Virus record (IMG/VR): IMGVR_UViG_3300047560_001489
Coordinates: 1 to 44,109 of that record
Strand: one strand, 5' to 3'
Length of the DNA: 44,109 nt
DNA from: a virus
Positions 1-44,109 of the stretch are shown here, in pieces. Positions within the stretch are counted from its first letter, which is position 1; each line of letters begins with the position of its first letter. The position numbers and the translations under genes are program-made. The notes beneath the pieces were generated by a model. That model was not told where the DNA came from, ran no database searches, and saw nothing but the letters and a program-made list of their open reading frames with translations.

Positions 1-861
1 ATATATAGAGTAGAGTTTGGATCTGTAGACAAAGATTATTTTAAGCGCAGTAGTTATTATGAAGAATTAAAAAGAGTTGCCGATCTACAATACAACTTTT
101 TTGGAAAAGATTTAATTATTTTTCTATCGGGTGGGTTAGACAGTGAGATCGTTGTAAGAACATATCTTAATATAGGAATTAAACCTAGATGTGTTATTAT
201 TAGATTTGTTAATAAACTAAATCCCGGAGTAATTGAGAACTTACTCGAAGTAACCGCAGCGATAAAAACTGCAACAGAATTAGGAGTTGAATTTGAACTT
301 TATGATTTTGATGTATTTGATTTTTATCTAAGTGGTGAGGCTAAAGAAATTGCAGTCAGGTATACCTGCGACACGTTTGGAATATTAGTTTATTATAAGC
401 TCGCAATGATTTATGCTTCCCATCCCTGTATATTTTGTTGCGAAGTTGTATTAGAGAAAAGACGAGATAATAATCTTAATCCTGTTTGGTATATTAGGTA
501 TGAAGAAACACTTGAAGCAGCCACACATAGAGTTACATTAGATACAGGTATACCTATTGTAATGGAGTGGTATTATTATACTCCAGAACTGTTGTTATAT
601 TTTTTAGAATCTCAATACATAAAGAATTTAGTAACTAATAGGTCCACGTATGTTTCTAGCACTAGGGTAAAGAATGACATTTTAAGAAAACTCGTACCCG
701 ACGTAAAAGATTCGACTAAATCTAAAACTTGGGGATACGAAAATTTAACCAATATGTTACTTGAAGCAAATTGGCAGTTTAAATATTTGATGCCCTACAG
801 AATAGATCCTTGCGATCACGGAACATCATATAACGAAGTAATAGAAATGCTAAGAGGATAA
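1..861 (+). CDS. PP-loop ATP pyrophosphatase domain protein (5'-truncated by window edge)
   Basis: The reading frame is open from base 1 to a TAA at 859-861, so the N-terminus lies outside the window; the ATG at 406 is internal. The visible 286 residues carry the PP-loop motif SGGLDS at residues 43-48 after a hydrophobic beta strand (DLIIFL). This is the ATP-binding signature of N-type ATP pyrophosphatases (asparagine synthase C domain, QueC/ExsB, NAD synthetase, tRNA thiolases). Such enzymes adenylate a carboxyl or carbonyl group for amidation or thiolation. A CxxxCC-like cysteine cluster (CIFCC) occurs around residues 141-145. The gene abuts a GNAT-like gene with one base between them, so they may modify the same small molecule or surface structure. 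The substrate cannot be told from the sequence. Confidence 0.75.
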   Translation: MYRVEFGSVDKDYFKRSSYYEELKRVADLQYNFFGKDLIIFLSGGLDSEIVVRTYLNIGIKPRCVIIRFVNKLNPGVIENLLEVTAAIKTATELGVEFELYDFDVFDFYLSGEAKEIAVRYTCDTFGILVYYKLAMIYASHPCIFCCEVVLEKRRDNNLNPVWYIRYEETLEAATHRVTLDTGIPIVMEWYYYTPELLLYFLESQYIKNLVTNRSTYVSSTRVKNDILRKLVPDVKDSTKSKTWGYENLTNMLLEANWQFKYLMPYRIDPCDHGTSYNEVIEMLRG

Positions 862-862
862 A

Positions 863-1348
863 ATGCTAAGACCGTTAACTAGAGATGACATACCATTAAT
901 ACCAAATGTTGTAGATCCTAGAGATCTTATTTCTTTTAAAAACACATTTTTATCTGGATTAAACACCTGGTATGCATATGGATGGTTTAAGGATGAAAAA
1001 TTAGTCGGAGTATCAACTTCTCACTATAATGGTGATGCTCCGGAATGGTTTTTATTAAGACAATATGCAGATCGTGCAGAAGACCTAGAAGATATGGTTG
1101 CCGCAGTATGTCAGGAATTTGAATCCAAAGAATTGTATAGGTTCTTTTGGCTAGATGCAGATCATGATGTAGATTTTATGAAAAACTTTATTCCTTCGTA
1201 TTATAATCATTATAAGGATTATTCAATTGCGCCATACGGGCTTCCTAAAAATTTAAGACACTTTAATATTTTAATGAAGAATACAGGATATCCTACAAAT
1301 ACTCATGTGTACATGAGTGTTGTCCCTAACGATCACAGACGCAAATAA
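863..1348 (+). CDS. GNAT-like acyltransferase
   Basis: A 161-aa protein starting one base after the preceding stop, so translational coupling is likely. The N-terminus MLRPLTRDDI is typical of GNAT N-acetyltransferases, followed by a beta strand with WYAYGWFKDEKLVGV, the usual GNAT 'self-value' strand before the acetyl-CoA site. The canonical Q/RxxGxG/A pyrophosphate loop is not clear, so this is a fold-level guess. The 3' end overlaps the convergent reverse-strand oxygenase gene by 16 bases. The association with the PP-loop gene suggests a shared small-molecule or virion modification pathway (inference). Confidence 0.5.
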   Translation: MLRPLTRDDIPLIPNVVDPRDLISFKNTFLSGLNTWYAYGWFKDEKLVGVSTSHYNGDAPEWFLLRQYADRAEDLEDMVAAVCQEFESKELYRFFWLDADHDVDFMKNFIPSYYNHYKDYSIAPYGLPKNLRHFNILMKNTGYPTNTHVYMSVVPNDHRRK

Positions 1349-1848
1349 TTCTGAAGAGATGATTGCATCTCATTAAAATTTTTATTCAATGAGATACTTA
1401 AAAGGTATCTCGGCATAGCTCTATTTGTTACAGCATGTGGGGCTCTTGAATTAAAAAGATAAAATTTGTCTGTCTCATATTTTAACTCTTCAATACTAAT
1501 GTGCATTTTATTATATATCTCTGAAGTTTGAAAATATGAAATACTGTCAGACTGATTATTAATTAATAAATTTATGCTTGAAGATCTAAATACATCTCTA
1601 TGTAACATATAATGTGTCCATGGTTTAAGCATAAAAATATTAACACATTTGTTAAATTCGCCATCTGTTATAAAATTCTCACAGATATATTTTAGAAATG
1701 AATCTTTAAAAATTAATTCTATAGGTGGGTGTTTTTGAAAAAATGTTCCAACAGTAGGGTTTACCCAATCAGTGCCGTTTTCACAGAATTTTAATAATTC
1801 TTCTCTAATAGTAGATTTAACCGTTATTTCAATAAAATAATTTTCCAT
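1333..1848 (-). CDS. 2-oxoglutarate/Fe(II)-dependent oxygenase-like protein
   Basis: A 171-aa reverse-strand protein. It has an iron-binding HxD motif (H84-R-D86, numbered from the upstream GTG) and a distal histidine with the 2OG-binding arginine in PHAVTN....R (H139, R148) followed by an LSISL strand. This spacing fits the double-stranded beta-helix dioxygenases common in T4-like phages, especially the aspartyl/asparaginyl hydroxylase-like type. GTG at 1851 is in frame, but ATG at 1848 is preferred. No good ribosome binding site is seen. It is one of few reverse-strand genes here and overlaps the GNAT-like gene tail-to-tail by 16 bases. Substrate unknown. Confidence 0.65.
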   Translation of the reverse strand: MENYFIEITVKSTIREELLKFCENGTDWVNPTVGTFFQKHPPIELIFKDSFLKYICENFITDGEFNKCVNIFMLKPWTHYMLHRDVFRSSSINLLINNQSDSISYFQTSEIYNKMHISIEELKYETDKFYLFNSRAPHAVTNRAMPRYLLSISLNKNFNEMQSSLQNYLRL

Positions 1849-1879
1849 CACATTATTTAATGTAAAGACTGAGTTAGTT

Positions 1880-1887
1880 TATAAATA
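1880..1887 (+). promoter_or_regulatory. T4-type late promoter TATAAATA
   Basis: Exact match to the T4 late-promoter -10 element TATAAATA. Transcription would start about 10-13 bases downstream, giving the desaturase a leader of about 100 nt that coincides with the structured stretch at 1895-1994. Confidence 0.6.
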
Positions 1888-1894
1888 TTTGTTT

Positions 1895-1994
1895 AACCCA
1901 CCTTAGGGCCGTTTGTCGCTACGGAAAAAGGCGTCCGCGCAATTGAACTGCACCGCGATAGTGTGCCGGGAGATAAAGTAACTCCCACCAAATT
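1895..1994 (+). promoter_or_regulatory. GC-rich structured 5' leader of the desaturase gene
   Basis: This non-coding stretch is clearly more GC-rich than its surroundings. It can fold: CGCTA with TAGTG encloses a CGCG/CGCG pairing, followed by a separate hairpin GGGAG-loop-CTCCC ending 12 bases before the desaturase ATG. No Shine-Dalgarno sequence lies directly upstream of that ATG; the only purine-rich GGGAG is locked in the hairpin. It may be a cis-regulatory RNA or a small RNA gene. It matches no riboswitch class I recognise. Confidence 0.35.
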
Positions 1995-2705
1995 ATGACT
2001 ATATTTTTAACCACACTCTTATTCACACACATTACAATCGTATGCGTTACATTATTCTTACATAGAGGACAAGCACATAGAGGTATCAAGTTCCATCCTA
2101 TATTGAGTCACTTCATGCGCCTTTGGTTGTGGCTTACTACTGGCATGAACACCAAGGAGTGGGTTGCCATACATCGCAAGCATCATAGATCGACCGATGT
2201 AGAAGGCGATCCACATAGTCCACAAGTTTTCGGACTATGGTGTGTCCTATTCGGGGGCGCTTTCTTATATCACGAGGCTAGCAAGGATCGTGCAATGATC
2301 AACAGTTACGGTGTAGGAACACCCGATGACTGGCTAGAGCGTAAAGTTTACACCCCACACCCGTGGCTAGGCATATTGACCATGCTGATCGTAGATCTTG
2401 TTCTTTTCGGCGTGTGGGGGTTCTTAGTATGGGGTATTCAAATGATATGGATACCGTTCTGGGCAGCGGGTGTTGTTAATGGTATTGGACATTGGTGGGG
2501 GTATAGAAATGGAAATACTAACGACAATAGTACCAACTTTAGTCCTATTGGTATTATCATTGGGGGCGAAGAACTGCATAATAACCACCATTTAGATCCT
2601 GCTAGTCCTAAATTAAGCAAACGCTGGTTTGAGTTTGATTTGGGCTGGGCATGGTTTAAGCTATTTGAGTTTATGAGGCTTGCTAAACTAAATACACGAC
2701 TATGA
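1995..2705 (+). CDS. Fatty-acid (acyl-CoA delta-9 type) desaturase
   Basis: A 236-aa integral membrane di-iron desaturase. All three histidine boxes are present: HRGQAH (23-28), HRKHH (60-64) and HNNHH (195-199), separated by hydrophobic segments as in stearoyl-CoA delta-9 desaturases. The protein is shorter than typical bacterial desaturases (about 300 aa or more) but the catalytic set is complete. It would introduce a double bond into acyl chains at the host membrane, altering fluidity. Desaturase genes are known in some cyanophages. The stop overlaps the next ATG (ATGA). A late promoter and a structured leader precede it. Confidence 0.88.
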   Translation: MTIFLTTLLFTHITIVCVTLFLHRGQAHRGIKFHPILSHFMRLWLWLTTGMNTKEWVAIHRKHHRSTDVEGDPHSPQVFGLWCVLFGGAFLYHEASKDRAMINSYGVGTPDDWLERKVYTPHPWLGILTMLIVDLVLFGVWGFLVWGIQMIWIPFWAAGVVNGIGHWWGYRNGNTNDNSTNFSPIGIIIGGEELHNNHHLDPASPKLSKRWFEFDLGWAWFKLFEFMRLAKLNTRL

Positions 2706-2968
2706 GAGCAAGAGAATTTGTAATTAATGTCCCTATTACCATTAAAATTAATGGTGATGGTGACCCAGAACTAGACATGGGCCAAGGAAATTCAAATGCG
2801 CCCGTAGATCCTTCAATTCCCAAAGAAGAACCCGTAATGGTACCTCCATTACAACAGCAAATAGAGCTTCAAAAAGCAGGACAGGGTAAAAATAGTCCAA
2901 TTATTCAGGACCTTACACAAGACGAATTAGATCCTGATACTAAAGAACCTGCATCAACAAACTTTTAA
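2702..2968 (+). CDS. Small acidic phage protein with MRAREF N-terminus
   Basis: An 88-aa protein, low complexity after the first 20 residues, rich in Pro, Gln, Asp and Glu. It begins MRAREFVIN, resembling other N-termini in this window (MRARHF, MRAYEF) and the capsid targeting sequence of T4 internal proteins (MKTYQEF). It is coupled to the desaturase stop by an ATGA overlap. The function is not recognised; an internal or scaffold-associated virion protein is a possibility (inference). Confidence 0.6.
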   Translation: MRAREFVINVPITIKINGDGDPELDMGQGNSNAPVDPSIPKEEPVMVPPLQQQIELQKAGQGKNSPIIQDLTQDELDPDTKEPASTNF

Positions 2969-2972
2969 ACTC

Positions 2973-2980
2973 AATAAATA
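2973..2980 (+). promoter_or_regulatory. Late promoter-like AATAAATA
   Basis: AATAAATA just after the preceding stop and 7 bases before the collagen-fibre ATG. Matches the T4 late consensus at 7 of 8 positions, but the spacing is short. Confidence 0.35.
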
Positions 2981-2986
2981 CTGGGT

Positions 2987-4615
2987 ATGCCAATCCAGAA
3001 GATTAAATCCGGCCGTGTAATTACGGTTCCAGTTGACCTATTCATAGGTGAAAAAGGTATCCTGTTTTACGATGAAGAAACAGGCGAATTAAGACTTTCT
3101 GATGGCGTAACACCTGGTGGTATACCTGTTAGCAGTGGGAGTGGGGGAGGAACAGGGCTCCGGGGCCCGACAGGCCCTACTGGTCCACAAGGCGATCAAG
3201 GAGCAACAGGTAATAGAGGGCCAACCGGCCCCCGTGGTGATCAGGGTATTTCGGGAGTTCAGGGACCACAAGGACCTAAAGGAGACACCGGAAGTACTGG
3301 AGCAACAGGACAAACTGGAGCCCAGGGCATTCCGGGACCCAAAGGAGATACTGGAGCGTCAGGCCCCTCAGGACCTTCAGGACCTCAGGGAAGTATAGGA
3401 CTTTCAGGCCCTTCGGGCCCTTCGGGCCCTCAAGGGGAAGCTGGAGTAAGTAATGTTCCTGGTCCAACGGGTCCAACGGGTCCAACACCAGAAACAATAG
3501 TCTACACAGCACAATCTGCTAACCTTACAAACGGTGTTTATGTTTCAGGTAGCGTCGCCGACATTCAAACATTTAACGATGGAAATAGTTATTCATTAAC
3601 AGACGGATCACTTACGGCCCCTGCTTGGATATTTGATGTTACTTTCACCGATGTAGTGTCATTTAACCAGGTTGATCTAAATATATCGTATACTACAAAC
3701 TCTGGACATACAGTTTATGTTCAATTGTTTAATAAAAATACAGAAGCATGGGATAACGTAGGATTCTATAATGGATTGAACGGATATCAACAGTTTCAGT
3801 TAGGTGTTATTTCGAGTAGTGCATACATTGATGCAGGGACAGTATTAGTACGATTATATCATAGTAATACAGGAAATCCTGCCCACCAAACATTTATCGA
3901 TTACATTGCAGTAGTAGATTCTATTGCTGGCGGCCAGGGCCCTAGAGGCCCTGCAGGTCCTTCCGGTCCTAGAGGTCCTTCCGGTCCCGGGGGAATATTG
4001 GGAGATGTTAGTTTATACAGTCTAATTACTAACACTTCTACCGGTACAATCAGTAACATTACTTCTTTAAAATTTGATACAGATGCCGGGTTTTCACTAA
4101 CAGATTTAGGTGGTGGTTCTGCCCTTGTTGGCATGAATTCTACTTTCAAATATATTACAGTTGACGGTCAAGACCAGCTAGTAGCAGAAGGACTTGATAC
4201 ATTAAGGTTAGTAGCAGGTGATGGCATTTCTATCACAACAAATGCGGTAGATTCTCCTCAAAGTATAACAATTAGCGCAACGGGTGGCACGGGCGGTACG
4301 GGCGTTATTAAAACTTTTAATATTTTAAATGCATTTACTGCGCCATTAATAGGAACATCAATTTATGTTCCATCAAGCACAGATTACATTCGTTCTGTAC
4401 AATTAACAAATAGCACCTCGGTTCCATTTGATTTAACCGTTGGTTTATACAGAAATAACGAACTTTTAAGTTTTTACACGATTCCAGCAGGGCAAATTAC
4501 GGCTAGATATAATGCAGATAATTATAGAATTACATCTAGCGATTATATAACCGTAAATGTGGTAGCCGGGCAAGGGTCAAATTTTAGTTTAGTACTTCTT
4601 AACGTAAATTTATAA
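2987..4615 (+). CDS. Collagen-like tail fibre / adhesin
   Basis: A 542-aa protein. Residues 1-50 form a small N-terminal domain (ending [15 protein letters not shown]) seen on many phage fibres as the virion-attachment module. Residues about 57-170 are near-perfect Gly-X-Y collagen repeats rich in GPTGP, GPSGP and GPQG. A globular beta-rich segment follows (about 175-312), then a short second collagen stretch (about 315-337) and a beta-rich C-terminal domain. Gly-X-Y segments in phage fibres form collagen-type triple helices. Bacterial and phage collagens lack hydroxyproline and are stabilised by Pro, Thr and charged residues. It heads a block of virion genes and is likely a trimeric host-recognition fibre. 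Confidence 0.85.
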
Positions 4616-4623
4616 TAAGAAGA

Positions 4624-4630
4624 CTAAATA
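4624..4630 (+). promoter_or_regulatory. Late promoter-like CTAAATA
   Basis: CTAAATA lies 47 bases before the next ATG, which has a strong AAAGGAGA ribosome binding site. The motif matches the late promoter form of T4-like marine phages. Confidence 0.5.
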
Positions 4631-4676
4631 AAAGAAATATGAGGTAGGGCGTTCCTATCAAAAGGAGATAAAATAA

Positions 4677-7589
4677 ATGGCAACACTTAATGAACTTGGT
4701 AGAAACAGTGCAAGTATTACATATGGTCCTTCGGCAACAGGTGCTGAAATGTGGCCAACATTCGCACTATTCGATCAATGGATGAGAAATGATACTCTTC
4801 AGGGAACCGCAACAGCGTCAAGCACAACTGTAACTGGTGTAGGCAGTGTTTATTCTACACAGGTAAGAGCAGGAGATGTAATTATGATCGCAGGACAGAT
4901 GAGAACTGTTCTTGCCGTTGTAAGTGATACTAGTTTTACTGTTACTTCAGGATTTAGTCCTGCAATCAGTATTGCGAGTTCAGTAAAAGTGATCAACACA
5001 AGTTTGACAGGAACCGTTACAGGAACCGTAAGAGGAAGTACAACTGGCGTAGTAAGTGTTACAAACGGATCGGCTACAGTTACTGGAGTTGGAACATATT
5101 TCTTAAGTGAGTTTACAAGTGCTGTTGCTACAACTAACTTAGCAGGTACCGTTGCTGTAGGAACTGACGGTGTTATCACTGGTTCTGGTACAAGTTTTAA
5201 TACAGGGGCTGACGGTAGTGCAAACAGATTACAAATCGGCGATAGTATTTTGGTTGGTACAGCTTACTTTGTAGTTGCTAGTGTTAGTAGTGACACAAGT
5301 GCTACAGTAGTTACCGCGCCAGCGGTTGCTATTTCAGGCGGAACAACAATCGCTAAAGCTAATAACGGCGTAGTAGGTCGTACTGTTGTTATTAACGGCC
5401 GTGTCCGTCAAATTACTGCCATTGCTAGCAATACCAGTATGACACTAAACGCGGCCTTAGATTTCACCGACAGCAACTTAAAGATTAAAGCATACCCTCG
5501 TGGAACACTAACAGTATCAGCTGGTAGTGCTAGTGTAACAGGAAATAGTACAAACTTCAGTTGGGATCTAGTAACAGCTGATCAAGTGTGGATTGGCGAC
5601 GAATTAAGAACATTCAGCTTTAGTGCTAATGCCACAACCGCAGCTACACTAACTGACTACACGGGTTATAGTGGAACAGCAGTTAACGTTCTACGTCAGG
5701 CAGTAACGGCTATCCCTTTCCACAGAGATGATAGTTATTTAACAGGTTCTGGAACAGCATTTACAACTGAACTACGTGTCGGTGATGATTTAATTATCGA
5801 TGGAACTGAGTGTACTGTAACGCAGATTCTTAGTGCAACATCTTTTAGAGTTAACTTAGACTTCACACATAGTCCAAGTAGTGCAACAATTTATAAAAAG
5901 AAAAAGATTCACGGTTATGTCCTAGAAGGAACAAGAGAAGGTGTTGGTAACGGTGGTAAGCTAAGTACCACTACTACATCTGTTCTAGCAGCAGGTACTG
6001 TATATCCAGCAGGTAATACAACTCTTACAGTAGCAAGTGCAACTGGCTTTTCTCAATATGGTTTTGTCAAGATTCAAGGTGCAGGCGGCCCAGCAAGATC
6101 ACTGACTGGTCAGATTAACACAATTTCAGCCAGTGCAACCATAACAGGTACCAACACATTGTTTACAACTGAACTGCATGTTGGTGCTGAAGTTGCAATC
6201 GGTGGTCAATACTTGACTGTTCTTGCAATTGCAAGTGATACAAGTATGACGGTTTCTGCTACTATGTCAGTAACTGGTCCAACACCAATTTACAGAACAA
6301 CACCGTTGTACACGTATATTGCTTCTATTGCAGGTTCTATTTTAACACTTGGACATCCGCTCAGGGCAACAATATACAGTACTGGAGCAAACGCCCCACT
6401 TGTATATACGCCGAGTGCGGCGGGCGATTATGTAGAATATGTTTACAGTGCTCCTAATAAAACGGCAGAAGCATCAACAACATTGTTTAATACCAGTTTA
6501 GATCGTAAGTATACGGCTTTCCGTTTCTATCCATTAGCAACAGGTGGTGGTACAGGTAACGCTATTACCACTGCTGGTAGCGCATATAATCTAGTTGTTT
6601 ATGAACGCTGGACAGCGGCCCATGGTCTTGCTAACGGCGTCGGTATTAATAAAGCTGACCTGAGCGACAGCACGTCAGCAGTTAGCGGTGTTACCGATCA
6701 AACATCAATGACTCAAACAACAGGTGGATTCTTATATCTATTTGCTAAACCTCGTTATGTTCTAGTTCAAGGAAAATCATTCTCTAACGTAGCAACACAA
6801 TGGTTAGGATGTTTAGAGTTCGAACGTGCTCAACCAGAAGATAGCGGAACCGGTCTTGGAACAAGTTCTGGTGTAAGTATCTATACAGGTGCTCCAGTTT
6901 CAGGAACACCGGGTGTAAGTCCATGGCCTTGCTTTGCGTACTTCAATGGTAATAGATTCCCAGTTGGAAGCCAGCAAACGCCAACATTACCGATTGCACA
7001 TACACAGGGTGTACATGGAGGCATCTTAGCCTGCCCACGTATCCGCGTAAGTACAGGCGACTTAGTTGGTGCCAACGCACACATTTACTCAGCTTGTACA
7101 ATTACAACAGGACGTTGGGGACACTTAATTGAAATTGGTGGTGCTGGTTCATACACTGATCCAGGTTCACAAGCAACTGGTGTTCTAACTGGCACAGCTA
7201 ACACACTATGGCAACCGCACGTTGGACACTTAGTTCCTGTTTATACTAACGTATATAATAGTAAGCGTTTCATGTTTAGTCCTGTAGTTGTTCTTGGACC
7301 AGCGTATGACCCAGATATCCGCGGACGTATTTACGGATTGAAAGTTATTCCAAGTGCATTAGGAACATTAATGGATACCGTAAGTGTAACAGTTGATAGT
7401 AATGACTTCTACGACTCAGCTCAGTCGGCTGCTGATCACTGGGTTGTGACAGCATCTGTATCAACATACAGATTCTCACTAGGTGGAACTAACTTCCAAA
7501 GTACACGTTCATTAGAAGATAGTAGTACTATTGCTGCCAACACTGAAGCCGCATTTACAAACAGTTTCCGTTGGGCAGTTCCTGCTTAA
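4677..7589 (+). CDS. Large repeat-containing virion structural protein (970 aa)
   Basis: A 970-aa protein preceded by a strong ribosome binding site (AAAGGAGA, 8 bases upstream). The N-terminal half repeats a beta-rich module of about 50 residues with pattern TVTGVGTxF...VGDxIxIxGxxxxVxxIxSDTSxTV, seen at about residues 41-96, 120-205, 225-290, 345-400 and 475-530. The C-terminal third is non-repetitive and ends in a Tyr/Phe-rich region. Composition (Thr, Ser, Val, Gly, few charges) is typical of phage fibre and capsid-surface proteins. A related repeat copy occurs in the 968-aa protein downstream. It is followed by a strong terminator. Probably a tail or head-surface structural protein made late; its exact position in the virion is unknown. 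Confidence 0.75.
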   Translation: MATLNELGRNSASITYGPSATGAEMWPTFALFDQWMRNDTLQGTATASSTTVTGVGSVYSTQVRAGDVIMIAGQMRTVLAVVSDTSFTVTSGFSPAISIASSVKVINTSLTGTVTGTVRGSTTGVVSVTNGSATVTGVGTYFLSEFTSAVATTNLAGTVAVGTDGVITGSGTSFNTGADGSANRLQIGDSILVGTAYFVVASVSSDTSATVVTAPAVAISGGTTIAKANNGVVGRTVVINGRVRQITAIASNTSMTLNAALDFTDSNLKIKAYPRGTLTVSAGSASVTGNSTNFSWDLVTADQVWIGDELRTFSFSANATTAATLTDYTGYSGTAVNVLRQAVTAIPFHRDDSYLTGSGTAFTTELRVGDDLIIDGTECTVTQILSATSFRVNLDFTHSPSSATIYKKKKIHGYVLEGTREGVGNGGKLSTTTTSVLAAGTVYPAGNTTLTVASATGFSQYGFVKIQGAGGPARSLTGQINTISASATITGTNTLFTTELHVGAEVAIGGQYLTVLAIASDTSMTVSATMSVTGPTPIYRTTPLYTYIASIAGSILTLGHPLRATIYSTGANAPLVYTPSAAGDYVEYVYSAPNKTAEASTTLFNTSLDRKYTAFRFYPLATGGGTGNAITTAGSAYNLVVYERWTAAHGLANGVGINKADLSDSTSAVSGVTDQTSMTQTTGGFLYLFAKPRYVLVQGKSFSNVATQWLGCLEFERAQPEDSGTGLGTSSGVSIYTGAPVSGTPGVSPWPCFAYFNGNRFPVGSQQTPTLPIAHTQGVHGGILACPRIRVSTGDLVGANAHIYSACTITTGRWGHLIEIGGAGSYTDPGSQATGVLTGTANTLWQPHVGHLVPVYTNVYNSKRFMFSPVVVLGPAYDPDIRGRIYGLKVIPSALGTLMDTVSVTVDSNDFYDSAQSAADHWVVTASVSTYRFSLGGTNFQSTRSLEDSSTIAANTEAAFTNSFRWAVPA

Positions 7590-7608
7590 TTGAGCAACAA
7601 TTAAAAGT

Positions 7609-7633
7609 AGCCGCCTAGTGCGGCTATTTTTTT
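7609..7633 (+). terminator. Rho-independent terminator
   Basis: Stem AGCCGC / GCGGCT with loop CTAGT followed by ATTTTTTT. It lies 20 bases after the stop of the 970-aa structural gene. Confidence 0.85.
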
Positions 7634-7635
7634 AG

Positions 7636-7642
7636 GTAAATA
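7636..7642 (+). promoter_or_regulatory. Late promoter-like GTAAATA
   Basis: GTAAATA lies directly after the terminator and 20 bases before the next ATG, so the following gene can be transcribed on its own. Confidence 0.45.
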
Positions 7643-7661
7643 TTGAGTAATAGGAATCTTG

Positions 7662-10600
7662 ATGGCAATTTTAACTGATACGTTCGGCGGTATTGATTTT
7701 GTTTCTGCAACAGGGAAAGTTAAAACTCGAGCCACTATAAAATCGTCAGATAGCAGATCTTACGGAAATTTTTCCCCTAAATTTAAATCAGACAGAATTT
7801 CTGTTATTGATGATAACAGAGCAATAGGTAAGGTATTGCCAAGAAGTAATCTTAAAACACCTCTTGATAACAGGTCATACGGTAAAGTATTGCCAAGGAA
7901 TAACATCGCAAGTCTAATTGATAGAAGATCAGTAAACCGAACAGAAACATCAACTAGTACCGGATCAACTTTATATTCTAGATACCCGAGCGGAATTCCT
8001 TCGTTAGGCGGAATCACTTATCCACTACCTAGCGCAACAGGGTACGATTTAGCAGATATACCAAAATTTGATTATAATTACAGACTTGAACAATTTGATA
8101 ATATTTTAGATGGAAGTATATTTGCCGTAACCGGACAAGACAACGTTACTTACAATTCTATACAACAATATACATACGATCTAGACATACTCTCAGTCAC
8201 AATATCAAGTACAGGTGCCGAACAAACAATTTATTTTGAACCCACAGCATTTGCTGTATTAATCCCCGCAGGTTTTTACGCAAAAATAACAAGCACCGCA
8301 GGAGTTAGTTGGACAGTATTTGTAAAAAGTTCAACTTACCAAAGTATAACATTTGATGCAGTAGTAGGATTTCCTACAAGTTATACTGGCGCATTGACTT
8401 TACAAAGCGCCACATCGTTCGTTTATCCTAAGTCTAAAGTTGATAGTGATTTACAGTCTTACCTCAGTATTAACGGATTAGATCTCAGGAACTATTCGAG
8501 TACACCTAGAGACTTATTAAGTGCCGCCGAAATTACACCAAATTTCAGATCATATACCACATTGTTTATTGACAGAGATATACAAGGTATTACTTATCAA
8601 CCGACTACAGATAGATTAGAAACTTTTTCTGACTCTAATTTAATAGGCGAATTTCAAACTGTAATTACAGGTGAAACAACTGGAGTATCTTACTCAACTG
8701 CCCTTTGGTATATTAACGATTCTGACACTATAGGTTATTCAACATCTACATTATCTGTTAGAGTGCTTTCATTCCCTGAGACAGGTGCCGCACCGTTCCT
8801 AACTGGAAGTACAGTTAGAATTAGAAACACGCAAACTGGTAGTATTCTTACTACTACAGTAATTGAAGGCGGCTCGACTTATATTAAAGTAGCAACAACT
8901 GCCAGCACGCCTGCACCTGCTATTGGATCTATTATCGAACGAACGGTTAATACTGTCTACGCTCAATCATTTGTTAATACACAAGTTGCTCCTACAACAC
9001 CGAGAGAGATGTTATATTATTCTGCGATAGCGCCGGGGCTTTTAGGAACAGAATATACACCTTGGGGATACTCACTATCTTCGGCCGACAGCATTTTAAC
9101 AACAGGAAAAACTCTTTCATCGGCTAAATTAAAGGATACTAATTTAATTTTTGCAGCCTCATACTTGAATAAACAGCTACTGGCAATTAGAGCAGATAAT
9201 TCAAATGTAGCAATAGGAAAGTTAAGGTCAGCACAGGTTATAAAAAATTCTTTAGATGTCAGCAATCTAGCAAGAGTAGAAACATACTATTCACAGACAT
9301 CTACATCTGTTTGGACCACTACTCGTCCAGTTACTGCCGGCGAACGTTTTTATTATTTCAATCTTGCACCCGGGTATCGATATAATAGAACTTTAGAACA
9401 AGGATCAACAGTTGCTACAGACTATGCAACATTAGCAGCCAATACATTAAATAAACCTGTTTCTGCATTAATCTCTGATAAGATTACGCTGTCAGTTGAT
9501 AAATTAAGTTCAGCCACGAAACTCTTACCAACAGCTAGATCAGATATAAATCGTATTTCGTTTGTTAATAATGCCAAATTTAATACTTCTACAGTACAGA
9601 TATTCTTTACTCCGACGTTTGATTCATTAAAAGGCGGACTCGTTGTTAAAGCAGAAACAACAAAAATAAATCTTTCGGTATTGTATGACGGGTTTGTTGT
9701 TAAAGCCGATGCATCAGATGTTTCTAAGAGTAACTACATTGATATATTAAAGATTAAATCCAAAGATACAAAAATATTCGATTCTCCTGTATCAAATACT
9801 TTAGAAAAGTCTTTAGCAAGGCTAACAGATGGTGATATATTGTTGCCGCAAGGAGTTTTAGAAAAACCAGTATCAATAGTTAAAGGTGATAAAACAATAT
9901 TATCAGTATATAAAGCTAATTCGATTGCTAAAATAGTTGCAGATCTTTCATCTATTGTAACATCGCGGGTAGAAAATCCTTTACAACGTCTTTCAACAGA
10001 TCGCAATCTAATTCAAAGTGGATTAGTGGATAAATTTACAGTTCCTTCAATAACAACCGAACTATTCGATACGCCGTCTAGCAATTTTTTATATCAAGGA
10101 TTTGTTGTAAAAGATATTAATCTTAGAATAAACTTTGATAAATTAAACAATGGATTTGTTGCTAGGTCTGATTCTATCTCAATTCAAACTGGTGCATTTG
10201 AACGTTTAAAAACTCCTAGCGATTCAACTCAGGTATTTTTTACTCCAGCGGCCTTGAAACTCTCTCCAGATTGGAGATTGAAACCAGGCACAGAGACACC
10301 GAGTGTATCGAAATTATCTGCATCTGCTGTGCTTCGAGCAGATGGAATTAGTTACCCGATCGGTAAATTATCAGCAGCCGTTAAAGTTATAGCTGATAAA
10401 ATTGTTATCTCTCCTACATCTCGAATTGAGTTATGGGAAGATCAATCAACATATAGCAGTGTTTACCTGCCTAACAGTCCAAAGGCAAGATTACAATTTT
10501 TTAAACTTGCTCCTGGTTTTAGATATAATCTGTCTATAGAACAAGGTAAAGTATTTGAGCCCGATAGGGCAATTATTTCAACTGACAATTTGAATGAATT

Positions 10601-11033
10601 AATTGAGTCTAAGTATGTAACAACTAATGTGGCCCCTACGACCCCTAGGGAAATGTTATATTATGCCAATATTGCGGGAGGCTACAAATACGGACAGCTC
10701 AATACTGTTTGGGGCAGCAGCCTAAGTGATGAAAGTCCTTATAATATTAAGATCAGCAGCCTTGAACGAGATCAATGGAGAATTAGAGCTGTTAGAGAAA
10801 CTCTTAACAGCGGTAATTTAGAAAAACAGTTAATGGTTCTGAGAACAATTTCTAATCCAATAGAGATAACGTTCCTAAACCCACTAAAATTGAAGGATTA
10901 TAAAAATCAGGTCTTCTTTGTTGCAAATAATGGACTAATTTTAAAGTTAAAGACTGGAAATTCAGCCAAAGGAGAGAGAGGAATTTTCGACCCCGCGGCT
11001 CCAAAGAAAGAGCCGATTCAATTCTGGAACTAA
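7662..11033 (+). CDS. Very large virion structural protein with internal duplications (1123 aa)
   Basis: The ATG at 7662 (MAILTDTFGG) is preferred over the in-frame TTG one codon earlier. The protein has internal duplications. IGKVLPR-type heptads recur at residues 50-85. A VAPTTPREMLYY + IA-GY/GL + W-G-SL block occurs near residues 445 and 985. A FYYFNLAPGYRYN..EQG block near 560 recurs as LQFFKLAPGFRYN..EQG near 945. Segments like GGLVVKAETTKINLS / NGFVARSD recur between 660 and 850. It is Ser/Thr/Lys-rich and beta-like, with no enzymatic motif. The flanking virion genes make a tail- or capsid-associated structural role likely. The family is not recognised by name. Confidence 0.7.
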   Translation: MAILTDTFGGIDFVSATGKVKTRATIKSSDSRSYGNFSPKFKSDRISVIDDNRAIGKVLPRSNLKTPLDNRSYGKVLPRNNIASLIDRRSVNRTETSTSTGSTLYSRYPSGIPSLGGITYPLPSATGYDLADIPKFDYNYRLEQFDNILDGSIFAVTGQDNVTYNSIQQYTYDLDILSVTISSTGAEQTIYFEPTAFAVLIPAGFYAKITSTAGVSWTVFVKSSTYQSITFDAVVGFPTSYTGALTLQSATSFVYPKSKVDSDLQSYLSINGLDLRNYSSTPRDLLSAAEITPNFRSYTTLFIDRDIQGITYQPTTDRLETFSDSNLIGEFQTVITGETTGVSYSTALWYINDSDTIGYSTSTLSVRVLSFPETGAAPFLTGSTVRIRNTQTGSILTTTVIEGGSTYIKVATTASTPAPAIGSIIERTVNTVYAQSFVNTQVAPTTPREMLYYSAIAPGLLGTEYTPWGYSLSSADSILTTGKTLSSAKLKDTNLIFAASYLNKQLLAIRADNSNVAIGKLRSAQVIKNSLDVSNLARVETYYSQTSTSVWTTTRPVTAGERFYYFNLAPGYRYNRTLEQGSTVATDYATLAANTLNKPVSALISDKITLSVDKLSSATKLLPTARSDINRISFVNNAKFNTSTVQIFFTPTFDSLKGGLVVKAETTKINLSVLYDGFVVKADASDVSKSNYIDILKIKSKDTKIFDSPVSNTLEKSLARLTDGDILLPQGVLEKPVSIVKGDKTILSVYKANSIAKIVADLSSIVTSRVENPLQRLSTDRNLIQSGLVDKFTVPSITTELFDTPSSNFLYQGFVVKDINLRINFDKLNNGFVARSDSISIQTGAFERLKTPSDSTQVFFTPAALKLSPDWRLKPGTETPSVSKLSASAVLRADGISYPIGKLSAAVKVIADKIVISPTSRIELWEDQSTYSSVYLPNSPKARLQFFKLAPGFRYNLSIEQGKVFEPDRAIISTDNLNELIESKYVTTNVAPTTPREMLYYANIAGGYKYGQLNTVWGSSLSDESPYNIKISSLERDQWRIRAVRETLNSGNLEKQLMVLRTISNPIEITFLNPLKLKDYKNQVFFVANNGLILKLKTGNSAKGERGIFDPAAPKKEPIQFWN

Positions 11034-11041
11034 GATAAATA
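11034..11041 (+). promoter_or_regulatory. Late promoter-like GATAAATA
   Basis: GATAAATA follows the stop of the 1123-aa gene and lies 44 bases upstream of the next ATG. 7 of 8 match to the T4 late consensus. Confidence 0.55.
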
Positions 11042-11084
11042 AATTAAATAAGCTACGAACTTATATTTGAGAGGATTTTATAAA

Positions 11085-11306
11085 ATGTTTGATGAATTAA
11101 ATGCTGCTTTTCCTTACCATTCTAATTTTTATGAAGTAAGTGGACTAGTCATGAGCGAAGCAATGGAGCGTTGCGCCAGACTAACAGGCGACGATGGAAT
11201 GGTTTTTAATTTTCAGGGAAAAATTATATTTGCTGTAAAACATGCCCTAGATACCGCCAACATTAGTTGGTTAAATCCTGTTGCTGGTTCTCCAATTGAT
11301 GTTTAA
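11085..11306 (+). CDS. Small hypothetical phage protein (73 aa)
   Basis: The start at ATG 11085 (MFDELNAAFPYHS) is chosen because GAGAGGA sits 8 bases upstream; an in-frame TTG at 11067 overlaps that ribosome binding site. The protein is soluble and alpha/beta-like, with no recognised domain. It lies between two giant structural genes behind its own late promoter and is followed by a perfect 32-bp palindrome, so it is probably a late gene such as a chaperone or minor virion part (inference). Confidence 0.65.
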   Translation: MFDELNAAFPYHSNFYEVSGLVMSEAMERCARLTGDDGMVFNFQGKIIFAVKHALDTANISWLNPVAGSPIDV

Positions 11307-11307
11307 T

Positions 11308-11339
11308 ATGAATTTTAAAGATCGATCTTTAAAATTCAT
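11308..11339. repeat. Perfect 32-bp palindrome (GATCGATC centre)
   Basis: Bases 11308-11323 are the exact reverse complement of 11324-11339, centred on GATCGATC. It starts 1 base after a stop codon and ends 16 bases before the next ATG. As RNA it would form a long AU-rich hairpin with no U-run, so it is not a classical terminator. It may be an RNA-processing or stability element, or a protein-binding site. Confidence 0.8.
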
Positions 11340-11355
11340 TATGGGAATTAATTAA

Positions 11356-14262
11356 ATGGCAAAACACGTAATTTTAGAAAACTATACGTTCACTCCTTCA
11401 ACGAGAACAATTGTTATAAATGGCAAAACCATTAGGAGAGAACAGTTAATTCTCATTACCAACGTTACGACTAACACAGTTATCTATAACTTTTCTGATA
11501 GTTCGTTAACTGCATCTTCATACAGTGTATCGACAACTAATAACGTCGAAACTACTACAATTATTTTAACTTATAATACAGGTGCCATGGGCGCTACTGA
11601 TAAGTTATCAATTATAGTAGATGAGACAAACGAAACATTCCTTCCAGCAGAATCATATAGAGATCCTGTTGAAAAACTTAGGACTAGCTCACCACAGGCG
11701 TTAATAGATACCGACTTTGAATACGGTGTACAATCGACAAAGTGGGAAACTATGTCATTGATGAATTATAGGCCTTCCGCATTTTATGACCCTACGCAGG
11801 GCATTAGCAATATTTCTGCTACAGTCACATTACCTAACACAGCATCTGGTAGTTATCAAATTACTGCCGCTACAGGAAACGGAACAAGACTTGTAACTAT
11901 TTCTATTAGTAATACAACTGGTATAACAACCAGCACTCCGATATATGTGCAGGACACAACAAGTCAACAGGCTAATGGCTGGTATCTACCAGCCTCAGTG
12001 ACTGCTAATACAAGTATTACCTACTATGCTCGCGCAAACGTAACTAACGGTAGTATATTTGATAGTACTAAGACCTATCTATTTGTTGGAGCATTTTACA
12101 CAGGTTCTGCAATTCCTGCCGGTACAGCAGCTATCACTAACGTAGGAACATTATTAACAGTAACTACCACAAACGCCCATGGATTAACTGCCGGCTCTGG
12201 AATTTTTATTGTAGGTACTACTGCATCAACAAACGCACCAAACGGCGCATGGTTTGTTAAAACAGTGCCTACATCAAACACGTTTACAGTTGAAACAAGT
12301 GGTGGTCTTGCAGGTGCACCGACTGGTGCTATAACAGCCGTATTAAATGCCAGTATCTATGCCCGCTCTTGGGGATCTAGTATCCATAGAGCATACGACG
12401 GCGGTGTTACATTTACGGCAGGTTATCCTTATCATGGAAACCAATTGATTCGTCAAACACGACGTTATTTCCGTTATCAATCTGGTAAGGGCATTCAATT
12501 CTCTACCGGTTCTAACCTATGCTCACCGTGGCAAGTCGACAGTTTAACTGCTTCGGGAACAACTATTACTGTAACAACTAAATTTGTTCACAACGTAAAC
12601 ATAGGTGCAACTATAAAGGTATCAGGTTCCGATCAGGCAGAATACAACGGCACATTTACCGTAACAAGTATTCCTACTGATACTACATTTACCTATACCG
12701 CTACAAGTTCACCAAGTGCAAGCCCTGCTACCTGCATAACAAATAATTCTTTCACAGTTCAACCGTACCAGTGGTATGGTGCTACAATGAGAGTAGGAAT
12801 GTTTGATAGTGCAAACGGTATGTTTTTTGAATATGACGGACAGACTCTGTATGCAGTTCGTAGAAATAGTACTACTCAGTTACAAGGATATCTAAGTTCT
12901 TTAACAAACGGTGCTTCTGTTTGTACAGGTATTAATACTGTTTGGGCGCAGACTTTAAAACCTAGCGATAGCATCGTTATTCGAGGTATGGTACATACAA
13001 TTGTAAGCATAGAAAGCAACACCAGTATGACCATTTACCCAGAGTACAAAGGAACGAGTATTGCATCTCCTTCTCAGGTTATTGTTAATAAAGTTGTCGA
13101 TTATAGGATTCCTCAGAGTCAATGGAATATCGATAAAGCTGATGGGACAGGCGCAAGTGGATTTACACTAGATATTACCAAGATGCAGATGTGGTTTATC
13201 GACTACGCTTGGTATGGAGCCGGAACAGTTCGTTGGGGAATTAGGAATCAACGAGGAGAAGTAATTTATTGTCATAGAACGGCACACGGTAACCAAATGA
13301 CAGAGGCATATTTACGATCAGGTAACCTACCCGCTAGATACGAAGTTAATACGTTCTATCCAACAAATTATATAACTTCGTCGGTAGGAGCATCAGATAC
13401 TACGATTACAGTAAACAGCACTACAGGTTTTCCATCTGCTGGAAATCTAATCTTACAGGCATCTGGAAATACTGGCGCAGCCGTAGAATATGTGTCATAT
13501 ACTGGAAAAACATCAACTACCTTTACAGGCGTATCGAGGGGGTTAACTAACTTAACCGGTCCCGGTGGATTTACTGGTATGGGGGGCGCTTCAACTGGGC
13601 AGGCATTTACTTACTCTGCTACAGCACCTACAATGGTTGCATTCTGGGGTCCTCAATGTGCGGCAACTATAAGTCATTGGGGAAGTTCTGTAATTATGGA
13701 CGGTCGTTATGATGACGATAAAGCTATTCAATTCAACTACGGGCAATCTACGGCTATTGTTTATGCTTCAGCGGGCACAAGATATCCAGTTTTTAGTATT
13801 AGATTATCGCCAGCAGTAGATAGCGGATTAACTGGTCTATTGGGACAAAGAGAAATTATTAACCGTATGCAGTTGCAACCACAATCTATGGACGTTTATC
13901 CAACAGTTGCTGGTGTAAAAATTGAATTATGGTTAAATGCCAGAGTAAGTGGTGGAACATTTGCCGCAGTTGGTGGTTCCAGCCTAGCACAGGCCTGTTT
14001 ACATACTAATACACAAACAATGCAGGGTGGAGAATGTATCTATACATTCTTTGCGCCAGCGGCTGGTGTTACAGCCGCGGACTTATCAAAAGTTCGAGAT
14101 ATCGGTAATAGTATCTTAGGTGGAGGCAATTCACTAAGTTATCCAACAACTGATTCTAATAAGTATCCAGACGGTCCGGATATTTTAACAGTTGCAGTTA
14201 TTCCTATTGCGGCTAACCCATCTGTTGTAGCACGTATGAACTGGACAGAAGCTCAGGCTTAA
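11356..14262 (+). CDS. Large virion structural protein (968 aa)
   Basis: A 968-aa Thr/Ser/Ala-rich beta protein. Conserved-looking landmarks are a Trp/Tyr-rich central block around residues 465-500 (PYQWYGATMRVGMFD, then FEYDGQTLYAVRRN), a WNIDKADGTGASG...MWFIDYAWYGAGTVRWG block near 590-640, and a C-terminal domain with two Gly-rich loops. I recognise this architecture from structural proteins of T4-like marine myoviruses. Residues about 515-565 are one copy of the repeat found many times in the 970-aa protein (TVCTG..W...LKPSDSIVIRG...IESNTSMT). Probably a neck, tail or capsid-surface component. Confidence 0.75.
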   Translation: MAKHVILENYTFTPSTRTIVINGKTIRREQLILITNVTTNTVIYNFSDSSLTASSYSVSTTNNVETTTIILTYNTGAMGATDKLSIIVDETNETFLPAESYRDPVEKLRTSSPQALIDTDFEYGVQSTKWETMSLMNYRPSAFYDPTQGISNISATVTLPNTASGSYQITAATGNGTRLVTISISNTTGITTSTPIYVQDTTSQQANGWYLPASVTANTSITYYARANVTNGSIFDSTKTYLFVGAFYTGSAIPAGTAAITNVGTLLTVTTTNAHGLTAGSGIFIVGTTASTNAPNGAWFVKTVPTSNTFTVETSGGLAGAPTGAITAVLNASIYARSWGSSIHRAYDGGVTFTAGYPYHGNQLIRQTRRYFRYQSGKGIQFSTGSNLCSPWQVDSLTASGTTITVTTKFVHNVNIGATIKVSGSDQAEYNGTFTVTSIPTDTTFTYTATSSPSASPATCITNNSFTVQPYQWYGATMRVGMFDSANGMFFEYDGQTLYAVRRNSTTQLQGYLSSLTNGASVCTGINTVWAQTLKPSDSIVIRGMVHTIVSIESNTSMTIYPEYKGTSIASPSQVIVNKVVDYRIPQSQWNIDKADGTGASGFTLDITKMQMWFIDYAWYGAGTVRWGIRNQRGEVIYCHRTAHGNQMTEAYLRSGNLPARYEVNTFYPTNYITSSVGASDTTITVNSTTGFPSAGNLILQASGNTGAAVEYVSYTGKTSTTFTGVSRGLTNLTGPGGFTGMGGASTGQAFTYSATAPTMVAFWGPQCAATISHWGSSVIMDGRYDDDKAIQFNYGQSTAIVYASAGTRYPVFSIRLSPAVDSGLTGLLGQREIINRMQLQPQSMDVYPTVAGVKIELWLNARVSGGTFAAVGGSSLAQACLHTNTQTMQGGECIYTFFAPAAGVTAADLSKVRDIGNSILGGGNSLSYPTTDSNKYPDGPDILTVAVIPIAANPSVVARMNWTEAQA

Positions 14263-14269
14263 TATAACA

Positions 14270-14692
14270 ATGCGAGCAAGACATTTTTTATGTGAAGATG
14301 TAATGGATAAAACGCTGGACGCCAAGACGTTTGGCGAAATGATGGGCAGATTTTTAACTATTTGCATAAAAACTCTACATCTAAAAAGTTTACCTAAAAT
14401 TGTACTTGAGAAAGAGATTACAGTAACCGGCGATCAACCAACATTTGGCATGTATGTAAACGGGGAAAATACTTTATATGTTGCCTTGCACAATCGACAC
14501 CCAATCGATATACTGCGTACAATGGCGCATGAACTTACACACTGGAAACAGGACTGTAATCACGAACTCAATGATGAGAGCGGTAAAACAGGTAGCCCAG
14601 AAGAAAACGAAGCACACAAATATGCAGGTATTATTATGCGGAACTTTAGTAAGGCATATCCTGAATATATGAGACTTCGTCCAATGACATAA
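14270..14692 (+). CDS. HExxH zinc metallopeptidase
   Basis: A 140-aa protein with the zinc protease motif HELTH (87-91) and a downstream EENEAH (111-116) as likely third ligand region, as in gluzincin-like or SprT-like small metallopeptidases. The N-terminus MRARHFLCED resembles the MRAxEF N-termini of other proteins here and T4-type capsid-targeting peptides. The protease may therefore be packaged in the head or act in capsid maturation (inference). It begins 7 bases after the 968-aa structural gene and is followed by a bidirectional terminator. Confidence 0.75.
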   Translation: MRARHFLCEDVMDKTLDAKTFGEMMGRFLTICIKTLHLKSLPKIVLEKEITVTGDQPTFGMYVNGENTLYVALHNRHPIDILRTMAHELTHWKQDCNHELNDESGKTGSPEENEAHKYAGIIMRNFSKAYPEYMRLRPMT

Positions 14693-14717
14693 AAAAAGGA
14701 CCCGAAGGTCCTTTTTT
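14692..14717. terminator. Bidirectional terminator between convergent genes
   Basis: Stem GGACC / GGTCC with loop CGAA, flanked by A-run and T6, so it works in both directions. Read on the reverse strand the loop is the very stable UUCG tetraloop. It separates the forward metallopeptidase gene from the reverse-strand small-gene cluster. Confidence 0.88.
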
Positions 14718-14771
14718 ATTTTCTAATATAATATAATGTTTGGCTACGCCCTAATATAATTTTTTATAATA

Positions 14772-15047
14772 TTATTTCTTATTGGTAGCACCAGCATTAA
14801 CAAAGCCGTACATTTTTTCAGCAGTTTCAAGAACTTTATCAAGTCCTGGGAACTGGGGCATATCGATCTTGTTAACGATCTGGCCGGTCTTCTCGTCACG
14901 AGCCGCAGTTACTTCCCAACCATTCCATTTAACCTGGAAATCGTGCATGACTAGATCTTTAGCCATGTGTAGGATATCTGTACGGATTTCGTAACCGTTC
15001 TTATTAAATTTAACTTCTGGTAGCTTGGGTGTTTCGAAATTAGACAT
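14772..15047 (-). CDS. Conserved small phage protein (91 aa)
   Basis: A 91-aa reverse-strand protein beginning MSNFETPKLPEVKFNKNGYEIRTD, with a good ribosome binding site (AAGGAG, 7 bases upstream). It is soluble and mixed alpha/beta. Similar-looking proteins occur in T4-like cyanophages, but I cannot assign a function. Its partner upstream is a phasin-like helical protein. Confidence 0.7.
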   Translation of the reverse strand: MSNFETPKLPEVKFNKNGYEIRTDILHMAKDLVMHDFQVKWNGWEVTAARDEKTGQIVNKIDMPQFPGLDKVLETAEKMYGFVNAGATNKK

Positions 15048-15082
15048 GTTTTTCTCCTTATGTGTGTATGTCTGTAATGCTA

Positions 15083-15295
15083 TTATTTTCCAGCTGCATA
15101 AAAAGCTGTAGAAGCGTTCTTAACGAGTGCTTCGGAAATGCTTAGAGTCGCTTTAACCTGACCTTTGGCAAATTCTGTTTGAGCATCGATCAATTTTACA
15201 AGTTCTTTCTTAAACTTGTCATCGGTAACAAAAGTGTTAACGACTTGTTTCTTTGCGTTCTGAACGCTATCGATGATTGTTTCTGGTGTAAACAT
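15083..15295 (-). CDS. Small helical, phasin-like protein (70 aa)
   Basis: A 70-aa protein, MFTPETIIDSVQNAKK..., predicted almost entirely alpha-helical and amphipathic. Its pattern (FAKGQ...SISEALVKNASTA) recalls phasins that coat polyhydroxyalkanoate granules, but it is shorter and the match is weak. AGGAG lies 7 bases upstream of its ATG. A sigma70-like promoter (TTGTGT, 18 bases, TATAAT) precedes it on the reverse strand. Likely cotranscribed with the 91-aa gene downstream. Confidence 0.65.
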   Translation of the reverse strand: MFTPETIIDSVQNAKKQVVNTFVTDDKFKKELVKLIDAQTEFAKGQVKATLSISEALVKNASTAFYAAGK

Positions 15296-15325
15296 ATTAT
15301 TTCTCCTGTGTGTATGTTTGTATAT

Positions 15326-15355
15326 ATTATATATGCCTGTTTATATGAAACACAA
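15326..15355 (-). promoter_or_regulatory. Sigma70-type promoter, reverse strand
   Basis: On the reverse strand, -35 TTGTGT (15355-15350), 18-base spacer, -10 TATAAT (15331-15326). It reads toward the 70-aa and 91-aa genes. Confidence 0.5.
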
Positions 15356-15379
15356 CATATATTGGCTAAATCTAGAAGA

Positions 15380-15454
15380 TTAAAGAACCATAAGCATAAG
15401 TCCTACAAGTAGGAACATGATGCATACTGATATGAATGAAGAATCGTTATTCAT
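15380..15454 (-). CDS. Tiny predicted membrane protein (24 aa)
   Basis: The reading frame begins ATG 1 base after the stop of the 32-aa gene and ends TAA. The sequence MNNDSSFISVCIMFLLVGLM plus four residues is a short polar head and one transmembrane helix. Its start lies in a perfect 12-bp inverted repeat (15426-15460), which could control its translation. The small size makes this a tentative gene. Confidence 0.4.
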   Translation of the reverse strand: MNNDSSFISVCIMFLLVGLMLMVL

Positions 15455-15460
15455 ATCAGT
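15426..15460. repeat. 12-bp perfect inverted repeat (hairpin)
   Basis: ACTGATATGAAT at 15426-15437 and its exact complement at 15449-15460 with an 11-base loop. It covers the stop of the 32-aa gene and the start codon of the 24-aa gene. There is no U-run. Confidence 0.75.
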
Positions 15461-15554
15461 ACCAACCTTTATAACCTGTCTTTTGCATGTTAGCTCTGCG
15501 AGCTTCGCCTATTTCAACTAAGAAATTCCAAACAGCTTCTAAAACTTTTTTCAT
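15456..15554 (-). CDS. Very small basic protein (32 aa)
   Basis: A 32-aa protein starting MKKVLEAVWNFLVEIGEAR with a basic, aromatic C-terminus (KTGYKGWY). A strong AAGGAG ribosome binding site lies 9 bases upstream, inside the end of the preceding gene, and its ATGA start overlaps that gene's stop. An amphipathic helix with the ...GEAR pattern resembles tiny proteobacterial proteins of unknown function, suggesting host origin. Function unknown. Confidence 0.6.
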   Translation of the reverse strand: MKKVLEAVWNFLVEIGEARRANMQKTGYKGWY

Positions 15555-15727
15555 AGATAGCTCTCCTTGCGGGAGTTAAATTCTCTAATGTAGTTTTCTA
15601 ACTGAGCGGCATCTGTTATGCCTTTGGTACTTAGATAAGTGTCTAAGCGGCTTTGATAAGAACTTCCCGGAAACATTTCTGCTAGTCGTTCCATCAGTCC
15701 TTGCATAAATTCTGATATGATTTTCAT
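15551..15727 (-). CDS. Small helical protein (58 aa), DUF3563-like
   Basis: A 58-aa protein, MKIISEFMQGLMERLAEMFP..., with a C-terminal segment YLSTKGITDAAQLENYIREF. The N-terminal amphipathic helix followed by a YL..xxDxxxLExxIRE helix recalls the short proteobacterial DUF3563-type proteins (tentative). It is the first gene of the reverse-strand set, coupled by ATGA overlap to the 32-aa gene. No function is known. Confidence 0.6.
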   Translation of the reverse strand: MKIISEFMQGLMERLAEMFPGSSYQSRLDTYLSTKGITDAAQLENYIREFNSRKESYL

Positions 15728-15893
15728 TTTGTGTAACCCTCTGTATGTGTGTAGATACTCATGGTTTCTACTGAGTATTTAGTATAAACTCTATTGCGGT
15801 GCAACAAAATAGATATTTTAGTGAGTTGACACTAATTTTATTTTCCGGCGCTATGTGTTATAATAAACTAAATACCAAAAGGGAATTTATATC
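15728..15893. promoter_or_regulatory. Divergent promoter region
   Basis: Non-coding region between divergent genes. Forward: an extended -10 element TGTTATAAT (15856-15864) without a well-spaced -35 (a TTGACA lies 27 bases upstream), followed by late-type CTAAATA (15868-15874), 19 bases before the TTG start. Reverse: CTAAATA on the reverse strand (about 15776-15782) and a 7-bp hairpin ATACTCA/TGAGTAT (15755-15778). Regulation by both early and late transcription is plausible. Confidence 0.5.
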
Positions 15894-16193
15894 TTGAAAC
15901 GAGCCACTCGAAGTCTATTAGAAGAACTAAATGCAATCACTGTTAAAAAAGACAATGAAGCGGTTATCGAATCTAGGGCCGCCCATGTAATTAACAGTGC
16001 TATAAATCTGCTATCAATAATTAAGGAGAATTTCCCACCTGAACAGGCATACGAATTAGAACGTAGATTTTTAAATTCAATTAAAGCAAGCGATCCTAGC
16101 AAGTTTACTAGGGGAATTCGTAAGCTCAGAGACAGCAAAGAAACCGCCAAGGGGCTTAAAATCATCGAAGGTAGCCTCAAAGAAGACGATTAA
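15894..16193 (+). CDS. Conserved small phage protein (99 aa)
   Basis: A 99-aa, highly helical and charged protein beginning (TTG)KRATRSLLEELNAITVKKD. The start is TTG, with AAAGGGA about 12 bases upstream and a late-type promoter before it. Similar N-termini (RSLLEELN) occur in T4-like cyanophage small proteins. Function unknown. Confidence 0.65.
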   Translation: MKRATRSLLEELNAITVKKDNEAVIESRAAHVINSAINLLSIIKENFPPEQAYELERRFLNSIKASDPSKFTRGIRKLRDSKETAKGLKIIEGSLKEDD

Positions 16194-16224
16194 ATAGCCA
16201 TTTGAACTATTTTCATTTGATTTG

Positions 16225-16232
16225 TATAAATA
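16225..16232 (+). promoter_or_regulatory. Perfect T4-type late promoter TATAAATA
   Basis: Exact TATAAATA 50 bases before the ATG of the 130-aa protein, which also has a strong ribosome binding site (AAGGAGA). This suggests high late expression. Confidence 0.7.
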
Positions 16233-16281
16233 AACACATATAAGTTTCATAGGGAAACTTTACCAGATCAAGGAGATTAAA

Positions 16282-16674
16282 ATGGTTACTCAAGTTAAAA
16301 AGAACGAAGCAGTTGTATTACCTCTATACAAGAACGGTCCTCGTCTACAGTGGTTCACTATCACTTTCCCAAGCGCAATTAACGCTAAATTAGGCGCAAC
16401 TACAGCAGGCGTTCGTAGCCCAGTTGTTGCTGCTCTAGACGCTATTGCTCAACGTGTTTCTATCGAAATCGTTGGCGAGCCACAAAACAGCAATACAGAA
16501 ATTTCTATCGGTGTTGTTGCTATCGGTGGCGATCACGCTGAAGAAGAATATGATGGTTCTACCAGCCAGACTCTAGCACAATACCTAGAAGACCTAGTTC
16601 AAGCTACTGGTTCTTTCCAGAGCGTTAACAATGCTTCTACACTAGTTACAGCTGGTATCAACACTGGTCTATAA
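16282..16674 (+). CDS. Probably abundant virion protein (130 aa)
   Basis: A 130-aa protein, MVTQVKKNEAVVLPLYKNGP..., beta-rich and low in charge. It has an unusually regular codon choice (GGT, CGT, GTT, CTA) that contrasts with neighbouring genes and suggests strong expression. Its own perfect late promoter, an AAGGAGA ribosome binding site and an immediate strong terminator make it a single-gene, high-output unit. This fits an abundant structural protein such as a head decoration or tail component. The family is not recognised. Confidence 0.65.
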   Translation: MVTQVKKNEAVVLPLYKNGPRLQWFTITFPSAINAKLGATTAGVRSPVVAALDAIAQRVSIEIVGEPQNSNTEISIGVVAIGGDHAEEEYDGSTSQTLAQYLEDLVQATGSFQSVNNASTLVTAGINTGL

Positions 16675-16695
16675 TTTTTATAGTTCGTAACAGAA

Positions 16696-16721
16696 AGGCT
16701 TTCTTCGGAAGGCCTTTTTTT
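16696..16721 (+). terminator. Rho-independent terminator with UUCG loop
   Basis: Stem AGGCTTTC / GAAGGCCT (one G-U pair), loop TTCG, followed by T6. It follows the 130-aa gene by 22 bases. Confidence 0.88.
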
Positions 16722-16725
16722 ATGA

Positions 16726-16733
16726 CATAAATA
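16726..16733 (+). promoter_or_regulatory. Late promoter-like CATAAATA
   Basis: CATAAATA directly after the terminator and 17 bases before ATG 16751; 7 of 8 match to the T4 late consensus. Confidence 0.5.
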
Positions 16734-16750
16734 AATTATATAGGTACATT

Positions 16751-17176
16751 ATGGAAACCATTGAAATACAAACTTTAATAGATATTACTAATACTAAAAT
16801 TATTAGGCCGAGTCAGGGAACTCAATTTGAGCATGACCAATACAGAAATTTTACAACACTAAAACAGTGTGTTGAAATTAGATCGATCATTAGTTACGAC
16901 GGAGACCCCCGCATGGATCTAATGGATGTAAAAGGTATGGGGTTTGGATCTGATTATAAAGGTAAACATGCAGTATGGACCTGGAGATTCCACCCAGATC
17001 GTTCTGGTGTTTATATTCATAATGGTGATGAGTTAGGTGCGCTATATGAAGATATCAGCGGTGTCCCAGTCATACAAAAATTAAAAGAAACAATAAATAT
17101 AGACACTACTATATTTGAATTAAAAAATCCGGCAACTAAAAATACAATCATCAAGGCACTCAAAGGCACATTTTAA
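16751..17176 (+). CDS. Conserved phage protein of unknown function (141 aa)
   Basis: A 141-aa protein with a central aromatic-rich strand pair (AVWTWRFHPDRSGVY) around residues 76-90. It is soluble, with no catalytic motif I recognise. It seems to belong to the conserved small-protein set of T4-like environmental phages. It starts a run of closely spaced late genes (holin-like, MRAYEF protein, others). Confidence 0.6.
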   Translation: METIEIQTLIDITNTKIIRPSQGTQFEHDQYRNFTTLKQCVEIRSIISYDGDPRMDLMDVKGMGFGSDYKGKHAVWTWRFHPDRSGVYIHNGDELGALYEDISGVPVIQKLKETINIDTTIFELKNPATKNTIIKALKGTF

Positions 17177-17214
17177 AGTTCATGTTACTTCAGTTTAAAA
17201 GGAGACCGCCTGAA

Positions 17215-17502
17215 ATGGCCACAGTACAAGAACGAGTCGGAATACTCGAAACAAAAGTTGACGGATTAAATGAAAAAATTGACGACGTTAAGGGCGACGT
17301 TAATACCAATCACTCAGATCTAAAAGAACAATTAAAAACAATGTATGATGCTAGCTGTACACAACATGCAGAGCTAGCTAAAAAAATTAAGGAACTTGAA
17401 GGTTTTAAAATCAAGTGGACATATCTAGTATTAGGTGGAGTTGCGGTCTTAGGATGGGTGTCCGGACACTTAGAAACACTAGCTAAGTTTTTCGGCAAAT
17501 AA
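17215..17502 (+). CDS. Holin-like / XhlA-type coiled-coil membrane protein (95 aa)
   Basis: The ATG at 17215 is chosen because AAAAGGAGA lies 8 bases upstream; an in-frame ATG at 17182 would add 11 residues across it. Residues 1-70 are a heptad coiled coil (VQERVGILETKVDGLNEKID...), followed by one transmembrane helix (WTYLVLGGVAVLGWVSGHL) and a short tail. This layout matches hemolysin XhlA-like phage proteins that work with lysis proteins at the membrane. A holin accessory role is plausible but unproven. The next gene starts 1 base after its stop. Confidence 0.6.
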   Translation: MATVQERVGILETKVDGLNEKIDDVKGDVNTNHSDLKEQLKTMYDASCTQHAELAKKIKELEGFKIKWTYLVLGGVAVLGWVSGHLETLAKFFGK

Positions 17503-17503
17503 C

Positions 17504-17914
17504 ATGAGAGCCTACGAATTTATACAAGAGCAACAACCGATAGGTTCTACTGGGTCGTCAACTATGCCCAGTAATCAACCAGTGGCGTCAGTATCGCAGA
17601 CACCGGGCGCTTCTAACACACAGGCAAAAGACGAACAAGATCCTAATGCTAAACAACTGGCAGATTTATTAAAACAGAATCAAGTCAATGTTACTAGTCC
17701 AGACGAATTTACAAAGGCCTATGCCGCTATTCAACAGAAACAAACCCTAACACCCCAACAAGAAAAAACACTTGGCGCCTTTACAAAGGCAGTAATTGCT
17801 AAACCTGGATTAACTTCACAGGTTGCTACGCTAATGAAGGCAATCGGTAGCAAACAACAACCAGATGCTAATAAACCAGTTCCTGCCCAGGTTGCACCAA
17901 CACCAGGAGCATGA
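17504..17914 (+). CDS. Internal head-like protein with T4-type targeting N-terminus (136 aa)
   Basis: A 136-aa protein whose first ten residues, MRAYEFIQEQ, closely resemble the capsid targeting sequence of T4 internal proteins (MKTYQEFIAE). After it comes a Gln/Pro/Ser/Ala-rich, probably disordered region, then helices (residues 50-115) and a Pro-rich tail. This fits an internal or scaffold-associated head protein cleaved by the prohead protease, by analogy. The gene starts 1 base after the holin-like gene. Confidence 0.55.
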   Translation: MRAYEFIQEQQPIGSTGSSTMPSNQPVASVSQTPGASNTQAKDEQDPNAKQLADLLKQNQVNVTSPDEFTKAYAAIQQKQTLTPQQEKTLGAFTKAVIAKPGLTSQVATLMKAIGSKQQPDANKPVPAQVAPTPGA

Positions 17915-17915
17915 T

Positions 17916-18125
17916 ATGAAAATTGCACAGTTACTATCCGGTGTTAGCATCTCACTTACAAATCAAGAACAAGAATTTATTCAGGATCATGCAGGCAATA
18001 TCCATATAGATAGTTTAGCTGAGCACGATCAGTGGTTAGCCCAGAACCTTGTCAGGAAAGGTATCTATACACTAAGTAAAGATAATCAACATCTGATAAA
18101 GAATGTAAATGAAACAAGTTCCTGA
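17916..18125 (+). CDS. Small phage protein (69 aa)
   Basis: The start at ATG 17916 follows an AGGAG ribosome binding site lying in the end of the previous gene. The 69-aa product MKIAQLLSGVSISLTNQEQEF is soluble and acidic. It overlaps the following gene by 17 bases. I do not recognise the family. Confidence 0.6.
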   Translation: MKIAQLLSGVSISLTNQEQEFIQDHAGNIHIDSLAEHDQWLAQNLVRKGIYTLSKDNQHLIKNVNETSS

Positions 18126-18579
18126 TAATATTTTAGAAAAAGTTAAAAAACTTGGGCACGATGTTAAAGAACAATTAAAAGCCCAAGGCATAATTGTTCC
18201 ATCTAAAACTACTGACGGTACTATACGGGTAGGACATTATAGAATTAAAAAGACAAAATCTGGATTCTATGATATACTCGACTACAGTAACGACATTGTT
18301 ATTGATAAGATAAATCTACCCCAAACCGCTGCTATAATTGCTAATAAACTTGCTCTGGGCAAGTATCTTGACGATGATATGTTAATGGCCGATAGAAGGT
18401 ACGGACATGCATTGTTTGAAGAAGAACTGCACGACATAATGGCTGAAAAAAGCCTAAAATCTAAAAACATAGACAGAGCAGAAGTTATGTACACCAAGCG
18501 AAATATAGCTAAGTATAAAAAAGAACAATACAGGAAGACCATACTTGTAGGCTTTGAAAAACTTATGAGGTTTAGATAA
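18109..18579 (+). CDS. Conserved phage protein (156 aa)
   Basis: A 156-aa Lys-rich protein. A compact beta section (residues 38-62, IRVGHYRIKKTKSGFYDILDY) is followed by long helices, and the C-terminus is basic and coiled (MYTKRNIAKYKKEQYRKTIL). It resembles a protein family conserved in T4-like cyanophages and pelagiphages without a known role. It overlaps the preceding 69-aa gene and is followed by a late promoter motif. Confidence 0.65.
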   Translation: MKQVPDNILEKVKKLGHDVKEQLKAQGIIVPSKTTDGTIRVGHYRIKKTKSGFYDILDYSNDIVIDKINLPQTAAIIANKLALGKYLDDDMLMADRRYGHALFEEELHDIMAEKSLKSKNIDRAEVMYTKRNIAKYKKEQYRKTILVGFEKLMRFR

Positions 18580-18582
18580 ATA
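18575..18582 (+). promoter_or_regulatory. Late promoter-like GATAAATA
   Basis: GATAAATA overlaps the stop of the 156-aa gene and lies 27 bases upstream of the next ATG. Confidence 0.5.
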
Positions 18583-18608
18583 AATTTAACCAATCTTTCG
18601 GAACCAAT

Positions 18609-20018
18609 ATGAAAACTACTGATTTTAGAAATAAAATAACAAGCTCTCAACTTAAAGAAAACATGAATAAAATGTTTGGAGTTAATGTTGACCTAGGCAA
18701 GTATTCTAGAGAACAGCTAGAAGACATGCGAAATAAGCTTCGCACACGTATGTTCCAACAAGAAGGACGAGCAGGTATTAATGATCTGTTAACTAACGAA
18801 ACATATCAAAAAGACAAGGCCATGCTTGCCTTGCTAAACACAAGGATTAAAGAAATGCTAGGTGAAGACATCAAAAAATTACGCGACAAAATGGATCAGC
18901 TAAGTGAAGCTAAGAAGGGCGTTCGTGCTCCTAAGCACAAGATTCATGCTCAAGGCACAGCTGCCAAAGACTACGACGGTGACGGAAAAGTAGAAACCCC
19001 TAAAGATGAAGTATGGGGTAGCCGTGCTAAGGCAGCTAAGAAGGCAGGTAAGCCATTTGAAGAAAGCGCAAAGCCAGACTTCTTAGACATGGACAAAGAT
19101 GGCAATAAGAAAGAGCCTATGAAGAAGGCTGTAAAAGACAAGAAGGTCAAAGAAGAAACAGGTAAGTTTGACAAGACTGACACAACCTGGACAGACAAGA
19201 GCGGTAAGAAACATCCAGCTCAACGTGTTACACGTAAGACTGATCAACTAGCAGGTCCTAGTGACGATGACGCAGAAAAGAAAGCTAAGAAGGCTAAAGA
19301 GTCTGTTGCACAAGAAGGTAAGGACGAAGGCAAGCCAGGTAAGAACTTTGCTAAGATTGCTAAGAGCGCAGGAAAACACTATGGCAGCAAAGAAGCAGGT
19401 GAGCGTGTAGCAGGTGCAGTTCGTCAAAAGCTAAAGAAGGCAGGTAAGCTAGAAGAATCAACAAAGGAAATTTTCAAGCGTCATGTTAAGATTGTTAACG
19501 AAAGTTTAGCGGCACTACTAGCGGAAGACGAAGAAGGCAAAGCCAAGGCAATTACTGCCGCTGGCGATATGGTCAATGACTATACAAGTTGGATGCAACG
19601 TGTTGGTCAGTATCAGACCAAGACTATGATCGAATTAGCAGATGCTATTAAGGCGGATTTCGGAGCACAAGAAGCTGAGACATTTAAGCAAGCAGTTGGT
19701 CCAGCATTAGCTTCTACCCTAGAAACACTAACTCAACAACGTGAAGCAATTAGTGCTGCCGTTGCTGTACTAGCAGGAGAAGCAACACCAGATATGGGAA
19801 TGGGAATGGAGCCAGGCATGGACTCAGGTATGCCTCCAGCAGAGCCAGGTATGGATGCTGCTGGCCCAGATATGATGAACCCAGTTGGCGGCGCTGACGA
19901 ATTTGGTGCTAGTGATGCAGCCGCTGGCGCAGGTACTCCAGGACGCGAGATGCGTGAAAGCAAGTTTGCTCGCAAGCTAGCAGAATCTCATTCTATTCTA
20001 TCTAAGCTAGCAAGATGA
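18609..20018 (+). CDS. Large Lys/Ala/Met-rich T4-like phage protein with DxDGDG motifs (469 aa)
   Basis: A 469-aa protein in several zones: a helical N-terminus; acidic calcium-loop-like motifs DYDGDGKVETPKDEVWG (about 119-135) and DMDKDGNKKEPMKK (about 159-172); a long Lys/Ala/Glu-rich, probably disordered region; a helical domain (about 290-395); and a Met/Pro/Gly-rich low-complexity segment (about 396-435). The DLDGDGKxETPxDE and DxDKDGNKKEPMKKA signatures recur in uncharacterised proteins of T4-like marine phages. It may be a head-core or scaffold-type protein (inference from composition and location). The ATGA overlap couples it to the next gene. Confidence 0.65.
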   Translation: MKTTDFRNKITSSQLKENMNKMFGVNVDLGKYSREQLEDMRNKLRTRMFQQEGRAGINDLLTNETYQKDKAMLALLNTRIKEMLGEDIKKLRDKMDQLSEAKKGVRAPKHKIHAQGTAAKDYDGDGKVETPKDEVWGSRAKAAKKAGKPFEESAKPDFLDMDKDGNKKEPMKKAVKDKKVKEETGKFDKTDTTWTDKSGKKHPAQRVTRKTDQLAGPSDDDAEKKAKKAKESVAQEGKDEGKPGKNFAKIAKSAGKHYGSKEAGERVAGAVRQKLKKAGKLEESTKEIFKRHVKIVNESLAALLAEDEEGKAKAITAAGDMVNDYTSWMQRVGQYQTKTMIELADAIKADFGAQEAETFKQAVGPALASTLETLTQQREAISAAVAVLAGEATPDMGMGMEPGMDSGMPPAEPGMDAAGPDMMNPVGGADEFGASDAAAGAGTPGREMRESKFARKLAESHSILSKLAR

Positions 20019-20359
20019 GATTATTTGAAGTAGACCTTGGAAGTGCTAGAGATGTTCTAGCAGTTCTTCAAGGACAAGCAGACAGGGAAGGGCAAAGTTC
20101 GACTTTGCCTTTTCAAGCTGTACTTAAATTATTAAGACCTTTCCATTTAGGTATAAGCACACCTGATGGATTAATTGCTCTTAAAAATACAGTAGATCCT
20201 GCAGGCGATGTAATTCAAGACATTCTTGATGACGGATCTATAGTTCTTAAAACAAAAACTCCAAGCCAAACTGCAAATCCGGCAGCAGAAAAAGGTACGG
20301 CACCAGCAGTAGATGCAATGGCATCTAGTAACGCAAAACAATTAACTCCAAATATTTGA
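20015..20359 (+). CDS. Small phage protein (114 aa)
   Basis: A 114-aa protein, MRLFEVDLGSARDVLAVLQGQ..., coupled by ATGA to the 469-aa gene. The start MRLFEV is a looser match to the MRAxEF N-termini. The first 75 residues appear folded; the C-terminus is a disordered Ala/Pro/Thr tail. Function unknown. Confidence 0.6.
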   Translation: MRLFEVDLGSARDVLAVLQGQADREGQSSTLPFQAVLKLLRPFHLGISTPDGLIALKNTVDPAGDVIQDILDDGSIVLKTKTPSQTANPAAEKGTAPAVDAMASSNAKQLTPNI

Positions 20360-20383
20360 CAGATAGACGTACGATGTTATAAT
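20356..20383 (+). promoter_or_regulatory. Sigma70 promoter giving a leaderless start
   Basis: -35 TTGACA (20356-20361), 16-base spacer, extended -10 TGTTATAAT (TATAAT at 20378-20383). The ATG of the nuclease gene is at 20391, so the mRNA would start at or within a base or two of the start codon. Confidence 0.75.
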
Positions 20384-20390
20384 TAAGTTT

Positions 20391-21116
20391 ATGACATCTT
20401 ATACTCCGCCACCGTTCATCGAACGATTCCAATATAAAAACTGTGTTCAGGTAAATGATCCTGTAACTCGCAAGCGTGTTTATCAAACTCCAGACGGTGA
20501 AACATTACCTAGTGTAACAACGATTCTTAGTGCTACTAAGGATATGACCCATCTGAATGAGTGGAAAAAACGTATAGGTGAGGAAAAAGCTAACCAAATA
20601 ACAAGAGAAGCGGCAGGCATTGGTACAGCCATGCACGCCAATTTAGAGCGTTTCCTTATTGGGGAGCAACGCCAGCCCGGAAATAATCCAGTACATGTTC
20701 AAGCTAACAAAATGGCTGATATTATTATTACCAACGGACTTAGCAAAGTAAATGAAGTATGGGCAATGGAACAAAGTCTTTATTTTCCAGGATTGTATTC
20801 CGGCACTACTGACCTAGTAGGAGTCCACGACGGTGACGAAGCAGTCATGGATCACAAACAAACCAATAAGCCTAAAAAAGAAGAGTGGATTGAAGACTAT
20901 AAGATGCAGTTAATGGCTTATATTATGGCACATAATGAAGTATACGGATCTAATATTCGTAAAGGTGTTGTTTTTATGTGTAGCAGGGATCTACAATATC
21001 AAGAATTCATTTTAAAACCCTCAGAATTCAATGAATACCAAGATAAATGGTTGGCTAAAGTGGAAGAATACTATACTTCAGGAATGCGGGGACTCAAACA
21101 ACACTTAACAGCATAA
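20391..21116 (+). CDS. RecB-like PD-(D/E)XK exonuclease
   Basis: A 241-aa protein of the phage RecB/Cas4-like nuclease type. The N-terminal PSVTTIL motif and the G(I/T)xxHxxLE box (GIGTAMHANLERFL, about residues 77-90) are typical of the PD-(D/E)XK exonucleases of T4-like cyanophages. Catalytic strands are SGTTDLVGVHDGDEAVMDHKQT (D and DxK), followed by QLMAY. It likely degrades or recombines DNA. It lacks a ribosome binding site, and its promoter places the transcription start at the ATG. It is an early gene among late genes. Confidence 0.8.
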   Translation: MTSYTPPPFIERFQYKNCVQVNDPVTRKRVYQTPDGETLPSVTTILSATKDMTHLNEWKKRIGEEKANQITREAAGIGTAMHANLERFLIGEQRQPGNNPVHVQANKMADIIITNGLSKVNEVWAMEQSLYFPGLYSGTTDLVGVHDGDEAVMDHKQTNKPKKEEWIEDYKMQLMAYIMAHNEVYGSNIRKGVVFMCSRDLQYQEFILKPSEFNEYQDKWLAKVEEYYTSGMRGLKQHLTA

Positions 21117-21119
21117 ATA
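21112..21119 (+). promoter_or_regulatory. Late promoter-like CATAAATA
   Basis: CATAAATA overlaps the nuclease stop and lies 22 bases before the tailspike ATG. A short inverted repeat ATATCCC..GGGATAT (21117-21137) sits between them. Confidence 0.5.
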
Positions 21120-21141
21120 TCCCATACAGGGGATATTTTAT

Positions 21142-22893
21142 ATGGCTGTTATTGAGATTGCTCGAATTCAGGTCAGACGAGGACAAGAAAATCAAACAGG
21201 TATTCCGCAACTTGCAGGTGGTGAATTTGCATGGGCGGAAGATACTGAAAACCTATACATAGGTCTTAAAAGAGAGGACGGCGGTGCTCGCGATGCAAAT
21301 GTTCGAGTTTTAACCGAAAACGACCTAAGGCTGTTTAGCTCGTTTGTCTCTAGCACATCGTTAAACGCAAATTACACTTGGGAATTAAATTCCTCTGATA
21401 CTGTAACATCAACAGATCCTGTTCCGGATTATACCAATAGGACTATAAGAACTGCCCAAGACAAATTAGACGACTTTGTTAGTATTGCAGACTTCGGGGT
21501 AGTAACAACATCGTCTACTGCTGTTGATTGCACTACAGCAATTCAAAAGGCTGTTGACCATTTATTCCTAAACATGGACATTGATGACGGTACTGTATTT
21601 GACACTTCTGGTGATTTACGCTATAACAAGAAGCTGTATATTCCAGCAGGACACTATAGAATCAGCGACACAATTTATATTCCTAAAAACACAGTAATTG
21701 TAGGAGAGGGAATTGATAAGACTATTATCGAAAATGTAGGTCTCGGATCTGGAATTTTTCAAACAGTTGATTGGAAGAATAGACAAGCAACGTTAGACAA
21801 AGATGGTAATCCTGCATTAAGAGGTTCTTTAGGTAAATTTGATCCTTTAACTGATAGTTCTGCAAACACTATTCAGGGAACAGGACAGCCTGCAAACATA
21901 CACATAGAGGGCATGACATTGATGTACAGCACCTCTACAGCATTAACTCCTCATCTTAGCCTGTTGAGCTTAGACTGTGTTGATCATGGCGTGGTACGCA
22001 ATGTAAAATTCCAAGGACATCATTCTTATGTAACTCCTGCTGATGAGGATTACACAGGTATTGACATTCGTGGATATAGTGCGGTTACTTCGGAAAACAT
22101 TTTAATTGATAATTGTCAATTTACAGGATTGTACTACTGTGTTAAATCTAACTGGGATACTAATCACATTATCATTCAGAATAATAGTTTTAAATATTCT
22201 GCCTATGGTGTCGCATTCTTATCTGAATACAATTCTCTAGCACTTACTGGTCCTACATACTCTCGCGTTGAACGTAATAAATTTGAAGAAATTGAATATC
22301 AAGGATTTTTAGTAGGTACATCTGCTACAGGAGCACCGGCATATAATGTCAGTCAAAATAACTCTTATATTAGAGTAGGAAATTATGGTAGGGCAACAGA
22401 ATCGTATACAGACGGCACATCTGTAATTAGGTTTGAAACAGCAGGCAATTCTAGTGTAAATGATTTCTTTAATAGACAAAAGTGGCATGATGAAACAAGA
22501 GGTGCAACCGATACCTACTACCCTTTAATAGAAGGCAGAACAACTGTTGATTTAAACTCTGTATCTACATCAACATTAATAGCAAATACATCTACGGCAT
22601 TAATAAGATTACCTATCACTGGTTACCCTCAGCACCTTGACATAAAATATAGAGCTTCGTCCGGTAATGGCGCAATTAATAGATTCGGCAATTTAAAAAT
22701 ATTAGTCCGTGGTGGAACTACACCTGCTAATGTAAAAATATATGACGAATACAATTCATCTCCTAGCGACGGCGGCCTATATTGGAGTGTAACTGTTGAG
22801 CCTGCATATAAGTATTATGAGTTAAGTGGCATTAATCCTCTACTAGCAAACCCTGATGTTATAGTGGAAATGCAAACTAAGTTAATGTTGTAA
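21142..22893 (+). CDS. Tailspike with right-handed beta-helix (pectate-lyase-like) domain
   Basis: A 583-aa protein. Residues 1-60 (IARIQVRRGQENQTGIPQLAGGEFAWAEDTENLYIG) form the N-terminal phage-attachment module found on many tail fibres. Residues about 110-400 are a pectate-lyase/glycosidase-type parallel beta-helix: an LYIPAGHYRISDTIYIPKNTVIVGEG start, then repeated I-x-I-x-N-x-x-F rungs (NCQFTGLYYCVK, NNSFKYSAYGVAF, RNKFEEI). A C-terminal beta domain follows. Such tailspikes bind and often cleave capsule or O-antigen polysaccharide. The catalytic residues cannot be assigned. Confidence 0.85.
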   Translation: MAVIEIARIQVRRGQENQTGIPQLAGGEFAWAEDTENLYIGLKREDGGARDANVRVLTENDLRLFSSFVSSTSLNANYTWELNSSDTVTSTDPVPDYTNRTIRTAQDKLDDFVSIADFGVVTTSSTAVDCTTAIQKAVDHLFLNMDIDDGTVFDTSGDLRYNKKLYIPAGHYRISDTIYIPKNTVIVGEGIDKTIIENVGLGSGIFQTVDWKNRQATLDKDGNPALRGSLGKFDPLTDSSANTIQGTGQPANIHIEGMTLMYSTSTALTPHLSLLSLDCVDHGVVRNVKFQGHHSYVTPADEDYTGIDIRGYSAVTSENILIDNCQFTGLYYCVKSNWDTNHIIIQNNSFKYSAYGVAFLSEYNSLALTGPTYSRVERNKFEEIEYQGFLVGTSATGAPAYNVSQNNSYIRVGNYGRATESYTDGTSVIRFETAGNSSVNDFFNRQKWHDETRGATDTYYPLIEGRTTVDLNSVSTSTLIANTSTALIRLPITGYPQHLDIKYRASSGNGAINRFGNLKILVRGGTTPANVKIYDEYNSSPSDGGLYWSVTVEPAYKYYELSGINPLLANPDVIVEMQTKLML

Positions 22894-22900
22894 GGAAAAC

Positions 22901-23335
22901 ATGTTTAACCAACCTGTAGATAGTAGATTAACAGAGTGGGCAAATCATAGAAGAGAGTTGGATGAGGTTGAAGATCCCCTACAGGTAGTTTGGGATTTCT
23001 GGCATCAAGCTCCCTTTGTCCCGCATAATAAAAATATAGACCCTTATTTTCAAAAGAGCTGGCCCAGTCCTTGGGAAATCATTGCAGAAAACAAATATGA
23101 TGATTTTACCAAGGCACTAATGATAGGTTGGACACTTAAATTGACAAAAAAATTTAAGGATTCCAAGATTGAGGTTAGGACTCTTATAGACAGCAACCAA
23201 ACCAGGCAGTATAATTTAGTTTACGTTAATGACGAGTGGGTTATTAACTACAATGATAATGGGCCCGTACACGAAGAAGAATTGACCGGCTCATTTAGAC
23301 TAGAAAATTTGGTAGAAGTTACCACTCCAAGGTAA
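22901..23335 (+). CDS. Conserved phage protein (144 aa)
   Basis: A 144-aa protein starting 7 bases after the tailspike stop. It is Trp-rich, with a motif W-P-S-P-W-E-I-I around residues 49-57, a pattern I associate with conserved T4-like cyanophage proteins of unknown function. It has an alpha/beta C-terminal half (YNLVYVNDEWVINY). No transmembrane segment or catalytic motif. Confidence 0.6.
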   Translation: MFNQPVDSRLTEWANHRRELDEVEDPLQVVWDFWHQAPFVPHNKNIDPYFQKSWPSPWEIIAENKYDDFTKALMIGWTLKLTKKFKDSKIEVRTLIDSNQTRQYNLVYVNDEWVINYNDNGPVHEEELTGSFRLENLVEVTTPR

Positions 23336-23338
23336 ATA
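23332..23338 (+). promoter_or_regulatory. Late promoter-like GTAAATA
   Basis: GTAAATA overlapping the preceding stop, 31 bases before nrdA. Confidence 0.35.
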
Positions 23339-23369
23339 TCAACCTAGAACTATAAAAAGAGGGTTACTA

Positions 23370-25703
23370 ATGATCACAGTGGTCAAGCGTAACGGACATC
23401 GCGTTCCGTTAGATATCGCAAAAATACAGAGACAGGTAGCTTATGGATGTAGAGGAATTGACGGCGTTAGCCCCTCGATGATCGAAATTAAAGCACAAAT
23501 AGAATTACATGACGGAATGTCGACAAAGACCATAGACGAGCTATTACTCAAGGCCATGGTTGACTTAATCGACGAAACTGAAAATCCAGAAATTAATAAT
23601 GTCAATTATCAATACGTAGCAGGCAGGCAAAAAGTCTCTATGCTACGCAAAGAAGTATATGGGACATACGAACCTCCTGCACTTTACGACATTGTAAAGA
23701 AGAATGTGGAACTTAGTATGTACACTAGTGAACTACTAGACTGGTACACAAAAGAAGAATGGGATATAATTGATCTGTTCATCGACCACGCAAAGGACGA
23801 ACAATATACCTATGCCGCTATTGCACAATTAGCAGAAAAGTATCTTGTACAGAATCGCGCCACAGGTCAAATTTATGAAACACCCCAGGTACGTTACGCT
23901 ATAGCAGCCGCCACAGCGTTCCATAGCGAACCTGCAGATAAAAGGTTAAAATATGTCAAAGAATACTACGAATGTGCTAGTGATGGTCATTTCACTCTTG
24001 CTACCCCTGTGCTGGCTGGCCTCGGCACTACTACAAAGCAGTTTAGTTCTTGTGTTCTCATTAGTAGCGACGATACTTTGGATAGCATATTTGCAGCTGG
24101 CGAAATGATGGCCAAATATGCTTCAAAACGAGCCGGAATTGGTCTCGAAATAGGCAGAATTCGCCCCTTAGGTGCCCCAATTCGCAACGGAGAAATCAAA
24201 CACACGGGTATGATACCATTCTTGAAGAAATGGTTTGCTGACCTGCGTAGTTGCAGTCAAGGTGGCATTCGTAATGCTAGTTGTACAGTTACATTCCCTG
24301 TATGGCACGCTCAATTCGAAGACCTTATTGTTCTAAAGAATAATCAAGGTACAGAAGAAACTCGTGTACGTCAAATGGATTATAGTGTTGTTGTTAATGC
24401 CATGTTCTGGCGCCGCTATAAGAACGGTGAGAATATTACATTGTTCGATCCACACGAAGTTCCAGACTTGTACGAAGCATATTACAGAGACAGTGCAGAA
24501 TTTGAGGCATTATACTTACAGTATGAGCAAGATAAGACAAAGAAAAAGAAAGTTGTATCGGCGGATGAGATATTCAAAAATGGTATCCTTAAGGAACGCA
24601 CTGATACGGGCAGAATATATTTGGTCAATATTGATAACGTTATCAACCAGGGTCCGTTCGACACGACGGTGGATCCGATCTATCAATCAAATCTGTGCCA
24701 AGAAATTCTGTTGCCCACAAAGCCTTTCCAAAGAATTGAAGATCCTACAGGACGCATTGCTCTTTGTACACTTGGGTCAATCAATTGGGGTGCTTTCCGC
24801 AACCCTCAAGAAATGCGTAAGGCTTGTAGAGTATTGGTTCGCTCGCTCAGCAACTTACTAAACTATCAAGACTTCTTAAGTGTTCAGAGTCGCCTTGCCA
24901 ATAAAGACTTTGAACCATTAGGTGTTGGCATTACTAACCTGGCATACTGGCATGCTCGTCGTAGTTACAAATATGGTACTGCCGAAGCACTTGCCGAAGT
25001 TAAGCGTTGGATGGAACACCAAGCATATTACCTAACAGAGACTAGTGTGGAACTTGCCCAAGAAAGAGGGGCCTGCGAGCGTAGCCAACACACTTGGTAC
25101 GGTAAGGGAGTATTTCCTTGGGAACGCCGTAATGCAGGAGTAAACGAATTAACTGATTTTACTCCTAGCATGGATTGGGAACCACTACGTGAGCGTATGA
25201 AGAAGTACGGTATTCGTAATGCCACACTAATGGCAGTAGCACCAGTAGAGTCCAGCTCAGTTGTATTAAACTCCACCAACGGAATTGAAATGCCGATGGA
25301 ATTGATTTCTGTGAAGGAATCGAAAGCTGGATCGTTTGTACAGGTTGTACCTGAATACAAACGTCTAAAGAATCGTTACCAATTGATGTGGGACCAACAT
25401 GATTGTGTTGATTATTTAAAGACATCAGCAGTACTAGCCGCATACATTGATCAGTCATTATCAACAAATACATTCTACAACCCTGCTCATTATGGTGGCA
25501 AGGTTCCTGGAACAATTATTGCAAAGAATCTTATGCTTGCCTACAAGTGGGGCGTTAAGACCATCTACTATAGTCTAATTAATAAAGTCGGCGCAAAGGC
25601 CAGTGTGACAAATACTAACGTTGTTACAAACGTCAACGCCGCAGATAATGTTGTTATCTACGAAGTATTAGAGGACGACGATTGCGAAGCGTGTAAATTA
25701 TAA
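23370..25703 (+). CDS. nrdA: Class Ia ribonucleotide reductase, alpha subunit
   Basis: A 777-aa protein reducing ribonucleoside diphosphates to deoxy forms with NrdB. The N-terminal ATP-cone (VVKRNGHRVPLD...) allosteric activity domain is present. Active-site cysteines are recognisable in SSCVLISSDD, NLCQEILLP (with the catalytic N, C and E) and LCTLGSINWG. The C-terminus EACKL supplies the shuttle cysteine pair re-reduced by the glutaredoxin encoded 2.7 kb downstream. Length and motifs match the E. coli NrdA type. The gene order is nrdA, aceA, a tiny zinc protein, nrdB. It has a weak ribosome binding site. Confidence 0.97.
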   Translation: MITVVKRNGHRVPLDIAKIQRQVAYGCRGIDGVSPSMIEIKAQIELHDGMSTKTIDELLLKAMVDLIDETENPEINNVNYQYVAGRQKVSMLRKEVYGTYEPPALYDIVKKNVELSMYTSELLDWYTKEEWDIIDLFIDHAKDEQYTYAAIAQLAEKYLVQNRATGQIYETPQVRYAIAAATAFHSEPADKRLKYVKEYYECASDGHFTLATPVLAGLGTTTKQFSSCVLISSDDTLDSIFAAGEMMAKYASKRAGIGLEIGRIRPLGAPIRNGEIKHTGMIPFLKKWFADLRSCSQGGIRNASCTVTFPVWHAQFEDLIVLKNNQGTEETRVRQMDYSVVVNAMFWRRYKNGENITLFDPHEVPDLYEAYYRDSAEFEALYLQYEQDKTKKKKVVSADEIFKNGILKERTDTGRIYLVNIDNVINQGPFDTTVDPIYQSNLCQEILLPTKPFQRIEDPTGRIALCTLGSINWGAFRNPQEMRKACRVLVRSLSNLLNYQDFLSVQSRLANKDFEPLGVGITNLAYWHARRSYKYGTAEALAEVKRWMEHQAYYLTETSVELAQERGACERSQHTWYGKGVFPWERRNAGVNELTDFTPSMDWEPLRERMKKYGIRNATLMAVAPVESSSVVLNSTNGIEMPMELISVKESKAGSFVQVVPEYKRLKNRYQLMWDQHDCVDYLKTSAVLAAYIDQSLSTNTFYNPAHYGGKVPGTIIAKNLMLAYKWGVKTIYYSLINKVGAKASVTNTNVVTNVNAADNVVIYEVLEDDDCEACKL

Positions 25704-25715
25704 CAAGGAGAATAA

Positions 25716-26921
25716 ATGAAAAAGCGCAACTACACACAAGACACAGTCAGAAAGCTACAGGGTAGTGTACAGATTGAACACACATTAGCCAAGCGTGGAG
25801 CATATAAACTACGTGAGCTATTAGCAAATGAGCCGTACATCAATACGCTCGGAGCATATAACGGTCAAATGGCCGTACAACACGCTAAGGCGGGGTTGAA
25901 AGCGATTTACTTGTCAGGTTGGCAAGTTGCCGGCGCTAACAATACAGCAAATCAAACATATCCAGATCAATCTTTGTACCCTGTAGATTCTGTACCTCGT
26001 GTAGTTAAAGGCATTAACAATGCTTTCCGTCGCGCTGATCAAATTGAACATAGTGAAGGGAATGTATCTACCGATTATTTCTTGCCCATTGTTGCTGATG
26101 CAGAAGCCGGCTTTGGTGGTGCCTTGAACGCATACGAATTAATGAGTGCTATGATTGAAGCAGGCGCCGCAGGCGTACACTTTGAAGATCAGTTAGCTAG
26201 CGAAAAGAAATGTGGACACTTGGGTGGCAAGGTTCTTGTACCTACCAGCCAAATGATTCGTACACTCAACGCCGCCCGCCTAGCCGCAGATGTTGCCGGT
26301 GTTGACACTGTGATCATGGCACGTACAGATGCAGAAGCCGCTACTCTAATTACTAGCAACCATGATCCATTAGACAAGGACTTTGTAATCAATGAAAGAA
26401 CAGAAGAAGGGTTTTACAAATTTAGAAACGGTATCGATGCTTGCATTGCAAGGGGCTTGGCTTACGCTCCATATGCAGACCTACTATGGTTCGAAACTAG
26501 TACCCCAGACATCAAACAAGCCAAGAAATTTGCAGACGCAATACATGCAGAATTCCCAGATCAGATGTTGGCTTATAACTGCTCTCCGTCGTTTAACTGG
26601 CAAAAATTCTTATCGATAGAAGAATGTGAAACATTCCAACGTGAACTAGGTGAATTAGGCTACAAGTTCCAGTTTATTACCTTAGCAGGTTTCCATAGTG
26701 TTAACCTTGCTACCTTTGAACTAGCAGAAGCATATAAAGCACGTGGCATGGCTGGTTACAGCGAAATGCAACAACGTGAGTTTGAAGCACAGGCTCGCGG
26801 ATTCACAACGGTCAAACACCAACGAGAAGTAGGTGTTGGGTACTTTGACCTTATCAGTACAGCAGTCGGTGCAACCTCTACAGTAGCAAACACACATTCA
26901 ACAGAGGCGGATCAATTTTAA
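25716..26921 (+). CDS. aceA: Isocitrate lyase
   Basis: A 401-aa enzyme that cleaves isocitrate to glyoxylate and succinate, the first step of the glyoxylate shunt. The catalytic loop KKCGHLGG (164-171, nucleophile C166) is intact, as are [12 protein letters not shown] (65-76), [10 protein letters not shown] (126-135), the [10 protein letters not shown] strand, and [12 protein letters not shown] / TLAGFHSVN near the C-terminus. It is slightly shorter than E. coli AceA (434 aa). It has its own strong ribosome binding site (AAGGAG) 12 bases after nrdA. No malate synthase is visible. Its place inside the nrd operon is striking. It was probably taken from a proteobacterial host. Confidence 0.95.
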
Positions 26922-26923
26922 TC

Positions 26924-27007
26924 ATGGAACCATTCTGCCCTAAATGCCACACACGACATGGTGATAAACAGCCGTGCCCACACATACCACCTGGTGACTA
27001 CAAATGA
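26924..27007 (+). CDS. Tiny zinc-ribbon-like protein (27 aa)
   Basis: A 27-residue frame MEPFCPKCHTRHGDKQPCPH plus seven residues, with a CxxCH...H...CPH arrangement able to bind zinc. It starts 2 bases after the aceA stop and its TGA overlaps the nrdB ATG (ATGA), which argues that it is translated. Function unknown. Confidence 0.5.
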   Translation: MEPFCPKCHTRHGDKQPCPHIPPGDYK

Positions 27008-28104
27008 GTAAAGCACAATACGATTTTACAAAACCTACAAACTATCTAAAGCGTAAGATGTTTCTGGACCCAGAAGGTCCAGTTACAGTTCAGCGATTCG
27101 AAGAAGTTAAGTATCCTAAATTAAGTAAATTTGAAGAACTTGCTCGTGGATTCTTTTGGGTGCCTGAAGAAATTAGTTTAACCAAAGATAAAATGGATCA
27201 CAAGGAAGCTAGTGATGCTGTTAAACATATCTTTACCAGCAACTTACTACGCCAGACAGCATTAGACAGCATTCAAGGTCGTGCGCCTTTCCAGGTTTTC
27301 GGCCCGGTTTGCTCAATCCCCGAACTCGAAGCACTAACACTTACTTGGAGTTTCTTTGAAACCAGCATCCATAGTAAGAGTTACAGTCATATCATCCGTA
27401 ACGTATATGGAGTACCAAAAGATGAATTCAATAAGATTCATGACACAGCTGAAATTGCTGGCATGGCTGCTAATATTGGTCGCTACTATGAGGCTCTTCA
27501 TATTCTTAACAGCCGTAAAGAGTTGGGCGAAGACATTCCAATCTATACTCACAAGCGAGCAATATGGATGGCACTACATGCCTCCTACGCCCTTGAGGCC
27601 CTACGGTTCATGGTATCTTTTGCCACTTCATTGGCCATGGTAGAAAATAAGATCTATATTGGTAATGGTAACATTATCAGTTTAATCTTACAAGATGAAA
27701 TCCTGCACAGCGAGTGGACCGCTTGGATTATTAACAACGTAATCAAAGATGATCCAGAGTTTGTGGCAATTGAAGAAGAATGCCGAGAAGAAGTCTATGC
27801 CATGTATATAGAAGTGATTAAAGAAGAAAAAGACTGGGCAGATTATCTATTCAGGCGAGGCGTGGTAATTGGACTTAATGCACAAATTCTAAAAGACTTT
27901 GTAGACTATACTGCTTTTACTAAATTAAAAGATATAGGAATTAAGTATCTTGAGGAACATCCGAAAACTACTCCAATTCCTTGGTTTAACAAACATGTGA
28001 ACATTAATAAGAAGCAAACCGCATTACAAGAAAACGAAAGTACAAACTACGTTATTGGTGTAATGTCAGATGCTGTAGAACACGAGGAGTTACCGGATTT
28101 ATGA
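27004..28104 (+). CDS. nrdB: Class Ia ribonucleotide reductase, beta subunit
   Basis: A 366-aa protein providing the di-iron/tyrosyl radical for NrdA. The radical tyrosine is conserved in HSKSYSHIIRN (Y127), with ligands in ALDSIQGR (D88), WSFFETSIH (E119, H123) and the later QDEILHSEW (E, H). The C-terminal acidic tail (EHEELPDL) is the usual NrdA-docking peptide. Its start overlaps the tiny zinc protein stop, and its stop overlaps the next ATG, so the group is translationally coupled. Confidence 0.97.
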   Translation: MSKAQYDFTKPTNYLKRKMFLDPEGPVTVQRFEEVKYPKLSKFEELARGFFWVPEEISLTKDKMDHKEASDAVKHIFTSNLLRQTALDSIQGRAPFQVFGPVCSIPELEALTLTWSFFETSIHSKSYSHIIRNVYGVPKDEFNKIHDTAEIAGMAANIGRYYEALHILNSRKELGEDIPIYTHKRAIWMALHASYALEALRFMVSFATSLAMVENKIYIGNGNIISLILQDEILHSEWTAWIINNVIKDDPEFVAIEEECREEVYAMYIEVIKEEKDWADYLFRRGVVIGLNAQILKDFVDYTAFTKLKDIGIKYLEEHPKTTPIPWFNKHVNINKKQTALQENESTNYVIGVMSDAVEHEELPDL

Positions 28105-28250
28105 AATTACCATTTATAGGACTAATGGGAGTAGGCAGTGATCTAATGCTGTACACACCTAGTGGTCGAGCATTATTTAGAGCCCCAATGTGGGCCGCAT
28201 GGCGTATCCAGCGCATACAACACTGGATTGCACAGAAAACTTGGAGGTAA
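28101..28250 (+). CDS. Small basic aromatic protein (49 aa)
   Basis: A 49-aa protein, MKLPFIGLMGVGSDLMLYTP..., ATGA-coupled to nrdB. A short hydrophobic N-terminus is followed by a Trp/Arg-rich amphipathic helix (WAAWRIQRIQHWIAQKTWR), which may bind membrane or nucleic acid. Its end carries the GGAGG ribosome binding site of the next gene. Unknown function. Confidence 0.55.
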   Translation: MKLPFIGLMGVGSDLMLYTPSGRALFRAPMWAAWRIQRIQHWIAQKTWR

Positions 28251-28252
28251 AG

Positions 28253-28420
28253 ATGGCAAGAATTGAAGAAACTATCTTTGTTGTAAAATTAAGTCAATTA
28301 GTTAGAGACAGAGGTGATGATGCAGAAAAAACAGGGTTTGATGATCTACCTGCAACCATTGAAGAAGTTGTTCAAGGTTTAGTTGCAGGGGATGTATTAG
28401 TTGAAGTGGAGAAAGCATAA
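28253..28420 (+). CDS. Small acidic protein (55 aa)
   Basis: A 55-aa protein, MARIEETIFVVKLSQLVRDR, acidic and likely alpha/beta. The ATG at 28253 is chosen over an upstream in-frame TTG at 28190 because GGAGG lies 6 bases before it. It overlaps the glutaredoxin start by one base (TAATG). It is conserved-looking in phage nrd clusters but of unknown function. Confidence 0.6.
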   Translation: MARIEETIFVVKLSQLVRDRGDDAEKTGFDDLPATIEEVVQGLVAGDVLVEVEKA

Positions 28421-28644
28421 TGAAAGCAATTGTATGGTCTAAATATCACTGTCCTTACTGCGATCAAGCAAAGGCATTATTAAGTCAAAAAGGTATTCCG
28501 TTTGAAGAAAAGAAAATCGGAGACGGATATACCAAAGAAGAATTATTAGAAGCCGTTCCTAACGCACGTACAGTTCCTCAAATCTTTTTAGACGATCAAC
28601 TTATTGGCGGCTTTACAGAATTGAAGGCACACCTAAATGGATGA
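28420..28644 (+). CDS. grx: Glutaredoxin
   Basis: A 74-aa thioredoxin-fold protein with the CPYC dithiol active site (residues 12-15), the TVPQIF cis-proline loop (51-56) and the GGF glutathione-binding turn. It would reduce the C-terminal cysteines of NrdA using glutathione, which fits its place in the nrd cluster. It is coupled by one-base overlap to the preceding gene and overlaps the next gene by 8 bases. Confidence 0.95.
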   Translation: MKAIVWSKYHCPYCDQAKALLSQKGIPFEEKKIGDGYTKEELLEAVPNARTVPQIFLDDQLIGGFTELKAHLNG

Positions 28645-29116
28645 TGATAAAGATATACCTGCTCTAACCTCTGAGCAAATAGATACTATAAAATTAGATG
28701 ATTTGTTCACAAACGATGTCTATATAGATAGTGCAAGTATGGCATCTTCGTATAATTATAACACCATTAATTACCCTAGCAGTACTATAGGGAATATAAC
28801 AATTTCGACTACTAGCGGTAGTAATGGCACAACATGGTCATCACCGTGGTATACAACTGGTGCTGTGGGGTCCAGCGGCAGCAACACAACACTTTCATCG
28901 GGACTACATGTTAAAGATAATGCAGTGTTCGAGGGCGATGTTAAGATTAAAGGCGTTAGTATTTTAGATACCATTAAGAAAATCGAAAGTAGACTTGCAA
29001 TTCTAAGACCAGATCCTGCAAAGTTAGAACACTTTGAAGCTCTTAAAAAAGCCTATGAGCATTATAAAACACTAGAAGCATTATGTGAAATACCACAAGA
29101 CACTGAAGAAAAATAA
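28637..29116 (+). CDS. Conserved T4-like phage protein with C-terminal coiled coil (159 aa)
   Basis: A 159-aa protein. It has an acidic N-terminus, a Ser/Thr/Gly-rich central region (residues 35-90), then a beta strand (AVFEGDVKIKGVSI) and a C-terminal helix with LEHFEALKKAYEHYKTLEALC. The C-terminal pattern is familiar from T4-like cyanophage and pelagiphage hypothetical proteins. Possibly a virion or assembly protein. Overlaps the glutaredoxin gene. Confidence 0.65.
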   Translation: MDDDKDIPALTSEQIDTIKLDDLFTNDVYIDSASMASSYNYNTINYPSSTIGNITISTTSGSNGTTWSSPWYTTGAVGSSGSNTTLSSGLHVKDNAVFEGDVKIKGVSILDTIKKIESRLAILRPDPAKLEHFEALKKAYEHYKTLEALCEIPQDTEEK

Positions 29117-29125
29117 GGATATAAA

Positions 29126-29413
29126 ATGTTAATTTCAAAAGGCGCCACAGTTGGCGAAGTAGTAAGTATTAAATTAATTTCTGGAGAAGAAATTATCGGT
29201 CGCTTAGATGAAGAGACAAGCGAGCACGTTAAGCTCAATAAACCTAAAAGCGTTAGTATCGGACCTCAGGGATTAGGGATGATGCCATTTATGTTTTTAG
29301 CAGGCGCAGACACAGTGACTATCAAACAGAATCATGTTATTGTAATGGCGGCGGCTGCAAAAGATGCATCAGACCAATATATACAAGGTACAACTGGCAT
29401 TGCACTAGCTTAA
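29126..29413 (+). CDS. Small conserved phage protein, Sm-like fold suspected (95 aa)
   Basis: A 95-aa protein. Residues 9-45 (GEVVSIKLISGEEIIGRLDEE...VKLNKPKSVSI) follow the pattern of an Sm/LSm-like beta barrel, with a strand, a G-E turn, and then a basic/hydrophobic strand. The remainder contains a hydrophobic loop (GMMPFMFLAG) and a strand VTIKQNHVIVMA. Homologues are common in T4-like marine phages. The RNA-binding suggestion is speculative. Confidence 0.6.
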   Translation: MLISKGATVGEVVSIKLISGEEIIGRLDEETSEHVKLNKPKSVSIGPQGLGMMPFMFLAGADTVTIKQNHVIVMAAAAKDASDQYIQGTTGIALA

Positions 29414-29416
29414 ATA
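29410..29416 (+). promoter_or_regulatory. Late promoter-like TTAAATA
   Basis: TTAAATA overlapping the preceding stop, followed by TAGGAGAG as ribosome binding site for the hydrolase gene. Confidence 0.45.
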
Positions 29417-29431
29417 AGTGTAGGAGAGATT

Positions 29432-30262
29432 ATGCCTTATATTCCAGGAACTGGTAGACTTACTGACGTATATCATAGCGGCAATGTATTTGCAAACAAT
29501 GTAAACATCGCGCTATGGAACGCTGCCGGCGCCAGTGGATCATTTGGTGGTGTTAGTGTTAGTGCGGCAATATCACTTGATCCGGCTGTACAAGAAGCGG
29601 CAAGTAATGCAGTTAACACCTATATTGCCGCACAGAATGGACAACCAAATCAGTATTACAGTGCGGCAGCAGCCGCTGACGGAGTTAAAGGAAATTATGC
29701 AGGTACTCCAGAGGACGGAACAACTAGCACAGGTACTGTAGCCACTGATGCAAGTTTTAGTGATATAGTTCCATTCTTAACGCAGTGCCTTGATCAGGCA
29801 GCTCAAGGGTACTGGCGCGAAACAGGACAAGGCGGAAAACCAAGCAATCCACATATTACCGGAATTTGGACAAACTTAGGTTATCCTAATAGCAGTCCAT
29901 GGACCACAGATCAAACTGCATGGTGTATGGGATTTGTTAACTTTGCATTAAAGAGCTCCGGTTACAAATATGTCCAAACTGCCAGTGCTGCCGCAATCAC
30001 AACTAATCCAGAAAGATGGGGAGCAGTGCAGGTTCCTAAAGATCAAGCTAAACCCGGCGATATAGCATTCTGGAGTTATAGGCATGTTAACTTTGTTTAC
30101 GGAGCGAGTAACGGAAAGTATACATTTGTAGGCGGAAACCAAACTCCAAAGGGCGGTAGCAATAACCCAGATGATGGGGATATAACACTTTCGTATCCAA
30201 ATGGTACTTCTGCAAGCAACTCAAATTGGGTAAGTTGCTGGAGACCAACAAAAACCGCTTGA
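29432..30262 (+). CDS. Tail-associated CHAP/NlpC-P60-type peptidoglycan hydrolase
   Basis: A 276-aa protein. Residues 1-45 (GTGRLTDVYHSGNVFANNVNIALW) resemble PAAR-like spike-tip repeats. A low-complexity Ala/Gln/Thr linker follows. Residues about 110-275 form a papain-like CHAP or TIGR02594-type amidase/endopeptidase: WCMGFVNFAL with nucleophile C165, KPGDIAFW, RHVNFVYG with H218, and VGGNQ. It would cleave cell-wall peptides during DNA entry or lysis. The fusion of a spike-like N-terminus to a hydrolase fits a baseplate-tip enzyme (inference). Confidence 0.72.
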   Translation: MPYIPGTGRLTDVYHSGNVFANNVNIALWNAAGASGSFGGVSVSAAISLDPAVQEAASNAVNTYIAAQNGQPNQYYSAAAAADGVKGNYAGTPEDGTTSTGTVATDASFSDIVPFLTQCLDQAAQGYWRETGQGGKPSNPHITGIWTNLGYPNSSPWTTDQTAWCMGFVNFALKSSGYKYVQTASAAAITTNPERWGAVQVPKDQAKPGDIAFWSYRHVNFVYGASNGKYTFVGGNQTPKGGSNNPDDGDITLSYPNGTSASNSNWVSCWRPTKTA

Positions 30263-30287
30263 CAAAGTGGTAAAAGTACAGTATAAT
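30259..30287 (+). promoter_or_regulatory. Consensus sigma70 promoter upstream of cold-shock gene
   Basis: TTGACA (30259-30264), exact 17-base spacer, TATAAT (30282-30287): a full-consensus host promoter. The TTGA overlaps the stop of the hydrolase gene. AGAAGG is the ribosome binding site downstream. Confidence 0.88.
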
Positions 30288-30309
30288 TAAAACAAGAAGG
30301 TAAAGTAGT

Positions 30310-30522
30310 ATGCAACAGGGAAAGGTAAAATGGTTCAATAATTCTAAGGGATTTGGATTTATTGTACCGGATGGCGGCGGAGAGGATATATTTGCCCACT
30401 TCAGCCAAATCCAAATGGAAGGTTATAAGACACTAAAAACAAATGCAGTTGTTCAATTTCAAGTAATTGACGGTGCAAACGGAAAACAAGCACAGAATAT
30501 TCAACTAGTAGAAAAAGGCTAA
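30310..30522 (+). CDS. Cold-shock domain protein (CspA-like)
   Basis: A 70-aa single cold-shock domain. RNP1 KGFGFI (13-18) and an RNP2-like DIFAHF (26-31) are intact, and the N-terminal GKVKWFN is canonical. It binds single-stranded RNA or DNA and can act as an RNA chaperone or antiterminator. It has the strongest host-type promoter in this region, so early or host-driven expression is likely. It could help translation of phage mRNAs together with the phage bS21 (inference). Confidence 0.95.
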   Translation: MQQGKVKWFNNSKGFGFIVPDGGGEDIFAHFSQIQMEGYKTLKTNAVVQFQVIDGANGKQAQNIQLVEKG

Positions 30523-30524
30523 TC

Positions 30525-30671
30525 ATGTATCTTTATGAAGTTTGGATTCGGTTGAACCCTTATCAAACTGCCCATGTTCGTGTTAACGCAAACAACGATT
30601 GGGAAGCAAAGATGATTGCTGAAGCACAATACGGTTCAGGTAATGTGCTAAATTATACCCGCATCAATTAA
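30525..30671 (+). CDS. Small phage protein (48 aa)
   Basis: A 48-aa protein, MYLYEVWIRLNPYQTAHVRV..., starting 2 bases after the csp stop. It has a beta-beta-alpha pattern: Y-E-V-W-I-R strand, V-R-V strand, AEAQYG helix, and Y-T-R-I at the end. Similar small beta-alpha proteins with an EAQYG helix occur in T4-like phages. Unknown function. Confidence 0.6.
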   Translation: MYLYEVWIRLNPYQTAHVRVNANNDWEAKMIAEAQYGSGNVLNYTRIN

Positions 30672-30674
30672 ATA
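30668..30674 (+). promoter_or_regulatory. Late promoter-like TTAAATA
   Basis: TTAAATA overlapping the stop of the 48-aa gene. Transcription from it would give an iscU leader of about 95 nt. Confidence 0.4.
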
Positions 30675-30683
30675 CATGTGCCT

Positions 30684-30771
30684 TTGCAGGGGCAGGCCGT
30701 GTAGCGGTAAGCGGTAGGTCAAATTCCTATAGGCTCGGTAGAGGCCCCACACACCCTGAGAGGTCTACCAA
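30684..30771 (+). promoter_or_regulatory. GC-rich structured leader upstream of iscU
   Basis: Non-coding segment much richer in G+C than its flanks. GGTAGGTC (30713-30720) can pair over 8 bp with GGTCTACC (30762-30769). CCTATAGG and CTC/GAG sub-hairpins can form inside. CAGGG (from 30687) could instead pair with CCCTG near 30755. It ends just before the iscU ribosome binding site (AGGAG). The T-arm and anticodon-arm geometry does not satisfy a tRNA. It may be a regulatory leader responsive to Fe-S status or a small RNA; no known family recognised. Confidence 0.35.
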
Positions 30772-30782
30772 ATAGGAGTTTT

Positions 30783-31175
30783 ATGGCATATTCGAATCAA
30801 GTTATTGACCATTATGAGAACCCACGAAATGTGGGTTCTTTCGCTAAAGATGATAGGTCAGTCGGTACCGGCATGGTTGGTGCACCTGCTTGCGGCGATG
30901 TAATGAAACTACAAATAAAGGTTGACCATGATACAGGTATTATTACAGATGCGAAATTTAAAACGTATGGCTGCGGATCGGCTATCGCAAGCTCGAGCCT
31001 CGTCACAGAATGGGTCAAAGGAAAAACACTTGATGAAGCAGGATCAATTAAAAACAGCCAAATCGCCGAAGAGCTAGCATTGCCTCCGGTTAAAATACAC
31101 TGCTCGATCTTAGCAGAAGATGCCATTAAGGCAGCAGTAGAGGATTATAGAAAAAAACATGATCTCGTTAACTGA
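30783..31175 (+). CDS. iscU: Iron-sulfur cluster scaffold protein IscU
   Basis: A 130-aa protein that assembles [2Fe-2S] clusters. All scaffold residues are present: C37, D39 (APACGD), C64 (YGCGSA), H106 and C107. The HscA-recognition motif LPPVK is at 100-104. Length and sequence are those of a full proteobacterial IscU, close to the betaproteobacterial form. The ribosome binding site AGGAG lies 7 bases upstream. Its 3' end overlaps iscA by 17 bases. No IscS, HscA/HscB, ferredoxin or IscR gene is visible here, so host partners would be needed. Confidence 0.97.
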   Translation: MAYSNQVIDHYENPRNVGSFAKDDRSVGTGMVGAPACGDVMKLQIKVDHDTGIITDAKFKTYGCGSAIASSSLVTEWVKGKTLDEAGSIKNSQIAEELALPPVKIHCSILAEDAIKAAVEDYRKKHDLVN

Positions 31176-31479
31176 ATCAGCTTCTAACAAAATAACCCAG
31201 ACTCTAAAGAAAAGAGGTAGTGGTCTTGGGATTAGAATTGGTGTAAAAACTACTGGTTGCAGTGGACTAGCCTATGTGTTAGAGTATGTAGATTTGCCCA
31301 GCCCAGAGGATCGCTGTGTAGATTGTGGCGACTGCAAAGTATTCATAGATCCAAAGAGTTGTCCTTACCTTCAGGGCATGACCATTGATTACGTAAAGCA
31401 AGGTCTGAACGAAGGATTTGAATTTAGTAATCCTAACGAAAGAGATCGTTGTGGATGTGGGGAGAGTTTTAGAATATGA
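31159..31479 (+). CDS. iscA: A-type Fe-S carrier IscA, with extra cysteines
   Basis: A 106-aa A-type carrier with the three signature cysteines (C34 in TTGCSG; C98 and C100 in DRCGCGESF). Unlike ordinary IscA it carries four additional cysteines, C53, C56 and C59 (CVDCGDC) and C68, where typical IscA has VFEDKGVKVVVDGKSL-type residues. The added CxxCxxC could bind metal or form disulfides. Overlaps iscU and shares ATGA with erpA. It likely passes clusters or iron to target proteins. Confidence 0.93.
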
Positions 31480-31799
31480 TTGATATAACAGAAGCAGCCG
31501 TTAATAAAATTACCGATCTTTTAACAGAAGAAAATAATCCGAATCTTAAACTTCGTACCTTTGTACAGGGCGGCGGATGTTCAGGATTCAGTTATGGTTT
31601 TACATTTGATGAAGAACAGAATGAAGACGACTTCATAATCGAACGATCCGGAATGGCATTACTAGTTGACGCAATGAGTATGCAATATCTTACAGGTTCG
31701 ACAATTGATTATAAAGAGGAGTTAATGGGCAGTAGTTTTACGATAAATAATCCAAATGCTCAAACAACCTGTGGGTGTGGTAGCAGTTTCAGTATATAA
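31476..31799 (+). CDS. erpA: A-type Fe-S carrier ErpA
   Basis: A 107-aa A-type carrier with [11 protein letters not shown] (C35) and TTCGCGSSF (C99, C101), the ErpA-like signature with [20 protein letters not shown]. It delivers clusters to apo-enzymes. Translationally coupled to iscA. The iscU-iscA-erpA order in one overlapping operon suggests joint function during infection. Confidence 0.95.
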
Positions 31800-31809
31800 C
31801 TAGAAAAAT

Positions 31810-32601
31810 ATGAAAAATTTTATTATAAAAGATACATCAAATTGGCCAACCCCAATGGGCGAACTAAGAATTCAATGGAACGACCCTGATAAAATGATTC
31901 TGGTAGTGAAGCACCAGCAATTAACACCATTTAAGGAGCCAAATGTTTATCGTTGGCCTAAGGCAATAGAGGAGTTCTTCAGCGAACGATTTGATTTATT
32001 AGTTAATACATGGAATCTTTACAATACATTGCCACCAAACCCGAAAATTTTAGACATAGGTGCTGGGAACTCTATTATTGATCTATTTGCCGCACAGTAT
32101 ATCACAGATTCAACTTTCTATCTTGTAGATAGAAACGAATTTAACATTAGCAACTTTCAATGGTTTAGTGAAAACAGTCAATTTTATAATGATTGGAGTA
32201 TTGTAAATGATGCTATAGAAACATCAGGACTTGATAAAGATAGATTTAATATGCTAGATCCCGTAGATTCCTGGCCTGCTGAATTAGATCTTATTACAAG
32301 TTTTGCATCCTGGTGTAATCAATATCCCTTTATTGAACAATATGGTTATTGGGAAAAAGTTAAACAATCTCTCAAGGTAGGTGGAATTCTTTGCCTTGAT
32401 ATTAGTAATCATGCATTGGTAAATGATCCTAATATGATTAACACAATCAATGAAGTGTTAGGGACACCGGTACAGGTAGTTGAATATTTCCCCCCAACAG
32501 ATGTTTCGGACTCGTATTGGAGAAGAGATAAAAATGATACATTCCTACCGGGCCCTAATGGATCTGCAGGTAGATATGTAAAGTGGATTAGAAGATCATA
32601 A
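31810..32601 (+). CDS. SAM-dependent methyltransferase-like protein (263 aa)
   Basis: A class I methyltransferase fold. Motif I ILDIGAGNSIIDLFAA lies at about residues 77-92, followed by the acidic strand end YLVDRNEF and motif IV-like DLITSFASWCNQYPF. Then comes VGGILCLDIS. The pattern resembles phage and surface-sugar O-methyltransferases (tentative). It starts 10 bases after erpA and is followed 6 bases later by an alpha/beta hydrolase. Substrate unknown. Confidence 0.65.
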   Translation: MKNFIIKDTSNWPTPMGELRIQWNDPDKMILVVKHQQLTPFKEPNVYRWPKAIEEFFSERFDLLVNTWNLYNTLPPNPKILDIGAGNSIIDLFAAQYITDSTFYLVDRNEFNISNFQWFSENSQFYNDWSIVNDAIETSGLDKDRFNMLDPVDSWPAELDLITSFASWCNQYPFIEQYGYWEKVKQSLKVGGILCLDISNHALVNDPNMINTINEVLGTPVQVVEYFPPTDVSDSYWRRDKNDTFLPGPNGSAGRYVKWIRRS

Positions 32602-32607
32602 ACCGGT

Positions 32608-33192
32608 ATGATTGTCTATATTCATGGGGCAAGTGCCACTGCCGCCAGCTTCACACATATAAGGCAGTATGTTAGGGACTATTTCGAAGAACCCGATATC
32701 ATGCTCGAATATCGAAGCGAAAACGGATTTGCTAACAATCTTAAAGATATGCATGGAAAATTAGATGATGCTGAAAGATTATTTTTTATCAGTCATAGTC
32801 TAGGCGGAATATATGCTCTGCATTTAGCTAATCATTATTCTGAAACCACCCGGGGGGGTGTAAGTCTAAGCACACCATACGGCGGAAGTAAAGAAGCAGA
32901 CTTTGCTAGATATTTTTTACCTTTTAATCGTTTAATGAAAGACATAGGGGTTATGAGTGCTCCTATGCGAGAAGCCAGGAGCTTACCTGCACCCCCAAAT
33001 TGGACACAGGTTGTATCTACAGTTGGGCAGAGTCCTTGGATTAAAGACGACAACGACGGAGTAGTTACATTAGAAAGTATGAGATTTAGGGAAGACTTCG
33101 AGCAAATTGAAGTTCCATTAAATCACTACGAGGTTGTAATAAGCGATCGTGTGGTTGATATCATACTTGACAAGATCAAGAAAGTATTCTAA
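32608..33192 (+). CDS. Alpha/beta-hydrolase (lipase/esterase-like)
   Basis: A 194-aa alpha/beta hydrolase. It has an HG oxyanion motif (IHGASAT, residues 5-11), the nucleophile elbow SHSLGG (S64), a likely acid in KDDNDGVV (D147-D150) and catalytic H173 in LNHYEV. The NDGVVT..S arrangement is typical of PGAP1/lipase-like hydrolases. It may act on lipid or acyl esters, complementing the desaturase (speculative). Its stop is followed by a late promoter motif and the tmRNA. Confidence 0.8.
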   Translation: MIVYIHGASATAASFTHIRQYVRDYFEEPDIMLEYRSENGFANNLKDMHGKLDDAERLFFISHSLGGIYALHLANHYSETTRGGVSLSTPYGGSKEADFARYFLPFNRLMKDIGVMSAPMREARSLPAPPNWTQVVSTVGQSPWIKDDNDGVVTLESMRFREDFEQIEVPLNHYEVVISDRVVDIILDKIKKVF

Positions 33193-33200
33193 AATAAATA
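33193..33200 (+). promoter_or_regulatory. Late promoter-like AATAAATA upstream of tmRNA
   Basis: AATAAATA directly after the hydrolase stop, just before the first hairpin of the tmRNA acceptor piece. It matches the late consensus at 7 of 8 positions, suggesting the tmRNA is made late in infection. Confidence 0.5.
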
Positions 33201-33204
33201 CTTG

Positions 33205-33496
33205 TTATTGCTGTATGAAGCAAAGAGAAAAGTGTTCTGGACGCGGGTTCGACTCCCGCCAGGTCCACCATAAGCATGTTCTTTGAGGTCTTGGTCGTTA
33301 CCAGCGTGGCAAAAACGGCGACAGAGTGTGCTTATGATGGGCCTGCCATGGTTTCGACAGGGCAAAGAGTAACAGAGTGGACAGCACAGTAGGCTATGAC
33401 TTTAAATCAAGCAAAATCTATAGACGCAAACGACGATCTATTCGCAATGGCCGCTTGAGGCCTGCTGAGGGTGTAAGCCCAAGAAACAGAACTTAC
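33205..33496 (+). ncRNA. ssrA: Circularly permuted two-piece tmRNA, tag ANDDLFAMAA
   Basis: tmRNA rescues stalled ribosomes and tags the nascent peptide for proteolysis. The 3' (acceptor) half comes first: a small hairpin (33208-33223), P2 strand TGTTCTG (33233-33239), T-arm GCGGG-TTCGACT-CCCGC (33243-33259), acceptor CAGGTCC (33260-33266), A and encoded CCA (33268-33270). A 68-base intervening segment (33271-33338) begins TAAGCA and has TGCTTA near its end, so it closes on itself. The 5' half follows: acceptor GGGCCTG (33339-33345), D-loop GGTTTCGACA, P2 strand CAGGGCA (33358-33364). The 7-bp acceptor stem holds the G3-U70 pair required by alanyl-tRNA synthetase. The tag frame starts with resume codon GCA at 33426 and reads A-N-D-D-L-F-A-M-A-A, then TGA at 33456. 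TAGAC lies before the resume codon, like E. coli TAGTC. Mature ends are estimates. Confidence 0.95.
33426..33458 (+). CDS. tmRNA tag-peptide reading frame (ANDDLFAMAA + stop)
   Basis: Ten codons and a TGA within the tmRNA. The E. coli tag is ANDENYALAA. Here the ClpX-recognised C-terminus LAA is changed to MAA. GGCC / GGCC (33449-33452 with 33459-33462) can form the helix enclosing the stop codon, as usual in tmRNA. Confidence 0.93.
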   Translation, partial: ANDDLFAMAA

Positions 33497-33521
33497 AAAG
33501 GACCTTCGGGTCCTTTCTTTT
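33497..33521 (+). terminator. Rho-independent terminator after tmRNA
   Basis: Stem AAAGGACC / GGTCCTTT closing a TTCG tetraloop, then CTTTT. Confidence 0.92.
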
Positions 33522-33575
33522 GTCCAAATTTTATAAAACATGTAAACGTTCTATAAGGTTATGGCGTTATTATAT

Positions 33576-33597
33576 TATACAGAAATAGTTCTGTATA
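33576..33597 (+). repeat. Perfect 9-bp inverted repeat in the leader of the secreted protein
   Basis: TATACAGAA-ATAG-TTCTGTATA, ending 9 bases before the AAAGGA ribosome binding site of the gene at 33618. An RNA hairpin or an operator-like site. Confidence 0.7.
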
Positions 33598-33617
33598 TTA
33601 ACCTTAAAGGAAACATC

Positions 33618-33821
33618 ATGAAAGTTATCGCAACTCTAATCGCTGGTTTGTTCGCAGTAAGTGCATTTGCCGCTGAACCTGCTAAGAAGGAAGAAAAGAA
33701 GGCTGATGCCAAGCCCGCCGCAAGTGCTCCTGCCACAGCACCAGCCGCACCCGCTAAGGCTGATGCTAAAAGCGCACCCGCTAAAGCCGAAGATAAAAAA
33801 GCCGAAACTCCTAAGAAGTAA
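33618..33821 (+). CDS. Secreted Ala/Lys/Pro-rich small protein (67 aa)
   Basis: The ATG at 33618 (MKVIATLIAGLFAVSAFA) is preferred over an in-frame ATG at 33561 because it has AAAGGA upstream and gives a classic Sec signal peptide. Predicted signal peptidase cleavage is after AFA (residue 18). The mature part is low-complexity A/K/P/E repeat (KADAKPAAS...KAEDKKAETPKK), likely disordered and periplasmic or envelope-bound. This signal peptide style is very common in betaproteobacteria (family experience), which supports host acquisition. Function unknown. Confidence 0.75.
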   Translation: MKVIATLIAGLFAVSAFAAEPAKKEEKKADAKPAASAPATAPAAPAKADAKSAPAKAEDKKAETPKK

Positions 33822-33840
33822 TCCACTTAGGAAGTCATTA

Positions 33841-34032
33841 ATATTAGCAGGCGACGATCCTGGTTCTATTTTAATTGACGATGAAGACATTTATGTTGGG
33901 TATCGAAAACCAGAAATAGTAGACAAACTGAAAGTCGTTGATGTTGATGATGATTTAAACGACCATGTTCGTTTTAGACTTTGGCTAGCCAGACAACTGG
34001 CAATGAAAAAGTATTACGAGACTTGGACATAA
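33841..34032 (+). CDS. Acidic small phage protein without a canonical start codon
   Basis: From about 33838 to TAA 34030-34032 the frame encodes a protein-like, acidic sequence (LAGDDPGSILIDDEDIYVGYRKP ... FRLWLARQLAMKKYYETWT at the end), but no ATG, GTG or TTG occurs in the non-overlapping part. AGGAAG (33829-33834) lies 6 bases before an in-frame ATA (33841), a possible non-canonical start. Alternatively the product arises by +1 frameshifting from the preceding gene, whose low-complexity frame overlaps. The coordinates given assume ATA. A sequence error would also explain it. Confidence 0.4.
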   Translation: MLAGDDPGSILIDDEDIYVGYRKPEIVDKLKVVDVDDDLNDHVRFRLWLARQLAMKKYYETWT

Positions 34033-34059
34033 CCCACAAATATGTGGGTTATTTTTTTT
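34030..34059 (+). terminator. Rho-independent terminator
   Basis: Stem AACCCACA / TGTGGGTT, loop AATA, tail ATTTTTTTT; begins right at the stop codon of the preceding frame. Confidence 0.9.
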
Positions 34060-34073
34060 GGTAAAATTTTTAC

Positions 34074-34102
34074 TTGCGGTATTACCTTATTTCGTGTATA
34101 GT
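34074..34102 (+). promoter_or_regulatory. Sigma70-type promoter
   Basis: TTGCGG (34074-34079), 17-base spacer, TATAGT (34097-34102), 30 bases before ATG 34133, which has CAAGGAAG as ribosome binding site. Confidence 0.6.
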
Positions 34103-34132
34103 TAAGCTATATTAACTAACCAAGGAAGTTCT

Positions 34133-34474
34133 ATGAACGCCGAACAGACGCTTACACAAATCAAACTTCATTGTATCCAGAATTCTGGAGATGAACAAAT
34201 CTGGACCAATAAAGGCACCACCTATCACTGGAATCGGGGCCGCGATACATCTATCGGAATTGTTAATGGTGTGGTCAGAAAGCTAGCAGGTATCGATGCA
34301 AGCGGTAAACAAATTTGGGTAGTTGCTGGCTCCCTCAAGATTAATCAGTACGGAACCATTCTAAGATTTACCGGTCTTCCTAAGAAGTTACAAAAAACAT
34401 TTGAGCCAGTGCATAAGGTTCATGTTACAAACACAGATAATCCTATTGACTTCCCCCAGACAGAAGTTGTATAA
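34133..34474 (+). CDS. Conserved phage protein (113 aa)
   Basis: A 113-aa soluble protein beginning MNAEQTLTQIKLHCIQNSGD, mostly beta (YHWNRGRDTSIGIVNGVVRKLAG, then KQIWVVAGSLKI). No catalytic motif is recognised. It has its own early-type promoter behind a terminator. It overlaps the next small membrane gene by one base (TAATG). Confidence 0.6.
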   Translation: MNAEQTLTQIKLHCIQNSGDEQIWTNKGTTYHWNRGRDTSIGIVNGVVRKLAGIDASGKQIWVVAGSLKINQYGTILRFTGLPKKLQKTFEPVHKVHVTNTDNPIDFPQTEVV

Positions 34475-34563
34475 TGATTTGGTTAATTCCAGTTATACTA
34501 GTATTCAGTGGTCATCTTTTATTGGCCGTTGCAACTTCTTTCATTATCATTCTTACTGACTAA
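34474..34563 (+). CDS. Tiny membrane protein (29 aa)
   Basis: A 29-aa frame, MIWLIPVILVFSGHLLLAVA plus nine residues: one transmembrane helix with almost no loops. The TAATG overlap with the upstream gene and the following ATG 2 bases after its stop support translation. Function unknown, possibly a membrane modulator of lysis or signalling. Confidence 0.5.
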   Translation: MIWLIPVILVFSGHLLLAVATSFIIILTD

Positions 34564-34564
34564 C

Positions 34565-34963
34565 ATGACAATGCATTTAGAAGGCCCGTGGCTCAGCACC
34601 ACCGGCAAGCGCAAAGGTAAAGTTAAATTTCGTAATGCCGAAGAAGCCCGCAAGGCTCGCGAATTAGATGAGTCTTGGAAAGATCTTCAAAAGAAATGGG
34701 GCATCGAGGCCGAAGAGAAAAAACGCAAGCGAGCCCTTTCTGCTCCAGTTATGCTTCCTACACAGACAACAGGAATCTATCGCCGAGATACCGGTCCCCG
34801 AATCCCTAGTCGCAATTCTGCTGACATGACTCCGGCTACTAAGGCCCCTGAAAAAGTTTACACAGGAACAAAGATTATTGGCATTGGTACAATGCACAAG
34901 AGCAATGCTGTTCCTATCTTTAGTGACGACGAAGCTAAAGAAATTAGTAGTATGCGTCGATAA
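34565..34963 (+). CDS. Conserved T4-like phage protein (132 aa)
   Basis: The ATG at 34565 (MTMHLEGPWLSTTGKRKGKVKFRNAEEARKAREL) is chosen; upstream in-frame codons overlap the tiny membrane gene. The N-terminal 60 residues are basic and helical. The GPWLSTTGKRKGK..FR..EEA.KAREL pattern recurs in T4-like cyanophages and pelagiphages. The C-terminal half is probably disordered. Unknown function. Confidence 0.65.
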   Translation: MTMHLEGPWLSTTGKRKGKVKFRNAEEARKARELDESWKDLQKKWGIEAEEKKRKRALSAPVMLPTQTTGIYRRDTGPRIPSRNSADMTPATKAPEKVYTGTKIIGIGTMHKSNAVPIFSDDEAKEISSMRR

Positions 34964-34966
34964 ATA
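34959..34966 (+). promoter_or_regulatory. Late promoter-like GATAAATA
   Basis: GATAAATA overlapping the preceding stop; the next ATG is only 7 bases away, so it may serve downstream genes or be coincidental. Confidence 0.3.
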
Positions 34967-34972
34967 TTTCTT

Positions 34973-36268
34973 ATGCCAGTAACTTTTAATGAAAAATTTA
35001 TAGCCTATCTAGCACTATTCAGTGGATTGTTTATTTCATTTATAGCAGAATACTACAGTATTGTGGGATTTACTGCTATATTTGCCGCCGCCGCCATTCC
35101 CGTTATTATAATGGGTATAGCATTGGGTGTGGGTAAGATCACTGCTACTGTATGGCTCAAACAGAATTGGAGTATATCTCCGTGGACAGTTCGCATATAT
35201 CTACTTACGGCTATTGCAGTATTAATGGCTGTAACCTCATTGGGTATCTTTGGTTTCTTGAGTAAAGCACACAGTGATCAAAGTCTAGTAAGTGGTGACG
35301 TTCAAAGTAAGATTGCAGTCTATGATGAAAAGATTAAAGTAGCAAAGGACAATATCGATGCAAACCGCAAAGCACTTAAACAAATGGATGAGGCGGTGGA
35401 CCAGGTTATGGGTCGAAGCACAGATGAAAAAGGTGCCGACAAAGCCGTGGCCATACGCAGAGGACAATCCAAAGAACGTACTAGACTTCTTGCTGAAATC
35501 CAAGCCGAACAGAAAACAATTACTCAACTTAGTGAAGAACGAGCGCCAATTGCGGCTGAAGTGCGTAAAGTCGAGGCCGAAGTTGGCCCGATAAAATATA
35601 TAGCGGCATTCGTATATGGCGATACAGATTCAACGGTATTAGAAAAGGCAGTTACCTGGGTTATTATATTACTGATTGTAGTATTTGATCCGTTGGCTGT
35701 TATTCTTCTATTAGCAAGCCAAATTAGTTTCCAAAACTTTAGAGATAGAGAACGCTGGGACTTTGAACGTAACCTAGAAGAAGCTGCCGATGCGTTTAAT
35801 GATGTGTTTGCAGACGATCTGGACAATTACCGTCCGGATCCTTATGTAGCAGATGTAGGCGAAAAGCCCACTGCCGAAGAACTTGCGGAGGGTGACAGCC
35901 CATCAGGTACGGAGCCCGACGTAGTCACTCCGGCAACCACTGTCACAGAACATCATCCTGATACACATCCTTATCTCCGCCAAGGATTTAAATTTCCTGA
36001 AAATTACGAGCGTGTTGGGCCCATGGTAGCAAAGCAAGAGATTATAGAACCAGCGGTACAAGCTGACGAACCTCTGTTTGTTCAAAATGAGGAGCAGAAA
36101 GAAAGCGACCTATGGACCAGTACTATTAGCAAAGAAGAATACCAACATCATAGTGCAGAAGAAGTTGACAACGAAATAGATCGTTATGCTACTCTAGTAA
36201 AATCAGGTCAAATGCTAATGTCTGATGTTCCAGAATCTATATTACTAGCAGTTAGAGCAAAGGTATAA
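34973..36268 (+). CDS. Multi-pass membrane protein with coiled coil (431 aa)
   Basis: Four predicted transmembrane helices: residues about 8-26, 31-53, 73-97 (YLLTAIAVLMAVTSLGIFGF) and 228-248 (VIILLIVVFDPLAVILLLAS). A coiled coil (about 105-200) sits between helices 3 and 4, and a long acidic cytoplasmic C-terminal tail follows (about 265-431). This arrangement, with the VFDPLAV motif, is seen in uncharacterised membrane proteins of T4-like marine phages. It starts the block leading to clpX and rpsU. Function unknown. Confidence 0.7.
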   Translation: MPVTFNEKFIAYLALFSGLFISFIAEYYSIVGFTAIFAAAAIPVIIMGIALGVGKITATVWLKQNWSISPWTVRIYLLTAIAVLMAVTSLGIFGFLSKAHSDQSLVSGDVQSKIAVYDEKIKVAKDNIDANRKALKQMDEAVDQVMGRSTDEKGADKAVAIRRGQSKERTRLLAEIQAEQKTITQLSEERAPIAAEVRKVEAEVGPIKYIAAFVYGDTDSTVLEKAVTWVIILLIVVFDPLAVILLLASQISFQNFRDRERWDFERNLEEAADAFNDVFADDLDNYRPDPYVADVGEKPTAEELAEGDSPSGTEPDVVTPATTVTEHHPDTHPYLRQGFKFPENYERVGPMVAKQEIIEPAVQADEPLFVQNEEQKESDLWTSTISKEEYQHHSAEEVDNEIDRYATLVKSGQMLMSDVPESILLAVRAKV

Positions 36269-36270
36269 AA

Positions 36271-36678
36271 TTGACAAATAAACTTACATTAATAACTCCG
36301 CCTGATTTCTTTGAAAATGAAAATTATAGTATAATGTTTATTCATCTATCAGACGACGATCAGGCCAAGGTAAGTAAATGGCTTGCTGAAACTGAATTGA
36401 CTGAACATATCAATATATATTTTTATGATCATGAAATTGAGATACCTTGGCTTTTATATGCGTTGTCTAAGTGTGAGTATAAGTATATAGACTTAGACAG
36501 ACTTAATACTGCCACTGATGCCTTGAGTGGACACATATTAGGAAAAAACGATATTTACTATAAAATTAATGACGAAAACTTGTCGGCAATTTATCATTAT
36601 ATAAATCAGAATAGAATATCATCTGTTGAAAACTTCTTGCAGAAGGCACTAAATGAAAAAATCAGACCATCACTGTGA
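36271..36678 (+). CDS. Conserved phage protein (135 aa), TTG start
   Basis: A 135-aa acidic alpha/beta protein starting at TTG 36271, 2 bases after the previous stop, with AAAGG upstream. The first half resembles a small Rossmann-like or ATPase-accessory pattern (IMFIHLSDDDQAKVSKWLAE), but no nucleotide motif is clear. It overlaps clpX by 26 bases, so coupling to ClpX production is likely; an adaptor role is only a guess. Confidence 0.6.
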   Translation: MTNKLTLITPPDFFENENYSIMFIHLSDDDQAKVSKWLAETELTEHINIYFYDHEIEIPWLLYALSKCEYKYIDLDRLNTATDALSGHILGKNDIYYKINDENLSAIYHYINQNRISSVENFLQKALNEKIRPSL

Positions 36679-37894
36679 TTTTTGTAATAAAAGCAAAGAC
36701 GAAGTTGAGAAACTTATTGTCGGTGATAATGCAGCCATATGTAATGATTGTGTAGATCTTTGTATAGACATACTTAAAGATGAAAAAGTAAAAACATTTC
36801 CTAACGAGAAAAAACTTCTTAATCCTGCACTTATCAAAGAGTACCTTGATGAATACGTAATAGGCCAGGAAGAGGCTAAAATTGCATTAAGTGTTGCTGT
36901 AAGTCAACATTTTAAAAGGATTAATAATCCTAGCAAAGATATTGAGTTAGAAAAAACAAATGTGTTGTTATTAGGTCCTACAGGCTGCGGTAAGACTATG
37001 ATGGCACGTAAAATTGCTCAATATTTAGACCTACCGTTTGCTATTTGCGATGCTACTGGTATTACAGAAGCCGGGTATGTGGGCGATGACGTTGAGAGCA
37101 TTCTTACTCGACTCATAAATGAAGCAGATGGTGACATAGAGAAAGCCAGTCGAGGTGTTGTTTATATTGATGAAATTGATAAAATTTCGAGAAAAGGTGA
37201 AAGTGCTAGTATTACTAGAGACGTAAGTGGAGAAGGCGTCCAGCAAGGTCTTCTAAAAATGATTGAAGGCAGTATTATGCGTGTCCCTAGTACCGGAAAA
37301 AGAAAACATCCCAACGGCGACATCCAAGAAATAGATACCCGGGGGATCCTATTCATTTGTGGTGGTGCATTTGTCGGAATAGATAAAATCATAGGGCAAA
37401 GAACAGGAGCCAAATCAGTAGGTTTCCATGCCAATGTTGAAAATAAAAATGATGATGAGCTTTACAGAAATGTAATAACCAAGGACTTAATCAAATTCGG
37501 TCTTATTCCTGAATTTGTAGGAAGGTTTGGAATTATAACCAACGTAGAAGAATTAAATGAAGACCAAATGGTTCAAATTTTAAAAAATACAAAGAACAGT
37601 ATTGTAGATCAATACAAATACATGTTTGAACTTGACGGAATTAAATTAGAATTCGATAATGATGCGTTAAAAGAAATAGCGTCAAAGGCCAAAGAACTTA
37701 AAACCAACGCAAGGGGACTCAAGAGTATTGTAGAAAAAATTCTACTTCCATACCAATTTGATGCAGTTAACCTTGTTGAAAGAGGGTTAGAATCAATTCG
37801 GATAAGTAAAGATACAATTGATGGCAGACCTGCCGTTATGATTTTCAATAACAATAAAAATGAGCAAAAACAACAAACCACTAATGGGAAATAA
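36653..37894 (+). CDS. clpX: ATP-dependent unfoldase ClpX
   Basis: A 413-aa AAA+ unfoldase. N-terminal zinc domain: C8, C11, C30, C33. Walker A GPTGCGKT (108-115), Walker B VVYIDEID (169-176), pore-1 loop GYVG (141-144), pore-2 RKH (217-219), sensor-2 ARGLKS near residue 354. The ClpP-docking loop is VGF (256-258), replacing E. coli IGF. All unfoldase parts therefore look functional, and the docking loop is kept. Cellular ClpX unfolds substrates such as ssrA-tagged proteins and feeds ClpP. Few phages are known to carry ClpX. It overlaps the genes on both sides (26 and 35 bases), the last being bS21. Confidence 0.97.
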   Translation: MKKSDHHCDFCNKSKDEVEKLIVGDNAAICNDCVDLCIDILKDEKVKTFPNEKKLLNPALIKEYLDEYVIGQEEAKIALSVAVSQHFKRINNPSKDIELEKTNVLLLGPTGCGKTMMARKIAQYLDLPFAICDATGITEAGYVGDDVESILTRLINEADGDIEKASRGVVYIDEIDKISRKGESASITRDVSGEGVQQGLLKMIEGSIMRVPSTGKRKHPNGDIQEIDTRGILFICGGAFVGIDKIIGQRTGAKSVGFHANVENKNDDELYRNVITKDLIKFGLIPEFVGRFGIITNVEELNEDQMVQILKNTKNSIVDQYKYMFELDGIKLEFDNDALKEIASKAKELKTNARGLKSIVEKILLPYQFDAVNLVERGLESIRISKDTIDGRPAVMIFNNNKNEQKQQTTNGK

Positions 37895-38096
37895 AGTAAT
37901 CGTCGGCGACATGCCTATAAACGTTGCGTTAAGAAAATTTAAGCAAAAGGTAGACGATTCGGGCGTTCTAGAAAAGTTAAGAGAAAAGATGTTTTATGAA
38001 AAGCCAACCACTGTTAAAAAAAGAAAAGCAGGCGCGGCAAAGGCCCGTTGGAATAAAAAACTTCGTGAACAACAATTACCCAAAAAAATGTATTGA
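37860..38096 (+). CDS. rpsU: Ribosomal protein bS21
   Basis: A 78-aa protein. Residues 12-58 match bS21: VIVGDMPINVALRKFKQKVDDSGVL followed by the hallmark FYEKPTTVKKRK, then a basic helix and a terminal Tyr as in cellular bS21 (RLY). bS21 sits near the mRNA exit/anti-Shine-Dalgarno region of the 30S subunit, and phage bS21 genes are documented in large environmental phages. It starts inside clpX (35-base overlap). ATG 37884 would give the usual 70-aa length; neither start has a clear ribosome binding site. Confidence 0.93.
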   Translation: MSKNNKPLMGNKVIVGDMPINVALRKFKQKVDDSGVLEKLREKMFYEKPTTVKKRKAGAAKARWNKKLREQQLPKKMY

Positions 38097-38121
38097 CTTT
38101 TTCTAATAACTCTAGTATAAT
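38093..38121 (+). promoter_or_regulatory. Strong sigma70 promoter
   Basis: TTGACT (38093-38098), 17-base spacer, TATAAT (38116-38121). The -35 overlaps the end of rpsU. It drives the 78-aa gene and the exonuclease. Confidence 0.85.
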
Positions 38122-38154
38122 TTAACATTATACACCAATAAGAGAAAGAAGTAA

Positions 38155-38391
38155 ATGGAAAAGAAACCTCTAAAAATCACGTTCGCTCCGGGCTGTTTCG
38201 ATTCGTTTGAAGGAACCCAAGAAGAGCTCGAATCATTTCAAGCCGAACTTGTTAAGATGTTTGAAACTGGAGAATTCCTTGAAAAAGCAGAACCAATTGA
38301 CTTGGATGCACTTGACGAAGAAGATCCAGAACATGCGAATTTTATTCGAGAACTAATTCTAGCAGACGTACCTAAGAGGACCCTACAATAA
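38155..38391 (+). CDS. Conserved acidic phage protein (78 aa)
   Basis: A 78-aa acidic protein, MEKKPLKITFAPGCFDSFEG..., with the TFAPGCFDxFEGTQEELESF pattern seen in small T4-like cyanophage proteins. It is mostly helical after residue 20 and shares one base with the exonuclease start (TAATG). Function unknown; early expression from a strong promoter. Confidence 0.7.
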   Translation: MEKKPLKITFAPGCFDSFEGTQEELESFQAELVKMFETGEFLEKAEPIDLDALDEEDPEHANFIRELILADVPKRTLQ

Positions 38392-38918
38392 TGAAGTCCT
38401 TAATGGTTGATATGGAGACCATGGCAGTCTCCCCTAACGCTGTCGTCCTTAGTTTAGGGGCAGTACATTTTAATCCCTATGGTAATGGTTACGGAGATAA
38501 GATCTATTTTAAGATTGATCTAGATGACCAAGATGCGCTAGGCAGAGAAATTGATCCTAACACATTAGATTGGTGGAGCAAGCAAGATCCCAAGATTATG
38601 GAAGAAGCGTTTAGTCCAGACGATCGTATTCCGTTAGTTGAGGCAATGGATCGTTTTCATAAGTTTGCTTGGGGTTGTGATACTTTCTGGAGTCACGGTG
38701 CTACATTCGATTTGGTGATTATCGAAAACATTTATCGCCAATTGGGCAAACCACTTCCTTGGAATTTCTGGCAACTGCGTGATACCCGTACATTGTTTGA
38801 TTTGGGTGTCGATCCAGATATGCCCAAAGATAGCAAACACGATGCCCTGCAGGATGCTATTAGACAAGCCGTGGGTGTCCAAAATTGTTATGCGAAGCTA
38901 AAAATTCGTCCTAAATAA
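38391..38918 (+). CDS. DEDDh 3'-5' exonuclease (DexA-like)
   Basis: A 175-aa RNase-T-fold exonuclease. D7 and E9 (VDMET), D107 (ATFDLVI) and H150/D155 (KHDALQDAI) supply the DEDDh catalytic set. It resembles T4 DexA and Rv2179c-like enzymes, which degrade single-stranded DNA or RNA ends. A terminator nested with a promoter follows its stop. Confidence 0.85.
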   Translation: MKSLMVDMETMAVSPNAVVLSLGAVHFNPYGNGYGDKIYFKIDLDDQDALGREIDPNTLDWWSKQDPKIMEEAFSPDDRIPLVEAMDRFHKFAWGCDTFWSHGATFDLVIIENIYRQLGKPLPWNFWQLRDTRTLFDLGVDPDMPKDSKHDALQDAIRQAVGVQNCYAKLKIRPK

Positions 38919-38935
38919 ATTTGGTAAACTTTGGT

Positions 38936-38965
38936 AAAACCGGGTATTGACATGCCCGGTTTTTT
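38936..38965 (+). terminator. Terminator with a promoter -35 in its loop
   Basis: Stem AAAACCGGG / CCCGGTTTT (ACCGGG at 38939-38944, CCCGGT at 38955-38960) with a T-run. The loop TATTGACATG holds the TTGACA of the downstream promoter. Confidence 0.88.
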
Positions 38966-38975
38966 CATTTATAAT
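38947..38975 (+). promoter_or_regulatory. Consensus sigma70 promoter nested in a terminator
   Basis: TTGACA (38947-38952), 17-base spacer, TATAAT (38970-38975). Full consensus. The mRNA starts 3' of the hairpin, so new transcripts escape the terminator. Confidence 0.88.
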
Positions 38976-38998
38976 TGTTTAACAATAAAGGAGTCTCT

Positions 38999-39175
38999 AT
39001 GGACAAATCTGTAGAATTATACTGCACTAAAGATGATGATACTGGAGAATGGTTAGTTTGGTTTCCGCATCCTTTAGGGGGAATGGATGTTATCGGAACA
39101 TTTGATAATGAGTCTGACGCACGCCAGTTCTGGCAAGACCAAATTGATACAGCGGATTTTAACGATGAAGAATAA
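38999..39175 (+). CDS. Small acidic phage protein (58 aa)
   Basis: A 58-aa protein, MDKSVELYCTKDDDTGEWLV..., with AAAGGAG 7 bases upstream. Pattern: beta strand, Trp-rich turn, strand, short helix (ARQFWQDQID). Its end overlaps the helicase start by 11 bases. A role as partner or regulator of the helicase/methyltransferase set is possible from context only. Confidence 0.65.
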   Translation: MDKSVELYCTKDDDTGEWLVWFPHPLGGMDVIGTFDNESDARQFWQDQIDTADFNDEE

Positions 39176-41267
39176 TACAAATACCATTTACGCATACAGC
39201 ACCGAAACCTATCAGAAATATAGAGGTTGGATTAAATGCGGACAAACCCAACAACTTGCTGCCGATCGAGTTGCTCAACAAGATAGCACCAGCAACCCAG
39301 AGCCACTAGTTATTCTAAAAACCTGGGAGGTCCCTGACTGGATCAGCGACCACACTATTCATGCTGAATTAGAAAAAATGGGTATTCTCCGGGTCAGAGA
39401 AGACAAAGTTCGAGAATGGTTTCAGTGTACTGTAGATCAAATATCATCTGCAATTAATAATATTATTCATGGAGTTAGTCGTCCTAATTCATTCCTAATG
39501 CGTGACGAACAGAAAGAATGTCACGACAAGGTAGTTGCACACTTTAGCAACGGCGGCGAGAAGTTCTTAATTAATGCTAAAATGAGATTTGGTAAGACCT
39601 TTGTTTCTTACCAAATTATGAAATCGCTGAAACTGAAACGAGTTCTAGTTATTACATATAAACCAGCAGTTGATGCAAGTTGGCGAGAGGATATGGAAAC
39701 CCACGTCGACTTTGAAAATTGGAAATATGTAAATGCAAAAGAATTTAACGCATCTAATCCAATTAAATTAGAGGGCAATACTGTAGAAGTGCTGTTCACT
39801 TCTTTCCAAGATTTTAACGAATTCAATAAGCCCAAGTGGCAAATTGCTAAAAACTATCATTATGACCTAGTAGTCATTGATGAGAGTCATTATGGTTCTA
39901 AAACTGAAAGAGCACAAGAAAGCCTTTCTCAATTAACCTATGACAGAATTTTATCTGTAAGTGGCACACCTCTGAAAGCTCTCATGAGTGGAGAATTTCT
40001 TGAAGAAGAAATTTATACTTGGGGTTATGCCGATGAGCAGGCTAAACGTAAGCTAGAGCAAACTGCTAATTGGCAGACTGAGGTTTATCGTTGGTTGCCA
40101 GTTATGAAGTTTCATACCTTTGAAGTTAGCGAAGAGGCAAAGAAATTAACTTCGTGTTATAGTGACGAAGAAGGTTTCACTATGACTAAGATGTTCGGTA
40201 GTAAGAATGGCGAAACATTTAACGATGAGAGTGCTGTAAAGTTATTTTTAGATCAAGTGTTTGGCATTGGTGTGAAAAAAGACCACAGTCCCGTTCGTGT
40301 TCATGCAGTAGATCATATGCTGTTTGTTATGCCTCCTAATGTTAAATCAGCAACGGCAATGAGTGCATTGCTAGAGAAACGTGTTGGGGAAGATTATAAG
40401 ATTATCAATGTTGCAGGAGATAATGTAACCAAACTTGAAGAAGTTAAAAATAGTATCCGTCGAAACCAGAAAAGTATTACAGTCACCTGCGGTCGTTTCA
40501 ATACTGGTGTTACTGTTCCTGAATGGGATATGGTTATGATGCTAGACGACACTCGTGCTCCGGAAACATATTTCCAAACAATTTTCCGATGCCAAAGCCC
40601 AGACAAGAAGCGGGCCAAGGAACTGTGTAGCGTTATTGATTTTAATCCTCAACGTTGTCTGGAGATGATTTATGAATTTGCAGACATTACTGCTAAGAAG
40701 AGCCAAAGCACACAAGAGGCCATTAGAGACTTTTTAGAATTTGCTCCTGTCTTAGATCACAGCGGTAATAAACCTAAAGAAGTTGATGTAAATCTTGTGT
40801 TAAACATGATGGCAGAAACTGGCGGCTATGCAGAGCGTTTCGGGTCTAGCTTTATGCTGAACTGGTCTAAGCTAGATGATGTTGCTAATAAATTCTTTGG
40901 AATTGATTCGGAATCTTCTACAGGCATTAATTCTAATGTTGCAGATAACGGACTCAACAAAGGCAAGAACTATGCACCCAGCGAGAAGAACAAACAAAAG
41001 TCTGAAAAAGATGTAGATCTGCAGGCTTTTAAGGAGCTCAGAGAGCGTGTTATTACTATGATGCGGCGGCTTCCGACTTATCTATTTCTTGAGTCATCAA
41101 AGATAGATAACGTTGAAGATATTATTACAGCAAACAATGACGATCTTTTTAAGGAAACTGTAGGAATTTCAATAAATGATTTTAACGATCTGTGTTCTGG
41201 GTTTATTAAAACAGAAAGACTAGACCGTGCGATCATGGCCTATAATCAAATTGATTCAATTGCATGA
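39165..41267 (+). CDS. GIY-YIG/T5orf172 - SF2 helicase fusion (restriction-enzyme-like)
   Basis: A 700-aa protein from ATG 39165 (an in-frame ATG at 39087 would run through the upstream gene). Residues 8-97 form a T5orf172/GIY-YIG-type nuclease domain (IYAYS...YRGWIKCGQT...DRV..H..L...REWF). Residues 112-600 form an SF2/type III restriction-type helicase: phosphate-binding AKMRFGKT (138-145), DESH (239-242), SGTP (266-269), and a helicase C region with FNTGVTVPEWD and an arginine finger-like FRCQS. It shares ATGA with the following N6-adenine methyltransferase. The combination looks like a nuclease-translocase plus methylase, as in restriction-modification or DNA-modification systems. Confidence 0.8.
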   Translation: MKNNTNTIYAYSTETYQKYRGWIKCGQTQQLAADRVAQQDSTSNPEPLVILKTWEVPDWISDHTIHAELEKMGILRVREDKVREWFQCTVDQISSAINNIIHGVSRPNSFLMRDEQKECHDKVVAHFSNGGEKFLINAKMRFGKTFVSYQIMKSLKLKRVLVITYKPAVDASWREDMETHVDFENWKYVNAKEFNASNPIKLEGNTVEVLFTSFQDFNEFNKPKWQIAKNYHYDLVVIDESHYGSKTERAQESLSQLTYDRILSVSGTPLKALMSGEFLEEEIYTWGYADEQAKRKLEQTANWQTEVYRWLPVMKFHTFEVSEEAKKLTSCYSDEEGFTMTKMFGSKNGETFNDESAVKLFLDQVFGIGVKKDHSPVRVHAVDHMLFVMPPNVKSATAMSALLEKRVGEDYKIINVAGDNVTKLEEVKNSIRRNQKSITVTCGRFNTGVTVPEWDMVMMLDDTRAPETYFQTIFRCQSPDKKRAKELCSVIDFNPQRCLEMIYEFADITAKKSQSTQEAIRDFLEFAPVLDHSGNKPKEVDVNLVLNMMAETGGYAERFGSSFMLNWSKLDDVANKFFGIDSESSTGINSNVADNGLNKGKNYAPSEKNKQKSEKDVDLQAFKELRERVITMMRRLPTYLFLESSKIDNVEDIITANNDDLFKETVGISINDFNDLCSGFIKTERLDRAIMAYNQIDSIA

Positions 41268-42430
41268 ACATTTATAAAATTATAAAAAAGATTAGTCTGT
41301 TGCACAGTTCTAATACTGAAACGCCAACTGATTTCGAGTTAACTAAATTAATAATAGATCAACTCGACGTAGACTGGTCAAACCCAAAGCTGACTATATT
41401 AGACCCCTGCTGTGGCCGAGGCACCTTCCTGTTAGCCGTCGCCGATAAATTAGAAAAGGCAGGACACAAGCGCAAACACATTGTTGAAAAAATGTTGTTT
41501 GGTGTTGATAAGAGTCGTGTTCAGTCTCTAATTGCCGCCAAAGCATTGTCAATGTATTATCCCGGGAAATTAAATATAGAAACAGCAGATGCACTTACAA
41601 AGGAATGGAAAATGAAATTTGATGTAGTAGTAGGGAACCCTCCCTTCCAGAGCACAGAGGACGGAAGTAAAAGAAAAAAAATGTGGGTGCAGTTTGCCGA
41701 GAAAGCGATTGACATGGGCGACTACACTGCTCTAGTAACCCCTACAGCGTGGCAGAAAGATAATGCCAAATACTTTAAGGATATTTCTAAAAAGATTAAA
41801 AGCCATCTGGTAGCCTACGGTGACGCTAACAGTCATTTTACTGTAGGCGAAGATATTGGCTACTGGGTTGTAGATAAATCCACAACAAGTCCTGTTACAG
41901 TTATTGATAATAACCCGTGTTCCCCTATCTACAACAAGATGTTAAGAAAGGGCGATCGCTGGCATTATAGAGATTTCCAACAGCCACATTCGGATATTGA
42001 TAAAATTGTATTTCCTTCTAGTCCCACAGATGACTTTGTTGTTCCTATTTTCTGGACAGCTAAACAGGTTCGATACTGCCGATCAATAGATGTAAAATAT
42101 TCTGGTTGGAAAGTGATTGTTAATAATTCCGGGCATTTTTATAGTGCCGATGATCCGGACAAATATTCTCGAATCGATAATTCTATGACTGTAGGATTAG
42201 GAGCGTGGGGCATTAAAGTTAAATCTGAAAAAGAGGGTAAAAATGTTCTTAGTTGGGTCCGTAGTAAATTATACAGAGTAGTAGTTGAACAGATGAAAAC
42301 TGGAGGGTTTAATAATCCATTTATTGAACTAGAGAGTTTAGGTGCAGGTAAGCTATGGACAGATGGTGACATCTACAAGCATTTTAAATTAACCGACGAC
42401 GAAATCAAATACATAGAATCAAATGCTTGA
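41264..42430 (+). CDS. N6-adenine DNA methyltransferase
   Basis: A 388-aa class I MTase. Motif I DPCCGRGTF (47-55), catalytic motif IV NPPF (125-128), and Eco57I-like continuation (MWVQFAEKAIDMGDYTALVTPTAW). A C-terminal half (about 200-388) likely recognises DNA. ATGA-coupled to the helicase gene; its 3' end overlaps the next gene by 8 bases. It probably protects phage DNA from, or works with, the helicase/nuclease. Confidence 0.88.
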   Translation: MNIYKIIKKISLLHSSNTETPTDFELTKLIIDQLDVDWSNPKLTILDPCCGRGTFLLAVADKLEKAGHKRKHIVEKMLFGVDKSRVQSLIAAKALSMYYPGKLNIETADALTKEWKMKFDVVVGNPPFQSTEDGSKRKKMWVQFAEKAIDMGDYTALVTPTAWQKDNAKYFKDISKKIKSHLVAYGDANSHFTVGEDIGYWVVDKSTTSPVTVIDNNPCSPIYNKMLRKGDRWHYRDFQQPHSDIDKIVFPSSPTDDFVVPIFWTAKQVRYCRSIDVKYSGWKVIVNNSGHFYSADDPDKYSRIDNSMTVGLGAWGIKVKSEKEGKNVLSWVRSKLYRVVVEQMKTGGFNNPFIELESLGAGKLWTDGDIYKHFKLTDDEIKYIESNA

Positions 42431-42956
42431 TAAAGTAATCGATCATATTCGAAACCGCAGTTATATGAGTGGTGTAGAACGAGATAAGTTAAGAGTAAAA
42501 GCCACTGGTGAGGTTTTTACTCCGACACCTCTTGTCCAAGAAGTATTAGATCAATTGCCCCAAGAGTTATTTCAAGATCCTTCCAAGACATTTATAGACA
42601 ATGCGTGTGGTGATGGTCAATTTTTAGGTGAAGTATTAATTCGAAAACTCGAAAATGGGATAGGCTTTGAAACAGCTTTGTCAACAATTTATGGCACAGA
42701 TATAATGATAGATAACGTAGACCTCTGCAGAGAAAGATTACTGTGTGGACGAGATGACTTGCGACACATTGTTGAAAAAAATATACAATGTAGAGATGGA
42801 CTAAAATTTGGTTGTAATTTTGAGGCGCTCGGGCCTGCCCGTAAAAAAACAGAAGAATCTCTTAGGAAAAAAGCCAAGAAACTTGCCGATCAAACTGCTA
42901 AAAAACGGGCTAAAGAACAACAGCAGAAAAAACTTTTTGGAGAAATTATTAGTTGA
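42423..42956 (+). CDS. Short adenine-methyltransferase-like protein lacking NPPY
   Basis: A 177-aa protein. It begins with a helical region, then GEVFTPTPLVQEVLDQLP (30-46) and motif I DNACGDGQF (59-67), as in Type I/IIG N6-adenine MTases. Where the catalytic (N/D)PP(Y/F) should follow, the sequence goes to a Lys/Glu/Gln-rich coiled tail (about 145-172) and stops. It therefore seems to bind SAM but not catalyse methyl transfer. It may be a decoy, a regulatory partner of the preceding methylase, or a degenerate enzyme. Confidence 0.75.
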   Translation: MLDKVIDHIRNRSYMSGVERDKLRVKATGEVFTPTPLVQEVLDQLPQELFQDPSKTFIDNACGDGQFLGEVLIRKLENGIGFETALSTIYGTDIMIDNVDLCRERLLCGRDDLRHIVEKNIQCRDGLKFGCNFEALGPARKKTEESLRKKAKKLADQTAKKRAKEQQQKKLFGEIIS

Positions 42957-42981
42957 CTTTCTGGTAAAACCTTGCTATAAT
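42953..42981 (+). promoter_or_regulatory. Strong sigma70 promoter upstream of rIIA
   Basis: TTGACT (42953-42958), 17-base spacer, TATAAT (42976-42981); the -35 overlaps the stop of the MTase-like gene. AAAGG ribosome binding site at about 43011-43015. Confidence 0.87.
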
Positions 42982-43020
42982 TAATACATACAGACAACAC
43001 ACTACCTAGAAAGGTTCCAA

Positions 43021-44109
43021 ATGATTCTTAACAACGCTCCCGCTAACGAAGCGATTGTTTCCAATGTTGGCGAAATTGGCGAATTCCGTATTCGTAACTC
43101 AGCCAAAGCATTTAACATCCTGTCCAGCGGCCTTTACGCTAACAAGATCCGCGCCATTGTGCGTGAACTTAGTTGTAACGCTGTGGACTCGCATACTGCC
43201 GCAGGTCGTCAAACTACACCATTTGATGTTCATTTGCCTAACAGCCTTGAACCTTATTTTAGTATCCGCGACTACGGTACTGGATTGAGCCATGAACAAG
43301 TTACCAACATTTATACTACATATTTTGAGTCTACTAAGACTGATAGCAATGCCTTCATCGGCGCTTTGGGTCTCGGCTCTAAGTCTCCTTTTAGCTATAC
43401 TGATAACTTCACCGTAACTGCTATCAAAGATGGCAAGCGGGGTGTCTACACTGCTTTTATTAACGAAGCCGGTGTGCCTTCTATTGCCAAGATGATGGAA
43501 GAAGACACTACTGACCCTGCTGGTGTTGAAGTTAAATTTGCCGTCAATGACCGATATGACTTCGACAAGTTCCGTCAAGAAGCTCGTAATGTCTACAAGT
43601 ACTTTGCTCTGCGTCCTGTTATCTCTGGTAACGGTGACTTTGGCTTTGACAATCCTGACTACGAAACTAAGGACATCATTCCTGGTGTTCACAGTTACAA
43701 GAATGCCGGCTATCACAGCATTGCCATCATGGGTAATATTGCTTACCCTATCGAAATACCCAAGTCTGACAACAGCCTGGGCGATTTGAAGAACCTGCTG
43801 ACTTGTGGTTTAGAACTGCACTTTGGCATTGGCGAGTTAGATTTCCAAGCCAGCCGTGAAGGTCTCAGCTACATCCCGCAGACCGTCGATGCTATCAAGC
43901 GCAAGTTGGCCGCGCTGAACACCGCATTGGCAGATGTATTGGCTACAGAAGCCAATGCTATCCCTAACCTGTGGGATCGTGCTGTGTTCATTAGCAAGAA
44001 GAAAGATGTGCGCCTGTGGGCCTCGGCTGTCAGCGAATACTTGACCAAGCACCCACTGCCCACTTACGATACTACCAACAAGTATGGCGCCCGTGCTATG
44101 ACCTTCCAA
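43021..44109 (+). CDS. rIIA: rIIA-like GHKL ATPase (3'-truncated by window edge)
   Basis: The frame is open from ATG 43021 to the end of the window (363 codons). The GHKL/Bergerat ATP fold is clear: N-box RELSCNAVDS (about 49-58), G1 DYGTGLS (about 83-89), G2 GALGLGSKSPF (about 112-122). This combination in a T4-like phage identifies the rIIA family, the membrane-associated protein that in T4 is needed for growth on lambda lysogens and affects rapid lysis. Codons are markedly more GC-rich at third positions than in the left half of the window. Transcribed from a strong early promoter. Confidence 0.92.
   Translation, partial: MILNNAPANEAIVSNVGEIGEFRIRNSAKAFNILSSGLYANKIRAIVRELSCNAVDSHTAAGRQTTPFDVHLPNSLEPYFSIRDYGTGLSHEQVTNIYTTYFESTKTDSNAFIGALGLGSKSPFSYTDNFTVTAIKDGKRGVYTAFINEAGVPSIAKMMEEDTTDPAGVEVKFAVNDRYDFDKFRQEARNVYKYFALRPVISGNGDFGFDNPDYETKDIIPGVHSYKNAGYHSIAIMGNIAYPIEIPKSDNSLGDLKNLLTCGLELHFGIGELDFQASREGLSYIPQTVDAIKRKLAALNTALADVLATEANAIPNLWDRAVFISKKKDVRLWASAVSEYLTKHPLPTYDTTNKYGARAMTFQ

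Follow-up and report, generated by a model that had tools for sequence, protein, structure and literature searches.

A permuted two-piece tmRNA gene of a T4-like freshwater phage with a conserved hairpin module in its spacer, and small genes in the spacers of related phages

A permuted two-piece tmRNA gene

In the window, the whole stretch of 44,109 bases that was analysed, ARAGORN recognizes a sole RNA gene, a permuted tmRNA at 33178-33549 with the tag ANDDLFAMAA*. An earlier note on this DNA had proposed a phage-borne permuted two-piece tmRNA at this place and had named covariance models and ARAGORN as a check. This check has been run and bears the proposal out: besides the tmRNA* call by ARAGORN, the Rfam models RF01850 (beta_tmRNA; 134.9 bits, E 3.7e-41, cut-off 84) and RF04321 (tmRNA_permuted; 132.8 bits versus a cut-off of 47) both match at full length above cut-off, in agreement with a base-by-base reading. 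As judged from the sequence, the permuted two-piece tmRNA gene extends over 33209-33496, and all features tested have been found in it. The gene and its putative transcription signals are composed of the following elements:

33167-33195, + strand: putative sigma-70-type promoter, TTGACA-17-TAAAAT, matching the consensus at 11 of 12 bases and overlapping the tail of the preceding ORF
33209-33270, + strand: 3' half of the tmRNA with the 3' strand of P2, T arm, CAGGTCC, A73 and CCA (sequence, ARAGORN, Rfam)
33271-33338, + strand: intervening segment (spacer) of 68 nt with a conserved hairpin module, predicted to be lost on maturation
33339-33496, + strand: 5' half of the tmRNA with GGGCCTG, D-loop region TGGTTTCGAC, 5' strand of P2, tag and 3' pseudoknot region
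33426-33458, + strand: tag frame ANDDLFAMAA plus stop (ARAGORN)
33497-33521, + strand: putative intrinsic terminator AAAGGACC-TTCG-GGTCCTTT with T-rich tail, the UUCG hairpin itself at 33497-33516

In gene order, the 3' half with its T arm and CCA comes first, then the spacer and then the 5' half. The T arm consists of a GCGGG/CCCGC stem and the loop TTCGACT, while the acceptor GGGCCTG/CAGGTCC forms seven of seven pairs including G3-U70, an alanine identity feature. ACCA is encoded with its last base at 33270, and the tag frame reads open from the resume codon to a ClpXP-type tail. The CCA end at 33270 and the start of the 5' half at 33339 had been placed correctly by the earlier note, which had also seen the 68-nt spacer, the 7-bp acceptor with G3-U70, the tag frame and the UUCG terminator. 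The putative promoter also falls within the promoter stretch covered by the RF01850 model, and with its own promoter and its own UUCG terminator the gene is apparently a complete transcription unit. The beta model gave the best full-length clade-specific match, with the best overlapping clan model being the one listed, and the gene is not of the alphaproteobacterial (Melnitz) type.

Two further candidate signals have been discarded. The T4 late promoter motif TATAAATA has a one-mismatch match at 33193, but 110 such matches occur in the window versus 110 expected. Equally, the MAA end of the tag is not a special phage signal, as the consensus of the beta model already reads AMAA there.

The phage context and a constant gene slot

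The contig, an IMG/VR virus record, is a T4-like freshwater phage with phage-type genes for tail fibre, virion, exonuclease, NrdA/NrdB, helicase and methyltransferase. Phage genes flank the tmRNA on both sides and a host flank is absent. Auxiliary metabolic genes in the window encode an isocitrate lyase (25716-26921), IscU with two A-type Fe-S carriers (30783-31799) and, by eye, a desaturase-like membrane protein (1995-2705). Isocitrate lyase was uninformative as a guide to the host, with a best match of 69% to Hwanghaeella followed mostly by actinobacteria.

At least 179 viral relatives of the phage ClpX have been found, and synteny has been read around the best 80 with the following genes downstream of the tmRNA slot:

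34133-36678, + strand: conserved four-gene block that separates the tmRNA slot from clpX; it served for the synteny test, its genes being present in 50, 76, 74 and 80 of 80 loci
36653-37894, + strand: phage ClpX with zinc-finger domain and AAA+ domain; its gene is part of the clade core and follows the tmRNA slot 3-9 kb further downstream

Genes p34508, p34973, p36271, clpX and a dnaQ-type exonuclease gene are present in 71-80 of the best 80 loci, and all 27 clade copies of the tmRNA called by ARAGORN share one strand and one slot, with the nrdB/grx genes to one side and p34133/p34508 to the other. That the gene is phage-borne is thus upheld by the virus record, the phage gene neighbourhood and dozens of related contigs with the identical slot; phage flanks together with a constant slot and strand in the related loci make misassembly or host chromosomal DNA, alternatives already raised in the earlier note, very unlikely. 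The search of related phages that had also been suggested found permuted copies in about half of the phage's own clade (40 of the 72 loci in which 8 kb or more precede clpX, by ARAGORN and our own detector), so that the tmRNA is not essential. A special link between tmRNA and ClpX has been dismissed, as clpX belongs to the clade core with or without tmRNA and 29 other tmRNA-carrying records are devoid of the ClpX zinc finger. No smpB gene has been detected in the window contig or in 29 other tmRNA-carrying records, many of which are fragments; host SmpB must therefore be assumed.

Permuted tmRNAs in other phages and in bacteria

The two-piece phage tmRNA as such is already known. The earlier note was aware of no permuted tmRNA in phages, a view overtaken by a study of 2022 (PMC9004378) which reports a two-piece tmRNA in the OM43 phage Melnitz and 53 two-piece molecules among 133 distinct phage tmRNA structures, 50 of the 53 from marine or aquatic phages. 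Pattern scans of IMG/VR together with the ClpX clade now provide at least 275 distinct phage permuted tmRNAs, a few of them from named phages. The seven named phages with an ARAGORN-called permuted tmRNA are Marzo, Bhz51, Rb1, QDWS359, X1, QDWS595 and XacN1. The named cultured carriers (L077-L083) are Stenotrophomonas, Xanthomonas and Alcaligenes phages, in which several copies are unannotated; the hosts of the Stenotrophomonas and Xanthomonas phages probably have a one-piece tmRNA.

A comparison of 53 distinct phage copies shows that pairs 4 and 5 of the acceptor covary, as CG, GC or AT and with a single broken cell, that the T stem covaries and that G3 is a G in 53 of 53. Pairs 4 and 5 and G3 had been left free by the search pattern; pairs 1, 2 and 7 as well as U70 were for the most part set by it and are not counted as evidence. 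Judged by these comparisons, the phage tmRNA structure is not due to chance and is under selection. Furthermore, 94% of the distinct copies have spacer ends that pair over 6 bp or more, versus 19% of shuffles, and the tags, most of which end in -LAA, stay open across relatives.

Several copies depart from the common design. Very long tags of 23-33 residues, for example ANADTFDFSAMSFTGNTVRGAANESRFALAA, occur in L009, L040, L008, L018, L002, L012 and others as well as in L449; they consist of an extra N-terminal piece ahead of the normal ten-residue tag, and four records with long tags also encode a true ClpP. The D-loop region of the tRNA-like domain is altered in L185 and L191, while in L222 (105-580) and L245 (2663-3099) TTCGA with TGGTTTCGAC (T loop and D-loop region) is replaced by GGGGGCAGTGCCC with ACACAGGATCGATT. 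In L202, L205, L208 and L226 the gene ends in ACC followed by G or T, with CCA not fully encoded.

In bacteria, none of 200 genomes of one sample passed the beta cut-off, the class, phylum and order samples being without a usable betaproteobacterial set. Two genomes of one order, L253 (G052) and L542 (G691), possess permuted tmRNAs of 141-147 bits with the rest of the sampled order below cut-off, which makes lateral transfer possible. Seventeen bacterial spacers, probably alphaproteobacterial for the most part, measure 27-57 nt and leave no room for such small genes as are described below; one more, of 96 nt, is a doubtful detection.

A conserved hairpin module in the spacer

The self-complementary spacer ends seen by the earlier note are present and are longer than had been noted, with 12 of 12 bases pairing between 33271-33282 and 33323-33334. 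The note had treated the spacer as otherwise featureless; it is in fact occupied by a conserved hairpin module, the unexpected part of the locus:

33271-33282, + strand: 5' arm of helix P1 (12 bp), pairing with 33323-33334, covariation in 25 sequences
33281-33324, + strand: near-invariant hairpin core CTTTGAGGTCTTGGTCGTTACCAGCGTGGCAAAAACGGCGACAG, which recurs in the spacers of other tmRNAs and within tRNA arrays of phages
33323-33334, + strand: 3' arm of helix P1, pairing with 33271-33282, covariation in 25 sequences

In 25 distinct sequences the 12 bp of P1 are 95.7% paired with changes on both sides in 9 of 12 pairs; none of 500 shuffles performed as well and no slid version came close. Core positions inside the search pattern are conserved by construction, but CTTT, G23, T37 and CAG are invariant although the pattern left them free. 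As the inner core hardly varies, P1 alone is supported by covariation. The covariance model R1 scores the window spacer at 90.5 bits (E 3.1e-20), with the window copy among the 25 rows of the model, and also finds a diverged copy (L224; 43 bits) not used in building it. The folding energy of the module is not unusual (MFE z -0.7).

The exact core pattern is present in 32 viral contigs. Besides the window, about 17 copies are located inside permuted tmRNAs, as recognized by ARAGORN or by the flanking halves, and Blast clusters the window spacer with spacers of tmRNAs that have different acceptors and tags. Another 14-15 or so copies stand alone, with a longer hairpin such as CCATATTAAAGCACACTC...GAGTGTGCTTTAATATGG. 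At 15 standalone loci a tRNA on the same strand lies within about 20-150 nt in nine and at 310 nt in one, the neighbours being mostly arrays of many tRNAs; four near-identical loci are 2.5 kb from the nearest tRNA and one is without tRNA. No Rfam family reaches its gathering cut-off for the spacer hairpin, and a relaxed search returned mainly long-hairpin miRNA models far below cut-off. The module was not found in 50,697 records of named phages and 72,556 plasmids or, as the exact pattern, in 398 genomes of the phylum. As far as checked, the hairpin of the window is a new, hitherto undescribed RNA module.

Other spacers hold different RNA elements. A second spacer module of 87 nt (L321 type) is also found in the tRNA array of L528. 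The T-loop-like motif GTTCRANYC occurs in ten spacers versus 0.84 expected, and tRNA-like remnants (T arm) are seen in the phage permuted tmRNA spacers of L221, L229, L408, L405, L239 and L402.

Small genes in the spacers of related phages

The distinct spacers that measure 80 nt or longer number 153, and 62 of them contain an ORF that has a Shine-Dalgarno sequence, starts 9-15 nt after CCA and reaches the spacer end, compared with 1.1 expected from full shuffles and 4.3 from shuffles with both ends kept. In 33 of these the stop is situated one base ahead of the 5' half. The predicted peptides form 31 groups, and one membrane segment is seen in several of these. The tmRNA genes that carry the ORFs are intact, as 62 of 62 show 7/7 acceptor pairs, G3-U70 and CCA, and 58 of 62 are called tmRNA* by ARAGORN. 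Such an ORF is present in 4 of 38 in the ClpX clade, a set assembled without regard to spacer length; the 68-nt spacer of the window has none.

Over twelve families, with the last 12 nt excluded, the pooled dN/dS is 0.31 and substitutions at codon positions 1/2/3 amount to 210/110/276; one family of very close sequences has a dN/dS of 0.92. The L490 peptide matches PF14083 above cut-off and also phrog_419, the L449 peptide matches phrog_13558 (E 1e-12), and homologues outside tmRNA with 60-77% identity exist on other contigs for L341, L408, L318, L469 and L461/L499. By these measures of sequence change, the spacer ORFs are under coding selection. A search of open-access papers for ORFs in a tmRNA spacer returned nothing relevant.

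Discussion

The gene is probably a phage-owned permuted ssrA that is transcribed on its own signals, is processed by the host and gives rise to an SmpB-using rescue RNA with the spacer as cargo slot. Transcription would proceed from the sigma-70-type promoter to the terminator of the gene and yield a precursor of 3' half, spacer and 5' half. Host tRNA enzymes are predicted to cut after CCA (33270) and before G1 (33339) with loss of the spacer, upon which the two pieces would pair via acceptor and P2 and might be charged with alanine through G3-U70. With host SmpB the molecule would, as in other members of the family, rescue ribosomes stalled on broken messages in infection, the products being tagged with ANDDLFAMAA and directed to ClpXP. 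As T4-like infection makes broken messages, extra rescue capacity is a plausible benefit.

The cargo in the window phage would be the conserved tRNA-array hairpin, and elsewhere small genes that start on a Shine-Dalgarno sequence just past CCA. The end helix P1 is seemingly the sole constrained part of the spacer, which suggests a cargo slot. In ORF-bearing spacers the Shine-Dalgarno sequence lies in P1 opposite the stop region, so that cargo translation and precursor folding may compete. The spacer is probably a dedicated slot for interchangeable small genes and structured RNAs, with P1 tying the ribosome binding site of the cargo to tmRNA processing.

Alternative explanations differ in weight. 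The phage molecule might mainly be a decoy. By sequestering SmpB or by competing with the tmRNA of the host it would block rescue there, a role that has been put forward for mycobacteriophage DS6A, whose tmRNA consists of the tRNA-like domain only; a DS6A-type molecule has been described to inhibit tmRNA (PMC4131195, citing Mao 2009; PMC11915505). A decoy would need no tag, so that the open, mostly -LAA-ending tags across relatives count against it; moreover, the gene is full, with intact tag frame, G3-U70, pseudoknot region and terminator, and we consider a decoy improbable. Even less credence is due to a functionless passenger, be it host ssrA captured by imprecise excision or an assembly chimera. 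Capture has in its favour that mobile elements often integrate at ssrA and that the authors on Melnitz considered such an origin (PMC9004378), but phage genes on both sides instead of a host flank, slot and strand constant in 27/27 related loci, the divergence of sequences, tags and spacers and the presence of compensatory changes leave this explanation extremely improbable. Almost as remote is a reading of the spacer ORFs as open frames due to chance or RNA constraint: they are short, their start and stop fall in or near the constrained P1 and some continue into the 5' half, yet 62 ORFs versus 4.3 expected with ends fixed, the dN/dS of 0.31 without the last 12 nt, and known families and free-standing homologues argue for genes.

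A mere processing signal or precursor clamp without function after excision is a serious contender for the spacer hairpin, to which we give somewhat less than an even chance and which is compatible with the rescue RNA and cargo slot proposed here. In tmRNAs the module follows the CCA end, in many arrays it sits within about 20 nt of a tRNA, and its covarying part is P1. A near-invariant core of 40 nt is, however, unneeded for clamping, other spacers retain P1 around unrelated contents, and CTTT, G23, T37 and CAG are invariant though not fixed by the pattern.

With respect to known systems, the gene resembles the betaproteobacterial two-piece tmRNA (RF01850; RF04321) in the order of the halves, T arm, G3-U70 acceptor, CCA, promoter stretch, ten-residue tag (model consensus ANDEHFAMAA) and terminator hairpin, and differs from it by residing in a phage and by a spacer hairpin common to phage tRNA arrays. 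Like the tmRNAs of Melnitz and other aquatic phages (PMC9004378), it is phage-encoded and permuted in an aquatic, T4-like phage with nrdA/nrdB. The Melnitz type differs in being alphaproteobacterial and in its link with a glutamine riboswitch; what its spacer contains is not taken up in the passages concerned. A foreign RNA within the spacer has a parallel in GCA-2688965, a nominal archaeal MAG with a tRNA-Ala in the spacer of a permuted tmRNA, a single case termed unique for which small genes were not reported (PMC11915505). Equally, protein genes in a removed part are known from group I intron tmRNAs with homing endonuclease genes, where a non-permuted gene is interrupted in its T loop by a splicing intron (PMC11915505), whereas the phage spacers are without intron, their excision is predicted to occur by tRNA processing and their proteins are diverse and small. 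The tmRNA database paper describes spacers with one tRNA-Ala and one repetitive element and mentions no genes.

The hairpin module can also be likened, by description only, to the T4 RNAs C and D in its location between tRNAs. These stable RNAs of the T4 tRNA cluster are small structured RNAs between phage tRNAs.

The contents of the spacer are a departure from known permuted tmRNAs, and the discarded part of a maturing tmRNA as a gene slot is new as far as found. If true, genes would be nested such that a single transcript yields the RNA for ribosome rescue along with a small protein or a second RNA. The slot also provides dozens of unannotated phage small proteins and an RNA family with a sharp context, beside tRNA and tmRNA CCA ends.

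Follow-up and report, generated by a model that had tools for sequence, protein, structure and literature searches.

A complete, circularly permuted (i.e., two-piece) tmRNA gene of betaproteobacterial type is carried by a 44,109-nt stretch of DNA, here 'the window' (IMG/VR record IMGVR_UViG_3300047560_001489), from a large uncultured phage, with the parts of the gene and the phage clpX described below all on the plus strand. The tag peptide encoded by that gene, ANDDLFAMAA, ends in Met-Ala-Ala (MAA) rather than in Leu-Ala-Ala (LAA). Probably this phage tmRNA works normally, that is, in conjunction with host factors, with its tag an ordinary ClpX degron and MAA a conservative, recurrent variant of the usual ending. 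A preliminary description of the same DNA had proposed instead that MAA is a phage alteration which shifts tagged proteins between host and phage ClpX, and it is against this proposal that much of the following evidence is weighed.

Anatomy of the tmRNA gene

The gene along with its promoter and terminator spans 33167–33516. The putative promoter is of sigma-70 type, TTGACA-17-TAAAAT (33167–33195), identified solely as a match to consensus (11 of 12 positions), and it overlaps the 3' end of an open reading frame at 32608–33192. The 3' tRNA-like half follows (33204–33270), as read from the sequence and an Rfam alignment, consisting of a T stem (33243–33247 with 33255–33259), the acceptor 3' strand (33260–33266), a discriminator A (33267), and an encoded CCA (33268–33270). 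An intervening segment (33271–33338) would, from the permuted architecture, be expected to be lost in maturation. The mRNA-like half (33339–33496), read in the same way as the tRNA-like half, contains a TTTCGAC motif, the tag, and downstream helices, and it begins with the acceptor 5' strand, GGGCCTG (33339–33345), which pairs with 33260–33266. Within that pairing G33341 stands opposite U33264 as G3:U70, the identity pair for alanine charging. An intrinsic terminator, i.e., a hairpin with an eight-pair stem and then CTTTTGT, completes the gene (33497–33516). Found together, then, are the attributes of a permuted tmRNA: a tRNA 3' half preceding the mRNA half, acceptor strands that pair, G3:U70 and CCA, and an in-frame tag that runs from a GCA resume codon to a stop codon with Ala-Ala at its end.

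The sole RNA gene which ARAGORN reports in the window is this permuted tmRNA (33178–33549, plus strand, tag ANDDLFAMAA*). Rfam model RF01850 (beta_tmRNA) matches 33153–33520 with 134.9 bits (E 3.7e-41; gathering score 84), and RF04321 (tmRNA_permuted) matches with 132.8 bits (threshold 47), scores which exclude a chance match. With the betaproteobacterial permuted tmRNAs of these two families the window tmRNA shares the permuted gene, the two halves, the TTTCGAC motif, and an AND...AA tag, but it differs from their cellular members in being phage-borne and in having a tag not found in cells. Its score (135 bits) also is below that of most cellular RF01850 members, which range from 104 to 336 bits among 15 sampled, with 14 of the 15 over 157.

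The tag and its third-last residue

The tag frame, GCAAACGACGATCTATTCGCAATGGCCGCTTGA, occupies 33426–33458 with the codons GCA AAC GAC GAT CTA TTC GCA ATG GCC GCT TGA. ARAGORN, the DNA itself, and the Rfam alignment all place it exactly, to the base, where the preliminary description had, and with the MAA ending that had been claimed. The methionine codon, ATG (33447–33449), is one base from the leucine codon of LAA (ATG/CTG). No published effect of methionine at this antepenultimate position was found, and a benchmark study of ssrA degrons (PMC8512704) yielded nothing usable on MAA or LAA endings.

An identical tag in close bacterial relatives would have counted against the preliminary description, but among species genomes of bacteria and archaea, approximately 85,000 in number, none has ANDDLFAMAA. 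The pattern AND[D/E/N/K]x[F/Y]AMAA, however, occurs on 57 contigs of those genomes. Permuted cellular tmRNAs confirmed by ARAGORN include those with tags ANDERFAMAA (Candidatus Accumulibacter and other Rhodocyclaceae) and ANDENFAMAA (Gallionellaceae), while confirmed one-piece tmRNAs encode ANDDNYAMAA (Granulosicoccus) and ANDDSFAMAA (Succinivibrionaceae). All share the third-last methionine with the window but differ from it in other residues, and the latter two differ as well in being one-piece rather than two-piece.

With the search pattern left open at the third-last position, 399 genomes of the order Burkholderiales display mostly leucine, plus five isoleucines, four valines, and a single methionine, the latter from the genome that served as search centre and which was picked for its methionine. 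Just 15 of the 399 have tmRNA of permuted type, with 14 readable tags: eight with Leu, five with Ile, and one with Met (that of the search-centre genome). AMAA is likewise what the consensus of RF01850 spells (...GCaaUgGCCGCcUAA). The premise that cellular tags end almost always in LAA thus holds for bacteria overall, given 57 AMAA contigs in approximately 85,000 genomes, but misfits the permuted betaproteobacterial type, given Ile or Met in 6 of 14 tags along with an AMAA consensus. Third-last methionine, that is, is rare across bacteria, yet it is not peculiar to phages, and with Met, Ile, and Val all found in cells whose tmRNAs are of this type, a phage alteration that redirects substrates between host and phage ClpX finds no support here. 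One further cellular permuted tmRNA (locus L333 of genome G252, 1452–1812) may have the tag ANGDQYLNVA, the ARAGORN reading of which differs.

RNA structure rather than protein function could in principle account for the codon, with the codon drifting, since its bases lie in or beside a hairpin at the tag's end, and with selection on the peptide minor. Folded locally, the 54-nt tag segment (-16.5 kcal/mol) is predicted to form such a hairpin (33442–33468), which encloses the final codons of the tag, places the stop codon in its loop, and pairs GGCC at 33449–33452 with GGCC at 33459–33462. The A and T of the ATG codon sit in a bulge, so exchange between ATG and CTG would cost no base pair, and the same local prediction yields a hairpin with the stop codon in its loop in most relatives. 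When the complete mRNA half is folded to minimum energy the hairpin nonetheless is absent, and as a cause of the codon change RNA structure was set aside, the hairpin being seen in the local fold only. The residues found before Ala-Ala, moreover, are only Leu, Met, Ile, and Val, which RNA structure alone does not require. Such drift is a highly improbable explanation.

The phage ClpX

A phage ClpX, as also had been claimed for this DNA, is indeed present 3.2 kb downstream of the tmRNA (36653–37894, plus strand). It is full-length, at 413 amino acids, as seen with Pfam, with alignment to an E. coli ClpX structure (chain 8e91), and with an alignment of 81 proteins. What places it among ClpX unfoldases are a C4 zinc domain, an AAA module with Walker A and B motifs, GYVG pore-1 and SITRDVSGEG pore-2 loops, an RKH loop, and a sensor-2 arginine. 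The ClpP-docking loop, which reads VGF, is of IGF type, and both it and the ssrA-binding loops are intact.

Recognition of the ssrA tag by ClpX is dominated by the tag's final Ala-Ala and carboxylate, and six ClpX residues are critical to it: Y153, V154, T199, V202, R228, and H230 (PMC7652416). With E. coli ClpXP, KM rises only modestly when the antepenultimate residue is mutated (PMC7652416), which does not favour viewing MAA as a redirecting change. The window ClpX retains every one of the known recognition residues, T199 and H230 included. Among it and 80 viral relatives, i.e., the 81 aligned proteins, Y153, V154, V202, R228, the GF of the ClpP loop, and the sensor-2 arginine are invariant, whereas position 199 is Thr in 65 and Ser in 16 and position 230 is His in 74.

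These variable positions may be compared with the tags of the same loci. Six of seven MAA-tagged loci have T199 with H230 and the seventh has Ser-His, while among 46 LAA-tagged loci 36 have Thr-His, eight Ser-His, one Thr-Tyr, and one Thr-Asn. As Thr-His is found in 6 of 7 of the former and 36 of 46 of the latter, there is no sign of co-adaptation between tag and ClpX. A shift between ClpX proteins thus goes unsupported, the recognition residues being alike in phages with MAA and with LAA. Nor, among these tag-bearing loci, are those residues associated with MAA as would suit a ClpX specialised for it, though other residues could still matter, and a change in ClpX specificity tied to MAA was rejected as an explanation on that lack of association.

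Tag diversity in a family of ClpX phages

Searching viral contigs with the phage ClpX returned, among the matches listed, 80 loci with 62–84% identity (L211–L290). Of the 70 loci with at least 9 kb of sequence upstream of clpX, 53 have a tmRNA there, 3–10 kb away, as found with a profile of the mRNA half, which detects many family tmRNAs that ARAGORN misses. In total 30 different tag peptides are seen, e.g., ANDSQFALAA, ANDAYFGEDRLAA, ANASNDEVWALAA, ANDELYSMAA, ANDELYSIAA, ANDSVYSVAA, ANDEQFLMAA, and AANDDAYLMAA. Distinct tags ending in Ala-Ala have as third-last residue Leu in 21, Met in five, Ile in one, and Val in one, with none charged or polar; two of the 30, ANDELFAMVA and ANDDTFLLAANA, do not end in Ala-Ala.

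Placed on a quickly built ClpX tree, the tags require at least 37 changes as whole peptides and at least 11 changes of their third-last residue, counts that rest on a rough tree with many open forks and on records which are not independent. That tags simply follow the ClpX tree was rejected, since close ClpX relatives carry unrelated tags, as with L229 (ANDELYSMAA) beside L232 (ANASNDEVWALAA). As judged by sequence comparison, then, the family's tags change independently of ClpX.

The third-last methionine might nevertheless be adaptive, with the tag tuned to the phage ClpX, or tuned away from host ClpXP, ClpAP, or an adaptor, and with the phage thereby controlling the fate of tagged proteins. 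The tmRNA-clpX proximity and the tags' high diversity would fit with this, as would the presence of ClpP in six (those of L224, L247, L277, L278, L281, and L282) of 37 family records, many of the 37 being fragmentary; one of the six has a tag that ends in MAA (L247). The adaptive reading is unlikely, however, given the four invariant recognition residues, changes at T199 (to Ser) and H230 that do not track MAA, and quite different tags on close ClpX relatives. MAA is found as well in cells and in phages without a detected ClpX: several MAA-tagged phages have none in their records while LAA is the tag ending in most members of the ClpX family, so a shift towards phage ClpX is not supported either. 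Adaptation would have to involve features beyond the known ClpX recognition residues, e.g., ClpA, adaptors, or the central part of the tag, which varies.

L247, a 322-kb record, has a tmRNA (AANDDAYLMAA), ClpX, and ClpP together. L262 has tandem mRNA halves (profile matches at 3529–3657 and 4245–4364), with tags ANAANDEVFALAA and ANDELFAMVA, the latter thus ending in MVA. In L248 the tag of a tmRNA near 4694–4832, ANDDTFLLAANA, extends beyond Ala-Ala, perhaps as a weakened degron or perhaps as a misread frame.

Origin of the tmRNA

The AMAA pattern is found on 32 viral contigs, unrelated phages among them, with an ARAGORN tmRNA in 20 of the 32 (e.g., ANDDVYAMAA and ANDNYYAMAA), versus at least 120 viral matches to the equivalent LAA pattern. 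In 2.9 million viral contigs the only identical or near tag is that of phage L291, ANDDLYALAA, whose tag DNA is two bases from that of the window (TTC/TAC and ATG/CTG). Over 66 nt the tRNA-like half matches that of phage L259 (tag AANDAVWALAA) at every base (100% identity), and its identity to that of L271 (ANDESYALAA) is 98.5%. The nearest relative of the mRNA half is L012 (ANDDVYAMAA; 84% over 161 nt), with L291 (84% over 154 nt) and L002 (also ANDDVYAMAA) likewise among the nearest. The two halves thus have different nearest relatives and the gene is, in this sense, a mosaic, which indicates, so far as sequence comparison can, exchange of tmRNA halves among phages.

An alternative is inheritance of the tag from a host resembling Rhodocyclaceae or Gallionellaceae and possessing an MAA tmRNA. 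These groups share the permuted type and AMAA tags, and among cells it is an Accumulibacter MAA tmRNA (L043) that the mRNA half matches best. That match nonetheless is 81% over just 83 nt, within a small cellular set that is enriched for MAA, versus 84% over approximately 160 nt for the much nearer phage tmRNAs. Sister phage L291, furthermore, has LAA, and none of the approximately 85,000 species genomes has ANDDLFAMAA itself. Inheritance from such a host is therefore quite unlikely, and recent host origin of the tmRNA was rejected on the same two comparisons, the sample of cells being limited. With phage relatives nearer than cells, the window tmRNA is part of a phage tmRNA pool.

A betaproteobacterial host would be suggested by the RNA type. 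Host was sought as well via isolates, with no structural-protein relatives of the window phage found among 50,697 phage records and with ClpX at most 54% identical to that of phage isolates.

Proposed working of the phage tmRNA

On the preferred reading, i.e., normal working with host factors, the phage tmRNA would be transcribed on its own and its transcript processed by host enzymes into two pieces. Host alanyl-tRNA synthetase would charge it via G3:U70 and CCA, and host SmpB along with EF-Tu would deliver it to stalled ribosomes. Dependence on host SmpB is assumed because SmpB is found in none of the 37 family records, many of which are fragmentary. The ribosome would then resume at GCA, appending A(ANDDLFAMAA). 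As its terminal Ala-Ala is preserved, and as methionine is a conservative replacement for leucine, this tag is proposed to remain a degron for ClpX. Host ClpXP would degrade the tagged proteins, as probably would phage ClpX docked on host ClpP. The third-last residue would be a labile hydrophobic position (Leu, Met, Ile, or Val), one presumably changed often, through point mutations as well as through phages exchanging halves of their tmRNAs.

Relation to known phage systems

Phage-encoded two-piece tmRNA is known from the marine methylophage Melnitz and from other aquatic phages, with 402 mostly aquatic tmRNA phages possessing 133 unique tmRNA structures, of which 53 are two-piece types (PMC9004378). 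To these phage tmRNAs the window adds one more. Melnitz resembles it in carrying a complete permuted tmRNA, but that tmRNA is of alphaproteobacterial type and is tied to a glutamine riboswitch, whereas the window's is of betaproteobacterial type with its own sigma-70-like promoter and with clpX downstream. Large phage genomes can possess tmRNA plus Clp genes, as does the jumbo Sinorhizobium phage AP-J-162 (PMC11242549), or tmRNA plus SmpB, as among tmRNA-bearing huge phages (PMC7162821); in the parts of these two sources consulted, neither a conserved tmRNA-clpX neighbourhood nor tag diversity is described. Agrobacterium phage Atu_ph07, as listed in the portion seen of the former, has clpX without tmRNA (PMC11242549). 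Within a partial coverage of the literature, no published account of a conserved tmRNA-clpX neighbourhood with diversified tags was found.

By itself the MAA ending departs only mildly from the usual, and it is the family around it that represents a 'natural experiment': a single lineage in which tmRNA and ClpX have been kept as neighbours while tags have come to number 30, their [L/M/I/V]-Ala-Ala end being nearly constant. A comparison of these tags would reveal which positions really are needed by ClpX, ClpA, and adaptors. The family could serve too as a test of what phages use trans-translation for, whether ribosome salvage, recycling of host proteins, or control of degradation. A speculative and rather unlikely extension is that this is a large aquatic phage family with its own tag-and-degrade module (tmRNA and ClpX, sometimes ClpP, with SmpB from the host), one in which tags are swapped and mutated, MAA being one state, such that host ClpXP, ClpAP, or adaptors would recognise tagged proteins differently than does the phage unfoldase.

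Other genes of the window and of related loci

Just downstream of the tmRNA, at 33618–33821, the window encodes a short protein that begins much like a signal peptide and whose body is rich in Ala, Pro, and Lys. Auxiliary metabolic genes are found at 1995–2705, 23370–25703, 27004–28104, and 31159–31479, with products consisting of a fatty acid desaturase, the two subunits of ribonucleotide reductase, and Fe-S_biosyn, a protein of iron-sulphur assembly. Near clpX in L246, L272–L276, and L288, ARAGORN reports amber-reading (CTA) 'tRNA-Pyl' genes, which possibly are suppressor tRNAs associated with stop-codon recoding.

Follow-up and report, generated by a model that had tools for sequence, protein, structure and literature searches.

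What brings a tmRNA gene, a ClpX gene and a gene for ribosomal protein bS21 together within 5 kb of a viral genome, and do the three act in one pathway? The question arises from a 44,109-base linear virus fragment (the window, by which we mean the whole stretch analysed), whose source is a large virus of freshwater bacteria. A first-pass annotation had placed the three genes within positions 33205-38096 and proposed that they form one translation and proteolysis kit. All three are real and intact, as judged with ARAGORN, Rfam, Pfam and NCBIfam.

The window encodes an intact two-piece tmRNA

ARAGORN called a permuted tmRNA (tmRNA*) at 33178-33549 with the tag ANDDLFAMAA, and the region scored above threshold against both the Rfam beta_tmRNA model (RF01850; 134.9 bits, E 3.7e-41, cut-off 84) and the tmRNA_permuted model (RF04321; 132.8 bits, gathering score 47). 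The first-pass annotation had recognized the gene itself, its permuted form having gone unnoticed. As read from these alignments, the gene at 33205-33523 is an intact, circularly permuted, two-piece tmRNA of the beta type, with the following parts.

33167-33195, plus strand: putative sigma70-type promoter of the tmRNA, TTGACA - 17 nt - TAAAAT (11/12 consensus match, read from the sequence)
33205-33270, plus strand: 3' (acceptor) piece, with T-arm GCGGG-TTCGACT-CCCGC, acceptor strand CAGGTCC and encoded ACCA (RF04321 and RF01850 alignments, stem and covariation counts)
33271-33338, plus strand: intervening segment (IVS), 68 nt, hairpin (Rfam alignments, read from the sequence)
33339-33496, plus strand: 5' (coding) piece, with acceptor strand GGGCCTG (start 33339), D region and tag region (Rfam alignments, stem and covariation counts)
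33426-33458, plus strand: tag reading frame ANDDLFAMAA and TGA, with a hydrophobic-Ala-Ala end (ARAGORN, tag survey)
33497-33523, plus strand: intrinsic terminator AAAGGACC-TTCG-GGTCCTTT-CTTTTG, a perfect hairpin with a TTCG loop (read from the sequence)

The acceptor piece stands first in the gene and ends in CAGGTCC-ACCA at 33260-33270; together with GGGCCTG it makes up a tRNA-Ala-like acceptor in which G3-U70 is kept. The 68-nt IVS of the window holds no cassette of Shine-Dalgarno sequence and ORF. Variation at acceptor pairs 4-6 and at T-stem pairs 1-4 across 25 distinct phage tRNA-like domains nearly always takes the form of matched pairs, and G3-U70 is present in 24, the sole exception being A-U. 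A perfect hairpin with a T-run terminator follows the tmRNA in 26 of 29 distinct relatives, and promoter-like scores of at least 10 occur in 21% of distinct relatives versus 4.3% of random pieces. The two-piece tmRNA would be a transcription unit of its own, running from its promoter to its terminator, and, given G3-U70, would be charged with alanine.

clpX and rpsU overlap within a conserved gene block

Relatives were defined as viral contigs with a related ClpX (80 loci, 62-84% identical to the window ClpX). Block and motif counts refer to 81 loci, and co-occurrence counts to the 50 longest contigs with a related clpX. The protein genes around the tmRNA are as follows.

30310-30522, plus strand: CspA-like cold-shock (CSD) protein, upstream, less conserved (Pfam E 1.5e-26; 23/81 loci)
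34508-34963, plus strand: h151 (PHROG 27048), a conserved protein with which the block begins (77/81 loci)
34973-36268, plus strand: TM431, predicted membrane/coiled-coil protein with a weak DUF4407 match below cut-off (75/81 loci)
36271-36678, plus strand: h135, 135 aa, overlapping the clpX 5' end, predicted nucleoside-deoxyribosyltransferase-like fold (79/81 loci)
36653-37894, plus strand: ClpX, full length, 413 aa, with Zn C4, Walker A/B, GYVG, RKH, VGF ClpP loop, Arg finger and sensor 2 (Pfam, NCBIfam, motif alignment)
37884-38096, plus strand: bS21, 70 aa, overlapping the clpX stop, with an alternative in-frame ATG at 37860 (Pfam, TIGR00030, adjacency in relatives)
38391-38918, plus strand: Rv2179c-like 3'-5' exoribonuclease, usually the conserved gene that follows (Pfam 2.6e-36; 70/81 loci)

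Roughly 70-79 of the 81 loci share the gene order h151-TM431-h135-clpX-rpsU-exoribonuclease; the cold-shock gene, which the first-pass annotation had correctly noted upstream, lies outside it. The window ClpX matches Pfam zf-C4_ClpX, AAA_2 and D2-small and scores 535 bits against the NCBIfam ClpX equivalog (cut-off 359). In all 81 aligned phage ClpX sequences the four Zn-binding Cys, the Walker A Lys, the Walker B Asp-Glu, the GYVG pore loop, the Arg finger and the sensor-2 Arg are invariant, as is a ClpP-docking loop of the form [IVM]GF (VGF in the window); the RKH His is kept in 74.

The bS21 gene is identified by Pfam PF01165 (1.6e-13) and the TIGR00030 equivalog (53.4 vs cut-off 28.95). 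Of its two possible starts, both of which overlap the end of clpX, ATG 37884 is the likelier and 37860 gives an in-frame extension; we prefer the former because its 70-aa product lines up with the length of E. coli bS21. Since the gene overlaps clpX, it is probably translationally coupled to it. The neighbouring h135 was considered as an SspB-like ClpX adaptor. Its predicted structure (AF2 pLDDT 93) gave nucleoside deoxyribosyltransferase-like folds as top matches (4mcj, E 8.4e-4, TM about 0.6) and SspB was not among the matches listed, so the adaptor assignment was dropped.

tmRNA, clpX and rpsU co-occur in relatives

Conserved co-occurrence of the three genes in related large phages, which the first-pass annotation had proposed to look for, is strongly supported. 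bS21 is encoded by 49 of the 50 long contigs, directly after clpX in 48, and the S21 domain starts 1-58 nt past the clpX stop in 48/49. A permuted tmRNA above threshold is present in 38/50, in every case upstream of clpX on the same strand at a distance of 2.9-17.7 kb; of the 44 contigs that extend 10 kb or more upstream of clpX, 37 have it and 7 lack it. This frequency is far above the phage background, any tmRNA having been reported in 402 of 18,146 phage genomes (PMC9004378). The tmRNA is nonetheless the loosest member of the block, whereas clpX and rpsU are a tight overlapping pair. Much of the co-occurrence is common descent within one phage group, and the counts are not independent events.

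Neither SmpB nor ClpP had been seen in the window at first pass, and we likewise found no SmpB in the 44,109-base record and, by tblastn, no ClpP-like sequence; with a linear 44 kb fragment, absence from the phage does not follow. The first-pass annotation had suggested seeking the two partners elsewhere in the genome; among relatives, ClpP was found and SmpB was not. ClpP is encoded by 7 of the 50 relatives, including all three contigs longer than 200 kb, in each case 27-101 kb downstream of clpX. Since the window ends 6.2 kb past clpX, its lack of ClpP is uninformative. The Ser-His-Asp motifs were intact in three phage ClpPs checked by script, and three others looked alike by eye. SmpB was found in none of the 50 relatives, which are fragments and so leave absence from the phage unproven, while control genomes were detected. 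Host SmpB is therefore presumably needed, and the kit is not self-contained.

Related arrangements in known phages

Permuted two-piece tmRNAs are already described in other aquatic phages, the Methylophilales phage Melnitz and pelagimyophages, together with the idea of ribosome rescue or recycling (PMC9004378). The Melnitz tmRNA is of the alpha type, lies under a glutamine riboswitch and stands beside a transcription coactivator (PMC9004378); unlike it, the window tmRNA is of the beta type, has its own promoter-like site and terminator, and belongs to phages with a clpX-rpsU operon. That operon is not confined to the window group. In the Pseudomonas jumbo phages PA5oct, Paride and 30-3 (Wroclawvirus; 11 records including others), rpsU overlaps the end of clpX on the same strand as in the window, with ClpX 42% identical to that of the window. 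No h135 was found in phages of this type, and no tmRNA was detected in 30-3. Agrobacterium phage Atu_ph07 and Sinorhizobium phages Phosso and AP-J-162 carry clpX, clpP and S21 (PMC11242549), their ClpX being about 50% identical to the window's, and Phosso additionally has a permuted tmRNA. In Atu_ph07 and Phosso, clpX is followed by an initiation factor IF-3 gene, not S21. With rpsU next to clpX in the window group and the PA5oct-like phages, and IF-3 in Atu_ph07 and Phosso, three jumbo-phage lineages in all pair clpX with a gene for translation initiation. Acinetobacter phage MD-2021a and similar top GenBank 'phage' ClpX hits were excluded from the comparison, as they look like bacterial sequence; in MD-2021a, tig-clpP-clpX stands beside a TonB receptor.

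The same gene classes, namely tmRNA, SmpB and rpS21, are mentioned for huge phages (PMC7162821). Bacteroidetes phages with bS21 have Clp proteases within ten genes of it (PMC9723584), but their bS21 lies on the reverse strand amid structural genes, unlike that of the window. Linkage of clpX, rpsU and tmRNA, tag variation and IVS genes were not found in the accessible passages of the two papers.

One module or two

We consider it probable that the three genes belong to a single phage module for proteostasis and translation, joining tmRNA rescue, destruction of tagged chains by ClpX and ClpP, and bS21 in the host 30S subunit. In such a module the tmRNA, acting with host SmpB, would rescue stalled ribosomes and add the phage tag ANDDLFAMAA. 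Phage ClpX, encoded in an operon with bS21 as the next gene, would unfold these chains, along with other substrates, and pass them on to ClpP, either the host's own or, in the larger relatives, one that the phage encodes at a distant locus; destruction of the tag is suggested by its Ala-Ala end and by the conservation of ClpX. bS21 would enter host 30S subunits, as judged from HTVC008M, whose bS21 is incorporated into 30S in E. coli as cited in PMC9723584. Favouring of phage mRNAs, recycling of ribosomes and recovery of amino acids, the benefits envisaged at first pass, would be plausible consequences. The recurrence of the clpX-rpsU overlap in cultivated PA5oct-like phages counts in favour of one module, as does Phosso with its clpX, clpP, S21 and permuted tmRNA.

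The main rival is that two independent modules are present. The clpX-rpsU pair (with h135) would then be an ancestral operon serving replication, assembly or host proteins together with initiation, and the tmRNA a separate mobile RNA gene that shares the region by chance. This would account for a clpX-rpsU overlap that is nearly invariant and reaches PA5oct-like phages without a detected tmRNA, and for a tmRNA that is non-adjacent, at a widely varying distance, and missing from 7 of the 44 informative contigs; tmRNA parts also look exchanged between phages. These points, along with the common descent of the relatives and the lack of SmpB in all 50, count against a single module. A chance neighbour is harder to reconcile with a tmRNA that is found in 37 of those 44 contigs, always co-oriented upstream and far above the phage background, and whose tags retain the ClpX-type Ala-Ala end. 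We regard two modules as a possible, though less probable, arrangement, and a single shared programme as the likelier one.

Degradation tags and the host

Thirty-nine phage loci yielded 27 distinct tags of 10-13 residues, which end in LAA (20), MAA (4), VAA (1), IAA (1) or ANA (1), so that 26 of the 27 have a C-terminal Ala-Ala. By comparison, 30 Burkholderiales genomes with a one-piece tmRNA gave eight tags, all of 10 residues and mostly ANDERFALAA, with an ALAA end in 29 of the 30 genomes. The phage tags are thus more varied than the near-uniform host tags. A permuted tmRNA above the beta model cut-off was found in 12 of 300 sampled Burkholderiales genomes, whose tags include ANDERFAIAA and ANDENFAMAA; the latter, from one bacterial permuted tmRNA, led us to drop the -MAA end as a phage hallmark. 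That tag type tracks ClpX loop variants was likewise abandoned, as the ClpX tree gave no clear pattern.

The host is probably a member of the Burkholderiales, as suggested by IscU and by the h151 homologs found in Acidovorax and Delftia phages. IscU is at most 87% identical to Comamonadaceae/Burkholderia sequences and mostly 78-89% identical across the sampled order, so it is not a precise host marker and the assignment holds at order level only. If it is correct, the phage introduces a tmRNA architecture other than the one-piece form that many candidate hosts use.

A further alternative is that the phage tmRNA is an interfering RNA, which would compete for host SmpB, AlaRS and EF-Tu and alter the fate of tagged host proteins without serving rescue. 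The lack of SmpB in the phage relatives would fit, as would tags that depart from the ANDERFALAA of the sampled one-piece tmRNAs, and there is a precedent in the tag-less tmRNA of phage DS6A, which inhibits endogenous tmRNA in E. coli (PMC11915505). Pure interference would need neither tag frame nor G3-U70, CCA or terminator, all of which are kept, and we think this explanation unlikely.

Protein genes inside phage tmRNA genes

In the window's relatives the IVS measures 27-221 nt, and five IVSs look like ORF cassettes (L020, L050, L061, L064 and L069). For a wider set, phage sequences were scanned for IVS terminal repeats, a 14-base repeat pattern by itself proving too unspecific; this gave 62 distinct IVSs of 56-486 nt. 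In 23 of 32 IVS protein clusters found by repeat patterns, the ORF starts 12-23 nt into the IVS, usually right after an AAGGA-type Shine-Dalgarno sequence in the 5' repeat. It ends in one of two ways, either at a TGA inside the 3' repeat (GTT TCT TTA TGA T, then the GGG of the coding piece), so that the protein has the C-terminus VSL, or 12-13 nt short of where the 3' repeat ends. Among the ORF-bearing clusters with an IVS of 130 nt or more, there are 106 stops in the +1 frame and 160 in the +2 frame versus none in the ORF frame, a zero that arises by construction, which the other two counts do not. One family of 123 aa gave a pN/pS of 0.21 and one of 64 aa a value of 0.18, but in two families that have hardly diverged it was near 1. 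The Rfam permuted tmRNA model spans the whole composite gene in 6/6 loci tested (for example L389, 136 bits over 512 nt).

The cargo includes thioredoxin (L389, WCGPC, Pfam 4.1e-21), a homing endonuclease (L346, PHROG 655, 6.7e-15) and small membrane peptides; for the nested 123-aa protein, the AF2 model (pLDDT 64) was too poor for a fold search. The thioredoxin points to where cargo may come from. Sister phages L510-L515 have free-standing thioredoxins that are 87-89% identical to the nested one and nearly all end in KVK*; they are preceded by an nrdA-like 3' end, with an nrdB-like start next in two. In L507-L509 the thioredoxin lies inside the tmRNA and ends in KVSL*, and in L516 it lies inside another tmRNA. 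This looks like a capture of the gene into the IVS from the nrd locus.

The IVS terminal repeats can pair over a median of 12 bp, a count that is partly selected, the repeats being part of the search pattern, and such pairing would bury the ribosome-binding site of the cargo. We lean slightly towards reading the permuted ssrA of these phages as a composite gene, in which the IVS would accommodate an interchangeable protein gene as cargo, with the ribosome-binding site and stop of that gene in the paired repeats, such that processing of the tmRNA could regulate translation of the cargo and vice versa, and towards the clpX-rpsU phages diversifying the degradation tag beyond those of their hosts. 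Protein genes nested in ssrA are also known as homing endonucleases of group I introns in bacterial tmRNA genes; these introns self-splice and lie in the T-loop (PMC11915505), whereas the phage IVS ORFs stand between the two pieces with Shine-Dalgarno sequence and stop in the terminal repeats. The accessible text of that paper, on a 2025 tmRNA database, mentions a tRNA in one IVS and a repeat in another and names no IVS protein genes, and a limited search of the accessible open-access literature found no description of such genes in permuted ssrA.

It could be argued that in cargo-bearing phages ssrA is kept partly as a protected platform for the IVS gene, rescue being secondary. The prevalence of ORF-bearing IVSs among the clusters, the apparent capture of thioredoxin and the homing endonuclease in one IVS would agree with this, yet many phage tmRNAs, the window's included, have a short ORF-less IVS, and we find a platform role distinctly improbable. 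That all these genes are ordinary passengers from a host, kept without selected function, is suggested by their cellular homologs and is very hard to sustain in the face of motif invariance in 81 ClpX sequences, stem covariation and conserved block order.

Implications

That jumbo phages carry these genes singly was already known; what appears new is their conserved linkage, the diversity of the tags and, above all, the genes nested in the IVS. Ribosome rescue and regulated proteolysis are usually counted as host housekeeping. A phage lineage with its own tmRNA and tag, ClpX, ribosomal initiation protein and, in larger members, ClpP makes phage reprogramming of host translation quality control directly testable, and phages of the PA5oct/Paride type, which have clpX-rpsU, are available as cultures. 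The IVS-nested genes would, as far as the accessible open-access literature goes, represent an undescribed gene-in-gene arrangement with many different cargo families.

Other genes in the window

Besides the tmRNA and clpX genes, the window carries several further genes, located as follows.

1995-2705: protein resembling a fatty acid desaturase (Pfam, 1.4e-15)
25716-26921: isocitrate lyase of the phage (682 bits as NCBIfam equivalog)
30783-31799: three consecutive genes, for IscU, an IscA-like protein and ErpA, the first and last being NCBIfam equivalogs
36271-36678: h135, a 135-aa protein, overlapping the clpX start
39087-42430: helicase (domains T5orf172 and ResIII), then an Eco57I/N6-type DNA methylase

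The isocitrate lyase gene is sited between nrdA and nrdB, and the KKCGH motif can be read in its product. Among the 80 viral loci with related ClpX proteins, a homolog was seen in only one (L023). The IscU, IscA-like and ErpA genes form a phage set for Fe-S cluster assembly, which is found in about 15 of these 80 relatives. The helicase and methylase make up a restriction-modification-like pair. The overlap between h135 and the clpX start recurs in nearly all relatives. The h135 product is predicted to adopt a nucleoside-deoxyribosyltransferase-like fold, and a search of GenBank phages found no homologs at the E-value applied.

Variation among phage tmRNA genes

In a number of permuted phage tmRNA genes, the intervening segment houses nested protein genes, with the SD within the 5' terminal repeat and the stop codon within the 3' terminal repeat. 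Viral loci with such genes include the following, among others.

L389: 213-464
L346: 5958-6425
L390: 538-903
L421: 2176-2574
L400: 1429-1620
L061
L069

A non-canonical T-loop, GGCAG(T/A)G, replaces TTCGANY in the tmRNAs of L005, L014, L012, L024, L027, L050, L064 and L067; in these the D region is mostly altered too, with GGATCGATT in place of TTTCGACAGGG. The tmRNA tag of L038, ANDDTFLLAANA, ends in ANA, not AA. Pieces resembling a tRNA T-arm (for example, GTGGTTCGATTCCAC) lie within the intervening segments of L049, L057 and L067. The window tmRNA (intervening segment at 33271-33338) and that of L021 differ in tag and acceptor stem, yet their intervening segments match almost perfectly, which suggests that parts of tmRNA have been exchanged between phages.
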